A stretch of DNA of 64,000 nucleotides, from the NCBI RefSeq assembly GCF_964204645.1, contig NC_134029.1, positions 6,457,001-6,521,000 of the forward strand. The letters are read 5' to 3'. Under the pieces are notes generated by a model. The model was not told where the DNA came from, made no database searches, and was given only the letters and a program-made list of their open reading frames with translations. Shown one piece after another: positions 1 to 64,000 of the stretch; the first letter of the stretch is position 1; each line of letters opens with the position of its first letter. A program made the position numbers and the translations under genes. The stretch comes from Tubulanus polymorphus (lineage: Eukaryota; Nemertea; Palaeonemertea; Tubulaniformes; Tubulanidae).

Positions 1-112
1 TTTGAAACTGAATCAGGTTTCTCCGTTTGCCGAATTCATATCCTTTTAAATCAGCCAGAATGCTTTAATGCTGGATCTTAGGTCAATTAGCATATCATTT
101 CCTTTTGTATAG

Positions 113-3100
113 GTCAATAAGAGATGCAATTGAAGAACAGGAAGTGAGTAATGATACTGGTGCGGCTGCTGCTGCTGCAGTCAATGAGGATGAAGATGAT
201 GATAACAACGAAAGCGATTCTCAGATGGGTAGTCTTGGACCGTGGAAGGATGACCCTGATATCAAATTGAAAGTTGAGTAAGTAAAAAATACACTACCTC
301 TGCTTAATACCGGAATGTTAAATCCAGAATTGCCAATACTCTTAATGTACATACATATTATATAAAGAATTAGATAGATTTAAGAGTTAAACTTGCTCAG
401 CCGTGTTACTTGGTCTTGGGCTCAGTCGCAACTCGATGGTGTGAATATGGTTAGGGTCGCCACAAAACCTGGAAATCAGGGAAAAGTCAGAGAATTTTCT
501 TTTCTTTTTAAAGTCAGGGAATTTCTTATAGTTAGATCGCATTTGTAATCAAACAATATGTAACAAATATGTATTGTGGCTGAGTAAATGGATTCAATTT
601 TTAAAGAAAACTTAATAACAGGAAAGAGTAAATCAAATAGAAGTGGCCACCCTGATGGTACTTGTCCTCGATTCAGAAATACTCTGATTAACAACTTCTT
701 TGTGCGAGGAATTGATATTTTAACTGCCATTAACTAAATCAATTGTTCTATTCAGGAAACTGCATTCTGCCCAGGAGCGTCTAAAACGTCTGCAGGACAT
801 GATGGCTAAAGTGCAGCAGTTGCCGAACGCCAACGAAAACGAACTTTTAGATATGATGTCTTCGTTAGAGTTGGTGAATAAAGGCAACTCTGAAGATCGT
901 ACGCTGGAAACCAGTTACACAATGAGCGAGGGCGAGATTGTGCCAGGTTCGGCGTAAGTAAAACAATTTTGTTGCTCACTGTACATGTATATTAAATACA
1001 AGATTTGAAAATGCCTTCACAGTAAGCTGGATTTCTCCAAATTTATTGTCAAAATCTCGGATCGTGAAGATTTATCAGACTTGTGATATCCGAGCTAGGT
1101 GTTATACATTTCACATGTAGTGTCAAAAAATATTTCTACAAACATCTGAGTTTAAACTGTTTTCCTAGTTAAGATCGGATCCGATTTGAGTGTGGTCTAC
1201 TGAATGTTAGTTTCTATACCGGTAATAAGTTGGTTTGTCGAATTAAGGTGCTGTACGAGGGTCATGTTTATCCTCCTAAGAACAAAGGGATAGAATGGGT
1301 ATCGTGTACTATAGACTATGCCTGACATATATTTATTTTGGAAAATTTTGTGAACAAATATTCTTTGACTGCTGAAACTAAATCACATGCACTGCTGTTC
1401 TCTTTCTACTGGACTGGTTACTTCCCAGATCCCTCATTGCGCCACAGTATCGTTGAATTTCTGAAATGTCCCTTTTACAGAGATGAATTTTATCAAGCAA
1501 CAATGCAACAGCAGAAAGAAGAATTGAATACACTTTTGAAGGAAAGAGAACGACTGATGAGTCTTCAAGGTCAATTAGAGAATATATACGATAACTTCAG
1601 CAAGGTACTCATTTCTTAGTTGATGGTGTCATCTCTTTTCTCTCTTATCTACTCAGCAATTCAATCCAAAAGAAAGATCTGATACTGGATCCCTATGACT
1701 CCTTGATTCCTTAAAAACTACTTCTAAACAAAAATGCTGTTAAAGGTGCTTGAAACTCCTCTAATTTCAAACTACAAAATACCCAAATCTTGAAAACTAC
1801 CTCGATTTTGAGATATAGGCAATTGTAAATTTTTGTCTAGACGTATCGGCCCCACTCCGCGCGGTGGCGCCACCCCGCGGGATTTACGCGAAGCAGCAGA
1901 ACACAAACACAGTCATTCTCTCAATTTTCAATGATAGAAATCGTGTGTGTATTTCAATTTTTTCGGCTGTTAGGGTTTTAAGGCACAATATAAGTTGATG
2001 ATGTGATATGGCGATGTTAATTAATGATAATTCCGCAGTGAAGCTAGTCACGAACGGTGCCGATTGAGTGTACAGCTGCCAAAAACACTGAAATGTGCGT
2101 AGTTGCGTAACTATTTGCAGTGAATTGCAGACGAAACATGAAGCCTTAACGGCCGTTTAAAAAAAAATTATACCAATCGCAATTGTAAAATAAAAATGAG
2201 ATAGAACCTAAGTTAAAATTCTGGCCATTTCTAAAATGTTATTGATTATTATTACTAATTTTTAGTCAGTGCGGAACCTTTAGTTTTCCAACAATAATGA
2301 GGGGTGGTAGGTAGTCATGCAATTCAAGTCATCATTTATTACACGTTACTTCCGTGTTGTTGAAAATCTCGCGAGTCCTGGACTAAACCCCAATGAACAA
2401 TGTGATCTGTGTGCTGGCCACAAATGCACACAGATCACACTACACTACCCATTACACACTCCAGTACCCACAGCTTTCATATATCCATCCAAATATTTAG
2501 TGGCTTTCTTCCTGGGTTGTAGTTGTACTGTAGACTACACCTGAATCTGTACAGTTGGGACCTGGATTTACTTAGGCGGTTACCAAATTATAAATGTTTT
2601 GTAGTGGATAAATATTTGCTTTCAAACAACCAAATTAATGGTTTACCGAAATAAACAGTAATGATTTAGGAGTCTACAGTAATTGGGATATGAAAGCCAT
2701 GCACATGCTTCCTCAAAATTTGAAATTTGTTGGGGTCCTGTGAGACTAATAGGAAAAAAGAACAACTGAAATAATTTTCAGACTCAAAATATATTTCAGC
2801 TCGAAGATGAAGAAGGTGATAGCATATTGGAATTGGCACCGGCGCAGCCAGTCGCCGCTCCGGCCACGGGCAAAACTACGCAAGTACGAATGGGCCATCG
2901 AGACTCGGTCACTTTCCAAGAGACACCCGAAGTCATTTCGAATGAAGAGCTCTACGACAGGATGAGATGTCAGAGAATCCTTCGCGAAGAACTGCGCGAT
3001 CAGAAAAAAGAACTAGACGCCATTCTGAAGAAGGATATATCGAAAAAGCGTAACCAAGATAACCAAACTGATGACATATCGGACAACTTCAGGTTCGTAT

Positions 3101-6100
3101 CGGATAACGGTTGGAAATACGAAAATTTTCAAGCGCTTTCGTAGTCGAGAGAAAGTTGGTAGCAAAGTGTTGTTATTTTTAAGGATGAGCCAGTACAGCG
3201 GTGAAGTGACTACGATGGCGACTTGGGGCGGTTCAACAACTGAAAACATCGAAGAAAACGACGAAACCAATGCGGCTAAGAAGAAAAAGAAGGATGACGA
3301 TGATGACGACGATGATACCAGCAGTAGCAGCAGTAGCGATACTGAGAAGGATGATGATGACGATGACGATGGTAAGCTGAAAAGTTTCGATAAAGTGGTT
3401 CTATGAATAACTATCAATCTTACTGTTTACTATGAATTCATCTGGCTCAGCTGTGGCTTCAAACTATTGATACTCTTTATGACATTTTCAAATCTTTGGC
3501 CTGGTCGCACAGTCGAGGTTTACGGTACATTTAAGACTGCTCTATAAAGCCATCATAATTCTTGAGCTAATCTAACTACTTCAGACCAATATTTATAGAT
3601 TTAAGACCATTCTTCGGTCATGAAACTTGCAACTGGGCCTTGGCGTAAAGTGTTTATCATGGTGATTGACGCAAGTCGAACAACCGTTGGATTTTGGTAT
3701 ATACTGCGTGCCCCTTGTGAAATTGAAGGGTCACTGTTAGAAACCTCATAGTAGAGATTGTAATCTAAACGTAGATCTGACGTTGTTTGAATCCGGTTGA
3801 CCGCCCTTTAGAAATCGTAGGTGCGCCCTTGAGCCGTGCGTGTTTTCTGCTTCAGCCTATCCGAGCGACGGCGTTGTACAGGTCGAGGAGGAAGAGGAAG
3901 AAGCCGGACAAGAAGGTCAATCCGATCACGATACTTACACGATCGACGATAATCAGGCTAAACGTCGCGCGATTAATATGCCCATGATTAGCGCTAGTAA
4001 TAGCAAGAAAAAAGTTGCCTCGTCGCACAAATTCAAATCACCAAAACAATCACCGAACTCACAAGGTATTTTAGTAGATATCACCCAACTGCACCCTCTT
4101 AGAGTGTTTACCTGCTAGGCCTGCTGGATGGCAACTGACCTGGAAGACTCAGGGAATCAGAAAAATCTAGAGAAAAATCAGGGAAAATTTTGCAAATAAA
4201 ACCCCTGAAAACTCGGGGAATTAGATGTTATTGACCATGCAGGGAATTCTTAAATTGTCGGGTAGTAGCCACCCTGTAGCGGTAACATGAATCTATAGTT
4301 GACCTCAAAAACTTTTTTCAGTACTTTCGCTACTTTAGAGGCTTAATTCTCTAGTACACAGTTTTCTCTTGCTTCATAAACGAAATACCAGTATCTGAAT
4401 TATTTGATGATTAATCGCCATTATAAGTTGCGATATCGATGTAAACGGAAAGGTTTAGATATTCATTTCAATTTGCAGCAGCTGCCAACGGTCACACCGG
4501 ATACAATGCTTGGGCACCGGGAAATGGAATCTATGTTAAAGGTTGGCCAAAATTCAGCAAGAAAGGACGAAAGGGAAGATTGCGTCAAGAGGTGTGTATA
4601 AAATCTTGAACATCCAAGCAGTAAGCGGTCGTTCTATGAACTATTTTGGTGGTTTCCTCAATCGATCCGTGCATTCATTTTCTCGGTATTGTTTACAGAA
4701 TTACCGTTCGCCGGAAGAGATCATCAATGAAGAAGGAAACCCAGTGATCGCAGCCCTGAAACAGCAGCTCAACGAAACAAACGCTGTTTGCGAAAAATTG
4801 ATGGCCGATCAACAGAACTTGAACCAGTTGTTAGGACAAGCAAATATCACATCGCAACCAGGTACGAATGCATCTGATTCTTCAAATCAAACCCTCTTTA
4901 ATTCGGAATATGGTGGCCACTGACCTGGAAAACTGGGAATTTGACAAACGCTATTGACCACATGTTTCTCTATCAGTATATGATTCACTGAAAAAAATGA
5001 ATTAATCTTAAACCTAGAAATTTCTCTAATTCACCCAGGGATTTTGTGTAATCACATGGAAAAATGAGGGAAAACTCACGAGATTTGTGAATAGGCGGAA
5101 CAAAACAGTGGCTACCCTGTGTAATCAGAACTTGGAATCTCATCTTGATGTTTCTATTAGTTCGTGAAAAGTGTTTCCCAACTTTTTGTAGGATTCAATA
5201 TGACTGCAGGCAGTCCATACCGTCCGTATCCTGATGTCATGGCCCAGTACACGAATCAGCTAACGCAACAGCAGTTGATGTTCACACTGGCGCAGTGTCA
5301 GCGACAGCTTTACACTCAACAGTTGGAAATGGGTCAGTTACAACAACAGATTCAGACGTTATCTTCCCCGAACAGTCAACACGTCGAACAAGACTTCCGA
5401 TTTCAACCGTTCCTGGCCGCGACGAGCCCGGCGTGTTCGCCGATGTTCCCGGCGTCGATGTTCGGCACGTTGACTCCGCACGGTAACCTGCCGCCAACGG
5501 CGAGAGCAAACTTCTCGTCGGTCGGTCAGCAAACGGAGGGCGGCAGCGGCGGGCGCAAAAAACCGAGTCCGAAACGCCGCGATCAGACGACGACAACCGA
5601 CGACAAACGATCGCCGTCTGCCGGGCGCCACACGCAGACCGAGCGCGACTATTTCAACACCGTTCGCTCTAAAGGTCGACCGTCATTGGACGGAGAATTT
5701 CGAAGCGTTCCGGTTGTCACGCGAACGATCGAAGATATCATGAACGAAGACGACATTCCGAAGTTAAACCTAGAAGAAATTCTGAATTCTGGTAAAAAGT
5801 GAGTACCACCATTTTATCTTCGTAGTATGCTTATGTAAATGGATTTTTTCCCAAACAAAAGCAAACACTTTTTAAAGGAAGTTATGCATTTAATGACACT
5901 GGCCACTTAACTTGGAAATCAGGGAATTTTGTTTTCTTAATAAAGCCTAAGAATAGTCAGAGAATTTTGTAAAGAAGCTCGGGGAATAGTCAATGGAATT
6001 TAATGAGATTGCTAGATCACAGATCTAACTAGTAACCATAAGTCAACGAAATCTTGCTGTATGTTTTTCACTGGGGGAAATCATCGCATTCCTGTTGTAC

Positions 6101-9100
6101 AAATTCCAGGCTGCTTCGAAAATCATCTGCCGACATGGATGGCGAAGAAGCCGTCACCGGCAAAGAGTACAAATCGACGAGGAAAATCGCCGGAGCCTGT
6201 TTGTCGAGTAAAAAGAAAACGCCTCCGAAACGAAGCGACACGAATACGACAGACTACGCGCGTCCGGGATTGAGTTCAAACATCAGCGGTACAGCATTCC
6301 TAGAAACAATGAGTCAATCGAGTGCACTGTCGAGTATTCCTCCTCGGGAAGGTGGTGTCGGGTTAGTATTTGTTATTCATTTATTCGATAAATACCCACT
6401 TGTAACAATATCTAAAATAAGAAACGTGTTGAATTTAGCGATGTAGAGTGGTTGATCAGTGTGCCCGCTTAGGCTGACCTGGAAATCAGGGAATTTTTTC
6501 TTTTAAAAAGTTAGAGGATAGTCAGAGAAATTTTTTGAAATAGGCGGTTTCTGTCTATGTCTTATGTATTCAAGTGTGTTGATTGGATTCTTGGCAGTTC
6601 AAGTCAGAGAAAACATTGTTTTCAGAGAAAACAACGTGTCAAGGGATAGTTGCGGAAAAGCAAATCAAATGAAAGTAGCCACCCTGTTTATCATTGAAAT
6701 GTTTTGGCACTTATTGACATGGGATTGGTATTAGGTTGAAGTGACAAAGTTCTGGAATCTCACTAGGAATACTAAAAAGAAAATGGAATCAGTCATAATG
6801 CAAAGATTTTTATATATCATGCAGTATTGTATATGGATACAGAATTGGCAATTGTTCTCAACAACTGTCTAATCTACAAGCCAATACAGAAAAATTTAAA
6901 AAAAGATACTTAAGATGTTTCGTGTTCTGTGTTTCAGAGAAGAGTCTGATAACCCGAACAATGTATCGTTGTTCGACGCATTACGCAAGACGATTTACTC
7001 GGAGGTGGCGACGTTGATCTCGCAGAACGAGCAGAGGCCGCATTTCCTGATCGAACTGTTCCGCGAATTGCAGCTGTTGAACAACGATTACCTGCGACAG
7101 CGGGTTCTCTACTCGGTTCAGGATCTGATATCGAAATTTCTGACGGAAAGCGACAGCGTTGATGGTTCGGCACAAGCGGTAAGCTATCTTTGATTATGTA
7201 TCTCCTTGCGTTAGTAATTCTGATAGATATAAGGCTTGTATTGTAACCGATTAACGTGTGAGAATTATCTGAAAGTACATAACAACAACAGTAACTATGA
7301 ATTAGTAAGATCACAATATTCGTGATGAAGCAGTAAATTTAAAATCCCACAAACGTTGTAAGACTAAAAAGTCAACAATTGTGGGATTTTACATCGACAG
7401 TAACTATAGTACTTTCAATAGTTGTTTATTATTACTGGAGCTAGTATTGCATACCTCTCCTATGTATGTTTAGAAATATCTCGCTTACTCTAAAGCTTTC
7501 ATCGCTTTGCCAAACGTTCTGATTATTATTATCAGTGACTACTCTATCGATCTTAGTCATGAGATATTGTAAATGGATTCCTGAAACTGATAAACTTTTT
7601 CTCAATTCCTAATTGCGTTTGTGGTAAAAGTTGTCTTTGATTCAGGAATTCATAGTTTGGCGAATGTGCATTGCCTCTCGGACATTATAGAAAATTTGTA
7701 AGGAACTAATTAGTATTAGCCATATGTTTTCGGTCAAACGTTTGATTCTGAGTTTCATGATTTGTTATTTAGCCTCCCCCACGATGGTTGAATCAAACCA
7801 AAGACTCCGAACAAACTCCTAGTGAAAGTTTGTTGACATCTGAAGATGAAGATGTTGTCAGGGTAGGCATTTAAGAGTTCTAAAATTCTACCCAGCCTTG
7901 ATAGCATTTTCCTTTTCATATAAGCGGTACACTGTTGTTTGGATAAAGAGCCCGCTTTTAGGACTGAGCAATTCGATTACTTCACCTCTTAAATAAAACT
8001 GTGCAAGATACAGATTTGCACATTGTTTACATGACAAAATCTGAAATAGTGAAGGAATTTAATTGCTTTTAAGAGTGTGAAACTAGTTCCAGGTGTTCTT
8101 TAGTGCAATATCACAAAAGCTATATTTTATTCTGTTTTAGGCCTAAGTCTGTTTAGTCTTGCTTGATACCGATATAGAATCTGTCGTCAAACGCTTTCTG
8201 ACCATTTTCTCATTTACCGTATTTATCTTCTGTTAACTCCAGACTGCCGATCGGCCAAATTTGAAAGACTTGCGTTCTGGTTCACTTCGCAATGAATTCT
8301 ATGATTACACTGAGAAAGTGGAAAGTATAAGCACAATGTCCACCCCGACGTCGACTAGTGCTTGGGATAATCCTTTTGCTCAGGAAACACTTGGCAACAC
8401 GGTCATTCATTTAGATAAAGTATGTTTTTGTTGTGTTCATTGTTGTCTGCAATGTTTATGATTTCGTTGATACTGATTTTCGCGTTGAAAGCTAAGAATC
8501 CTTCAACAGAGTAAGGATCTTATGATGTTAAAGAGGGATTCATACCATGTTTCGATTCCCTAAAAGAAGGATCTGATAACAATTATTACATATTGATTAG
8601 TTTAGAAGTTTTCAATATTTAACTTTTAAGAAGTAAAACTAGGACCCATTTCTGCAGTTAAGAGATAGATGAATTCAACTGTTAGGTCTGAATTAGATTT
8701 TCATTTTCAATTGCTCAAATTTCGTATAGAACGCACAACTGTGGAACTGGGTCCTAAGTTCAGGCTGAGAACAAACTGACGAAATAACAATAAACAATTG
8801 CATGCATTAAAAATGCGACTAATAGCGCTAACTATTGCTCTGCTTGCCTTGAGACCTTCAACAATATAGAAAATGAAATGCTTTTCTGCAAATTTGTATA
8901 CATTCTGTGATCGAAAGTATTTCATGAAAAAAATGTTAAGATACAGGTATTCGTAATATTTCAGGCTATGCAGAGAATGAGGGAGTTCGAGAGGCAGCTA
9001 GAACGCGAAACATCTAAAGATCCCGATGGAGCGAGTCCGAAAATGTCAAAACCGGACAAACTTAACACCAGCGACGGCCAACCTGCGCACGACGGAAACA

Positions 9101-11747
9101 GTGAAAGTTCCATCTCCGAAATATCTGTGAGTTCTCATTCTTCTATGTTTTGTTCTGTCAATTTATTGCATGTCTTAACGTATAAGTTTTATACGGCGCA
9201 ATAAAGAGTTCAAGTTCATCGCTCTAAGGAAGACTCAATGGAAGTGAAATGTTTAGAAAATTATTCAGTTCAAATCTGACAGCGCTGTTTTTCTTCCTTT
9301 TCCTGATTTTAGTATCCACGCATCGACACACAACAGCTCGATTCAGAGATCAAAGCAATCATGACCGAAGTGATACCGGTTTTGAAGCAACATCAGGACG
9401 ACCTGTGCGAGGCCAGCTTACTTTCGTATATTCGACAACTCGTTTTGTACAGCATCAAAGAAGACGATCAAATGGAATTCTCGCGATTCTTCCGCAAACA
9501 ACTGAACAAAGCATTGATGGATATCTTACACAGATTTGAAGGACGCCGGTACGTCATTTCGAGTCAAGGACAATGTTGCCCCTATCTTTCCTTGCCTTCT
9601 CAAGATTATCGTTCATTTTCCAAATTCAAAGGAAACTTAAGAATTAGTGATTAACCTACAAAAGTTACCTGCCTGTTACTTAGGTCAGGGCCCAGTTTTA
9701 TGAATAGTTTAAGCCCAAAACGTTTAGGTTTGAATCAATGGCCTCATTGAAAACATGAAATAATTATAAGCAACTAAACCAGAAATTTTACAAACTGAAC
9801 CCATGTCTTAAGAGCAATAGTTAGCTTTTCCTGATTTATTGGAATGAGTTGTTTGTATTTAGATGCGGGTTACTTAAATCCAAAATGTTGGGCAAATGTC
9901 CCAGGCAGAGGCAATTGTTCTGATACTTGGATTTCACAGGGAATATGTGCGTTTCTTTTTCAGATTGCGTGAATGTAGCGAGGACATTTTAGTCGATATG
10001 TCGGAGATTCTGTTTAACGAACTGGCATTCTTTCGCTTGATGCAGACTATGGACGATCCAACTATCAAATCTATTCCAGGAATTCCCAGCTGGAAACCAG
10101 TAAGTAAAATATCACATACGGCGCCGAAATCACGGAATTTTCAAGTAGTTCACGTGGATGTGATTTGTTCTTTTACAGGAATCGGAAACTACAACTGAAG
10201 CTAGCGCTGCTGAAGGGCAAGATGACCCTAAGCCGGCGGCGGACGGAAGTGATGATAAAGATCGCGATGATGTGGATGAAGAGGGAACAAGTGATGCAGT
10301 CGATGAAGATGATGATATCGGAGCAGTTATCAGCGTTACTCAAAGCGACGAGGAAGATCTAGGAAAGGTATGCGTTCGGATGATTAGATGGGTTCATGCG
10401 TTCGAAATGAATTCTGCTTAAATACAAATTTCAAAGTGGTTGTGAATTTCAATACGAGATTTATTGTGTTTTCACTGAATGTTTTCAGGCTCGTGATGAC
10501 GACATGGCGAGAACGATTGATATAACCGAAAAGGACGGTGAAAGCGAACGAACATCACCGGTGAAAATAGAACTAGCAGTCAGTGAAACTATACCTTACA
10601 CTCGGTATGTCTATGTATTTATGTCTCCTCGGTGGCTGGAAACATCTCGTTTTTGTCAGCGTGTTGTGTCCGCCATGCCCTTGAGTCGTTGTTAGCGCTA
10701 TATAGCCTGCTATTTCTTGAATCTTGGTATGAGGATTGGGGTGGGGAAGATGTCCTATCATGAATGAAGGTTATGAAAATGAAGGTTATTGGCTTGTATG
10801 ATGTACATGATTTTCAATCAGGATTGGTAGTGATGAGGATGATGAAGATGACGACGACGATGAGAGCGCCGCCAGCGCGGGTGACCCGGCGGAGACTGCC
10901 GTGTCGCGAGCCGCGCAAGAGGAACGCCAGGCGGCCGATGAAAAAGAGGAGAAAGACACCGATTACGAGAAAGATATCGACGAACAGGAAGAGCGAGAGA
11001 ATGCTGGTTTAAACGGCGATGAAATCACGGTTGATGATTTGCCTCCGATGCTGTTCAATAACAACAAGCAAGTAAATATTGAATTTAATTTAATCTAATT
11101 CAGGGTGGCCACTTACCTGGAAAACTCAGGGAATCAGAAAAATCAAGGAATTGACTCATCATCAGATGCAAACTTCTGTTGGGCTCCTATAATATGGAAC
11201 CAGTATATTGATAAATCTAGTTGAGAAAACAGCTAAGCTTGAAGTGGCTGTCTTGATTGCTTAACTAGTAATCCTCATAGAATCCGGATTTTTATCTAAT
11301 TCAGACAAAATTAATCCTTTTATACAAATAGTGTACTGAGATTGTTTAATCTGGATTTCTCATAACTTGGTCCCAAATGCTCTGGATTGATTTAGGCGTA
11401 ATTGATTTAGATCTCAATGGAAACTATAGTATACTTCATGAACCAGTTAACTATGTTAAGAAATTTTCAAGAAAACATGCTGATGCGAATTCTGTGAACC
11501 GTTTTGATCCGGATTTGAATCGGTTTGAAATTTTGGCTCGAGTTTGAATGATACCCGTATTTCATTTGTGTGTTTTCAGTCTGAGATTCAGAAACAAATG
11601 GAGGCCCAAGAACAGGAAACAGACTCAACGGTGGCCGTTATAAGCATTATAGATGATATGATTCCTGCGGGTGAGGCCGAACTGATCGGTGATGGAAATG
11701 CAGCTCCCGAACCTCCAGGTCATTATTTCTTCGGTACTAAATTATAG
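113..11747 (+). CDS. PCM1: Pericentriolar material 1 protein (PCM1), C-terminal 20 exons; 5' end lies left of the window
   Basis: PCM1 scaffolds centriolar satellites and helps carry proteins to centrosomes and cilia. Exons by splice sites and phase: 113-277, 756-953, 1481-1604, 2800-3092, 3184-3371, 3856-4065, 4479-4591, 4699-4861, 5192-5798, 6110-6361, 6938-7178, 7773-7862, 8243-8419, 8965-9126, 9313-9548, 9964-10099, 10179-10367, 10489-10604, 10822-11071, 11580-11747 (TAG). All joins keep frame, giving about 1358 residues. Family signals: coiled coil QQQKEELNTLLKERERLM (exon 3), ELYDRMRCQRILREELRDQKK (exon 4, split by many Arg/Glu), MATWGGST (exon 5), and the C-terminal block around LFRELQLLNNDYLRQRVLYS (exon 11) and VDMSEILFNELAFFRLMQ (exon 16). 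Several exons are acidic low complexity. Some acceptors (for example at 4479) could shift by 3 nt. Gene identity is sure; exact exon edges are inferred. Confidence 0.95.
453..654. mobile_element. MITE-like repeat, GGTGGCCAC family, copy in a PCM1 intron
   Basis: About 200 bp bounded by imperfect inverted ends, AGGGTCGCCAC on the left and GTGGCCACCCTG on the right. Inside the left end is the phrase 'acctggaaatcaggga', which recurs across the window. It fills most of the intron between the exons ending at 277 and starting at 756. No coding capacity is visible. Confidence 0.6.
1849..1898. other. Short GC-rich palindromic patch in a PCM1 intron
   Basis: A roughly 50-bp GC-rich patch, including GGTGGCGCCACC and CCGCGCGG/CCGCGG blocks, lies in an otherwise AT-rich 1.2-kb intron (1605-2799). 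The rest of that intron shows no exon or repeat that I can identify. It could be a remnant of a mobile element or a regulatory site; nothing decides. Confidence 0.35.
3498..3640. mobile_element. MITE, GGCCCAGTTGC family, copy in a PCM1 intron
   Basis: Begins ggcctggtcgcacagtc and ends cttgcaactgggcct, which are inverted to each other with mismatches. The interior (taagac..., 'ctaactacttcagacc') matches the element at 44328-44456 in the SMN gene. About 140 bp, non-coding. Confidence 0.65.
4124..4278. mobile_element. MITE-like repeat, GGTGGCCAC family
   Basis: Starts 'gatggcaactgacctgg' and ends 'gtagccaccctgt'; the interior carries the family phrases 'actcagggaatcagaaaaat' and 'cagggaa'. Lies in the PCM1 intron 4066-4478. 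Confidence 0.6.
4911..5120. mobile_element. MITE-like repeat, GGTGGCCAC family
   Basis: Inverted ends TGGTGGCCACTGACC and GTGGCTACCCTG enclose the same 'cctggaaaactggga' core as sister copies. Lies in the PCM1 intron 4862-5191, about 70 bp from the next acceptor. Confidence 0.6.
5899..6010. mobile_element. Partial GGTGGCCAC-family repeat
   Basis: 'ctggccacttaacttggaaa' followed by 'tcagggaattttg' matches the left half of the family. No matching right end is seen before the exon at 6110. Confidence 0.5.
6457..6686. mobile_element. MITE-like repeat, GGTGGCCAC family
   Basis: Left end 'cagtgtgcccgcttaggctg', right end 'agtagccaccctg'; the interior 'gacctggaaatcagggaatt' is shared with other copies. 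Lies in the PCM1 intron 6362-6937. Confidence 0.55.
8641..8755. mobile_element. Short inverted-repeat element, GGACCCAGTT-type ends
   Basis: 'aggacccatttctgcagtta' at the left and 'gtggaactgggtcct' at the right are imperfect inverted repeats. About 115 bp in the PCM1 intron 8420-8964. Related ends occur at 9688-9803 and 56546-56676. Confidence 0.45.
9688..9803. mobile_element. Short inverted-repeat element, GGGCCCAGTTT-type ends
   Basis: Left 'gggcccagttttatgaa', right 'ttacaaactgaaccca'. The interior 'cctcattgaaaacatgaa' is also found in the element at 56546-56676, so the two share an origin. Lies in the PCM1 intron 9549-9963. Confidence 0.55.
11101..11180. mobile_element. Partial GGTGGCCAC-family repeat
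   Basis: Begins 'cagggtggccacttacctgg' with the standard 'ggaatcagaaaaatc' core. The right end is not obvious in the remaining intron up to 11579. Confidence 0.5.
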
Positions 11748-12900
11748 AAGCGTATGCGTGGCACTCGGTTTCATCAAGGCACGTTAACAAAGTCACTGTT
11801 TTGATCATTGTGAAGATATACCTGTACCCTACTTGATGCACTAATTATAAGTATCCGTAACTGATCAGATTAATGTCACATCCTCCCTCGGCAGGGATTC
11901 AAACCTGATGGCATCGCTAGACTCAGCCATGGCATGAAACCTTGCCACGCTAGACCATCAGGTGTGCAGGTTTGCCGCAAGTTTTCTTGTGGCACCAATC
12001 CGATTGTGTGATCGCTGAGGCAAATTTCCCAGGCTAAAATGAACCAGATATCTGATTGGCTAATAATGACATCATCTGAGCTGTGCATCTATCTGCACAC
12101 CGGGCCTAGTGTGGCAGGGTTTCGTACTGTGGCGAGTCTCGATGCCATCAGGTTCGAATCCCAGCCAGGGAGGATGGTTCTGTCATTGCATGGCTTTTAT
12201 TGAATCTTTTTCATTACTGCAAAGCTTTAAAAACTCAATCTAAAGCAATGCGAACTATCGATCTTGTATCGGCAAACCTTCATGAACACTTTGCTCTTTG
12301 TACACATTTTGTCTGTCGATAGTTTGCTGCATCATCTATTTTTATCGTAGGTTGTTTTTCATATTTCAGCCACTGAAACAGAATGCTAGATACTGTACAA
12401 AAATAGATTCATATTTGTACGGTGTATCTCAACATATACAAGAACGTACCGGAAGCATTTTGTGACATTCTACGAACTGACGGAACGTATAAATATATCA
12501 TTAGATATTATATATTATTCATTGTGCATTTTGAAATTTTGTTTTGCCGTGTATAAAATCGATATACTTAGTATGTAATCCTGTCTTCAACTGTGCACGA
12601 AGCTATTTGTCTCACAAACATATAATGACTCCTAAACCATCAAACCTTACAACCGACTTAACTCTGAGACTCAGTTTTAGCTCATTATGGTTTGGTTGCC
12701 TATCTAAAAACTGAGACCAGCTTTTGAATTACTGCAACTGTCTTCTGTGTTGTAAAACCGTGTGTGTTGAAATGCTGTGATATGAAGACTTGATGTGTTA
12801 GGAATTCCCGTTGAATTTTACTTCAATCAAATCTTGTAATACTAGTTTTGAGTTTGTATACAACTTCATTTGTTTCGTTATCCTAATAAATGAGTCTGAG
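11748..12900 (+). other. PCM1 3' UTR with AATAAA at 12885-12890
   Basis: Follows the PCM1 stop. The first good poly(A) signal is AATAAA at 12885-12890, followed by a T-rich stretch from about 12904. A second AATAAA lies at 14412-14417 and may end a longer form. A foldback transposon (11879-12176) lies within this UTR. Confidence 0.55.
11879..12176. mobile_element. Foldback element with tRNA-like terminal inverted repeats, copy 1
   Basis: About 298 bp. The left end (catcctccctcggcaggga...) and the right end (...cagccagggaggatg) are inverted repeats of about 70-80 bp with mismatches. Each arm carries a pol III B-box-like string, GGTTCGAATCC on the right and its imperfect complement on the left, plus 'gatggcatcg'. 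The middle ('tgtggcaccaatccgattg', 'ctgattggctaata') is shared with 25061-25380. Non-coding. The tRNA-like content could reflect an origin from or capture of a tRNA; a functional tRNA is not supported. Confidence 0.7.
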
Positions 12901-15900
12901 ATTATTTTTTTCTGTGTTCAGCTTCAGCTACATGTTTAAAAAGAGGTTTTCAAATTTCCCACCAAATAAAACTTTCGCGAATTTGTACTTAATGAATGTG
13001 GGTTTTTCGTTGATTTCAATTTTATGTTAGAGAAAATATTACCCTAATACGACAATATTTGTATTCATTGTTAGATAGAAAAACAAAGAATTTCAAAAGT
13101 TTCAAATTGTAAATAAGCTGGGCTACTATAACTCGAATTCGATAGTTAATTAGATAGTTAGCATAGATTGTAGATGAAACATATGCAGATAATATGCGCT
13201 GTTGTAGTAAGGATAATATAGTGCTGTGATGAATTTATCTTCACCTGGGGGTGGCCTTTCATTTCTTGTTGTTCAATTAGTTTAGTACTACATACGATGT
13301 TAAGTTGAATCTTACGTATATGGTGTCAGATATAAGAGCCCTGAGATTTTGAACCAAAGGAGCAATTTGATTACTGGTGATTTCACAGGGGATGTAATGA
13401 TGAACTCTATGGGTTAATCAAACAGTAGACTCTGCCCGAGTCGGATCCGGTCAACTCAGATAACCGTTCAACTCGGATGCTTGTTAAGATATTTTTTGTG
13501 ACTTTTCAAGAAATACATAACATCCAACTCTGATATTGCTCAAGTCGGATGCATGTTTTCAGTACCGAGAGACCCGACTTGAGCGGAGTCTACTGTATGA
13601 TAAAGGACCCTGTTCCACAATTATCTGCTTGATAGTTCATTTCTAATGTTTTAAACTGAGAAATGTGTGTAGAACTAGTTTTAGATCTATTGCAGTTGGA
13701 ACCATAGGGTTCAGCTTTATATACATTATGTTAGTACCAAAGGGTTCCGCTTCATATATACATGTTTATTATCATTCCTGCCCATGACAGAAATAACTTT
13801 CGTAATCATAGTTTTCTGTAGTTACTGTGTTGAGTTGGGTTTGTAGGTTATTGCGTAACACGCATGAGTTACTGTAGAAAAACTGCTGAATATATTAGAC
13901 ATTTTGTGTGAAAAATGGTTTTCATTTCTATCTTGTGATTCATATTAAATCTGATCGCTGTAACGAGGTATTGAATGTAGAAATATTTTACCAGAGAATA
14001 CTTTACTTTGAAGGAATCAAATTACTACTTGATAATCAAAATCTGTTGTATAAATTTTGCACTTTCGCTCTGTGCGTTTTCTCTTTGATACATCGTCACT
14101 TCTGACTTGGTGTAGTTGTTTTACTATCTTGAAAATGTATCTTCACTGCGTCAATGCTTTGTTTTTGAATCTCGTTTTGTCATGTGCTTTGTACAAACTC
14201 TAAAATAGACACCTAGCAATGGAACGCTAAATTTGGTGTGGTTTGTTGTATAATAATAGGATGTATTTGATGATGAATTCACCAACAATAACGTTTTTTG
14301 TTTGTATTTTAGTCGGTTAATCTTCTATTTCTGATTCTCACAAAAATTGATGACTGACAGGTCCTGATTGATGTAGAGTATTTGGACCTGTTTTGTATCT
14401 TTATTCACTCCAATAAACTACAGTGGAGTATAATGATGACTTGTTTTTATTTAATGGTGGTTTCCTGGTTGGTGTCTTGAGATATTTTTCTCTGTTCTAT
14501 GGTTAACTAACCCTAGTGTTGTAATTGGTCTTTATCTAAACAAGTAGGCCACACCTAGAACTGTTGTGATAGAATGGAGCTTATCACCTAATGTCGACAA
14601 ATGGGCTATATCCATAAAGTTTCGCGATTGGTTTAGAGTGGATCATCTGGAATTAAACACCATATCCACGATGGCAAGATATGGCCCATTCGTTTAACAC
14701 TAGGACTGTATTATTAATCTGGAATAATCAACTTGATCTTAACAAACTTGCTACGCCTTTGGTTGGCATAGGCCCATCCTCACCTTGCGAATTTTGAATT
14801 TTGTTGAAATGCACATTTTAAATCTTCAATATAGATCCTAGATCCTGACCAATCGAGATCAATAAAGGACTGGAACGAGCCAACTTGGTCATTGATATCC
14901 ATGTACATGTATTCCATTAGAAATGCACAATAATTCAGAAGTGTTGTAGTTTAATTTTTTATTAGCAAGACACGAAGTTGATACTCGTACATAAATCAAT
15001 GTACATATACATATTTGTATAGATATAAATGAATATTCTCTATATACAAAGCAATAATAGTAAATGCACAGCCCACTAAAACAAGAATATAATAGCACAA
15101 ATCCGTATTGTATACACATTCCATCATAGATATTGTTTATGTAATTCTCTGATTCATAATCAAGTTTGATATATTTATGACCACAAGAGGGGTTGAGAAG
15201 ATTAGCAGAACATTTTCCGAACCGAGCGATCTTTATCGGCCAAGAAAGCCACCAGGACCCGCATTTAGAGCCATTAATCGCCGGTTTTCAAAACTGGTAA
15301 ACTGGAATTTAAATGAAGATCTTGGTCAAAAGTAACCTTCTCGGGTCAAACATTCATACATAATGCGCACATGAATTGCATTGATAGTTGAATACCGGGG
15401 TACACTTAAATTCCTGAATTCTAAGATTATCAAGCAAATTTAATATGCATACATTTTCAAATTACACATACCGGTTAATACATACACACGTACATACTTA
15501 ACATGAATTATTCAATTATTCGCAATTTCTCTATGAAAACTGGTTATTCAAGTGGTATTTGCATTTATCATACTGACAAAAATGTCCAAATGACTTCTTA
15601 CGAATATTTATGAATAAAAAGAACATATTCGAGGCCTGGATGCGCAGACAATATATGCGCGGTTATGCAATTGTTAAGATTTTGTCACAGGAAAAAGACA
15701 TTTCACACAAACTTTGACCCATATACATAATGCGCGATCGATCGATAGGGTGAATGCTGTGAGAAAATACGATTCAGACGTCCTTGTAGGTGTTAACAAG
15801 TGACAGTAAAATAAGCCGAAAAGATAAACAATGTGACAGTAGGTGTGTGTCTGAGAGGGCATAGAACGCTTCATCTCAATTGACTCCCAATTTGCTGTTT

Positions 15901-17571
15901 TCACACAAACCGCAAACTTAAATCAGTTTCAATTTTGACTCCCAATTTCAGAATTGCGCTGTTTTAACGCATACTGCAAACTTAAATAAGTTAAACAATT
16001 TATAAACTGATAATTTTCTAAGCAAACTTACTAGTCATGGGCTCGATGAAAAATACTCAAACCTATTCACACTTCGAAACAAACCTTTCACATTCATTCA
16101 TTCATCATTCTGTCTTCATTATCATCAACCACATCATTCAGCTCGTCACGATAAAAATGCTAAATTTTCCTTCATCAAAATTGATGGAAAGGACGTATAA
16201 GACCAAAAATTGCCTAGATTATCTATCGGCACTAGCCTAGATATAATGTCTACAGCAGCTTGGAGTTAGAAAAAAACTAAGACCGTATAAAACATTCACA
16301 TTCATTCAAAAGAACAAGGATCTAATATTCATACTTGCTGGGAGCATACAGTATTAATACATAGATTAGACACTATTTAGATATATTATAGAATTAGCCA
16401 CTTAGGAATAAGCTTTACACAATTTCGAAGGATCTTCGTCAGCTTCCGATGCAGCCTCGGAGTAATCATTGAAAGGAATCATTCAATAATTACTCCAAGA
16501 TGCAACTGATCCCGATAGCAACTGATCAGTCTATCAGTGCTTCCCGACCTGTCATGCTCCTCAATGAACAGAGCTGACAGTCTGAAGCCAACCTTCAGCG
16601 CTCATTCATACTCAGTTTGAGGAGACCATTACACTTTGTATCTAACGCGATCTAGAGACAAGATTATGCTCATTGGAGTTGTAAGCAATTACGCTTGATC
16701 CTTTTGTATCGATAGCAAGAATACCTAGCAATTTTAGCAAGAAATGAAGGTGTTTGGTCATTAGCCGACAATACACAACACCGCAGAAATACCATGAACA
16801 CATATCACAACACTTACTGGTGTCTCCTAACTAGAAATAATGCTTACCACAATTGGAATTACTTTTTTAAATTCATCGAAAAAGAGTGAATCGACAACAT
16901 TTTAATCGGGGTTCAACCCATTTCGAGTGACCATTCGCAAGAGCAGTCGGTATATCTATCTACATATACCTTAATTGTTCTTTCCATTAATCAACGACGA
17001 ATATCTGACCGACTTGATATTAGGAGAAAATGGCAATTCCTGGGCACCTGTTTTTCTGCAGTTATGTAGTAATCGAGCATAATGTCGTGTACAGGTACAT
17101 CTCAAAGAGGTAATCGTACAACTAAAAATCAGGTTGAATTTGCCTCGAATTTCATATTCGTTCGAGGTCCAAAATCAACCTGAGGCCAATCTTTACCTTA
17201 AACATCTGAACAAAGTCGCTCCACAATTCTCAAATGGCTTCATAATGCACGTTACATATACATCTAAATAGCACTAGTCATTCACTGACGTTTTTTAAAA
17301 TCACATTTTGTTTTGTTCCACGAAAGATCATTCGTCGTAATACTAATACTGAAAACTAATTTTTGTTTCAAAATCGTTAATCTCCGAGGCAAGTTGGCAA
17401 GAAATCTTATTCTTCAAACATTTAAAAACGATCGGCGGGTAATTGGCATAAATGTTCTCTTTCTTGACTATATGTATGTATGTATATATGTATGTATATA
17501 CGTATATGCGTGCATTCTTAAAAACTGTACTGATGCCAGAGAAGAGTGGGGTAACTTTGTTCGGCATCTAG
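12901..17571. other. Non-coding region between PCM1 and BTBD17, with BTBD17 3' UTR on the right
   Basis: No credible coding exon is seen on either strand; open frames here are short and AT-biased. A possible minus-strand poly(A) signal (TTTATT on +) at 14958-14963 would give BTBD17 a 2.6-kb 3' UTR. A TATG/TA microsatellite at about 17468-17508 lies just after the BTBD17 stop. A pogo-type MITE occupies 13423-13595. Confidence 0.5.
13423..13595. mobile_element. MITE with CAGTAGACTC inverted ends
   Basis: Left CAGTAGACTCTGCCCGAGTC and right GACTTGAGCGGAGTCTACTG are inverted repeats; 'aactcgga' motifs repeat inside. Ends of this kind are typical of pogo/Tigger-type Tc1-mariner derivatives. No clean TA flanks at this copy. 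Confidence 0.6.
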
Positions 17572-20500
17572 TCAATCGGGCAGAGGCTTGATCAACAGCC
17601 CGAGCACTTTAGCCTGTTCGGAGTTCTGAATCGTAAATGTCATCGTCTGGTGACTGCTTCGACAACACCGGAACACCGGCGCCCGTTCGACTTGGATCAC
17701 TTTGTCATCTTCGTTATAAATCAGAACGACTGCTTGGAATTTCGCCTCGGTTTGTACCATCGCCGTTTCGTGACAATATATTTGCAACGACCAGTTGTCA
17801 AGCTGGCGCCGGTAGGTGACGCGCCAGTCGCCGTCGCGCACCTCCTTTGGAACGGGCCCGATGTACATTTTGACGTCAACCTGAAAGCGTACGGTGTTCG
17901 ACATGCGCACCGTGTCGACGGTCAGGTGCGTGTAATCGCGCGGCAAGAAGAACGCCTCGGCGAACGACACGGAGAGATCGCCCTGTGTCGGGCAGATCGC
18001 GCGGAATCGATACGCGCGGCCGATCAGCTGGCGAATCAGATCGCCGCATTCGACGTGCGACGCGACATCGCTGTGCTCGATCTGATACAACTGCGACACC
18101 ATCAACTGCGGGAACCGGATCAACGGCAGCAGTCGCGTCGAGTATTCGCCGAGCGAGTTCACGTGCGATGGATGCAGCAACCAGGTCGTGATCGCCTCGA
18201 ACAACGCGTACTCGTCGGTGACGACGAGCTCCGACGAATGTAGAATGTCCTGCACGAATTCTACGTCCATGTTTGTCCATTCTTGAGACGTGATTATATC
18301 GGTCGTATTCCAGCATATAGTCTGTATACACTGTTGCATTAGACCTTTCAGGTGTAGCGCCTTCGACCACGGATACCAGGCCAACGCATTGTTCACTCGC
18401 GGACTCTTGCTGTGATTGATCATGTATTTCACGCAGAGCTCTTTCAACGACGCGACGTTGTACTTGTCGGCCAAACACAGAATACCGACGGCCGATTCGG
18501 CGGCGATCATGATTTCGGCCGTGTATAAATAGCGCAGGAACTTATCGAATACTGCTTGGCACTCGGGTGATTCGTTCAGTTCGACGTCCTCGGTGACGCC
18601 TTGCGACCACGGCCGCTCGTAGAGCATTGTGCGGAACACATCGCTCGATTTCGCCAAAACGAACTTGTGACCGTAGAATTTCTGGTCGCCGATTTTGAGC
18701 AGTACATCGCTGAGCGCCTGTTGATTGTAGAACTGAGATATATTCAGTATGAACGTCTCTTCATCTCGTAGAATCTCGTCCGACGGCGAGTCCATAACAG
18801 CCTGAAAAACAGCAACGACATTTTCGATAATTATCAACAGCCTGAAAACACTCGGAGTTAAAAGAGTTTAAAACAGGGCTCCTCGACGATGTTTATAGTG
18901 AAATTTACAGTTCAAACATGCCTTCTAGAGGAACAGTGGTTTCAAACCAATTGAAAAAAAAAATGTTACCTTTTCATCTACGGACATGATTTGAAACACC
19001 ATTATATGCAAAAAGCGGTGTACATGTATACACAAACTATTGAACTATTGTGACGAATTCGCAAGAGCATTTCGCGAATATTTAGCAAAGCTGTGTACAA
19101 TGGGGTACCACTTTAACACTAGTTTTATGATACATTTGAACTATCAATGATCAGGACTGGATTTACCTAATAAACGAAATCTGGCACATATTGAAAATGT
19201 CACATTTTTTATAGGTTTAGTTGTAAAAAATACTAAAACAAAAATGACAATAATTCTATTAAAATTACAAATAATTTACTATTGCTCATTCAGCTGAAGA
19301 ATGTGTAGTAGACCTAACTGAAAAAATCTTCACTCAAAGCATGTCGGTCAAAGACTAATAGCACAGTTAATATATTGATTTTATATGATTCTAATGAGTT
19401 CATTGTCACATTCATTTTTGTTGACTCCTCCCCTTAATTAAGTAAGTAAAAATGCTATATATATCTCTGGGTGGAATAGTAAAATTATCAAATCTTCTAA
19501 TCAGCATTTGGTCAACTTTGGCAAACCGGCCTCCGAACCTTATACCGGTCTTTTTCATACGAACCTTAATCAACTAAACACATATTTGTATTTAAACTTA
19601 CACATCCTAGTACTTCCGATATGTGATATCCACACGTTAAAGCTAGATCCGTTCCCGGATTTTTCAAACAAACGGAATCCGAGGAATCGGGAGCCTTGAC
19701 ACTATCGGCAGTCATGTTTATAAGCCACACGAACTAAACTAACTGAAATTCGACACTTGTCCACCACGCTCAGGCGTCTAAAATACCGACGCAATTTGTT
19801 GCTAATTCAACATGAATATATGTGCAAGAACTCGACGTATTGAAATCAAGTACAAAAGACACCCGATTATTTGGTAGATCGTCCCACAGCAAAACTAACA
19901 ATGTAACAATCTGGTATGAATAAAATGCCGACAGTCCGCGTATATATGCGACATTTTTTGGCGGCAATTCAAATCATCATGAGATTATGAATTCACGACG
20001 AATTGGCCGATAAAACTGTAACGTTAAAACATCATAAACGCTTAATCAACTAGATATACCTATTGTATAAATTTCAACTAGATTTCGATAATTTTCGCCG
20101 TCGAAACTACGCGAAAACAACATGATTTCTTTCAGCTCGTTTTCGCCATTCATTTCATACACAATCGACGCGGTTAATTTCAAATATTTCGCCACCGTTT
20201 CAAGTAAGATTTGGACAGAGTGGAGATCCGTCGTCGAAGCCAATGGTTTGAGCTGGTAACTTGTTTTCGCGAAAGTTTTTTTCTCTCGTCTACCGGTTCT
20301 GGGAATTGCGAAAAGCTGTGACATTGTTGAAATCCACTTCATGGCCCAGACAGTTTATAATGATGAATGAGCACTCGCTTTTCTATGAGAAGTCTCTCTC
20401 TCTCAGTACTTATAAAAACAGTAAACAATTGTCAAAAATCTGTAGACCAGGAAGTTTCGATCTTTCATATATGAAAGAATGGAATAAGCCAAAGTCAATA

Positions 20501-22986
20501 CTTAATATAAGTTACTGAAAATAATCGAATAGCCTAATTAACGATTCAACCAAAAAATCAGAAAACATTTTGCGATTACATTTGATGATTCATCATTGAA
20601 CCTGGAATTCACCCCTTTCCGCGTGATGTTTACCGATTGAATACAACAGTCGAGCTGCATAGAAATTTTTGGCTCCAATTTCAGCGAACTGGTCGGTAAT
20701 AACTGCCGCTTTCAAACTACGTCAGCAAACACAACTGATACGTCGCGATATTCATCATCATTAATGACAATCGAAAATTCTAATAAGCAGACCTTCGTAC
20801 GTAATTACGTAATTTGGTGACAACATTTTTTTTCCGGTCATTTTTCTTATACGAGTTCATATAAAATTTCGACTATACACGAAATAAAGGACACAAATGA
20901 AATATCGCATTTCAAGACAAAGCACTAAAGATGTCAGTCGAAAATGCGTGAATAATACTAACTTTTAATTTTTATGGATATCCGATCATTAAATGCTGTT
21001 TAGATTGTGTGTGTGCGTGTGTAACGAAATGCATTGTTGTCACGAAGTTGATATGGTGAGAACAATCGGGATATTTCGTAAAATCTATATTGGGCGATTT
21101 AATTGTAGGTTTAGGGCTGTTCAGGGTGCTTGAGTGCGCCATTTACACACGCAAAGGTACAAAGGCAAACTTTTTCGAAATACCGGTGATCATATGTTTT
21201 CTCACGGGTTTTTATACCATAGACGCCAGACAATTTGAAAAAGATAATTCAGGTATATTACGAAATTAGCAAGTCAGGGTGGCCACTTTTATTCGACTCG
21301 CGTTTTCCCCCGACTATTCCTTGACATGCACGTTGTTTTCCCTGACCTGATCTGCTAAGAATCCAATCAGTCAATACATTCACGACGGAAACTGTTTGAT
21401 TTAACGTGCTATCTAACAATCTCAACATACCGTATTTCCCTGATTTTTACATTACTACAAAAATTTCCTGACTATTCCCTGACTTTTTTTAAGAAAATAA
21501 AATTCCCAGAATTTTCCCCGATTCCAGGTAAGTGGCTTCCTTGTCAAACAATCTGCGCGCAACGGGCATATTGTCCTAACGATGGCTCAAATCAATCATC
21601 GGGACACCGACTGCGCAGAAAATTAGTGACATGTGATGAAACATTTAAAAAAATTTCCTTCGATGATGTAGACAACAGCTGCAATAATTCAATACTTAAT
21701 GTACATACAGTATACACGGCTCCCTATTTGAAGTGTGTCACAAGAGATCCGGTACAAATATTTCAAACTTACGTGCCGTCACATGTGAAATGCGTAATAT
21801 ATAATTATAGCCAGTGAAGTATTTTCTAATTTCAACTGAAAATTATATATCAAATATGATTTTCAGATCATAAGTTAAGTTTCTTAAAGTTAAAGATCAG
21901 TCTATAACAAAAACATGAAAACATCTACCTTCAGACAGCAGTGGGACGCGCTTACTGTATTCACCTGTAGAAAAATCTTAAAATTCCTGTTCTTAATTTC
22001 ACTACAGAAAGAAATCCACGCGCCTGGCAGAAACAACGAATGAACAGGGAAAATTCTCTAATCACCAAGGATCAAGGTTTTTTTTTCTCACTACTGTAAA
22101 AAACCTACCTGATCAACAGTCATAAAACCCGGAGACCATACCCCTACTTGAGCCCTATAATTTCATACATCATAAATGTGTTTTCTCATTTGTCGCGTCG
22201 CTTATTAATAATCGCATTCTCCAATGTGTCGTCATTGGAGCTGTTAAACGAGGGTAAATGCTTCAATTTGCGATTGCGATAAAAATTATCGCTCAGAAGT
22301 TCGCTGGTGTTAATTGATATACAACATTCCTTTACGAGTTCCAAATACCGGTATATAGTACCTGTACATAGTGATTTTTTAAAACTACTACAATAAATAC
22401 AAATGACGTACGCAGTGCAGACACTCTCAAAAAATAATCATCAAAATTTATCAAAAATGAAATGTTATGAAATATATCTGATTACAAAATGAATGCCAAA
22501 ATTCACGATTTTATTTTCAAATGCCAATATTGATGACGTAGTGCATATTGACTCACGCAGAACCCCTTATATAACGCATATCAATGTATGTAAACATCAT
22601 TGTAACGGTTTTTACTGCGTAAAAAAATTATAATGTACTTCAGATAACCTAAAAATCATTCGATTCTAAAAACGCAAATAACTGCGATAGTTGACTACGA
22701 AATATCATTCCGATAAGACATCCATTCCCATATGGCAGCTCAATGACATTGATTTTCGATATAAACAAAACATACAGATACATATATAGAAAGTATTTGG
22801 GCTAATGTTGTACGTGATATAAACTAGATCGGACCGAAATACTAATACAGATACTGATAACAATGACGATACCTTATGATTGGTGATGCACGGCGGATGA
22901 GGCGAGCCTCGCGCGACGGTCGTCGAGTTCATCAAATCCATCTCGGCGTCGCTGAAATCGAGCATCTCGCTATCGAACCGAGACAT
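17572..22986 (-). CDS. BTBD17: BTB/BACK domain protein, BTBD17-like
   Basis: Two coding exons: 22986-22873 (ATG, 38 codons, ending AAG before GTATCG) and 18801-17572 (phase 0 after a TTTTTCAG acceptor, stop TGA), for 447 residues. Residues about 69-175 are a BTB/POZ domain (SDVLLKIGDQKFYGHKFVLA, VFDKFLRYLYTAEI) and are followed by a BACK-type helical region and a C-terminal beta-rich part, the BTBD17/galectin-3-binding-protein-like order. Vertebrate BTBD17 as I recall it starts with a secretory signal. This N-terminus (MSRFDSEMLDFSDAEMD...) is acidic and has no hydrophobic core, so I infer an intracellular protein. The exon-1 assignment rests on phase and the strong donor and would need transcript support; exon 2 alone is unmistakable. 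Confidence 0.87.
20046..20342 (-). CDS. Uncertain 98-residue open frame inside the BTBD17 intron
   Basis: ATG at 20342, stop at 20046. The N-terminal third is basic; the last 65 residues (from LKPLASTTDLHSVQILLETV) look like folded-protein composition with few repeats. A possible acceptor (TTACCAG) precedes that segment in phase 0, and a donor-like GTATAT follows in phase 1, so it cannot be dropped into the BTBD17 reading frame (0/0). I do not recognise a family. Options are a small nested gene, an alternative exon, a decayed exon, or chance. Confidence 0.2.
   Translation of the reverse strand: MKWISTMSQLFAIPRTGRREKKTFAKTSYQLKPLASTTDLHSVQILLETVAKYLKLTASIVYEMNGENELKEIMLFSRSFDGENYRNLVEIYTIGISS
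21275..21544. mobile_element. GGTGGCCAC-family repeat, longer copy
   Basis: Starts 'cagggtggccacttttattc' and ends 'ggtaagtggcttccttgt'. The interior ('ccctgactt', 'ttccctgattttt') is the reverse complement of the family core. It is about 270 bp and close to full length. Confidence 0.6.
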
Positions 22987-23290
22987 GATCGGCGTCGGGG
23001 TTCCGCGCAGTTCACACAAACAGACACACACGAGCGACGATGACGAGAAATTTCGAATTTCGTAAACGAACCAATCGGATACCGAATTGTCACGCGCGCA
23101 GACGGCCGTTTCTGAACCCGAATCGATTGCGACAATTAAAAAAATGTTCGTCTATTGTGCGAATACAGGCAGCTGTATGTATATATATATATATATACGC
23201 GTACAGAGTGAGGGAAAATCTGCACCGCGCCGGCCGCGTATGTATACATATATATATATATATATATGAACGATCTGTCACACTAGATTG
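22987..23290 (-). promoter_or_regulatory. Probable BTBD17 5' UTR and promoter
   Basis: Upstream of the ATG at 22986, GC content rises (23050-23110) and no acceptor is seen next to the ATG, so this looks like a first exon. Two TA microsatellites (about 23178-23197 and 23248-23268) flank a GC-rich block containing CGCGCCGGCCGCG. No defined promoter element is claimed. Confidence 0.35.
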
Positions 23291-24753
23291 AAATAGGTCA
23301 ATAAATTCCCGACATGTAGCGATTATTTCAATTGACCTGCTTCGATGAAACCGGTTTTACGCCCGACGTTCACTCGTGCTATTATCTTACGCAGCGGGAA
23401 AACACGAACGTGATTGATAAAATTCTTTCTTCGAAAAGCGCAGGGAAAAAAATGAGAAAGCACGAGGTATAAATATCCTAAACGGCCCTTTATTGACTCA
23501 TATCGAATATTTATTGTACCGTATTTCATAAACCCCGACTAATTTCAACAGAGAACAAAAGTTACCGAAAAATCAGATACCATAAAAAAGAGACCGCTAA
23601 AAGGAAATAAACCCAGTCCTGAACTGGTACTAAAATAAGATGATTTCCAGTTTTTTTTGGAAAATTTTAACTTCAAGTTCCAAAGTATCATCATGATGTG
23701 TACCCTAACATATTCTATTTAGTATATGACTCACATGAACAGGGAGTTTTAGTTATGATAATTTGGTGCCAGATTTTATAGATTATATTCTACAACCCAT
23801 ATTAATATATAACCTTGGGGTTAAAATATCCATTACAGTCAGTCAGTCGTTTGCCTGTTCGGGCCGCTGGAAAATTGTTTTCATAAATCGGAACTGAAAT
23901 TTCCATTTCTATTTCTATAATATCAAACGACATCCAACTTAATCTGTGCTTCGATTTCCGATTTCAAATTAAAACACCCTGTTTCGTTCCCGGCTGGTGT
24001 GGTGGGTTTGTAAGGGACAACATACCAAAATCATATCAATCAACAAGAGGAACAATTTCCTATTTCAAGAATAAAATATCCAGCTCAAAGGTACAATTTA
24101 TGAGCGTTTAGCTTTGCGCTCAATATGAAACATGAAGTACCCAACAATAAGATTAGAGGCAGCAAAATGTGAATTCCTTCTTTAAGTTAAATCATTAAGA
24201 GCACAGGTTAACAGGAGATCACCTAACACGTAATATTATGCTCCTACTAAATTCACGGAAAATGAAACAAAAAGCTTCTAGGAACTAAAAACCACGATTA
24301 TTCACTAGTACATGTATATCAATGACGTATATTGTTTTTTCCTCCTGTTTCATTACGTTTAAACAACCGGGCAGATTGAATGAGCATGACGCAATTTTCA
24401 GATTATATTCTCAATTCGCGCTACTATATACGAGCCACTCATCTAATGACAAATAAATTCAGATGATAAATCGACAAGAATTATGATGGAATTAATGTAT
24501 GAATTCCTGCGTACAATAACTAACCAAGCTTCCGCCATTCGTTGTTTTTCTAATGGCTACAGATAAGTACCATAAGTACCGTATATGCACGTTAATTCGT
24601 TCAAGTGTGCATTTTATGGAGCGATTTAATGCCATCGTTTATATGTATAGAGGGCAGCACTGACAGGACATGCAGAATTCGAGATGCATTTTGAAGCATG
24701 AGAACAGAAAAGCCGTTTTCGTAAATAGTATATATTACGGTTAGCGATCTTAC
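23291..24753. other. Non-coding stretch
   Basis: No exon that I can support on either strand. If the minus-strand gene at 24754-26517 continues, its further exons should lie here. I could not identify any with both splice sites and a consistent phase. Confidence 0.4.
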
Positions 24754-26517
24754 CAAAGTCTTCTTTAAACCCGACCTACAAAGAAAAGAAATTTTCACCC
24801 GGTTCTGAATTGAAAATGTTCAATACACCTGTTTGGCGGCGCATAACACCTCATGCTGCATGGGGGGGTCCTCATCCTCCGTATTCCCGGTGAGAGAAAA
24901 TAAGTGAGATGTGATGTAAAAGCAGGAACAGTCGACACAAACATTCCGGCAATCCGAGGGATACTTTAAAGGAACAATATCCAAAAGAACCGAGAGAAGA
25001 GATCACTTTCGTATCAAGCTCATTACGAACAGAATCTTCAAGCTATTATTGATCTTAAAGCATCCTCCCTGACAATGATTCGAACCTGATGGCGCCGCTA
25101 GACTCAGCCATGATACGACACCCTGCCACACGAGACCGGGTGCGCAGGTACAAGCACACGTTTGCCGTAAAAAAACTTGTAGCACCAATCAGATTGCCCG
25201 TTGTAAAATCACCAAGGAAAATTTCACAGATAAACTATAAATGGAAAAACCTGGGCTAAAATAAAACAAGATTTCCAATCGGCTGATAACATCTACGCTG
25301 CGCACTCGGGCCAATGTGGCAGGGTTTCGTGCCGTAGTGAGTCTCGATGCTATCAGGTTCGAATCCCGCCAGGGGAGGACGTCTTAAAGCGACGAAACAG
25401 TAAATTGGATTCAGCGGTTCGTTGCGGTACGCGTTCGATACCTTCACGAACCTCTCAATCCATTCTACCACGAGAAATCCGACACCTTTCAGAAGAAGGA
25501 TCTTAAAATGAAAACCACACACACCTCTTCGTCGTCGTAGCAAGAGCCGTCGTCGGAGATAAGAACCGGGTACAAGGCTAACGGTTGTATCACAGTCGCC
25601 CAGTAAGCTCGTTGTCGCCACCACGTCGATACCTGATGAGGTTCAACACCTCCGCCACCATGGGTCAGTCGCGTATGCGTTACGTAATCTACCGTTTCAT
25701 CACGTTCAGCCGCGGAATCGCCCGACTCGTCGAAACGAGTTTCGCGCGATTCGTCGTCTTCCGATCGTTCTAGTACTTCGCGACGATCGTCCTCGAGACG
25801 TTCGTTTCCATTCGTAATCTCACGAGCGTCGTCCGATAGCCGAGAATTACGGTTCAACGCAGTCGCTACTTCGCGGTCTTCGTCGTCTGAACTGCATTCG
25901 TCGCTATCTGTGGATGGAATACCCTGAATATCGTTTATATTCGACTGTTGCGAATTTTCACCGGTAAATTCATTATCATTATAAGAGTCAAGCTCGACAA
26001 CACCTCTCTCCTCAGCAGCGGCATCAAAACCAGAGGCTTCGTCATTTTGATGCTCGCTAACCGATATGTCACGATCAACTTCTTGATGTTCATTAGCACT
26101 TACAACCACAATTTGATCTTCAGCAGTGTTATTCACATTTCTATACCCGGTTTCCGAAAATTCGGGTTCAGCTTCTGGAATTTCATGAGCGCTCACAGCT
26201 ACAGCTTCTTCAGCGTTACGTTCACTTTTTTCTCGAACTGCTTTCGTCGTCTCCGGCAAAATGAATTCTACCTGCAACGGAAGCTCCAGATCCTCTTCGA
26301 AACGCACCTCGACTATTTCAACACCGTCGTCGTCGTGTTTCAATTTAGTCGTCGATAATTTCCGTTTTCCTCTGGCGCCGCCTCTCGTTCGGCCGACCAG
26401 TTCGTCGAACATCATGCCATCTTTTAGTTCCTGCGGGAGATCATATTCCATCAAATCATCCTCATTTTTGAGATCATCAGTTTTAAAGCATCCACAACAG
26501 AATATTCGTTTCAACAT
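24754..26517 (-). CDS. Unrecognised acidic protein with Cys-rich N-terminus; 3' exons not found
   Basis: The main exon runs from ATG at 26517 to a donor GAG/GTGTGTG at 25525, 331 codons. Residues 1-12 (MLKRIFCCGCFK) hold a CC-G-C cluster near a basic start, the sort of sequence that is often palmitoylated (inference). The centre is rich in Asp, Glu, Ser and Arg and probably disordered. The end of the exon (WWRQRAYWATVIQPLALYPV) is aromatic and hydrophobic and looks like a folded or binding segment. A 22-nt microexon at 24775-24754 has a strong acceptor (TTTCTTTTCTTTGTAG) and donor (TTTG/GTAAGA), adding VGFKEDF in phase 0 to 1. A foldback transposon lies between the two. Codon usage resembles neighbouring genes. 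I do not recognise the family, and the C-terminus is missing. Confidence 0.55.
25061..25380. mobile_element. Foldback element with tRNA-like terminal inverted repeats, copy 2
   Basis: Same family as 11879-12176. Left end 'catcctccctgacaatgatt', right end 'gaatcccgccaggggaggac'. The arms share 'gatggcgccgctagactcag' versus 'gagtctcgatgctatcaggt'. The flanks read gaTCTTAAAG on the left and gTCTTAAAG on the right, an apparent 8-bp target duplication, as made by hAT-type or related DDE elements. It sits in the intron of the unrecognised acidic gene. Confidence 0.72.
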
Positions 26518-27049
26518 GATTCTAATTAAAATGTGGCGAAAACTAGCCCTAAATCTATCACCCTAGGCCTTGTGGAACATGTCCGAAACCGAACTACTGG
26601 CAATGGTATATACACATAATACTTATCAATCGTGTATAGATAACGTATTAACACAACAGGCAGTAGTTTGAATATCATAACGAATAAAAAACCTACTGCA
26701 AATAGCTATTTTCGCTGAAAATTGATTGAATTGTTGAAGAGGTTTCATTGACGATAGACACACATGGCATTTCTATCTGTTATGATATATATAGAGTTTC
26801 AATATGATCCATATGAACCCCTCGCGTTAGAAAAAAAATTAAAATCAACCCTTAAAAAGTCGCCGTACTTTTAGACTATAATGTGGTCCGTGACCCAAAT
26901 CAAAAAGTTGGTATTTGTTTTAGATAAATGTCAGATGACACAAACAAATATTCGCTAATGAAGGTGGTTAGTTACATTTTAATAGCTGGTTGATCAGTGG
27001 GAGATAAATAACAATATACATATGATGATATGTAGGCATTTCAAATTGG

Positions 27050-27150
27050 ACGATGACAGCATGATAGGTGGTGATCAGACCATTATGGTTTGAGGGTTCA
27101 AATCCCACATTCTTTTAAAAGCGCATTTCCTGTGCCCCTCAGGTGAAATA
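27050..27150 (+). repeat. Possible tRNA-derived SINE fragment
   Basis: Contains 'ggtggtgatcagaccattatggtttgagggttcaaatccc', with a B-box-like GGTTCAAATCC, but no closed acceptor stem. A degenerate tRNA-derived element is more likely than a tRNA gene. Confidence 0.3.
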
Positions 27151-27425
27151 TGTAGACCCATAATAAAGAATTTGTTATCTAAAACGAGCACCTTTTTCGA
27201 AATTTTTTTCCTGAAGAAAATAATAAGCCCTGAAACAAGCTTGGCTTGAAGAGGATAACTATTTAGTCCTTACCTTATAGAAAAAAGTATCACATCTATT
27301 GGCTTTAACTTTCTTTTCAACCATACTGGTCTATGTTGGTTTTTTCAGATAAATGAAAAATTTATGTTATCGAAACAGTGCTATGTCCAAAACAAGATTA
27401 TTGATAAAACAATGCGATTTGTGTT

Positions 27426-27613
27426 CAGGGGCGGAACCAGGCTGGGAGAAAAGGACACTTATTAGGTGTCCTGGCAAGCACCGCAGGCGCAAAGTGTTTG
27501 CAAGGGTTCTGTAGGTACTCTCCAAGAAAAAATTTGAAAATTTGAAATTTTGAGTACAGGTGGATTTTCAAAAGGGCACTTGGACAGAAAAGGGGGCAAA
27601 CCCTCCACCACTG
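27426..27613. mobile_element. Inverted-end repeat, CAGGGGCGGA family
   Basis: Begins 'caggggcggaaccaggctgg' and ends 'caaaccctccaccactg', a degenerate inverted match. Sister elements lie at 51142-51449, 52372-52503 and 62311-62509. Confidence 0.4.
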
Positions 27614-27889
27614 ATACCAAACTAGAGTAGTAGAATAGGTAGCTCTAATATACGAAAAAGCACTTTTTAAAACTAAGAGGGCGAATTTCAGTTATTGAAG
27701 GATTTTAGTCCACTATTTGCCTTTTAGTTCACCCTAGCTGTCAATTGTAGATAACAGACATGATAACGGTTAATCATTTCCATTATTGAGTTATAAATGC
27801 TTTGAAAAAATTACACCTCGCCAAAACTAGAAGAATGAAAGATTTTAAGCGGAGACAAAATTTATGTCCACAACATGATGATTACGCAC

Positions 27890-27973
27890 CTCTGGCTGTT
27901 CTTGCGGGTAACACTCCGTCATGTTGACCTTGACTAGAATAGTTTCGTGACTAGATTGCCATCATCATTTATA
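27890..27973 (-). other. Candidate 5' exon with an upstream ATG
   Basis: On the minus strand a good acceptor (TTTTATGTTTTGCAG) precedes 84 nt that end at CCAGAG/GTGCGT, a good donor. An ATG at 27922 opens MTECYPQEQPE up to the donor. Joined to the acidic gene's exon through the nearest acceptor (TTAATTAG, 4 nt before its ATG), this frame does not run into MLKR, so I read it as a leader exon with an upstream start. GC-rich sequence at 28030-28130 could be the first exon or promoter. Confidence 0.3.
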
Positions 27974-28317
27974 CTGCAAAACATAAAATCGAAATCGGAT
28001 TGAAATGATTCCGTAATGAGCTCATTAAAAACCTGTCGGCGACGAGCAGACAGCTGTCAATTCACCGAACTGTCCCGCGCGCCGTATCCCGTGTCTTGTG
28101 AGATCCGCCTAATTTACATACGTGAAATCTAAACCCGGCGTGCACCGGCGGCCTGTAATGATTTTTGAGACGTGTATAATGAAATAAATTAAAACCGGAA
28201 CCAACAGCTTGGTAGTGAACAATCGTGAAATTACAGGTCCGTAACCAGAAATCAATAACATCTGAAACCGTTTAATTTCATTTGTATCATGTGTGGTGCA
28301 TACATGTGCAGTTTCAA

Positions 28318-28360
28318 TATATATATATATATATATAATACTGTATATATATATATATAT
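28318..28360. repeat. AT dinucleotide microsatellite
   Basis: Two (TA)n tracts separated by 'aatactg', self-complementary. Confidence 0.85.
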
Positions 28361-28460
28361 ACTAAAATACCCTGTCAATAATTAACTTATCTGTTTTTAC
28401 AGCTCATTGATTTAAGCACTAAAATACCCTGTCAATAATTAACTTATCTGTTTTTACAGT
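28361..28460. repeat. Two-copy tandem duplication, 57-bp period
   Basis: A 42-bp sequence starting 'actaaaataccctgtcaata' and ending 'atctgtttttacag' appears at 28361 and again at 28418 with no mismatch that I see, so the duplication is recent. Each copy ends in a perfect 3' splice-site-like string. Confidence 0.85.
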
Positions 28461-31111
28461 AATATCGACACCGAAATTGCATAACCTAACCGTTTTCATG
28501 ACCTATCCTAGATGAATAGATTATGATACCATTTGCGAATGACCTATGATGCTCACAAGTATGAAGGCTGCAACCCATCCATCTAACCAATAAAGATCAT
28601 GTACATTAGCTTCCCTGTCACTGCCTGAAACTATCGTCTCATCCATGCATTAATCTGCACAGGAATTATTTATTTTAGCAAAATCTTTCTGAGCTTTCAT
28701 TCTTAGTCAGTTCAGCTTTTGTATAGCCTACGTCAGGAGCAGTGGCCAAGATTAAACCATCTGTTCGTATCCCTGGTAGATCCTCTTGAATACCTGGAAC
28801 CTGCTAGGCCTATAATGCCCTGCACGATTCCTTGAAATTTACCTTCAAATACAATCTGATGTCCCTAAACAATTCTAGAGAGCTGACATAGGCCTAGCAT
28901 AGTGCGATAAGATTTTATCTCACCAAATTCCAATTATTCCAAATCCCAATTCATTGTTTATCGTAACTAAGCTCGCTACAGAATATACAACAGTACCCGG
29001 TATGCAGAAAAGTGCAGAGCCGAAATTCCTAATTAAACCTTACCCGCATAGAGCCAACAAACTGTTAATTATATGCCAAGAGAATGATAATAACACTGTG
29101 CTGTCCTACATCAGATGATTAACACAGGTATCCTATATATTCACTTTCACAGCAATCCTCAAAAAAATCTACTTTACAAAAATGGCAGAGCTATCATCAG
29201 CGCTAACATTTACTGTCCGACAAGTACCCTAGAGTTCCATATAACCAGTAGGCCTACCCAGTTCCACAGTTCTTCAAATCTCGACACCCAGGTCAAGACT
29301 CGCTTGAATTCAGCAGTCAAACTTAAGAAATAACTGGGGAACTGGGACCATCGGATTGAATGTCCCCGGAGACCTGATTTATGCAGACCTTACCGCAGTA
29401 TACCCATGAGCAGCCTTCATAAAATGAGCTCAGTTCATATTGCATAAAAACCTCCCACCAGCGCTTCATTCAATGCCTCGAATGATGTAATGTGAATATT
29501 ACTAGCTTAATGACTAATGAAACTGATGCGCAAAAAGCAAGAAGGGAATAAACAAAAGATAAATTTCAACTCCTGATTAATTGTTAAGAAGCTAGACAGA
29601 TATAGGCCTAGCTAAATATCAAATGAACGTTCTTATTTGAAAGGTCACTCGATGTAGAAAGTACCACTGGTCTGAAAAAGATATTTCAACTGTCAATTGA
29701 TTGAAACTGGTCTGAAAAAGATATTTTAACTGATTAAAATTAAAACCAGGGTAGGCCTATCTGTTGATTGTATTAACCCCTTAATGGTGTTTGTCCTATC
29801 ACTATTCAGCACATTGTTAAATGAGCTATGTACTTATTTGAACTGCAGCAAGGAAATTATAATTATAGTATGCAATAAATTCTATAAAGTGGAAAGATTC
29901 AAACAGCAAAGGGAAAAAAATTAGGCTAACCACACATTTTTTATGATCCATAGTAAATGCTACAGCAATTAATGAAATGTCGGCATTATCAAAGGTGCTG
30001 AATATATTTCATTTTGTCCCATTATTTCATAGTAAAAACAGTAACTCAATTACGGAAATATACAAACTTTTCAAATGAACGGAATCAAAACGTTCTGAAC
30101 TAAGATTTAGATTAATCATATCGCAAAAAAGTAAAAGCAATGAATTTTTTTTCAGATGCTGACATATAAACATTGTAAGAATTTCCCGAAATTCAGTCAT
30201 TTTACAATAATTTATTGGCTTTTACAATTGAATTATTACGATTCGGAAAACAAACTGACAAGGAATATGAATGATTAATTTTTTAATCGAATCCCTTTTC
30301 AATTGTCAAAAATGCAGCCACGTGCATTTGTTTACTAAACAATACAGGTCACATGACTCGGAAGATGGACGCCTCATCATCTTGTCGGAGTTCAAAATAA
30401 AAATTTCCATCGACGCACAATAAATCGCACGCGAGTTTTTGAGGCGCAAAAAATTGCCACGGATTTACGCACCTGATTAATTGGAATAAGCCGCGTTTGG
30501 AAAGTTGCCCATTTGAGTAAAATCCCTTGAATATAAGGTTATTGTGTTTGTCAAGTGTTCCGTGCTACTCTCCTGTCATAATATCCTCTAGTTGCGCACG
30601 CGCATTCTTGCCGAATGCAACAAGGTTCGAATCCCATAGACTAAAACTCCACAATAGATTTGCAAATCATTCTTTCATCAAGCTATCTGATGAAGAAAAC
30701 GATGAATGCCAGATTATACACAAATCTTTATCTCGGCGCGATAAGAATTCCTAATTAGGGCATGTCATTATACATTCATTTATTTACCGTACTATTTTTA
30801 ACTATTTAAGGAAGCTTCCTTTTTTGTCTATGTTAATACCTAAATGATCCAGTTCACATATAATATTTTTTCGAGGTGATTCTGATTTGAATATGATTAT
30901 TTTCGACTCAAAATATTGCATATAATTTAGTTAAGAATAACTAGCGTCTTTTCTACGCCTATGCTGTACTGCATCGAATACTATTCTACAAACAAAGATG
31001 TCTGCGCCCATGAAAACTCAAAATATCTGAAAAAATTTATTATTTAAACCCTTGTCTTCATCTTCCTGCATTCTTTTCTCTATTCAACGTTGAGGTGAAC
31101 GACACCTGAAT
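28461..31111. other. Non-coding upstream region of FRG1
   Basis: No supported exon. At 29660-29735 a short segment ('actggtctgaaaaagatatt') is tandemly duplicated. At about 30340-30420 lies 'gtcacatgactcggaagatgg', a combination of E-box-like CACATG and ETS-like CGGAAG seen in promoters, but no gene start can be tied to it. Confidence 0.4.
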
Positions 31112-33417
31112 ATGGCAGACGCGTACGATTTCGCTAAACCTGGAAAATTGAAGTTAAAAGGCCATAAAAGGTGAATTTTTACTATCAAATCAATTATTTA
31201 TAGGCCTAGTCATCAAGAATGATCAATTTGAGCTTTGACAATTAATTTATCACAACAAAAGTAAATAACCTTTCATTAATTCGTCAAGCTTTAATCGTTC
31301 CAAAGATTGTTGAAATTGAGGTTTTTAAGTATTGACTGTTTTATTTTGGTAAATTTTTTCGCCTTCACTTTTCAGTCACAAGAAACATAAGAAAAGCAAA
31401 AAACGTCATCACAGTGGCGACGATGGCGCTTCATCATCCAAAAAATCAAAAAGGCTCGATAAAAAGGACATCGAATTACATGGTAAGTTGAGAAACTAAT
31501 GTTTCATTGAATTTTCGTGCATTAGATCTATAGTCTGAATACCTGTTGTGAGGTTATATAGGCCTAAATGATTCCAGTAGGGTTAGTTTTGGAAAACCAA
31601 GATCCAAATTACGTAAGGCTAAAATAAAAGAGAAAAGAAAATATCAGACGATTTACCGGTTTGCTGGGACCAATGGCTAGGTACTAAAATATATTAGCTA
31701 GGCACTAGGCCTATACCACGGTAGCTTTGCTAACTTCAGATTTCTTACTTGCAGGTGGTTGGTGGGAAGTTGATAAATATGATCACATAACTGGACCGAT
31801 TTGTATTGAACTGTCTAAGATGGCATATATTCAAGCTCTTGACAACGGACTCTTCACAGTTGGAGCTCCACATGGGGATGGTAAGTTCCTCGGAAGATTT
31901 CATTTCTTATTTATAATTTCTCAATCTTAATTAGTCATGCTAGCCTGCTTTGAAAGTAAAACCAAGGCCATGAGCGAGTGCATTTTCATTTCTGGACTGA
32001 AGTGAGAACTGAGCAACTCCGCCTATTCTATGAGACTGTTCTAAATTAAGAACAAAATACTTAGTTTTCATGAATGGCAATATATCTTTATCAGGCGAAG
32101 GCCCCATACAGCCAGAGATTCTTACAGCTATTCGCGTTAACGACACGAAGGTGGCGCTAAAATCTGGTTACGATAAATATTTGTCCGTCGATGAGAAAGG
32201 AATCGTTGTTGGTAGATCAGACGCCATCGGAACCAGAGAACAATGGGAGCCAGTATTCCAAGAGGTTTAGATTTTATTCTTCTAAATGTTGAATTGAGGT
32301 CAAATTATATTGTAGACGAAATGTAAGCAGCAAACATGAACTCGGCAATATCTTATTTCGAAATTTTGTTAATTTCATTATCAGGGTAAACTGGCTTTTC
32401 TTGGATGTAACAATTGTTTCATGGGAGTTGATGATGAAGATGACATTGTTTGTAAAAGTTCAACTGCTGGTGATAATGAAATTATCCAGGTAATATATAA
32501 CTAATCATTTTGAGGCTTTGATCGTTCTTATTGGTAATATTTGTAGTTATTGTCATCAGATTATTCCAAACTTAGGTTCGATCGAACGGAGAGTTAGAGA
32601 AACCTCATGACAGTACACCCAAAGAAGAAAAAGGTGGATCGAAAAGCACAGAAATAAATTATGTGTAAGTTGAAAAAACCAATACCTCATTCACTCTTAA
32701 CGCTATTAGATATTTTTGGAAAGACCTATCATTTCCTTGATCCTCAATTTGGTATCCAGTCAACTCGATGAGATGTTACCAGGAAGCTCTTAACCCTTTC
32801 ATTGCATCAACATCGCAGTGCAGTGTATAAATCGGTGATGGACTTTGCTAGTGCCACTGCACCACGTTCTATTGATGAAATTAGTAGTTTTTATCCCTTT
32901 TGAAAGATGTCAGCACCTTAGCATAAACATAGTGAAATATTAGTAACTAACGATACACAGCGCGAAAGTGTAGACACACTACCTGCAGTTGCCGTTAGAC
33001 AACACACTGGAGCGGAATTTTCAATTGAATTCCAACGCTTTGGGGAATTAATTAGTCAGCACTGTCGAAAGGGTTAATAAACATCTTGTCCATGTTTGTC
33101 ACATGCTAATTTACCTCTGGTAATTTCCAGTAAGAAATTCCAAAGTTTCCAAGATCGTCACCTCCGCATCAATAAGGAAGATAAGATGGCTATAAAAAAA
33201 GCACGAGTAGATGGTACTTTACATGGAACTCTTCTCGATAGGTAAAGCTTAGACTGTCGACTTCCGATTTCTTCGAATCTAATGAACTCCATTTTGAGTC
33301 CATTTCAGTTCATTATCGACTACTGAATAGAACCCTGATGTTTATTCCATTGCTGACACCAATTTTATCTTAAATTTCAGGAGGGAGAAAATGAAAGCTG
33401 ATCGTTATTGTAAATAG
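31112..33417 (+). CDS. FRG1: FRG1 (FSHD region gene 1 homologue)
   Basis: A nuclear and nucleolar RNA-associated protein found with spliceosomes and also reported to bind actin. Exons: 31112-31170, 31376-31482, 31755-31880, 32095-32264, 32385-32489, 32576-32664, 33131-33241, 33381-33417 (TAG). Frame holds throughout for 267 residues (human about 258). The N-terminus [19 protein letters not shown] is followed by a Lys/His-rich nuclear signal ([13 protein letters not shown]), then the fascin-like beta-trefoil ([56 protein letters not shown]). The C-terminal basic part contains [24 protein letters not shown] lies at 33462-33467, 45 nt after the stop. One donor is GTTTAG (after 32264), weak but the only one that fits. 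Confidence 0.96.
32794..33073. mobile_element. TTAA-flanked MITE (piggyBac-like ends) in an FRG1 intron
   Basis: Ends CCCTTTCATTGC... and ...GAAAGGG, directly flanked by TTAA on both sides (32790-32793, 33074-33077). The interior has 'gtgtataaatcggtgatgga' and 'taactaacgatacacagcgc', shared with 60786-61072. TTAA target sites and CCCTTT-type ends are typical of piggyBac-class elements; no transposase is present. Confidence 0.75.
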
Positions 33418-36053
33418 ACAATGTTCTATATTGACAATATAATTTGTGTAATTAACATGTAAATAAATTTATCTATGAAAATAGTACACTAGTGAACTTC
33501 TCAGGATTTCTACAGATCTGTCATTCCTAGATAAAAGGAGTTTTCAAGATTTAAAAGGGAAAAAGTTCAAATTTCAAGGAAGTATCTGCATCAAACGGCT
33601 TTTTTTCTCTAAATTGAAAAAGCTCAAATCAAAGGAGTTTCAAGCACCTTTAAAGTAATTTTTGAGGAATCGAGGAGTCATAGGTTACCTGGCATCAATT
33701 GCAAAGTGAAACCTCAAGGTTTCCCATATTCATGAAGTATGCAAGCAAGCATTTGGGCGCCTTGGAATTAATCAACCAACTGTGGAATTTTCCTGGCTCC
33801 CAACCTTGCCAAGATTTCTGTATCTTTGAACCTCTTTACATATCAAAATTGGAAAATCCTGAAAACAATTTTGAACAAAACAATAGGATTTTCAATGGTA
33901 TTTATTCACTCATCCATTAGTCGTATTTCACACTATCAGGCAATGACCATTTATCCCTAAAAATCAATTCAACGATACGACAAACATAAAAATATCATAT
34001 TCTTTTATACATATGCGGTGAGACATTGTAAACCATCATCCGAAAATGTACATGTACCAGCACTATGGTACATTATCTTTTTACAAAAAAAAAAAGAGTA
34101 CAAATACTTGTACAATACTGGGCCATGTTCTACGGTCATTCGATACGTAGATAAAACTGCGTTAATTACCCATCATAGCCATCGTAAGACGGAACCTGGT
34201 CCTGGACTTTTTCTACAGCAAAAACTAAATATAATACGCAGAGTTTTAAAGTGAAAATATAGTTTGTTTTCACTAAAACGCAAAAACGAACAAGTCGTCA
34301 TTTTTAATCACGTTTTAACAGTTTAACCCAAATTACCATAAATACACATTCATGTACAAACATACGAACAAACGATACAGAATTATATTACAATTAAAGC
34401 ACATCATGCACAATATAATCATTACGTAATGAAATAGAAGAAAATATACATAACAGAGGTAATTTATGTAATACATTTCCCAAGGTGTCTTAAACTACAA
34501 TACGCAAAATTGAGTCAACTCGGTAATTGTAAGGAGTTCCATACCCAGCCAACAATGCATTAACTGCAAAGTACGTGTTCCCTTAAAGTTATGGACAGGA
34601 AAACCTCCCTTCCTTGTTGAACGCCTCTCAATAGTGAACACCTCCCATAATGTATAGTTTCGCTCGTAAGCCACATAGATTCATGTATAGCCAATCAAAA
34701 GTCTTCATTCCTGAAGCCATCAATCAAATTACAAAAATTCTACTTCGAAAAATGTTAATTGCGGAAAATAATGTAATCCTTACTTTGAGTTGACCTATTC
34801 TCCATTCCGACACATCAATACTTTATACAATTATACAGGAATCTACCCTTTGACAAATATCAGTAATCATTTGAATACATTGGCATGCTTCACGCAGCGC
34901 ATCTTGCAAATGACGTACAATATTCTTAGTCACTATGAAATGATATATTAACCAGGTATTTGAATCTGATATACATGTATTATTGGTCACAACTACTGTA
35001 CATGTTCAGTAGTTTTTTTTTTCGGTATTTTACCTATTTATAAGATCACAGAAGCGCATCGCATTTAATTAAATGTCTTTCAATCACCAATCAGAAAGGC
35101 CTCCAATCATTATACATGTAGTTCGACGTACAAATACGCCGCAAAATTAAGAACTTTTTTGAAATACATTCGTGAAATGATTTTTATGAAATGCAGTTAT
35201 GAAGGTGTTACAGTATAAATATTCAAACATCATACATTTAACCAATAGATATTAACAGTTGTTAGCATACATACGGTATATACACAATATACACAACATT
35301 TTTTTTTCAGTTTGGATTACATCCTAGTATTCCACAGCACTCGATCACATGACCGTCAAATTTAAAGGAGTTTATACTAGCAGACACTACAGTAAACCTC
35401 ACCTTCCTCGGACATGGCCAACTCGGACTTTCGACTAACTCGGACAATGACCGATCAGTTTTCTGACTTTATAACGTATTTTCCTATCCTTAACTCAAAC
35501 TTCGCTTCCCTCGACCAATTTTGTCGGTCCCAGTTTGTCCGAGTTACGCGAGGTTAACCATATCAATGTCTTTGAACGGGTTTCAACTTGGCATAAGGTC
35601 CACGGAAAAGAGAGGACCTACGGTGCATTGAACAAGGTTTTTAAATAGGTTGAGTCAATATGTCAGAACATTTCTACAAGTCGATACTAAATTTTTCAAA
35701 TTTTCATCTAACGCCATCCATTTCTGTACAATACAATCGAGAAATATAAAATTATGTATAAATCCTCTGGAAAACATTCAGCATACAGTTTGCCAACAAG
35801 CTCAGTACCTGGGCCAGATTTCTTAATTCGTCCGCTGCAAAAGCTCATTTCCATCATATACAAGTGTCTATGAACAAAATCAAGCATATTTACCGGTTTG
35901 TACACAAATAAATGCAGATTCATCGAGGACAAAACGAAGAAAGAGGAAACGGTTTGTTTGCATTGAGTGATCACATGTCTTGTGGAGTATTTTTTGTAGA
36001 AAGGAGAGCACCTAATATCGGTTAATGAAGTAGTGACTTGATATGATCTCTCT
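33418..36053. other. Non-coding convergent region between FRG1 and DCUN1D
   Basis: Holds the FRG1 poly(A) signal and presumably the DCUN1D 3' UTR. No coding exon is supported. A pogo-type MITE lies at 35390-35560. Confidence 0.5.
35390..35560. mobile_element. MITE with CAGTAAACCTC inverted ends
   Basis: Left end, after a TA, is CAGTAAACCTCACCTTCCTC. The right end GAGTTACGCGAGGTTAACCA is followed by TA. The interior repeats 'actcgga', like 13423-13595. Confidence 0.55.
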
Positions 36054-37711
36054 TTATGTCATAACAGGTCGTTGTTCTCGTAACCAATCCACAAATTCAT
36101 CTAACATCACAGGCCCTGAAAAATGAATGAAATTACAAGACACTTTGAAGCTAAAGAAGGCATTATAAAAAAAAACTAAATTAAACTAGGACAGAAAATG
36201 ATTCATCAGAAATCAACGGTAAATTTACTTACAGGCACCATCTTCGTCATAATTTGACAGATCTGGTTGGATTGTTCGGCTAAATTCTAGAACGTTACAC
36301 CACTGATCTTTGTTAATAACTTTATATTTTGATTGCTGAAATAACGAAACACAATCATTCGTACATTGTAATAATGTTTCACATTTTTTATGGTCGAAGA
36401 AATCGAAGAAAAACAACAGAAAAATGTTTCGAGACATACGTACTTCTAAAAATTGATAAAAAGAACTATATAAAACCCAGTGCTTTCCCAGTAACAATTG
36501 AAGCATAGCTTTTGACAATTCTATATCCATACTTCGTTGTTCTTTATCCTGAAATGGAAATGTTTTGTCTAATCAGATTAAGAAATAGAGATTTTTCAAA
36601 GAAGGACACGATTTCATTAAACTACAAATCTGTGATTATATTTTATTCCTCCAACAAGTTTAAACACCTTTATGAAACATATGTAACTTACCCTTGCAAA
36701 ATCGAATGCATATCTGTAAATATTTTTAAACATCGTGGAATCATCTAGAAGTGATCGGAGGTAGGTGAACTTGCCTCGCAATTTCTCTAAATTATCACAT
36801 CTGCAGCAAAATAGAATTAAACCATTATTTTGTTCATTGCATGGATCAATTTTTGATTCACATAGACAATCAGTGACTGAACAATATTCAAGGATGTGAG
36901 GCAAGATTTTGAAATTTTCTCATTTTTCCACACCAAAAACGGGATTCTTCACATTCGTTCATACCAAAAACAGAATTTTTCAGCAGGGACATATAGGCCT
37001 ACCTAACGCAAGTTCTTCAATTTCAACCAGGTTTTATGCAAGAATTGCATAAAAAAACTTGTTTAAAAGACAAGGTAACAATTTTGACCTGTAATTGGGG
37101 TCTACAAATCAATGACTGACACATTTTTGCACATCTCATCCATGCAATACTATATTATAAATACGTCATGATTAGCATTCTTACTGAAGCTCTGTCATTC
37201 CTTTCAGCCATTCTGTCAACGTAAAAAATCCCATTTGTTTGGCATCTAGTTTATATGCTAATGACAACATCACGATCTAAAAAGGAAAGTTAATGGTTTC
37301 AATCATAAAGGGCAGAAGAAATTCCAAAAGAAATAGGCTAGGGTCCAGTTCCACAAAAAAGTTTAAAATTTAAAAATACTAACATCCTCTGGTTCAACGC
37401 CTAAATCTTTGCAGAATGTCTCCATCCCTTCAGGAGTGACAACATCCTCATCTGAACCTGCGTATTGGTGAAACCAGGCAATACAGCTTTTAGAACTGAA
37501 GGAAGACTCATCCTGTGAACGAGAGCTCCTTTTATTTGCACCATTACTGAAATACATAAAAAACAAAGTTCATGAAATAGGAAATAAGAAGTTTACCATA
37601 GACATTGTCATCAGCAATACTTTACTAAGTCCCTTACCCAGAAATTTTCGGTCGTTTGCTTTTCGGCTCATCAAACCCGGGTGAATTGCGTCTTCGTCTT
37701 TGCATCGGCAT
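36054..37711 (-). CDS. DCUN1D5: DCN1-like protein (DCUN1D5/DCUN1D4 type), cullin neddylation co-E3
   Basis: DCUN1D proteins bind a cullin and the NEDD8-loaded E2 and promote cullin neddylation. Exons in transcript order: 37711-37638, 37546-37384, 37276-37185, 36800-36692, 36548-36444, 36335-36233, 36115-36054 (TAA); 235 residues (human DCUN1D5 about 237). The start [12 protein letters not shown] resembles the short basic start of DCUN1D5. Next come [68 protein letters not shown] and [17 protein letters not shown]. The final [18 protein letters not shown] holds the conserved Asp/Ala/Asp surface used by cullins. If the leader exon ends at 38151 (donor GTAAGTAC), an in-frame TAA precedes this ATG, which supports the start. 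DCUN1D4 and DCUN1D5 are close; the length favours D5. Confidence 0.94.
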
Positions 37712-37733
37712 ATCTCCAGTCTCCTGTGATGCT

Positions 37734-39014
37734 CTGTAATAATATTCATAAAACAACTGCAAGATTTGAATGTACGGTAACAGGGCCATCGAAATGAGGG
37801 CAGCCACAACATTTTTTGAAGAGGTGCGGTAATTCAATGCGGGGATGTTTGAAATCAATAAAAAAATTTCTAGGGTAGGCCCCAAGACAAAATTGGTGGG
37901 CTTCCCACCGGTCAAGTGATTGCAGAACAGTGAACCAGTTCAACAGAAAACTCGATAAAGGCCCAACGAAAATTTTTCCTTCCAACTGATCTGGGTAGAA
38001 TGTATCTGATTCCAGCATCGGTAGATTTAGGCTATGGTACAATTGAATATCATCAGACTCAAGAGTGCCATGGCATAAGAACAGTAACTATTTTGTTTAT
38101 GAAATTTGCCATTTATTTGTCCAAATTTACTTGACAACCCATGTACTTACAAGAGCTGTTATCGTTAACTGACTGACTGACTTGTAAAAAATAATTCTGG
38201 TCGACTAGCGTGTTCCTGGTCACTTTCAACTTTCTTCATTCATTCAGCTCAGGTAAGTGTTGATTCGGGTTGGTTAGGCGAAATTTGCTCGCGATCGAAG
38301 CACTGAAAAGTGAAAATTTCGAAAAGACATTTGTAACTTCACTTATTTAGTTGAGAGATGTGCCCAGGCGATTGAGGGCGAGTCGACTGAAACGAATTAT
38401 AACGACGTAGAGCAAGAATAACAGACTAAAGACTTATGCGGCTTTGACTGTCTAGCCTACGTTGTCAAAGAAAGAAGACACTCCACACTTTTTTGGTTAT
38501 ATTGCTTGCTTCTGGGTTCAAGTCAATCATTCCTGTTGCGACAGCTTAAAAAGACAACATTGCATCTACCGATATTTACCGGTTAAAAGTGCTCAACTTG
38601 TCATGTAATGGTTCTGTTTTCGGGACACAATGTTGTTGACTTGGAAGTATTGAGGAGCGTAGCTAGCTAAAACATTATCGAATATACCCGATAAACTGAT
38701 TAGCAAGTGCTGCCACCTCTTACAAATCCGAACATCGGCACTAAAATTCATTTTTGTCAGTAAAATTTACACTCAAATCCTTTAATTGCAAATCGCATGA
38801 TTTTTGTGAATTAACGGGGTATTATTTTATTGAATATATGAAAGTTTTTTAGTAGTGTCATTTTGAGAATTTATGCCGTGACCGCGAAATACGGAAACCC
38901 GGAAGTTTGCCGTTAATTGAATTGAATTGTCCAAAAAAAAACGACCGAACGCTTCGACGCTTTTGCGTAATTAGGTCGTTATCCATTTTAATTTGAACTC
39001 ATAAATCCAACAAA
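37734..39014. promoter_or_regulatory. Divergent promoter region, DCUN1D (-) and SERF (+)
   Basis: About 1.3 kb between the first coding exons of two divergent genes. A minus-strand donor at 38151/38150 suggests a DCUN1D leader exon of about 38.15-38.3 kb. Next to SERF, 38880-38985 is richer in CpG ('gaccgcgaaatacgg', 'cgaacgcttcgacgc'). No TATA box is obvious. Confidence 0.45.
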
Positions 39015-39566
39015 ATGACACGTAAGACAATGATTTTTGTCCTCAATTTTTATCTATCTTCTAATTTAGTTTTATCTTCGACTGGGTTCTGGGTAGTCTG
39101 TGTGACGTACACTTGTCAATCATCGTAAACCGTGGCCTTCCTCCATTTCGAATATTCAGCCGCTTGTGTTGAAAAAGTGACTATCTAGTGATTCTCATTC
39201 AGGGGGAAATCAGCGCGAGAAGGCGAGAGAAAAGAATCTGAAGAAACAACAACAAACGGCTAAATCGAAAAAATCACCGGGTGACGGCAACAAAACGAAC
39301 GAACTCACCTCGCGAAAAGAGAGGTAAGAAATATGGCATTCCTTTTTTACTTTTGCGCCACGCTATGTTCCAGTCCATCTTACTTACGTCAGTAAAGTAT
39401 TTTCATCAAAAAACCATATCCAAAATGCTATTTGAATTTCAACATATGTCAATTCTTTTGTTAATTCATTTTTAGGGATGCAGATATAATGCGGCAGAAA
39501 CAACAAAAAGCGCTGGAGAAGAAGCAGTCAGATTCTGGCGGGGCAGCTGGTGGGTCGTCGAAATAG
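39015..39566 (+). CDS. SERF: Small EDRK-rich factor (SERF / MOAG-4 family)
   Basis: Exons 39015-39021, 39203-39323 and 39476-39566 (TAG), 72 residues. The product starts MTRGNQREKAREKNLKKQQ, nearly the invariant family start MTRGNQRE-AR-KN-KK. It continues with a Lys/Ser/Gly-rich linker, then SRKERDADIMRQKQQKALEK and a short Gly/Ser tail. SERF proteins are small, charged and disordered, and promote amyloid aggregation of other proteins (MOAG-4 in C. elegans, SERF1A/2 in human). Only seven bases of coding sequence lie in exon 1, as expected for this family. AATAAA at 40809-40814 gives a 1.2-kb 3' UTR. The gene converges on SMN. Confidence 0.95.
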
Positions 39567-41721
39567 AATAATATTTCTGAATGGTTATCAAAAAACAACT
39601 GAAGATATTGATTGGATAGATTGGGGGGGGGGGGACTATTTTTGTGGCTGTTTGTTCACGTCAACTATGGGCGAGGGGGTTGATATAACATAGGTGTGGG
39701 GCAATTGGAAGACTTTGTGTACCTTGTGAAAATATCTCTTACCGGTAGTCTAGACCTTGAAAAAAAATTTGTAATTTTTATTATTTGGCCGCAAATAACT
39801 GTATCTCGTATGTTACCATTGTAATTAAGAAAGCAAGTTAAAAATACCGAACTCGAAGCTCTCTTTATATCAGAATGTTAGATTTTCCCACTACATTGGG
39901 ATATATGCATGCATGTAGAATTTTGCTTTCATTGGTATTCTTCGAAGAATATTTTGAAGTTTGCCATATTCATAATGCTGGCGCTGCATGGTAACAGTAG
40001 TATACTTGTATTTTTGCTTGTAAAATATATATATGGGAATATTTTTGGGATCAATAGATTGCAAATAATCATTCACTCATTAAAATATGTTCATGTTTTC
40101 ACATCATTTATGCATTTCATTTTCATCCAAGACAACTGCCTTATCGTGTCGAGTGCTGGCAAGCTTTATTGAAGCTCAGTCTAGTGATAAAAATAGTGAA
40201 AATAATGTTGCCAAATAGTGAGTAGATAGAAAAGTTCAGTCACTGAAGTGTGTCGATTGTAAACTGGCCCAGAACTCGCTTCCAAGTGACTGGTGCTGAT
40301 ATCGTAACTCGCAATGATTGAAGACAGTTATCTTTTCAAATAGAGTCAAAACGGTGTGAGTCTGGCTGTGGAACTCAGCGCCTGGTTTCCAATAAACATT
40401 TACGTAATACTCCCTTGAATCGATACATTGTACCGCATATATGTAAGCTACTTGATATAAACAAACCACAGGTCACAAATAGTCCCATCGGCCGGATTAT
40501 GATATTGAAATATATTTTTCTGACCATATTCATGAAGAACAGTATGTTTGAGATATCACTCATGCTTAACGAGACAAATCTTGTGAAGATTCAAGAAATT
40601 CAACTCGAGTAAAGTACTGTACATAATAAGTATGTTTGTTTCTTTCGACCCAGACTAACTCCCATTCCAATTGGATATCTCATCAATTCATTGCTATCTG
40701 ATCATTTCATTGTATTAATTTTTTATATGTGTGATTTTCATGGAAATAGGATCTATTTGGTGCTTGCTTAATTGCACTGTATATTTGTGTATAATTCCAT
40801 TTCATTGTAATAAAACCCATATTGCTCATCATTTCAATTGAAATTAAGTCACTTTTAATTTTTTTGTCGCTGTAAAATCAAAATGGTCAAACAGGCCCCC
40901 CTACACAGGACATAGACTTATGGTATGGTAGGCTCGATCCTTCTAGAGCAGGAAATTATTGCTGTGAAAAGTGAACAAGATTTTTCTAGCAAGAAGGGAT
41001 GTCACAAACTTCACCAGTGCTAGTTTACTTACTGTATTTGTTTGTCATTGTATGTAGAGTCAACCCCTGATATACCACCCTCATTTATAACACCGGTGTA
41101 TATCTCTAGACAAATATATGATAAAACACCCCGATATACCGCCAAAATCGTTCTGCACCGATGTGGGCGGTGTGTATCGGGGTTGACTATGTTGATTCAA
41201 AAAACAATTATTCGATTCAATCAATTGACCAGGACACAAATGTAATTGTGTTGCAACATGTGTGCAGTTTTTTTTAACAATTTTTAAATCATGCATCATT
41301 GTAACGGCTGTGGGTCTTGTCAAAGGTTATAAATCACAATTGACAATGTAAACATCTCGGTGACACTTGTGCAGCAAACAATTATCCTACTGTAAATTGA
41401 TTCCACGTGTCTAGCACACAAATCACCAGACTTCGTCGTATCAACCAACCTCATCATAGATGTCAAACAGAAATCAAAAATCAAAATGAACAGATCTTTA
41501 TTTAAAAGTTTTTGCAATTTTTTTTACAATTCGTTTTTTACTGTTTTGAAAATATATATCCTATGAAAGACTAAATAATGTTGAACACATGAGATGCATT
41601 TTCGAATCTAATCTCGATTCTACAAAAATGGCGAAAATAAAAAGAACCATGTCATTCTTAACAATGAATTACGTATCATTAATGATAACTTGTAAATTGT
41701 TCGCATTTGGATATTAGTTTG
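39567..41721. other. SERF and SMN 3' UTRs and the gap between them
   Basis: SERF 3' UTR runs right to AATAAA at 40809. The SMN 3' UTR runs left, with a minus-strand poly(A) signal (TTTATT on +) at 41498-41503. A run of about 11 G lies near 39625. An inverted-repeat element occupies 41058-41188. No coding exon. Confidence 0.5.
41058..41188. mobile_element. MITE with AGTCAACCCC inverted ends
   Basis: Left AGTCAACCCCTGATATACCA and right TGTGTATCGGGGTTGACT are inverted repeats; the core repeats 'atataccgcc'/'ataacaccgg'. About 130 bp, Tc1/mariner-pogo style, non-coding. Confidence 0.55.
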
Positions 41722-44700
41722 CTACCGCCCATCTCGCCTACTCGATTTTCCATCGCGCAAACCCTGCAACAAATGCCAAAATTTAAAACATAAGACAACA
41801 GGGAGACCTAGAATAAGTGGAAGGCTGTGGTCCAGAAGAAAAAAAAAGGCATTGCTAGGATAGAGCAGCCATGTCACTGGCCACCAGCAGGTCGTTCCCT
41901 TGGTATTAGATATTTTTTGAAGAAATAAACCCAAAAAGATACAATTTCAAAGAAGATGAGTGTCAAACTAATAGTTTTCACACAATCTCTGGACGAAAAG
42001 GGCAAACTCGAAGGGACGACAGGCAGGGGTCCAAACCACGAGAACATCCCCCTAAATCCGCCCCTGGACAAACATAACCACAAAGGAATTTCAGAAGACA
42101 AGAAGTTATTAAAATCGAGGGTAATAACCTGGTAATATCCAGTGTGGTATCCACTCATATACCACGACATCAGCATACTGCACAACGCTTCATTATCCAG
42201 ATCAGAGATATCCTCCGAAATCGGAGGTGGTGGCGGAGGAACCATTGCATTTCTCTGTAAAACAAAATATCATTAATTAAGCAACATCCGAATTATGAAT
42301 AATAGTTTACATGGATCTTGGTTAAATGGACCCAATATTTCATCAGAATTAAGTGAAAATCCAGATTGAAAAATCCAACTTCAGTAAGTTCTGTAGTTAC
42401 AAGTAAATGGTTCCGCATCATTAAGTTCCAACCCACAGTTTTTCCAATTTTGTAGCCATCCCTTAATGCTTGCCGTCGCTAGCTATGTTCACATACATAA
42501 ACTGGACATTTCCCACAAAATAGCTCCATATCATAAATCAAAGTAAGGTACATACCATATGCCCCGTACTGTAAGCGTTCCATGGCGGGAATACTGCAGG
42601 GGGAACAGGTGCCTGAAATGTGTCAAAATTACATCACAAACATGAAAATGATATCAAACGTCTAAAGATCTGATTTTCATAACCAAACCTTGAGATACTT
42701 ACAGACATGGGAAACGATGGTGGCATCATGGGATACTGAAATGGCATGTTGGTTCTGTGACTTGATTTCTTTCCACCTTTACCTCCACTTTTACCCTTTT
42801 TGTAATAAGCTGGACTCGGGTGTCCTCCATGAGTGCAATCCATTGATTCGCTCTGTAATAAGCCAAGCAAATGAATATATAATTAGTTTCTCAAGATCAC
42901 TTCACTTTTATGAAAACATGTACAGCACATTGGATAGCGCAGAGACTGTAAATATTCCTGTGTTGGCCGCATATCAAATTGAGTATCAAAGGAAACGCAA
43001 TTGTCTCTCCAAAGAGATTCATTAGAAAATTAACTTGCTTAAATTTCTACAGAAGCCAGGCCCATAGCATGGGCAGAGAGCACCCTCCTTACAAAAAATT
43101 TACCAATAGCTCTGGAAGATTTTGACTGTAGCTTGTAACACCACTGCCAACATGTCTGAGAATGCATCTACGATCATTTAGATTTCAAAATACATTCTGC
43201 GGAATATGCCCCTGACCCTAGCGGACCACATAACGACCCTGAAAACAATATCTACCTCTGAGGCAGTCTGGTTTAACAAACAATCTTCATTTGTCATATA
43301 AAATTCCCCGGGAGGCAAAAGATCCGCGATATTGATGTCTTCTTCATTCTCGTAGTTGGTATAACGAACTGTACAAGTTTTGGAGTCGTTATCGATGGCG
43401 ACAATTTTTGCTGGGTACACGCTTTGATCTTCGCTGAATATGGCTCGACACATGTCACCGACCGCCCAATGATCCCGCTGAAACAGAAAGAACTTAATGA
43501 TGATTAATAATGAAGCTCTTATAGCACTCAATTTGACAATATAACCTAGTGAGTAATCTGTCTGTGGTTTAGTTTCACGATCTGATATTTTCACTGTTGG
43601 TATAAGCCTAGTCAGTAATTTGTCTGTGGTTTAGTTTCACGATCTGATATTTTCACTGTTGGTATAAGCCTAGTCAGTAATCTGTCTGTGGTTTAGTTTC
43701 ACGATCTGATATTTTCACTGTTGGTATAAGCCTAGTCAGTAACCTGTCTGTGGTTTAGTTTCACGATCTGATATTTTCACTGTTGGTATAAGCCTAGTCA
43801 GTAATCTGTCTGTGGTTTAGTTTCACGATCTGATATTTTCACTGTTGGTATAAGCCTAGTCAGTAATTTGTCTGTGGTTTAGTTTCACGATCTGATATTT
43901 TCACTGTTGGTATAAGCCTAGTCAGTAACCTGTCTGTGGTTTAGTTTCACGATCTGATATTTTCACTGTTGGTATAAGCCTAGTCAGTAACCTGTCTGTG
44001 GTTTAGTTTCACGATCTGATATTTTCACAAGCTCATCCGATTATAAAAAGCTTACCACCAATGATTAGGTAACTAACTAGTATAAGCCCATCCCGTTATA
44101 TAAAAGGTTACCACCAACTAATTTGTAACTAATCAGCCAGGCTACTCAGAGGGCTTTACAGGAGAGGCATGTGTTGCCCAGGACACTATAGAAATGTGCA
44201 TGTAATGTAGGGATTGAACCCATGACCAGACTCCCCAGAGTCCAATGCTTTAACCATTCACCCACAATGCTTCCACAGTATTGTAAATTGAATGAACACA
44301 GAAGAGGACTACAATTCAATCACTCAGGGGCCAGTTGCATAGATTTAAGACCAGTCTTAAGATCAACTTAGTTCTGTAGCCAATCTAGCAACTTCAGTCC
44401 AGTGTGAAGTTTAAAGACCACGGTTGGAATTAAGTCACGACTGTGCAACTGGGCCCAGAATCAGATTATCTGCAGTAGTTTTACCAGTTTCTCCCTCACA
44501 CATACCTCGTTATCGTGAACTGCTTTCTTCATTTTACGTCGATTATTTCGACGGTGTTTCTTAACATTTGTTTGTGCTTGTTGCTCGGATGATTTATCAG
44601 CAACATCCCCATTACACATCTGGGCCTTGATTAAAAGATATAAAGCTGAGAAAATTAACATTTGTCGGGTTTGGCAAGTTTTCTACATAATCAGCCTTCT

Positions 44701-45484
44701 GTGGTAGGTTTCGATTGGTCTCTCTCTCCCTTCTAGCGTGTTCGATTTCATCAGAATATGCTCTACCTATTCCAGAATCCCATATTCTGTTTACTCGATA
44801 AAAGATAAAGCCAGTAGAGGATTTGTAATCGAGAATTACTATTTGATTCCTAAATAGGAATATATTCAATCGAAGCCTGCTTTAGTCAACTGAATCTATG
44901 GCCATCATATGTGTATACAAACCTTCATCCTGTTGACTGCTCTATCATAAGCTTTAATTAACGCTGTATCGTCCCATACATCACTATCTTCACTCTGTAA
45001 AATATAACGATAATTGAAAGACAGAAGCTAGCGCCATTCAACTTGGCAAAAAAAGACGTTTGACGTAGTCTGACATAAGTAATCATAACCCTCTCTGTCA
45101 TCTCTTGCCATTCGGCTGTTTCGCCATTTTGCTGGATTGATATCAGGACTCTTGAAGCAATGAGAAAGATAATGACGTTACTCTTGATGATAGCACTTGT
45201 CAATTCTTATCTGTAAAGAGCTTCATATATCGGACCCGTATTTTTCATTCAGATGGACCGGGATGTGGCGCCCCCTAGGTTGAATGCTACGATGAAATTA
45301 CGCGCAAGTTATTGGCAAATCAACCAGGTTAGATAACACTGGGATTAAAAACAATCACTTTAGTCGTACAATATATATCATTCGAGTTAGAATCAAGCAT
45401 TAAACTGACAAAAATGATAATGGCGCACGTTACCTGGTCGTCTCCTCGTCGAAATATTACTCCCGAACTTTCAGCGGCGGACAT
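41722..45484 (-). CDS. SMN1: Survival motor neuron protein (SMN)
   Basis: SMN with Gemins loads Sm rings onto snRNAs. Exons: 45484-45434, 44994-44923, 44625-44506, 43477-43256, 42852-42703, 42612-42556, 42254-42129, 41763-41722 (TAG); 279 residues, all in phase 0. Residues 1-17 (VIFRRGDDQ) and 18-41 ([20 protein letters not shown]) form the Gemin2-binding N-terminus. Residues 42-81 end in a Lys/Arg-rich stretch. The Tudor domain is at about 82-140; Y102, Y120, Y123 and N125 match the human cage, but human W102 is F95 here. A Pro run is at 230-235. The YG box [16 protein letters not shown] (250-265) drives oligomerisation. The last exon encodes [13 protein letters not shown]. The exon-3 acceptor could be 6 nt later (44619). 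Confidence 0.97.
43548..44028. repeat. 62-bp minisatellite in SMN intron 3, about 7.8 copies
   Basis: Unit starts 'agtcagtaatttgtctgtgg' and ends 'ctgttggtataagcct'. Copies begin at 43548, 43610, 43672, 43734, 43796, 43858, 43920 and 43982 (last one truncated at 44028). They are nearly identical except at one site: aaTCtg, aaTTtg or aaCCtg in the order C, T, C, CC, C, T, CC, CC. The exact period and recurring variant order suggest recent unequal exchange or conversion. Confidence 0.95.
44195..44285 (-). repeat. tRNA-derived SINE-like fragment in SMN intron 3
   Basis: Read on the minus strand, 'gtgggtgaatggttaaagca' resembles an A box, and 'gggttcaatccc' a B box and T arm about 45 nt later. 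There is no proper acceptor-stem pairing or anticodon loop, so it is unlikely to be a working tRNA. Confidence 0.45.
44328..44456. mobile_element. MITE, GGGCCAGTTGC family, in SMN intron 3
   Basis: Left 'gggccagttgcatagattt' and right 'cgactgtgcaactgggccc' are inverted; the interior 'taagaccagtcttaagatca' is self-complementary. About 130 bp; sister copy at 3498-3640 in PCM1. Confidence 0.75.
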
Positions 45485-46494
45485 TTTGGAAATGCGTAAT
45501 AGTTGGATTTGGACTTTGGAAAGAACTATTAGACTGTAACAATATCCAACATGGTCGCCATGAAGAAAAATCCCGAAATTTTTAGGTTTTCTTTCTGATA
45601 GAAATGTAAGATCTAGCGATGCCCAGACCTTTTAGATAATCGTCTATTACAAGAAATATATCTGTTTCAAATTCAATCTTCAAAACGCAACGGACTGGCT
45701 GTAATAACAATTTATATAGGCCTAAAATCATTGCAAACCTTACAGTTTTACACACCACCATAAGATTTGCTGTTGTTTGAAATTAAAAAGAAGGAACCTG
45801 CTGATTTTTTTTTGTACAAAATGAATTTATCCGGTCAATAATAGTCTTCCACCAGCCAGGGCGAACTTTGGTTATTGTAATTTTGTGAACTAAATTGAAT
45901 TTCGAAATTGAATTTCGCTTAGTCCGATAGTCCGAAAAGTGAAGCATGCAACGCAACCGTGTGAGCACGATGGTCGCTTTAGTTCGGACCTATCTCAGTT
46001 CTAAGATGGCTGATGCTACGGCATGTGTAACGTAGTAAGATCAAACATATTGCATTCGATTATTACTAGCTCCAACTTGGGACGAAATCCAAAGTTACCC
46101 TAAGGCAATAACCCCTTTTTAGCCTTGTCTTTTAGCCTTGTCAGCTAGTGCTGATTTTGATTCCACTGAAAACATTTTCTAGTGTTTAGGTATAACAATT
46201 CCAGGTGTGGCCGATGTGATGCATGTGTGTTCTTCGGCCTGGGCACGCTGTCTAGGTCACCTTCCCACTCTGTGGCACTAGAGCGTTATTAAAGGATAGG
46301 CCTAAGGGTTTTAGGGTTATGGTTAGGTAGATATCGACCTAACCATTTGCTAGATTAGGCACATCTTAACTGAAGTCACTCTTATCATTTTTTGTAGGCG
46401 GTATTGGAATCATGAGATGTAAAAAGCTCTGAGAGTAGATATTTATTTTCTTAATTGACATTTGATCAGAAAAAAGAAGAAACTTTTTGCCAAG
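45485..46494. promoter_or_regulatory. Divergent promoter region, SMN (-) and SUGP1-like (+)
   Basis: One kilobase between two divergent start codons. 'aagatggc' at 46003-46010 and 'tggtcgccat' at 45554-45563 resemble YY1-type sites common in housekeeping promoters. A donor GTAAGATC after 46034 and an acceptor TTTGATCAG ending at 46469 suggest a leader intron for the plus-strand gene. The leader may carry a short upstream frame from 45969. Confidence 0.45.
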
Positions 46495-49400
46495 ATGAAT
46501 CGTCGGGCTAATCAAACGGGCGGGACTGGCGGAAACCAGTCTCAACAGAATCAGAACTATAAAATCCGTATGAAGGAAATATCCGACCAGGAACGTCTGA
46601 TTCAACAGAAAAAAAAAGAAATCGAAGATAAGATGATGAAAGAAAAACAAAAAGAACAAGACGATTCATCGAAAAATCCTCCTGCAACGACTGCCAAACC
46701 ACAAACCAGTGCGAAAAGCACCTTTTCCGGTGCAAAAATGTAAGTTAGGGCCTTCAACAGCAATAACCCTCAACTGGTCACTAATGGTCGAGTGCGGGTC
46801 AGCTTTCAGAAAATGATGACCCTTTACATCGGTAATCTTTTCAGGTTTGGTAAACGTCCTGGATTCCAAAGTTGGAAAGAGAGCTTCAAAAAGGCGAAGA
46901 CAGCTGCAGCAGCCACTGCTACTAATACCGAGGAGAGTCAAAAATCACAACCTGGGCAGAACGTATTCAGCAGTGATGGGTCATTTTTGGAAACATTCAT
47001 GAGAACCCAAGGCATTAAAGGTATGATTGAACTTGTGTTTCTTTGTTTTGTCGAAATGTTGCAGAAATTTAGTACACATTAAGGTGGAGTCTAATATATG
47101 TGTCAAATTTAGTATAGAGGTTTTCTTTATTTCAGCCAAAGTGAAGGAGGAGAACATTGATGACTCAGATAAAGGAGAAGTGAAAACTGAGAAGAAAGAC
47201 TTAAAAGATAGTGAAAAGACAGAAAAAGCAAATGCCACCGTCCAGGTGAAAACTGAGGACGTAAAAGTGAAAGAGGAGGTGAAAGTAAAGAAAGAGGCCC
47301 CCGAACCGAAACCCGAAAAACAGAAACCTCCCAGTCTGCTTGATTTACCCGAAATAAAACCCCATTTCGATCGTCATCACGGTACACATCGAATGCAAGA
47401 TATGAATCATCCAATGGGACCACAGCATATGAATGCACCTCCTCAGCGCATGATGCATTCGAGAATGGCTCCACCGCATCACATGGATCAACAACGCCAT
47501 CGTATGGATGGACCGCACCATCGACACGATGGTCCTTCGCATGGCCATCCTATGGACCGACCTCAAGGATTCGGTTCGCAACCACCCCCGCAGATGATGC
47601 CTCCCAATGTTCAGCAACAACAAGGACCTCCACCTCAATTCAATCCAAATCAACAGTTTAATAATCAGTCGCCTCAGTTTAGTCAAGGGCCTCCTCCTTT
47701 CAACCAACCACCTCCAGAGCATATGCCACCTGGAGCCCCTAACTTTCCGCCACCGGGAATGAATCAGGGATTCAATCAGCCACCGATTGAATCGCAGCAA
47801 CATTCAGGATTTCACCAAGGTCCTCCGCAAATGTCTGGACCTCCTCCGAATCAGCCACCTCATCAAGCAAACTTCGGGCCTCAACCTCCTGAACAACAGC
47901 CGTTTGGACACGGGCCACCTCAACCTCCTGGTTTCAGTCAAGGACCGCCGGAGCCTCAGTTTACTCAAGCTATGCCTCCCGTGACTGGTTTCAATCCAAA
48001 TCCTATAGACATATCTCAACCACGTCCTCCATTCGGTCAAGGACACATGCTCCCTGCAAACAATTTCAACCAGCCTTCTGAACAAGCTTCTCATCAACAA
48101 TTTGGTCAAGGTCCACAAATGGGTAATTTCAATCCAGAAGCGCCTCCGTTCAGTCAAGCAAATTCACAGATGCCAGGACCCGGTATGAACCAGCAGGTTT
48201 CTCTACCACAACAACCGGACTTCAGTCAGAGACCGCCTCCTCAACAAGGCCCACCAGGATTCAACTTGCCCCCAATGCAGAGTAATGTGTTGATGCAAGG
48301 TAGACCAAACCCTGGTCCTTCTTCGCCGAATCTAGCCCCTCATCAAACTCCTCCCCCTCCTGGCCTCCTGCCACCAATGCCTCCCAATCAAGCTCCTCAA
48401 CCAGGACAAACGCCGCCTCCTTTCTCGCAAGGCATGCCATTTCCACGGCCTCCGACACCTGCTAATCAGTCAGAACCACGGTTTTCAACTCCTCCTCCCT
48501 GGGCTACATCACAAGGCAATCAAGGAATTATGGCTCGCGATGCCGGATCCCCTTTCACCACTTCTGTTAGCATGTCTCAGCCTCCTGATAACATACACAT
48601 GCCACCACAAGGCCCTCCGCCTGGACTAATGCAAATGCCTAATTCGCAAGCTTCGCCCGGAATGATGCACCATTCCGGTCCAAATTTACCTCCCGGTCAG
48701 CCTATTCCGCCGCCTCCGAGTCATTCTCAACACGAAGCCATTCTATCAGGCATGCCGCCTAGACCTTCTTTATCATTACCGCAGCAGATATTGACGCATA
48801 GTTCCGTGCCAAATAGAATGCCGATGCCTCCGCATCCTCCACAAATGATGGATTTGCCTCCTTTACCCGGACCTATACAACCTCCCGTAGGTCATCAGCA
48901 ACCTCGACCACCAATGCCGATGCACGGAGGACCTCCGCCTATGTCGATGCCGAATTTCAATCAGCCACCGCCGGAACCACGGTTTTCGACGACACCCCCT
49001 TGGCAGAAATCCCGCATGCCCGGCCCCGGACACCAACCTCCAACTGGAGTCCCTCCGCACCGAGGCCCGACACCGGAAAGATTCCCGATGTCGGCGCCAT
49101 CTCATCTTCCTCCTATAAGCGATTTTAGTTCGTCAAACTCGGACACGTACGATCCGACGAACCCGACTGAAGAGGATCGACCGACCAGTTCACCGCCGGC
49201 TGGTTCGAGTCAACAGCAATCGTGGCCTCCTTCGCAGAAACAACAATCTGAATTTTATGATCCGACGAATCCAACAGAGGGACACTCCCCGCAAAAAGAG
49301 GGTATGTGAAATGAACCCAAGAACCATTGTCGCCTGTGGCTTGTAACTGTTTCTTCTTACCTGGCATCTTAACTAATCAATAATTGTATGTCATATTCAA

Positions 49401-52400
49401 TTCGAAGATGAGTCTTTGTGTAGAAAAATTCTAGGTTTAATCATCATTACTTACTTCTCGTTACATATGATTTGTAGGAATGCATCAGTTACCGATGATG
49501 AGTCAACCTCAGCCGGGAATGCTCAGACAGACATCTGCTGATATATTCAAACAAGAACCAAATGAACGAGGTACTTCAGATCAATATTGTTCATTCGTTG
49601 TTGATATCTCATAGGGATAGATAGGACTATGAACTTTCTCACTGGCATAATTAACGAACATTTTCCAACTTTTTCCTGGAAGGGTTTTCTATGAAAATTC
49701 GATTGGATTTTGTATGTAGATTTCAACTGCAAACATACGGGTTTTATCGCTAGATAAGATGAACTGCTCTGTCTCAATATCAATATCTCAATCTGGAAAA
49801 CCTACCTACCAAATTGTTAAAAAATGATTATTAATCCTTTCAGTGCTGACTAATTAATTCCCAAAAGTGCTAGAGATAATTTTGAAGTGTTAAGAAATTC
49901 CACCCCCAGTGTGTTGAGCCACCATATTGTGTCCACACCGCGGTGCAGTGCATCGCTAGTACTTATATTGCACTTTGAGAGGTGCTGCTGTCTTTAATAG
50001 TGATAAAAAACTAATTACATGCTGTGTACTAGCAAAGTCCATCTCTAATTCATACACCGCACTGCAGTGTAGATGCACTGAAAGGTTTAATCGGAGTAGT
50101 ATTTCCTAGCCATATTACCTGTTAAGATTGCGGGGCCTCGATGAGATTATGCTATGAGGACTGTTACATGTGTACTAGGTATATAAATTCGAGAGCCTAC
50201 TGTTTGGGGCGTGTTACACCTTTACTTACGCCAGCTATTCTAGTCTTTCCACCAGACGATCCTCAACTGAGACAGGTCATCGAAAAACTAGCCAGTTATG
50301 TGGCCAAGTCTGGTCCACACATGCAAGAAATAGTGACAAGTAGAAGTCGAAATGACCCTAATCATTGGTGAGTATAGAAACTAACTTTCATCTGCATGAT
50401 TACCCTAGCTATTACACTCTACACACATTTGTCATCTTAGATAGTGTTCGATTTTGGATCACGATTGATTCATTATGGCTTGCTTGGTGGATAGGGTATT
50501 TGACTGGCATTAGAAAACAAATTGTGCTACTGTAACGCGCATTTGTTTGGGATAAATGGCAGGTTTCGATTGGTCTTAACGGATTCTAGAACACCGCTTT
50601 CTTCTCGACCAGGATACCCTTATCCTACCGGTATTCCAGAACATCATATTCTGTAAACCGGATTGAAGGTGTTATCCAGAATTGATATTTTTAAAAACTG
50701 GAATACGTTCAATTGAAACCTGTCTATATCAGTGCTCATCCTGTGTCAAAAGGGCTTGGTTTGTCTGAATACTAGATCATTTCTCTGTGTTGTCAATGGC
50801 TGTGTTAAACTTAATCTTCACTTGCCTTTTCTACCATTGTTCGTATTTCTCTTTCCTTTCCTGTATATTTTTCTCCTGTACTAACTCAATGCATCTAATT
50901 CATTCTGCTTAGAATTATTCATAATTTTGCCACATGTTGTAAGCGATGTTTCTTCAGGTACGCATACATACACACTAATAGGTAATAGGAAGTGGTTTGA
51001 TAATTGGCGAAATCTTGCATACAATTGCAAAATCTAATTACAACTTTCTTGTTCAATCAACGAAAATTATCTTATAAAGTACATTCGCGTATGTATATAA
51101 GTCATTTCACGAGTATCTTTTAGTTGTCTCACATCTTAACCGGGGCAGATCCACGTGCTCCGTGTGCTCCCATCGGAAATTTCCCACGCACTTTTGACAA
51201 TGCAATGGCAATATTTCTCAGGGCACTTTTTTCACCCACAACTAATAAGACAGCAGTCTGCGGCGCAAGACTGACTTTCTCTCAATGTCCCACAAGTGCC
51301 TAAAAATTGTATGAAAATGCACAGAAGTTTCAAAATTTTCCATAGCCTTGTTTTGGCTGCGTGGCTTACTTAACTTGACCTTTTTCAGTATATATGCCCT
51401 TTTCATTTCTTTGCACCCCTGTCAAAGTCTGCCCCTGGATCTGCCCCTGTCTTTGTTTATTTCATGTCTTGTTCGTCGCTGCTTTGCTGTTTTTGCTCGG
51501 TTCGATGATGTGCTTGTTCTCTCGCTACTGCTGTCACACGCGGGAGGGGTACACGAAACTTGGGTGTGTCCATTTTTGTTCTGCTGAAATCCTTACAGGT
51601 TTCTATACGAGCCCGACAGCCAAGCGTATAGGTATTATATGCAACGTTTGCACGAACACACGGGTGGCCGTCTCGGCAGCAGTCGAAGTCAAATGAGGTC
51701 GGATATTGCCAGTGGACATGATGCCGACGTCGAAGACAATTATAGAGGTGAATTATTCCTAAATGGCCCAAATTTCTCTCGATTCTAAGTGATTACCGGC
51801 ACGCAAAATATTTGCTGTATCGCGTATTGAAGATTGCTTTTGCGTTTTTTTAGGAAAGATTGAGGAAAGACGAAAAAAGAAAAGAAGAAGTCGATGGGGG
51901 CCAGATTCGGACAAGTCTGCTGGGCCACCTCTTGCGTCAATACCACCGCCAATACCTCCACCAATGGGTAAGTGATCTGAACAAAATCATTGTTAAACGA
52001 CTCTTTGTTAGTTTTCATCGGTTAATTTTGTTTTGTCTATTGTATAGCAGCCAGTGTGGAAGATGCTATTCGTAATATCGCGAGGCAGACAACGGGAAGC
52101 GATGTTTTGACTGCTGAACAGGCGAAACAGTTACAAGAACAAAAGCATGTAAGCACTTGCTATATTATAGCAGTTGAGGATTCGTTAGCTCGAGAAACTT
52201 CAGATTGACTGTATAAGGTCCACAACCTACTGGTCTGTTGTTAACTACTTGACAAACATGTATAGAATACTTATGAAAACAGAGGAAGGAGGCTCCCTCC
52301 TAATAATCGAATGCTAAACCTGAGAAATCCATTCTCATGCAAGAAGATCTCGGTAGTGAACATGGAATTCTCAGGGCGGATCCAGAGGCCAATTTCAAAG

Positions 52401-53936
52401 ACTTGTCACATCCCATAAGGGCATTTCGATGTCTACAAAGGCAATCATAGGGAAATTTGAGGGACTTGTACAAGTCTGACAAGTCCCCCTGGATCTGCCA
52501 CTGACTCTACTGAACATAGAACTTTAGCATCACTTAAAAACAAGCTATTCTAACCTTTCGTATGTTCCACAGAAAACTTCAGCTCAGCATTGGTTGGTGG
52601 AGCTATCATAGCGTCGATATTTTCGAATTTGAATGATTAAATGCTGATCTTATCGTTCTCTCTCTGTTTGTAGTTGCAAATGATGGTAGAAATGATCACG
52701 GCGAAAAAGAAGGCGATGGCCGCTCAGGCGAAGGCTATCGAAGCCGGTCTACGTATCAAACCGAAATACGAATACGATTCCGATGAAGATACTCAAGGTG
52801 GAACGTGGGAACATAAATTTAGAGATCAAGAAATGGAAGCCACAAGAGGTTGGTTGAGAATCTCCGTCAATATTTTATTCATCCTGATTTTCTTCAATTA
52901 TGCCTTGTCGTACATCGGTATTTCATTTGTTGATGATATTCTGTTTGTATAGACTGGGCTCAAAAACTGACTGAAATGGGACAAGGAAAACATCACATTG
53001 GTGATTTCTTACCGCCGCAAGAGTTGGAGCAGTTCATGGAAACATTCAGGGTACTCTATCCATGTTATTCATTCATTAATTTGATATCACTTTCTGAATC
53101 AATTACGGTTCGTCTATATGGCTGTATTCACTGATTGTAGGCATTACAAGAAGGCCGTGAACCGGATTTATCGGATTATAAACAATTCAAGATCACTTGT
53201 GAAAATGTTGGTTTCCAAATGTTGGAAAAAATGGGATGGAAAGAAGGCGAAGGTCTAGGTCCGGATGGCCAGGGAATCCTCAATCCAGTAAACAAGTGAG
53301 AACAAGAGAAAAAACCTCATCAAATACAGTAGTCTACTGAGTACCACTGATTATGCAGGGGGATTTTTCTAGCCAAGGAGTAATTTTTCATGTCCCACTT
53401 ACAATCTATAACGTTTCGAATTATTACACTACAGTTTTCTCTGTATGCTGGAATTTTAAAGGGGCTGCATTAATTGTTAAGCGTATGACATTGTGGTTGC
53501 TAAAGTAGCAAGGCTTTCGATCTCCTAAAAGGAGAGAAAATTAAGCTTAATTTTGGTGTAATCTTCTATTTTCGGAATTGGCAGCAGATAATTTTAGGGG
53601 GTGACTGATTATCAGAGGGGTGTTTGTAAAAATAAAAGGGGTGGCAATCCCTCTAAAACCTATTGTGGAGACTGCAGTTTTTATAATTTTGTGTTTTGTA
53701 GAGGATCGCAGCCTGTAAACGGTGGTGGCCTCGGTATCGAAAGACCGGCTGAATTAAGTAAAACCGATGACGAATTCGATGCCTATCGAAAGCGTATGAT
53801 GTTAGCTTACAGATTCAGACCAAACCCGTTGGTGAGTAGATAACACTTTAAATCATATATGGATTCTTATTTGCTCGATTTACAAACTTTTTCGATTTCG
53901 ATTTTGCAGAATAATCCGAGGAGACCATACTATTGA
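46495..53936 (+). CDS. SUGP1: SURP and G-patch splicing factor, SUGP1-like, with a long proline-rich insert
   Basis: SUGP1 acts at branch-site recognition with SF3B1 and recruits an RNA helicase through its G-patch. Exons: 46495-46739, 46845-47020, 47136-49301, 49478-49570, 50244-50367, 51599-51747, 51854-51967, 52048-52148, 52674-52848, 52953-53050, 53141-53295, 53702-53831, 53910-53936 (TGA). All are in frame, about 1250 residues (human about 645). N-terminus: [28 protein letters not shown]. Residues 141-200: Lys/Glu-rich with several VKxE motifs. About 200-860: Pro/Gln/Met/Gly-rich, with two RFSTPPPW-like and two YDPTNPTE motifs. About 903-954: one SURP domain. Near 990: [13 protein letters not shown], a UHM-ligand-type motif. 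1148-1215: G-patch ([18 protein letters not shown]). The end [18 protein letters not shown] is family-invariant. Acceptors at 50244 and 52048 have in-frame alternatives. AATAAA at 54640-54645. Confidence 0.95.
49835..50086. mobile_element. TTAA-flanked MITE in a SUGP1 intron
   Basis: Begins TCCTTTCAGTGC after TTAA (49831-49834) and ends GCACTGAAAGGT before TTAA (50087-50090). Same family as 32794-33073 and 60786-61072, inserted in the opposite orientation relative to them ('ctgactaattaattccc' at the left). Confidence 0.75.
51142..51449. mobile_element. Inverted-end repeat, CAGGGGCAGATCC family
   Basis: Left 'cggggcagatccacgtgctc', right 'gcccctggatctgcccctg'. About 308 bp in the SUGP1 intron 50368-51598. 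Confidence 0.5.
52372..52503. mobile_element. Inverted-end repeat, CAGGGCGGATCC family, short copy
   Basis: Left 'cagggcggatccagaggcc', right 'cccctggatctgccactg'; inner 'gacttgtcaca'/'ggacttgtacaagtc' pieces also pair. Lies in the SUGP1 intron 52149-52673. Confidence 0.6.
53455..53690. repeat. Interspersed repeat shared with 57295-57555
   Basis: Shared phrases in the same order: 'aaggggctgcatta' / 'gaggcagcattatgacat', 'caagcttaattttg..atcttctattttc' and 'ggcaatccctctaaaacctattgtggag' / 'ggcagcccctcaaaaacctgttgtggag'. The element ends close to the acceptor of the exon at 53702. Class unknown. Confidence 0.55.
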
Positions 53937-56545
53937 TCATATGACACCATGAAACAGGAGAAACGAAGAGGATTTGCATTGATCAAATCAGACAACGTGG
54001 TTGATAGCGTTAAATGAATCGTTTTAATAGTATTCACCTGGAAGTGATGTATCTCATAGTTGGAGAAAGGAATTGGCCGTTTTTTTCAGTCATTTATAGA
54101 TATACCGGTATTTATGTCGATAAAAAAAGATTTTAATGGACTACTGTATATTGAATTTTCGGCTGGAGCTCATATTATAGTAATGATTTTGGATTTTCTT
54201 AGAATCTGTGTATACGTATTGCTTTTGAGAGCGAGAAGTTCACTGAATATATTATTTTCCTGTACATAGAATATATCATAACATTTTCAATATTCATAAA
54301 ATGTCTTGTACATACGGTTACCGATACACATAAATTCGATTGATAGTTTTGCATACACATTATTCGCGTAGAAACGATATGGAAATATTTTTTCCGAAAT
54401 TCGGGAGGATTATTTCATTACCGTAATATCGTAATAACACATGACATTCGTATGTTTGATATTTGAATGATTAATGTTTTTCGCACTTTCTAAATCATCT
54501 AACTTCTAAAATTGGCTGTATGTTCGTTGACTGTTAACAAAATCTGTGAAATACAAAAAAATGGAAATATCTCTTGGGTCAGCTTTGTGTAGATCAAATT
54601 GTTCCAGCTGTATTCATTGTATATTTATTCAGTGTCTTCAATAAACTAGATATTTTAACTGATACAATTGTTTTCAAATTACAATTTTTCTTCATTTGGT
54701 TTTACCAGCGCATGAATGGAGTTAAGGGATGACGGAGGACATCGAAGGGACACAAGACTTTCAGGGATGCTGATCTTTTTCAATACGCTTACCATGATTA
54801 GATGGCATATCTGGTTTTACTCGAGCAAGAGAATTTCAAGGCTTTAGGTTGGACTGAGCTATAGCCTGCCACACCTCACACGCACTTCTCTGCGAGCCCC
54901 CGCAATAATACCATCAACATAAGCACTGCTCAAGTGACTCCCAGGAACGGGTGTGATAAGTGAAACCATTTTAACAAGTTGCACATCATGTCTTCTCTCT
55001 ATGACGAAACCTCTCGGCAGTTTTAATTGCTACTTGTGACTGACAAGTCTAGTTGCACACCCTCACTAATGATTGCACACCTATGCCGTTGACTCCTAAA
55101 AGGGTTAGATCAGGCAATCAATGGGCTGCCTCACTACACCATGAGGTGCTGTGCTATGCTCATCGTTAGCGGATTTTCTAACACTTACATGAACCAACTC
55201 AACAGTTGATTGCCAATGGTCTGTTCAACTTCATATAAGTGCGTGAAAAATCCACTACGATGAGCATAACTGCAGTACCTTACCGCATGCAACACATAAG
55301 CACAATTAGTGTTAAAATCTATCAATATTAATCTCCTCTACAAAATTTGCACGGTCTAAAGACAGGAAAAGCTTTCCGATATCGTATACTAATAAAACAT
55401 TTAAAGAAGAAGTTGTCTGTATTGTAATCACAAATTTATTCAGCATTGAACTTGCATTTGTTCCCTTAACAAGAAACGTCTTAACATACACATAAAGTAT
55501 ACACATTTGCCTTTGATACACAAACTTAATATCAATGTATAACCTGGAAATATAGATGCCTTCTATAACAACACGTATTTTGTGTAAGCACGTATTTTGT
55601 GTTCTTATACATTATTTGCATGTCACCTTCATGGTAGAAAAGAAGTGAATATATTCATAAGCTTCCCAAAAGCACGAGCCTGAATCAGAGTTCATTGACC
55701 CTGGACTCTCCATTTTATCCTCTAATTCAAGCAACCAACCCGACTATAAAAAATCTAACTATTATTCTAATTACGATTAAAACGTATACGCTGGTAACAA
55801 GAACACTCGATGATTCCCTGCTTAGGAGAGATGTCTCTGCAATACATAGGATAGAAATCATACTCATGACACAAATTCAATATTTGCCAGTATTTTATTG
55901 AAATCAGCAGGAAGAACACACATACCGTAGTCATTGTAACTTGATTAGTTAGAATTCAATTTCGTTCATCGAGACAATAAGCCACGATCAATAAACGACT
56001 TTGGTGGAATGGTGAAGTGAAATTACTAAAGGGAGACTACTACATTAATTCGAATAAAGGAATTATCATCATCAAAGGTAAGTGTATTTGAAAGATCTTT
56101 GAATTCATACATAAACATTACAACTGCCACTAAAATGCTGCATCCAACATCAGTTTATATTTTTTTCAACGATACGCAGTTAACTTTTGGACACAAATGT
56201 ACAGAAAATCATACAAATTTGTTACGTATACAGAATATCATTAGATTGTATATAAGAACAATTCAAAAACTAGACTCACGTTTTCTATGTATAACAGGAA
56301 TTACAAAAATACTACTAGTATAGAACATACTCTTGAGATACGCTTTCAAGACGCCAGTCAAGAAAAGATGGCCCCCCCCACTATACCAACCCTACGACAT
56401 GATTTATTACATCGGTGAAGTCTAAAACAATTATAGATTAGTTTCAGAGTTCACACATAATACATACAAATTAATTGACAGCAGATGGAGCAGTAGAATT
56501 ATCAAGGCATTATCTTTACTCGAAATGTTCGTAATAACTACAGCA

Positions 56546-56676
56546 GGGTCCGGTTTCATGAAAACGTTTGAGCATAAATCAGTTAAGTTACAATTGTTGT
56601 CCTCATTGAAAACATGAATTAACCGATGGTGATTGCACCAAAAATTTGAGTTAAACTTTTTCGTGAAACTGGACCC
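56546..56676. mobile_element. Short inverted-repeat element, GGGTCCGGTTTCATG ends
   Basis: Left 'gggtccggtttcatgaaaa', right 'tttttcgtgaaactggaccc', good inverted repeats. The interior 'cctcattgaaaacatgaatt' matches 9688-9803. Confidence 0.7.
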
Positions 56677-57294
56677 AATACTATGCAACCGAAAGCTCAA
56701 CGACTGCCCACAACACGCCATCGTGATCATTTTATACAACAATTTTTGTTGCTTCACGTCACCATGAGAGAACACAATCGTTCACATTCGAACAGATTAA
56801 ACACATGCAAATATATGAGAACATACATGTTCCAAACTCTTCAAATTCAAGTACTCTTCACCATATGCTGTAAACAAATCCTTCATACCGGGTACATCAA
56901 AATGAACACTGTATACAGACTTACAGCGTATTCATGTTCATGAACTGATGGAGCTAAAAAATATCTTAGATATTCCGCGTAGACATACAAAAGAAAATCA
57001 CTCAATCAGCAGTTGGTTTGACGTGGAGTCGTTGAATAGTCATACGTATTGAACACCCTCTGTAGCTTATTAAGACCCATTAATAGGGCGGATCCGGGCT
57101 ATCGGAAATATGGTGCGAAATGTCTAAGTGCTTTACGTATCTATCATACAGCAGAGTAAGCTAAATAGGTACTGATATCTGCAGGAAACTTGGCGCCATA
57201 TGACAACTGTTCCAGGATGAACGTGTCAACACCGATGAGCTTTACTTTCTTTTGAGGTCTGATGACTAATTCATCCCTAACAATTATGTAATTT

Positions 57295-57555
57295 TAAAGA
57301 GGCAGCATTATGACATCTTTGATCTTGGCCTTTGATCCACCAAAAAATACAGAAAATTCAAGCTTAATTTTGCATCTTCTATTTTCTACATCAGCTCATT
57401 TTATTTCAAAGCAATGATCAGTATTGATAGAATATTCACATCCACTCTGGTAGGTGTAGAAGATATCTTACAAAGGGTGGCTGATTCTGGGGTGAATGCA
57501 AAATTTAACAGGCTGGCAGCCCCTCAAAAACCTGTTGTGGAGAACACTGAATACA
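57295..57555. repeat. Second copy of the repeat at 53455-53690
   Basis: Same ordered phrases as the first copy, diverged. It accounts for part of the open reading frame beginning at 57414. Confidence 0.5.
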
Positions 57556-57937
57556 TCCACATCATACTGATTGATCCAGAAAACTGGTTGATCTCAAACC
57601 TACAGTCATCAATATCCATCACATCCACATCAATACGAATTCATTGTAAAAGACAGTTGGCGCTACGCGATATTCACACAACACATGGCCGAAAATTAAT
57701 AACCGTCCTACGTTTTTTTTTTGTATCGGATCCATGTCTGTCGTCGTATGAAGTTGACAGATTCGCGTCTGTTTAAACTGCTATTAAACGATTAGATCAA
57801 TAACGCGCACTACTTCAACGACGATAGTTTCTCCTTCCTCGCTGGTAGAAATATCCAGCGCTTTCGATATTTCAGCCTGAAAACTCGCTTAATCCGTGCG
57901 ACACACATTTTAAGTTGCTTGTCATCACCAACTGCAG

Positions 57938-58096
57938 ATTATGCCGCGCAGGTGCGCAAAACCGAAGACGAATTCATTTCAAAGGGCATAATTTTTTTCT
58001 ACTCCAAAAAATCGGATTTAAAAACAGTAGACCGTACGGAGAAGATCGCCATGTATCGAAAAACAAACGAAAACCTACGACTTCCTCTTACGAATA
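57938..58096 (+). other. Exon-like segment without a recognised gene
   Basis: A 159-nt open segment between a CAACTGCAG acceptor and an AATA/GTAAGA donor, phase 1 to phase 1, encoding 52 full codons rich in Lys, Asp and Thr (starting YAAQVRKTEDEFISKG). The base composition of its first third looks coding. I recognise no domain and found no partner exon with certainty. Confidence 0.25.
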
Positions 58097-59345
58097 GTAA
58101 GAAAAACTTTTTTCAACAATGAGTTGTTGAATATATCATGTCAAGGAGACAAGCCGAGGAAGAATGGAGAAGGTTCACTAATAGTTACCTGACATTTATA
58201 AGAGCAATGCAACATTACCCGATAACTAGGCAAAGTCACACCCCGGAATAGAAGGCTTGCGATCTTTCATAATTGGAGCAAAGATAGATTGAGAGAAGAG
58301 CAGTTACTGAAAATACGCCTGAAGATACTTCTAAGCGTACGGTTCAACAGAGTACGTAAATAGCACAGAAAAGAGACTCTGTAAAAGGTAAGAGGAAATT
58401 ATGTTACAATTAAAAAGAGAATACCAGCAAAATTAGCACTACGATTTAGACCATATTTTTGACTACTTCAAAATAATATAACATTGCTTTGCGTAAAAAT
58501 CGATTCTAATCTTCATTGTTTCGAAGATTTTCTTACTTAAACGATTCAGATAAGTAAACAGATAGTGAATCTATACATCTCGGCAAATATTACGGACCAT
58601 GAAAACATCAATGATGAAATGTTTTTACCGATGGTAAAATTGAAAAGAAAATTTCGAATCAAAACGTATCTCAAAAATATTCAAAAACGAAATTAAACAG
58701 TTTCAAAGGACATTGAAAAACAAACATGGAAAAGAAGTTTAATCGAAGAGAGTTCTTGATTAACAGCTGGGGTTTAAGCAGGCGTTTTATAGAAAATGAA
58801 ACGTGACATTAAAAATTAATTCAGTTAGCTACTACATTATTAAAAAGTCCTACAAGACTTAACAAAGTTTGACGATTTTAACGATAAAACTTTCTGACAA
58901 CACGCAACACCGACAAAATTCGAAAAATTGATTTATGTTGAGCATTTGCCGATGGCACTGCTTCCACTGCAACGATAAACAGCAGGAACAGACGTGAAAA
59001 TCCATTTCCACAGGAAAAATGGTTCTATTGCTTTTATCCGATAAGTTTGTACAGACAAATTGGAATCAGAACAGGGGCGTATCCAGACGGCATTAGAAAA
59101 ATAATTTTTTTGCTTGCTCATTTTGGTCCGACTACCGATCTAAGTGAAAAGATCACAAAGACCGGTCTCATGATTCTAACCCATTCTGGACTAGACGCTA
59201 AAAATATGGATGACAAAATGCGTTCGAAGGCGATTTACAAAATGCTGCCGAATCTATTCAATCTCTGCAATACAAATATCGACGACTTAAAAATCGGAGC
59301 AATCTGTATTGTTTGTAGCTCTAAAACCGAACATCACGTAGATCG

Positions 59346-62300
59346 CTATAACGCTCTCAATCGCGCGAGTAATGCCTCCGCGTCCGATGACTCCGATGAA
59401 CGGTTATTGTTGTCTTGTTTCGGTCGCGCGGGCGTGATATTCGTCGGCGCTGTCGGATCGTCGTCGAAGTTGATCTCTCGAACGACCTCCGGCCCTTGCG
59501 TCTGATGGATGTTCTGTCGAGATCGCGACCGCGTCAGTTGCGCCCGTCGCTCGGCTGTAAAATATGAAAAAGAGAAGAGTTAACAGGGTGGCATCATTTA
59601 TTTGACGCGATGTTCCCCGATTTTTCCCTGACATGCACGTTGTTTCCCCTGACTCGATCCATCAAGAATCCAATCAGTTTACAGTCAAATACATACGACA
59701 TAGACAGAAACTGGTTGATTTTACGCGTGATCTAGTAATCTCAACATATTTCCCATCGTATCCCTGATTTTTAGCTGATGCTGGCAAAAAGACATGCGAT
59801 TATGTATGTGATTAACGCCAGTTTTCACGCCACCCGCTACCATCTGCCACTGATTCACACAAACTAGTAAAACAAATTCATATGAAAAACTTTCGTTTTT
59901 AACCTTATCAGACTTGCTTCCTCAATCTCAGGAACAATGTCAATATAATATTGTTTCTCGGCGGTAGTAAAAGCACGGCTGTCGGTTGTACATGAATTGA
60001 TTTCGTAAACGCAGTGATATAGGCGTAAAAAGACGAATCTAAATCATTCGAATTGAACTCTAGGATTTTCTAAAATAGTGCTGTAATGTCTGACAAAATT
60101 CACAGTGAAACCTCTGAACAAATATACCTAAAGCTTCGCAGATATTTGATCAGATAGACTAGTTTGACCTTTTTGATCATGGAAGGGTCATGCGGCATCG
60201 ACCAAATTCATTATACCACCAAATTCGTTATACCGCCATATCTTATCAGCACCCTATGTAGGTATTTTAACGCACTACATAAAACCGGCAGATTTATACA
60301 AAATGTTGGTTTCGTGTTTTTAGTACATGCAACGTGTGAGTGAACGTGTAACAACATGGCATAGGTTAGAATTATTGGAATCATATCCAATTGCTTGCAG
60401 GCTGTGCTCGATATTACGTTTCACAAATGCGAACGGGATCTCGTTTCAAAAGAATATACGAATTTAGAAAAATAGAACTGTGCACACTTGTGACTACAGT
60501 CATGTTCATGGCAAACATCATTAACTAGGGGTCCAGGGAACGAAATGCTTGACAACCTAACAATTTCAATATATAACACGGCCCCTCTGGTGAGCATCAG
60601 GGCTTTCAAAATTTCCCTTGAGACTTCAAAAATGCGTAAAAGTGCTGATTTGAATTGAAAAACAATCGCTGTCAGTCGGCCATCTTGAATCTGGGCGAGA
60701 TAGGTTTTGCGCTGCAGATAGGGAAAATACATGTATGAGCCAAATATCAAGAAAATCCATTGAAACGTTTACAAAAGTTCCTTAACCCTTTCAGTGCGTC
60801 TACACCGCAGTGCGGTGTATAAATCGGTGATGGATTTTGCTAGTACACCGCGCTGCGGTGTATTGATTGAATTAGTAATTAGTAATTATCTCTCTTGAAA
60901 GATGGCAGCACCTGTCAAACATACTGAAATATTAGTAACTAATGATACACCGCGCCGGGGTGTAGACGCATTATAGTGCTATTCCCGTTATTCAATACAC
61001 TAGGGTGGAATTTTCCCAAATTTTCACATTTCTCAAGCACTATAGGGTATTAATTAGTCAGCACGGAAAGGGTAAAATAACTGGACAAATGGATCGACGA
61101 CGATGGATGATAAGTGAATGTAATAGCCCTCTGGGATTTAAGTTACAACACTTCAGTTATTGGCTACCGGTCAAAATATACCGTATTTGCTCTAGCCAAA
61201 TAGAAGGTCAACTATCTATTGAACCACTTTCGGAATGCCAGTTTAGAATAATATCTGAGGATATGTTGTAAAGGTATGTTTAGTTATGACCTTAAACATC
61301 TAAAACTGTATTCAAGCTGTACTTAGTATTATGGTTAATATCATTCCTGATTAGTTGGTTGGTCCGGGTATGAATTCATAAGACCTAAAAAGCGAATCAT
61401 TAGAATATTTGATTAAAGCGCAGTATCTATTACACTCATCAGTTCGAATATCCACTACTGAATTTTAATCAGGACAGGACAGGAAATCGGGATTATTTTC
61501 AGCAAAACTTTGATCGAGTTACTATAGCATCAACCGATATGTTGGAATTCAAACTAACTATTGCTGCATCAACGTAAAACCATTGAAACATCAGGCAAAT
61601 TCAAAACTGTTTCAAGGGCTTTTTACTCAGTGGGTCTCCTGCTGTTGAAATATAAGTCATAAGAGCCGTTTAGAGATGGATTGAAAACATTTTACGGCTA
61701 ATCAACTCCTTTTATGTAAAAAAAAACCTGGCACGGCGCAAAAAAATGAAATTATGAGGCATGAAATACATCCGCATCATGAGTGGCATGAACTCAATCA
61801 TTGCTAGTCCTAGATTATCGAAAAAATCATTGAAAGAAATTCACTCCCGTAAACAACTTCAAATTGAATGTATGAACTAATTGAAATAATTGGCCAATTC
61901 AAATTTTGTTTGTTAGTCATGTACTCTTGCGGAACTTGACATTAAAAAGTCGATACGCGTAAATTTCGACGACTAGTGCTAGCTCGGTTATCCGCAAGCA
62001 ATAATTAGTGCGCTAGTGGTAGTGACAGAAAAGGAAACGAATCGCAATCTCCACGAACCGATTCCATTCATAGAGTGGAGCACTACATCATGTTTTCAAG
62101 TTTTCTGATACGTACAGTAGACTCCGTTTACGTGGGAGTCGATTGCCTCGAACTATTGCGTGCCCCAGACAATATATAACACATTTTTTAACTGAAATCC
62201 ATCGCGGTAACAACCATCCCTGTTCAGACTGCCCTGGAATTCTGCCCCGGTTACTTCTATCAGTTCCGTGAGATTCGCGGTAAAACCGAGTCTACTGTAC

Positions 62301-64000
62301 ATACTGCAAAGGGCGGATCCGAGGGGAAGGCCTAAAAATGTCAATTTGCCCTGAAATTTCACCGTACAAGTATACCGTAAGTATTTAGCTGATACCAAAA
62401 AATCACCAAACATGAATTGTTTTGCGATGAGCTTTCTTTCCGGGTGCCATTTTCATTTTGTGGCCTATTTTGGGGGTGCACCCAGAATTAGACCCTAGAT
62501 CCGCCCCTGCTGTAGATGCATGAACTGATCACATGTACAGCAAAACACATCAAAAATTGTGCCTAAATGGTAAATTTCATATGCAACAAAAACTGCTTGG
62601 ATTAACCTATAAAACATTAAACACACTGCATACTGCATGCACGCTATCAAATTCAGACATATCGCGCGCTGAAGATTCCTTTCAGCTCTAACTAAAACTA
62701 CTTGAATTCTCAATTGTTCGAAAATAAGTATCTTTCGATATCGATGTCGACATTCACACATATGTCTAGTGAACTAAAAACATCGAAACTCAAGGTGAAA
62801 ACTGACAATTCGTGCAATCGACAACAATATTTTACATGTCTCACTCGCGGCTCGGTTCTATTCACGCTGATGACTCTCGAGTTGATGAATGAAATTTGAA
62901 GATTCCCACTTGAAGAAAAACAAATCAACGAATATCATTACTCAAAATAGCGTAATCAATACAACATAGCCGCCGCTCTCTCTCTCCCCCCATTTACAAA
63001 TCCCGTGAGTTTCTCCTGTTTTTTTTCCATGTTATTACACAAAATTCCGAGTGAATGAGAGAAATTTCTAGTTTTAAAATGTTTCAATCATTCTTTTTTC
63101 ATTGAATCACATACTGATAAAGGAACACACAGTCAATAGCATTAGGCTATCCAAATTCCTTGAATTTTCCAGGTTTTCTGGTAAAATTTGCCAAAGTCCC
63201 CAAATTTTCCCTGATCTTTTTTCTGATTCCCTGAGTCTTCCAGGTTTTCCAGGTTACTAGCCTATAATACTTATAGCTAATTCAGTTACAAAACAGCTCT
63301 TCCTCGCTAAAATCTATGCCATTGAAATTAGATTGTTTGCCTTTGGAGTACATATAGCTTCATTGATGGTTTTATGTAAAATTGTAATACGATAAACACT
63401 GTCTTACCTCCAGTGGCTCTCGGAGTACGGCGACGTGTCTCTTTCTTTTCACGGTTCACGCTGAAAGCCGAACCAGTTTTCAACGCAGCCAATAGGTTGT
63501 CCATGACACCCTCTTGGTCACCCTCTGAAATTTAGACAAAAATGTGATATAATGAATTTCGGTCGAAATTATGCACTCGATACCATGTAGGAATCTTTGA
63601 ATACATGGTGCAATTTCCACCCATTTACATATTCCTTGATTTTAATCTGAATTTTCCACATTACGATTCAAAAGTCCCTAAATTAATCAAGAGAAAATTC
63701 ATTCTTTAAAATGTTATAATTTATTCAATTTCATGAATCATGTATTGATTTTTAAAAAAAATGTGTGTGATCAATAGCATTATCCAAATTCTCTGAGTTT
63801 TCCAGGTTTTTTGGTAAAATTTGTCAAATTCCCTGAGTTATCCCTGACTTTTTCTAGATTTTTTCTAGATTTCTCTGATTCCCCGAGTTTTTGCAGTCAG
63901 TGGCTGTTCTAGTATAGTGTTGACATTCTAGTGGAAAACCTACCAGCAGTGAGATCGGCGATTTTGCCTTGTTGTTTTTGTTTTCGAGCCAAGTCGGCTT
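59346..64000 (-). CDS. DIAPH: Diaphanous-related formin, C-terminal three exons; rest lies right of the window
   Basis: DIAPH proteins nucleate and elongate actin filaments and are released from autoinhibition by Rho-GTP. Exons: 64000(edge)-63944, 63524-63408, 59554-59346 (TAG), in frame. Read in order: LARKQKQQGKIADLT, then AEGDQEGVMDNLLAALKTG with SAF, followed by basic RRRTPRA. This is the diaphanous autoregulatory domain (MDxLLxxL core plus basic patch) that binds the N-terminal DID. The 68-residue tail is charged and ends DAEALLARLRAL, which resembles the C-terminus I remember for a vertebrate DIAPH paralogue (unchecked). FH1 and FH2 domains must lie beyond the window. Intron 59555-63407 is 3.85 kb and holds three MITEs. 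Confidence 0.9.
59587..59790. mobile_element. Partial GGTGGCCAC-family repeat in a DIAPH intron
   Basis: 'cagggtggcatcatttattt' with 'ccctgacatgcacgttgttt' matches the left half of 21275-21544 closely. It begins about 33 nt from the exon boundary at 59554. Confidence 0.55.
60786..61072. mobile_element. TTAA MITE in a DIAPH intron
   Basis: After TTAA at 60782-60785: CCCTTTCAGTGCGTC..., ending ...GCACGGAAAGGG then TAAA (right TTAA mutated). Contains two imperfect palindromes around 'caccgcagtgcggtg' and 'caccgcgctgcggtg'. Confidence 0.7.
62115..62298. mobile_element. MITE with CAGTAGACTC inverted ends and TA target duplication
   Basis: TA-CAGTAGACTCCGTTTACG ... AAACCGAGTCTACTG-TA. TA dinucleotides flank both ends (62113-62114, 62299-62300), as for Tc1/mariner/pogo elements. 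About 184 bp, non-coding. Confidence 0.75.
62311..62509. mobile_element. Inverted-end repeat, GGGCGGATCC family
   Basis: Left 'agggcggatccgagggg', right 'ccctagatccgcccctg'. Starts 12 bp after the preceding MITE. Confidence 0.6.
63150..63260. mobile_element. GGTGGCCAC-family remnant
   Basis: 'tgaattttccaggttttctg', 'ttccctgatctttt' and 'ctgagtcttccaggttttcc' are reverse-complement phrases of the family core. A second remnant lies at about 63780-63905 ('gagttttccaggttttttgg'). Confidence 0.5.

Follow-up and report, generated by a model that had tools for sequence, protein, structure and literature searches.

SERF and SMN are convergent neighbours in the nemertean Tubulanus polymorphus, on a chromosome that very probably shares ancestry with human 5q13

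The genes for SERF and SMN lie immediately next to each other in the Tubulanus polymorphus genome, each apparently in single copy, on a contig (C5) that also carries seven of the nine genes we tested from the human 5q13 region or its copies from genome duplication. The same two genes adjoin each other in human, and their adjacency in the two species was probably inherited from a common ancestor. The window analysed here is the whole 64,000-nucleotide stretch (C5:6457001-6521000) in an assembly of 267.8 Mb and 77 contigs; it holds, from left to right, PCM1 (+), a BTB/BACK gene (-), an acidic open reading frame (-), a DCUN1D4/5-like gene (-), SERF (+), SMN (-) and a SUGP1-like gene (+). The features at and around the pair are as follows.

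36228..37726 (-): DCUN1D4/5-like gene, head-to-head with SERF, exons partly delimited (Cullin_binding 4e-12; human DCN1-like protein 4, 6.5e-25; coding potential)
39015..39021 (+): SERF exon 1, coding (spliced model)
39203..39323 (+): SERF exon 2, SERF-like_N domain (spliced model and Pfam)
39476..39566 (+): SERF exon 3 with stop codon (spliced model)
39567..41721 (no strand): convergent gap between the stop codons, without protein, tRNA or Rfam match
41722..41763 (-): SMN exon 8 with stop codon (spliced model)
42129..42254 (-): SMN exon 7, YG-box (spliced model and Pfam)
42556..42612 (-): SMN exon 6, donor CATATG|GTATGT (donor read by eye; the frame closes and Pfam matches)
42703..42852 (-): SMN exon 5 (spliced model)
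43256..43477 (-): SMN exon 4, Tudor domain (spliced model and profile match)
44506..44625 (-): SMN exon 3, with a 6-bp ambiguity at the acceptor (spliced model)
44923..44994 (-): SMN exon 2, Gemin2-binding domain (spliced model and Pfam)
45434..45484 (-): SMN exon 1 with start codon (spliced model)
46495..53783 (+): SUGP1-like gene (SURP, G-patch), head-to-head with SMN, end approximate (Surp 3e-4, G-patch 2e-14; coding potential)

The SERF gene (39015-39566, forward strand) is complete in three exons, with GT/AG at all exon borders, and its spliced model encodes a 72-aa protein (MTRGNQREKAREKN...). Pfam SERF-like_N matches this protein (E 5e-10), and residues 1-61 align to human SERF2 (1e-9) and human SERF1 (3e-7). 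A SERF-like N-terminal domain thus starts a short protein that, unlike ZNF706, carries no C2H2 zinc finger, as expected of a SERF (4F5) ortholog; a misnamed ZNF706 was ruled out, that gene being a separate one on contig C8. The SMN gene, running from 45484 down to 41722 on the reverse strand, is complete in eight exons and encodes a protein of ~279 aa. Pfam profiles identified the Gemin2-binding domain (1e-15), the Tudor domain (7e-15) and the C-terminal YG-box (3.5e-16), all above curated cut-offs and in the order that marks an SMN ortholog, and the best matches to the protein in the PDB are SMN. In the intron that separates SMN exons 3 and 4 lies a tandem array (43540-44028) of 7.9 copies of a 62-bp unit at 97% match, a recent local expansion.

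These complete gene models bear out the sequence-only reading that SERF and SMN are immediate, convergent neighbours, with stop codons at 39566 and 41722-41724, 2,155 bp apart. That reading had also placed nothing but 3' UTRs between them. A Pfam search of the open reading frames in the gap (39567-41721) gave no match, Rfam and tRNA searches gave no hit anywhere in the window, gap included, and a coding-potential scan of the gap revealed no substantial segment; no hidden gene or RNA separating the two genes was found by the Pfam, Rfam and tRNA searches. The gap is therefore free of recognisable protein, tRNA and Rfam RNA, and the 3' UTR ends within it are predicted from AATAAA signals. Candidate signals lie at 40809 (+) for SERF and, as the first AATAAA for SMN, at 41502 (-), so that the two transcripts would not overlap if these are used.

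Profile searches of the whole genome, which may miss weak matches, identified two SERF-domain loci, the window gene and C8:1024021, the latter reading as ZNF706 with a C2H2 finger, and two SMN-Tudor loci, the window gene and a long non-SMN open frame of 3,029 aa on contig C2. SERF and SMN each appear to be single copy, no other clear ortholog of either having turned up in the genome, and the comparison with human is accordingly a clean one. The ZNF706-like gene on C8 (positions 1500-2600 of locus L003) is followed by C-rich sequence in which the end of its last coding exon recurs as an array of copies. A COX1 search of the whole assembly returned no match; the mitochondrial genome seems to be absent or was missed.

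Each gene of the pair stands head-to-head with its outer neighbour. About 1.3 kb (37727-39014) separates the start of SERF from that of the DCUN1D4/5-like gene, and 1.0 kb (45485-46494) separates the start codons of SMN and the SUGP1-like gene, the name SUGP1 being our own reading of its exons. Because SMN and SUGP1 both act in splicing and are arranged head-to-head here, a bidirectional promoter is possible. Farther left on the reverse strand lie a 357-aa acidic reading frame (25492-26562) that shows strong coding bias and matches no Pfam family above cut-off, and a single long open frame of 431 aa (17575-18867) with BTB and BACK domains, in which no kelch repeats were matched. We take the human orthologs to lie at 8p22 (PCM1), 4q12 or 11q22 (DCUN1D4 or 5), 5q13 (SERF1 and SMN1) and 19p13.11 (SUGP1); of the window genes identified, SERF and SMN alone adjoin each other in human as well.

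In T2T-CHM13, SERF1A/B occupies 71357459-71375322 and SMN 71381875-71409804, with NAIP at 71424931-71482091, GTF2H2 at 71489386-71524303 and BDP1 at 71936967 (PMC12056310); SERF1A precedes SMN by 6.55 kb in these coordinates, with no listed gene between them (PMC12056310). The human pair (5q13.2) is thus the same two genes in adjacency, at a wider spacing than the 2.16 kb between the stops in the window, and it is segmentally duplicated, with NAIP and GTF2H2 coming after it, whereas the window pair is single copy and flanked by DCUN1D4/5 and SUGP1. The human genes are presumably transcribed in the same direction, whereas those of the window converge. The 3' side of SERF faces SMN in both species, so a flip of SMN alone interconverts the two arrangements. 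The earlier suggestion that one gene was inverted fits this geometry, with SMN as the gene that would have flipped and the side presented by SERF unchanged, given the human orientation that we assume.

We then tested linkage inside the window's own genome, using gene families that in human lie in 5q13 or in its copies from genome duplication (15q, 19p13.11 and 1q). The families were picked before their locations were seen, in two batches of four, and MRPS27 joined these eight later to make nine; apart from SERF1A/B, SMN, NAIP, GTF2H2 and BDP1, their human positions are those we assume. The locations found were as follows.

MRPS27: C5, 2.51 Mb
UTP15: C5, 3.42 Mb
IQGAP: C5, 9.25 Mb
CRTC: C5, 16.85 Mb
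ELL/occludin: C5, 19.05 Mb
MAU2: C5, 20.20 Mb
HMGCR: C5, 23.05 Mb
BDP1: C2, off C5
GTF2H2: C7, off C5

C5 makes up 9.3% of the genome and received seven of the nine genes (binomial p 1.8e-6, the draws being only approximately independent), or six of eight without MRPS27 (p 1.5e-5). The seven are spread over ~20 Mb, with SMN/SERF at 6.5 Mb, and do not follow the human order. This excess of paralogon genes, counted on the assumed human locations, indicates that C5 is very probably the descendant of the ancestral chromosome from which human 5q13 and its duplicates arose, and that SERF and SMN both stayed on it. A search of the literature on the 5q/15q/19p/1q paralogon found nothing relevant. An extended 5q13 block was rejected, since GTF2H2 and BDP1 map to other contigs, and the region does not qualify as an ancient microsyntenic block, in which at least three orthologs cluster in several species from separate lineages. 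The proposal that the linkage is ancient is supported at the level of the chromosome; at the level of adjacency it is plausible.

For two random C5 genes, the chance of lying as close as this pair, whose centres are 4.3 kb apart, is p ~3.5e-4, and that of strict adjacency is p ~0.7-1.3e-3 for an assumed 1,500-3,000 genes, values that overstate the surprise because the pair was chosen post hoc as the human pair. We consider it probable, with some reserve, that SERF and SMN were neighbours in the common ancestor and were never separated, SMN having flipped in one lineage, which would make the pair a passive linkage relic. The complete adjacent orthologs, the linkage of seven of nine genes and a chance of adjacency of ~1 in 1,000 per pair argue for this, as does SUGP1, which adjoins SMN here and which we place at 19p13.11 in human; the orientation, unlike that in human, argues somewhat against it. 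With GTF2H2 and BDP1 off C5, no block is kept around the pair. Vertebrates keep few ancestral microsyntenic blocks, 70 vs 110-124 in shuffled genomes (PMC8851819), so a single match between a vertebrate and an invertebrate is weak evidence of descent. Our literature search found no tabulation of SERF-SMN order outside mammals, and the C. elegans literature yielded no usable map positions for SERF or SMN.

Coincidence is the less probable account, though one that retains real weight: both genes would have stayed on the same ancestral chromosome, and local shuffling would have joined them independently here and in vertebrates. The low probability of strict adjacency for any one pair speaks against such a double event, but thousands of human neighbour pairs at ~1 in 1,000 each would, by our estimate, give a handful of such matches per genome; the thoroughly mixed order along C5, the differing orientation and the location elsewhere of the human neighbours GTF2H2 and BDP1 likewise favour coincidence.

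Under inherited adjacency, SERF and SMN would be ordinary single-copy housekeeping genes kept on the same ancestral animal chromosome, of which human 5q13-15, 15q, 19p13.11 and 1q21 would be vertebrate duplicates and C5 the descendant in this species. Gene order inside that chromosome would have been thoroughly mixed, while SERF and SMN, already neighbours in the common ancestor, would not have been parted since, SMN flipping in one lineage. Each gene would be driven by a promoter of its own, and any sharing would be with the gene on its outer side, DCUN1D4/5 for SERF and SUGP1 for SMN.

Selection for shared regulation, through a regulatory block, a shared enhancer or antisense 3' ends, is very unlikely to be what keeps the genes together. 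They do converge with 2,155 bp between their stops, but their promoters lie at opposite outer ends, 6.5 kb apart, each head-to-head with a different gene, an anatomy that excludes a shared SERF/SMN promoter; the likely poly(A) signals leave the transcripts non-overlapping, and the arrangement is not kept relative to human. A genomic regulatory block would comprise a developmental regulator and bystander genes spanned by conserved non-coding elements; of the genes in the window that could be identified (PCM1, BTB/BACK, DCUN1D4/5, SERF, SMN and SUGP1), none was recognised as such a regulator. The recognised window genes look housekeeping and the intergenic gaps near the pair are short, which together with the opposite-end promoters makes the setting look unlike a genomic regulatory block. 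The earlier idea of shared regulation or a regulatory block thus found no support in promoters, partners, neighbouring genes or gap lengths, and the two genes are probably not co-regulated.

SMN1 is the gene behind spinal muscular atrophy, and SERF1A, frequently deleted along with it, is discussed as a modifier. It is very improbable that the two have been neighbours since before bilaterian animals and were held, through the SMN inversion and after it, by a functional link such as coordinated expression or a chromatin domain, in which case SERF's place near human SMN1 would not be accidental. A shared ancestral chromosome does not by itself imply that SERF and SMN work together. With both genes very probably on one chromosome long before vertebrates, the human linkage would be an inherited chromosome neighbourhood and not a vertebrate invention.

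Published ancient microsyntenic blocks (PMC8851819) require a minimum of three genes, found in several species. The SERF-SMN pair resembles these and genomic regulatory blocks in that neighbouring genes are common to distant animals; it differs in comprising two genes in two species, with no regulator gene recognised beside them. Conserved animal macrosynteny, in the form of ancestral linkage groups, is another likeness: the genes of one vertebrate paralogon gather on a single invertebrate chromosome, in scrambled order, and C5 is a typical instance, with no difference noted. The SERF-SMN case is one of ordinary conserved animal macrosynteny with, possibly, an ancient neighbour pair.
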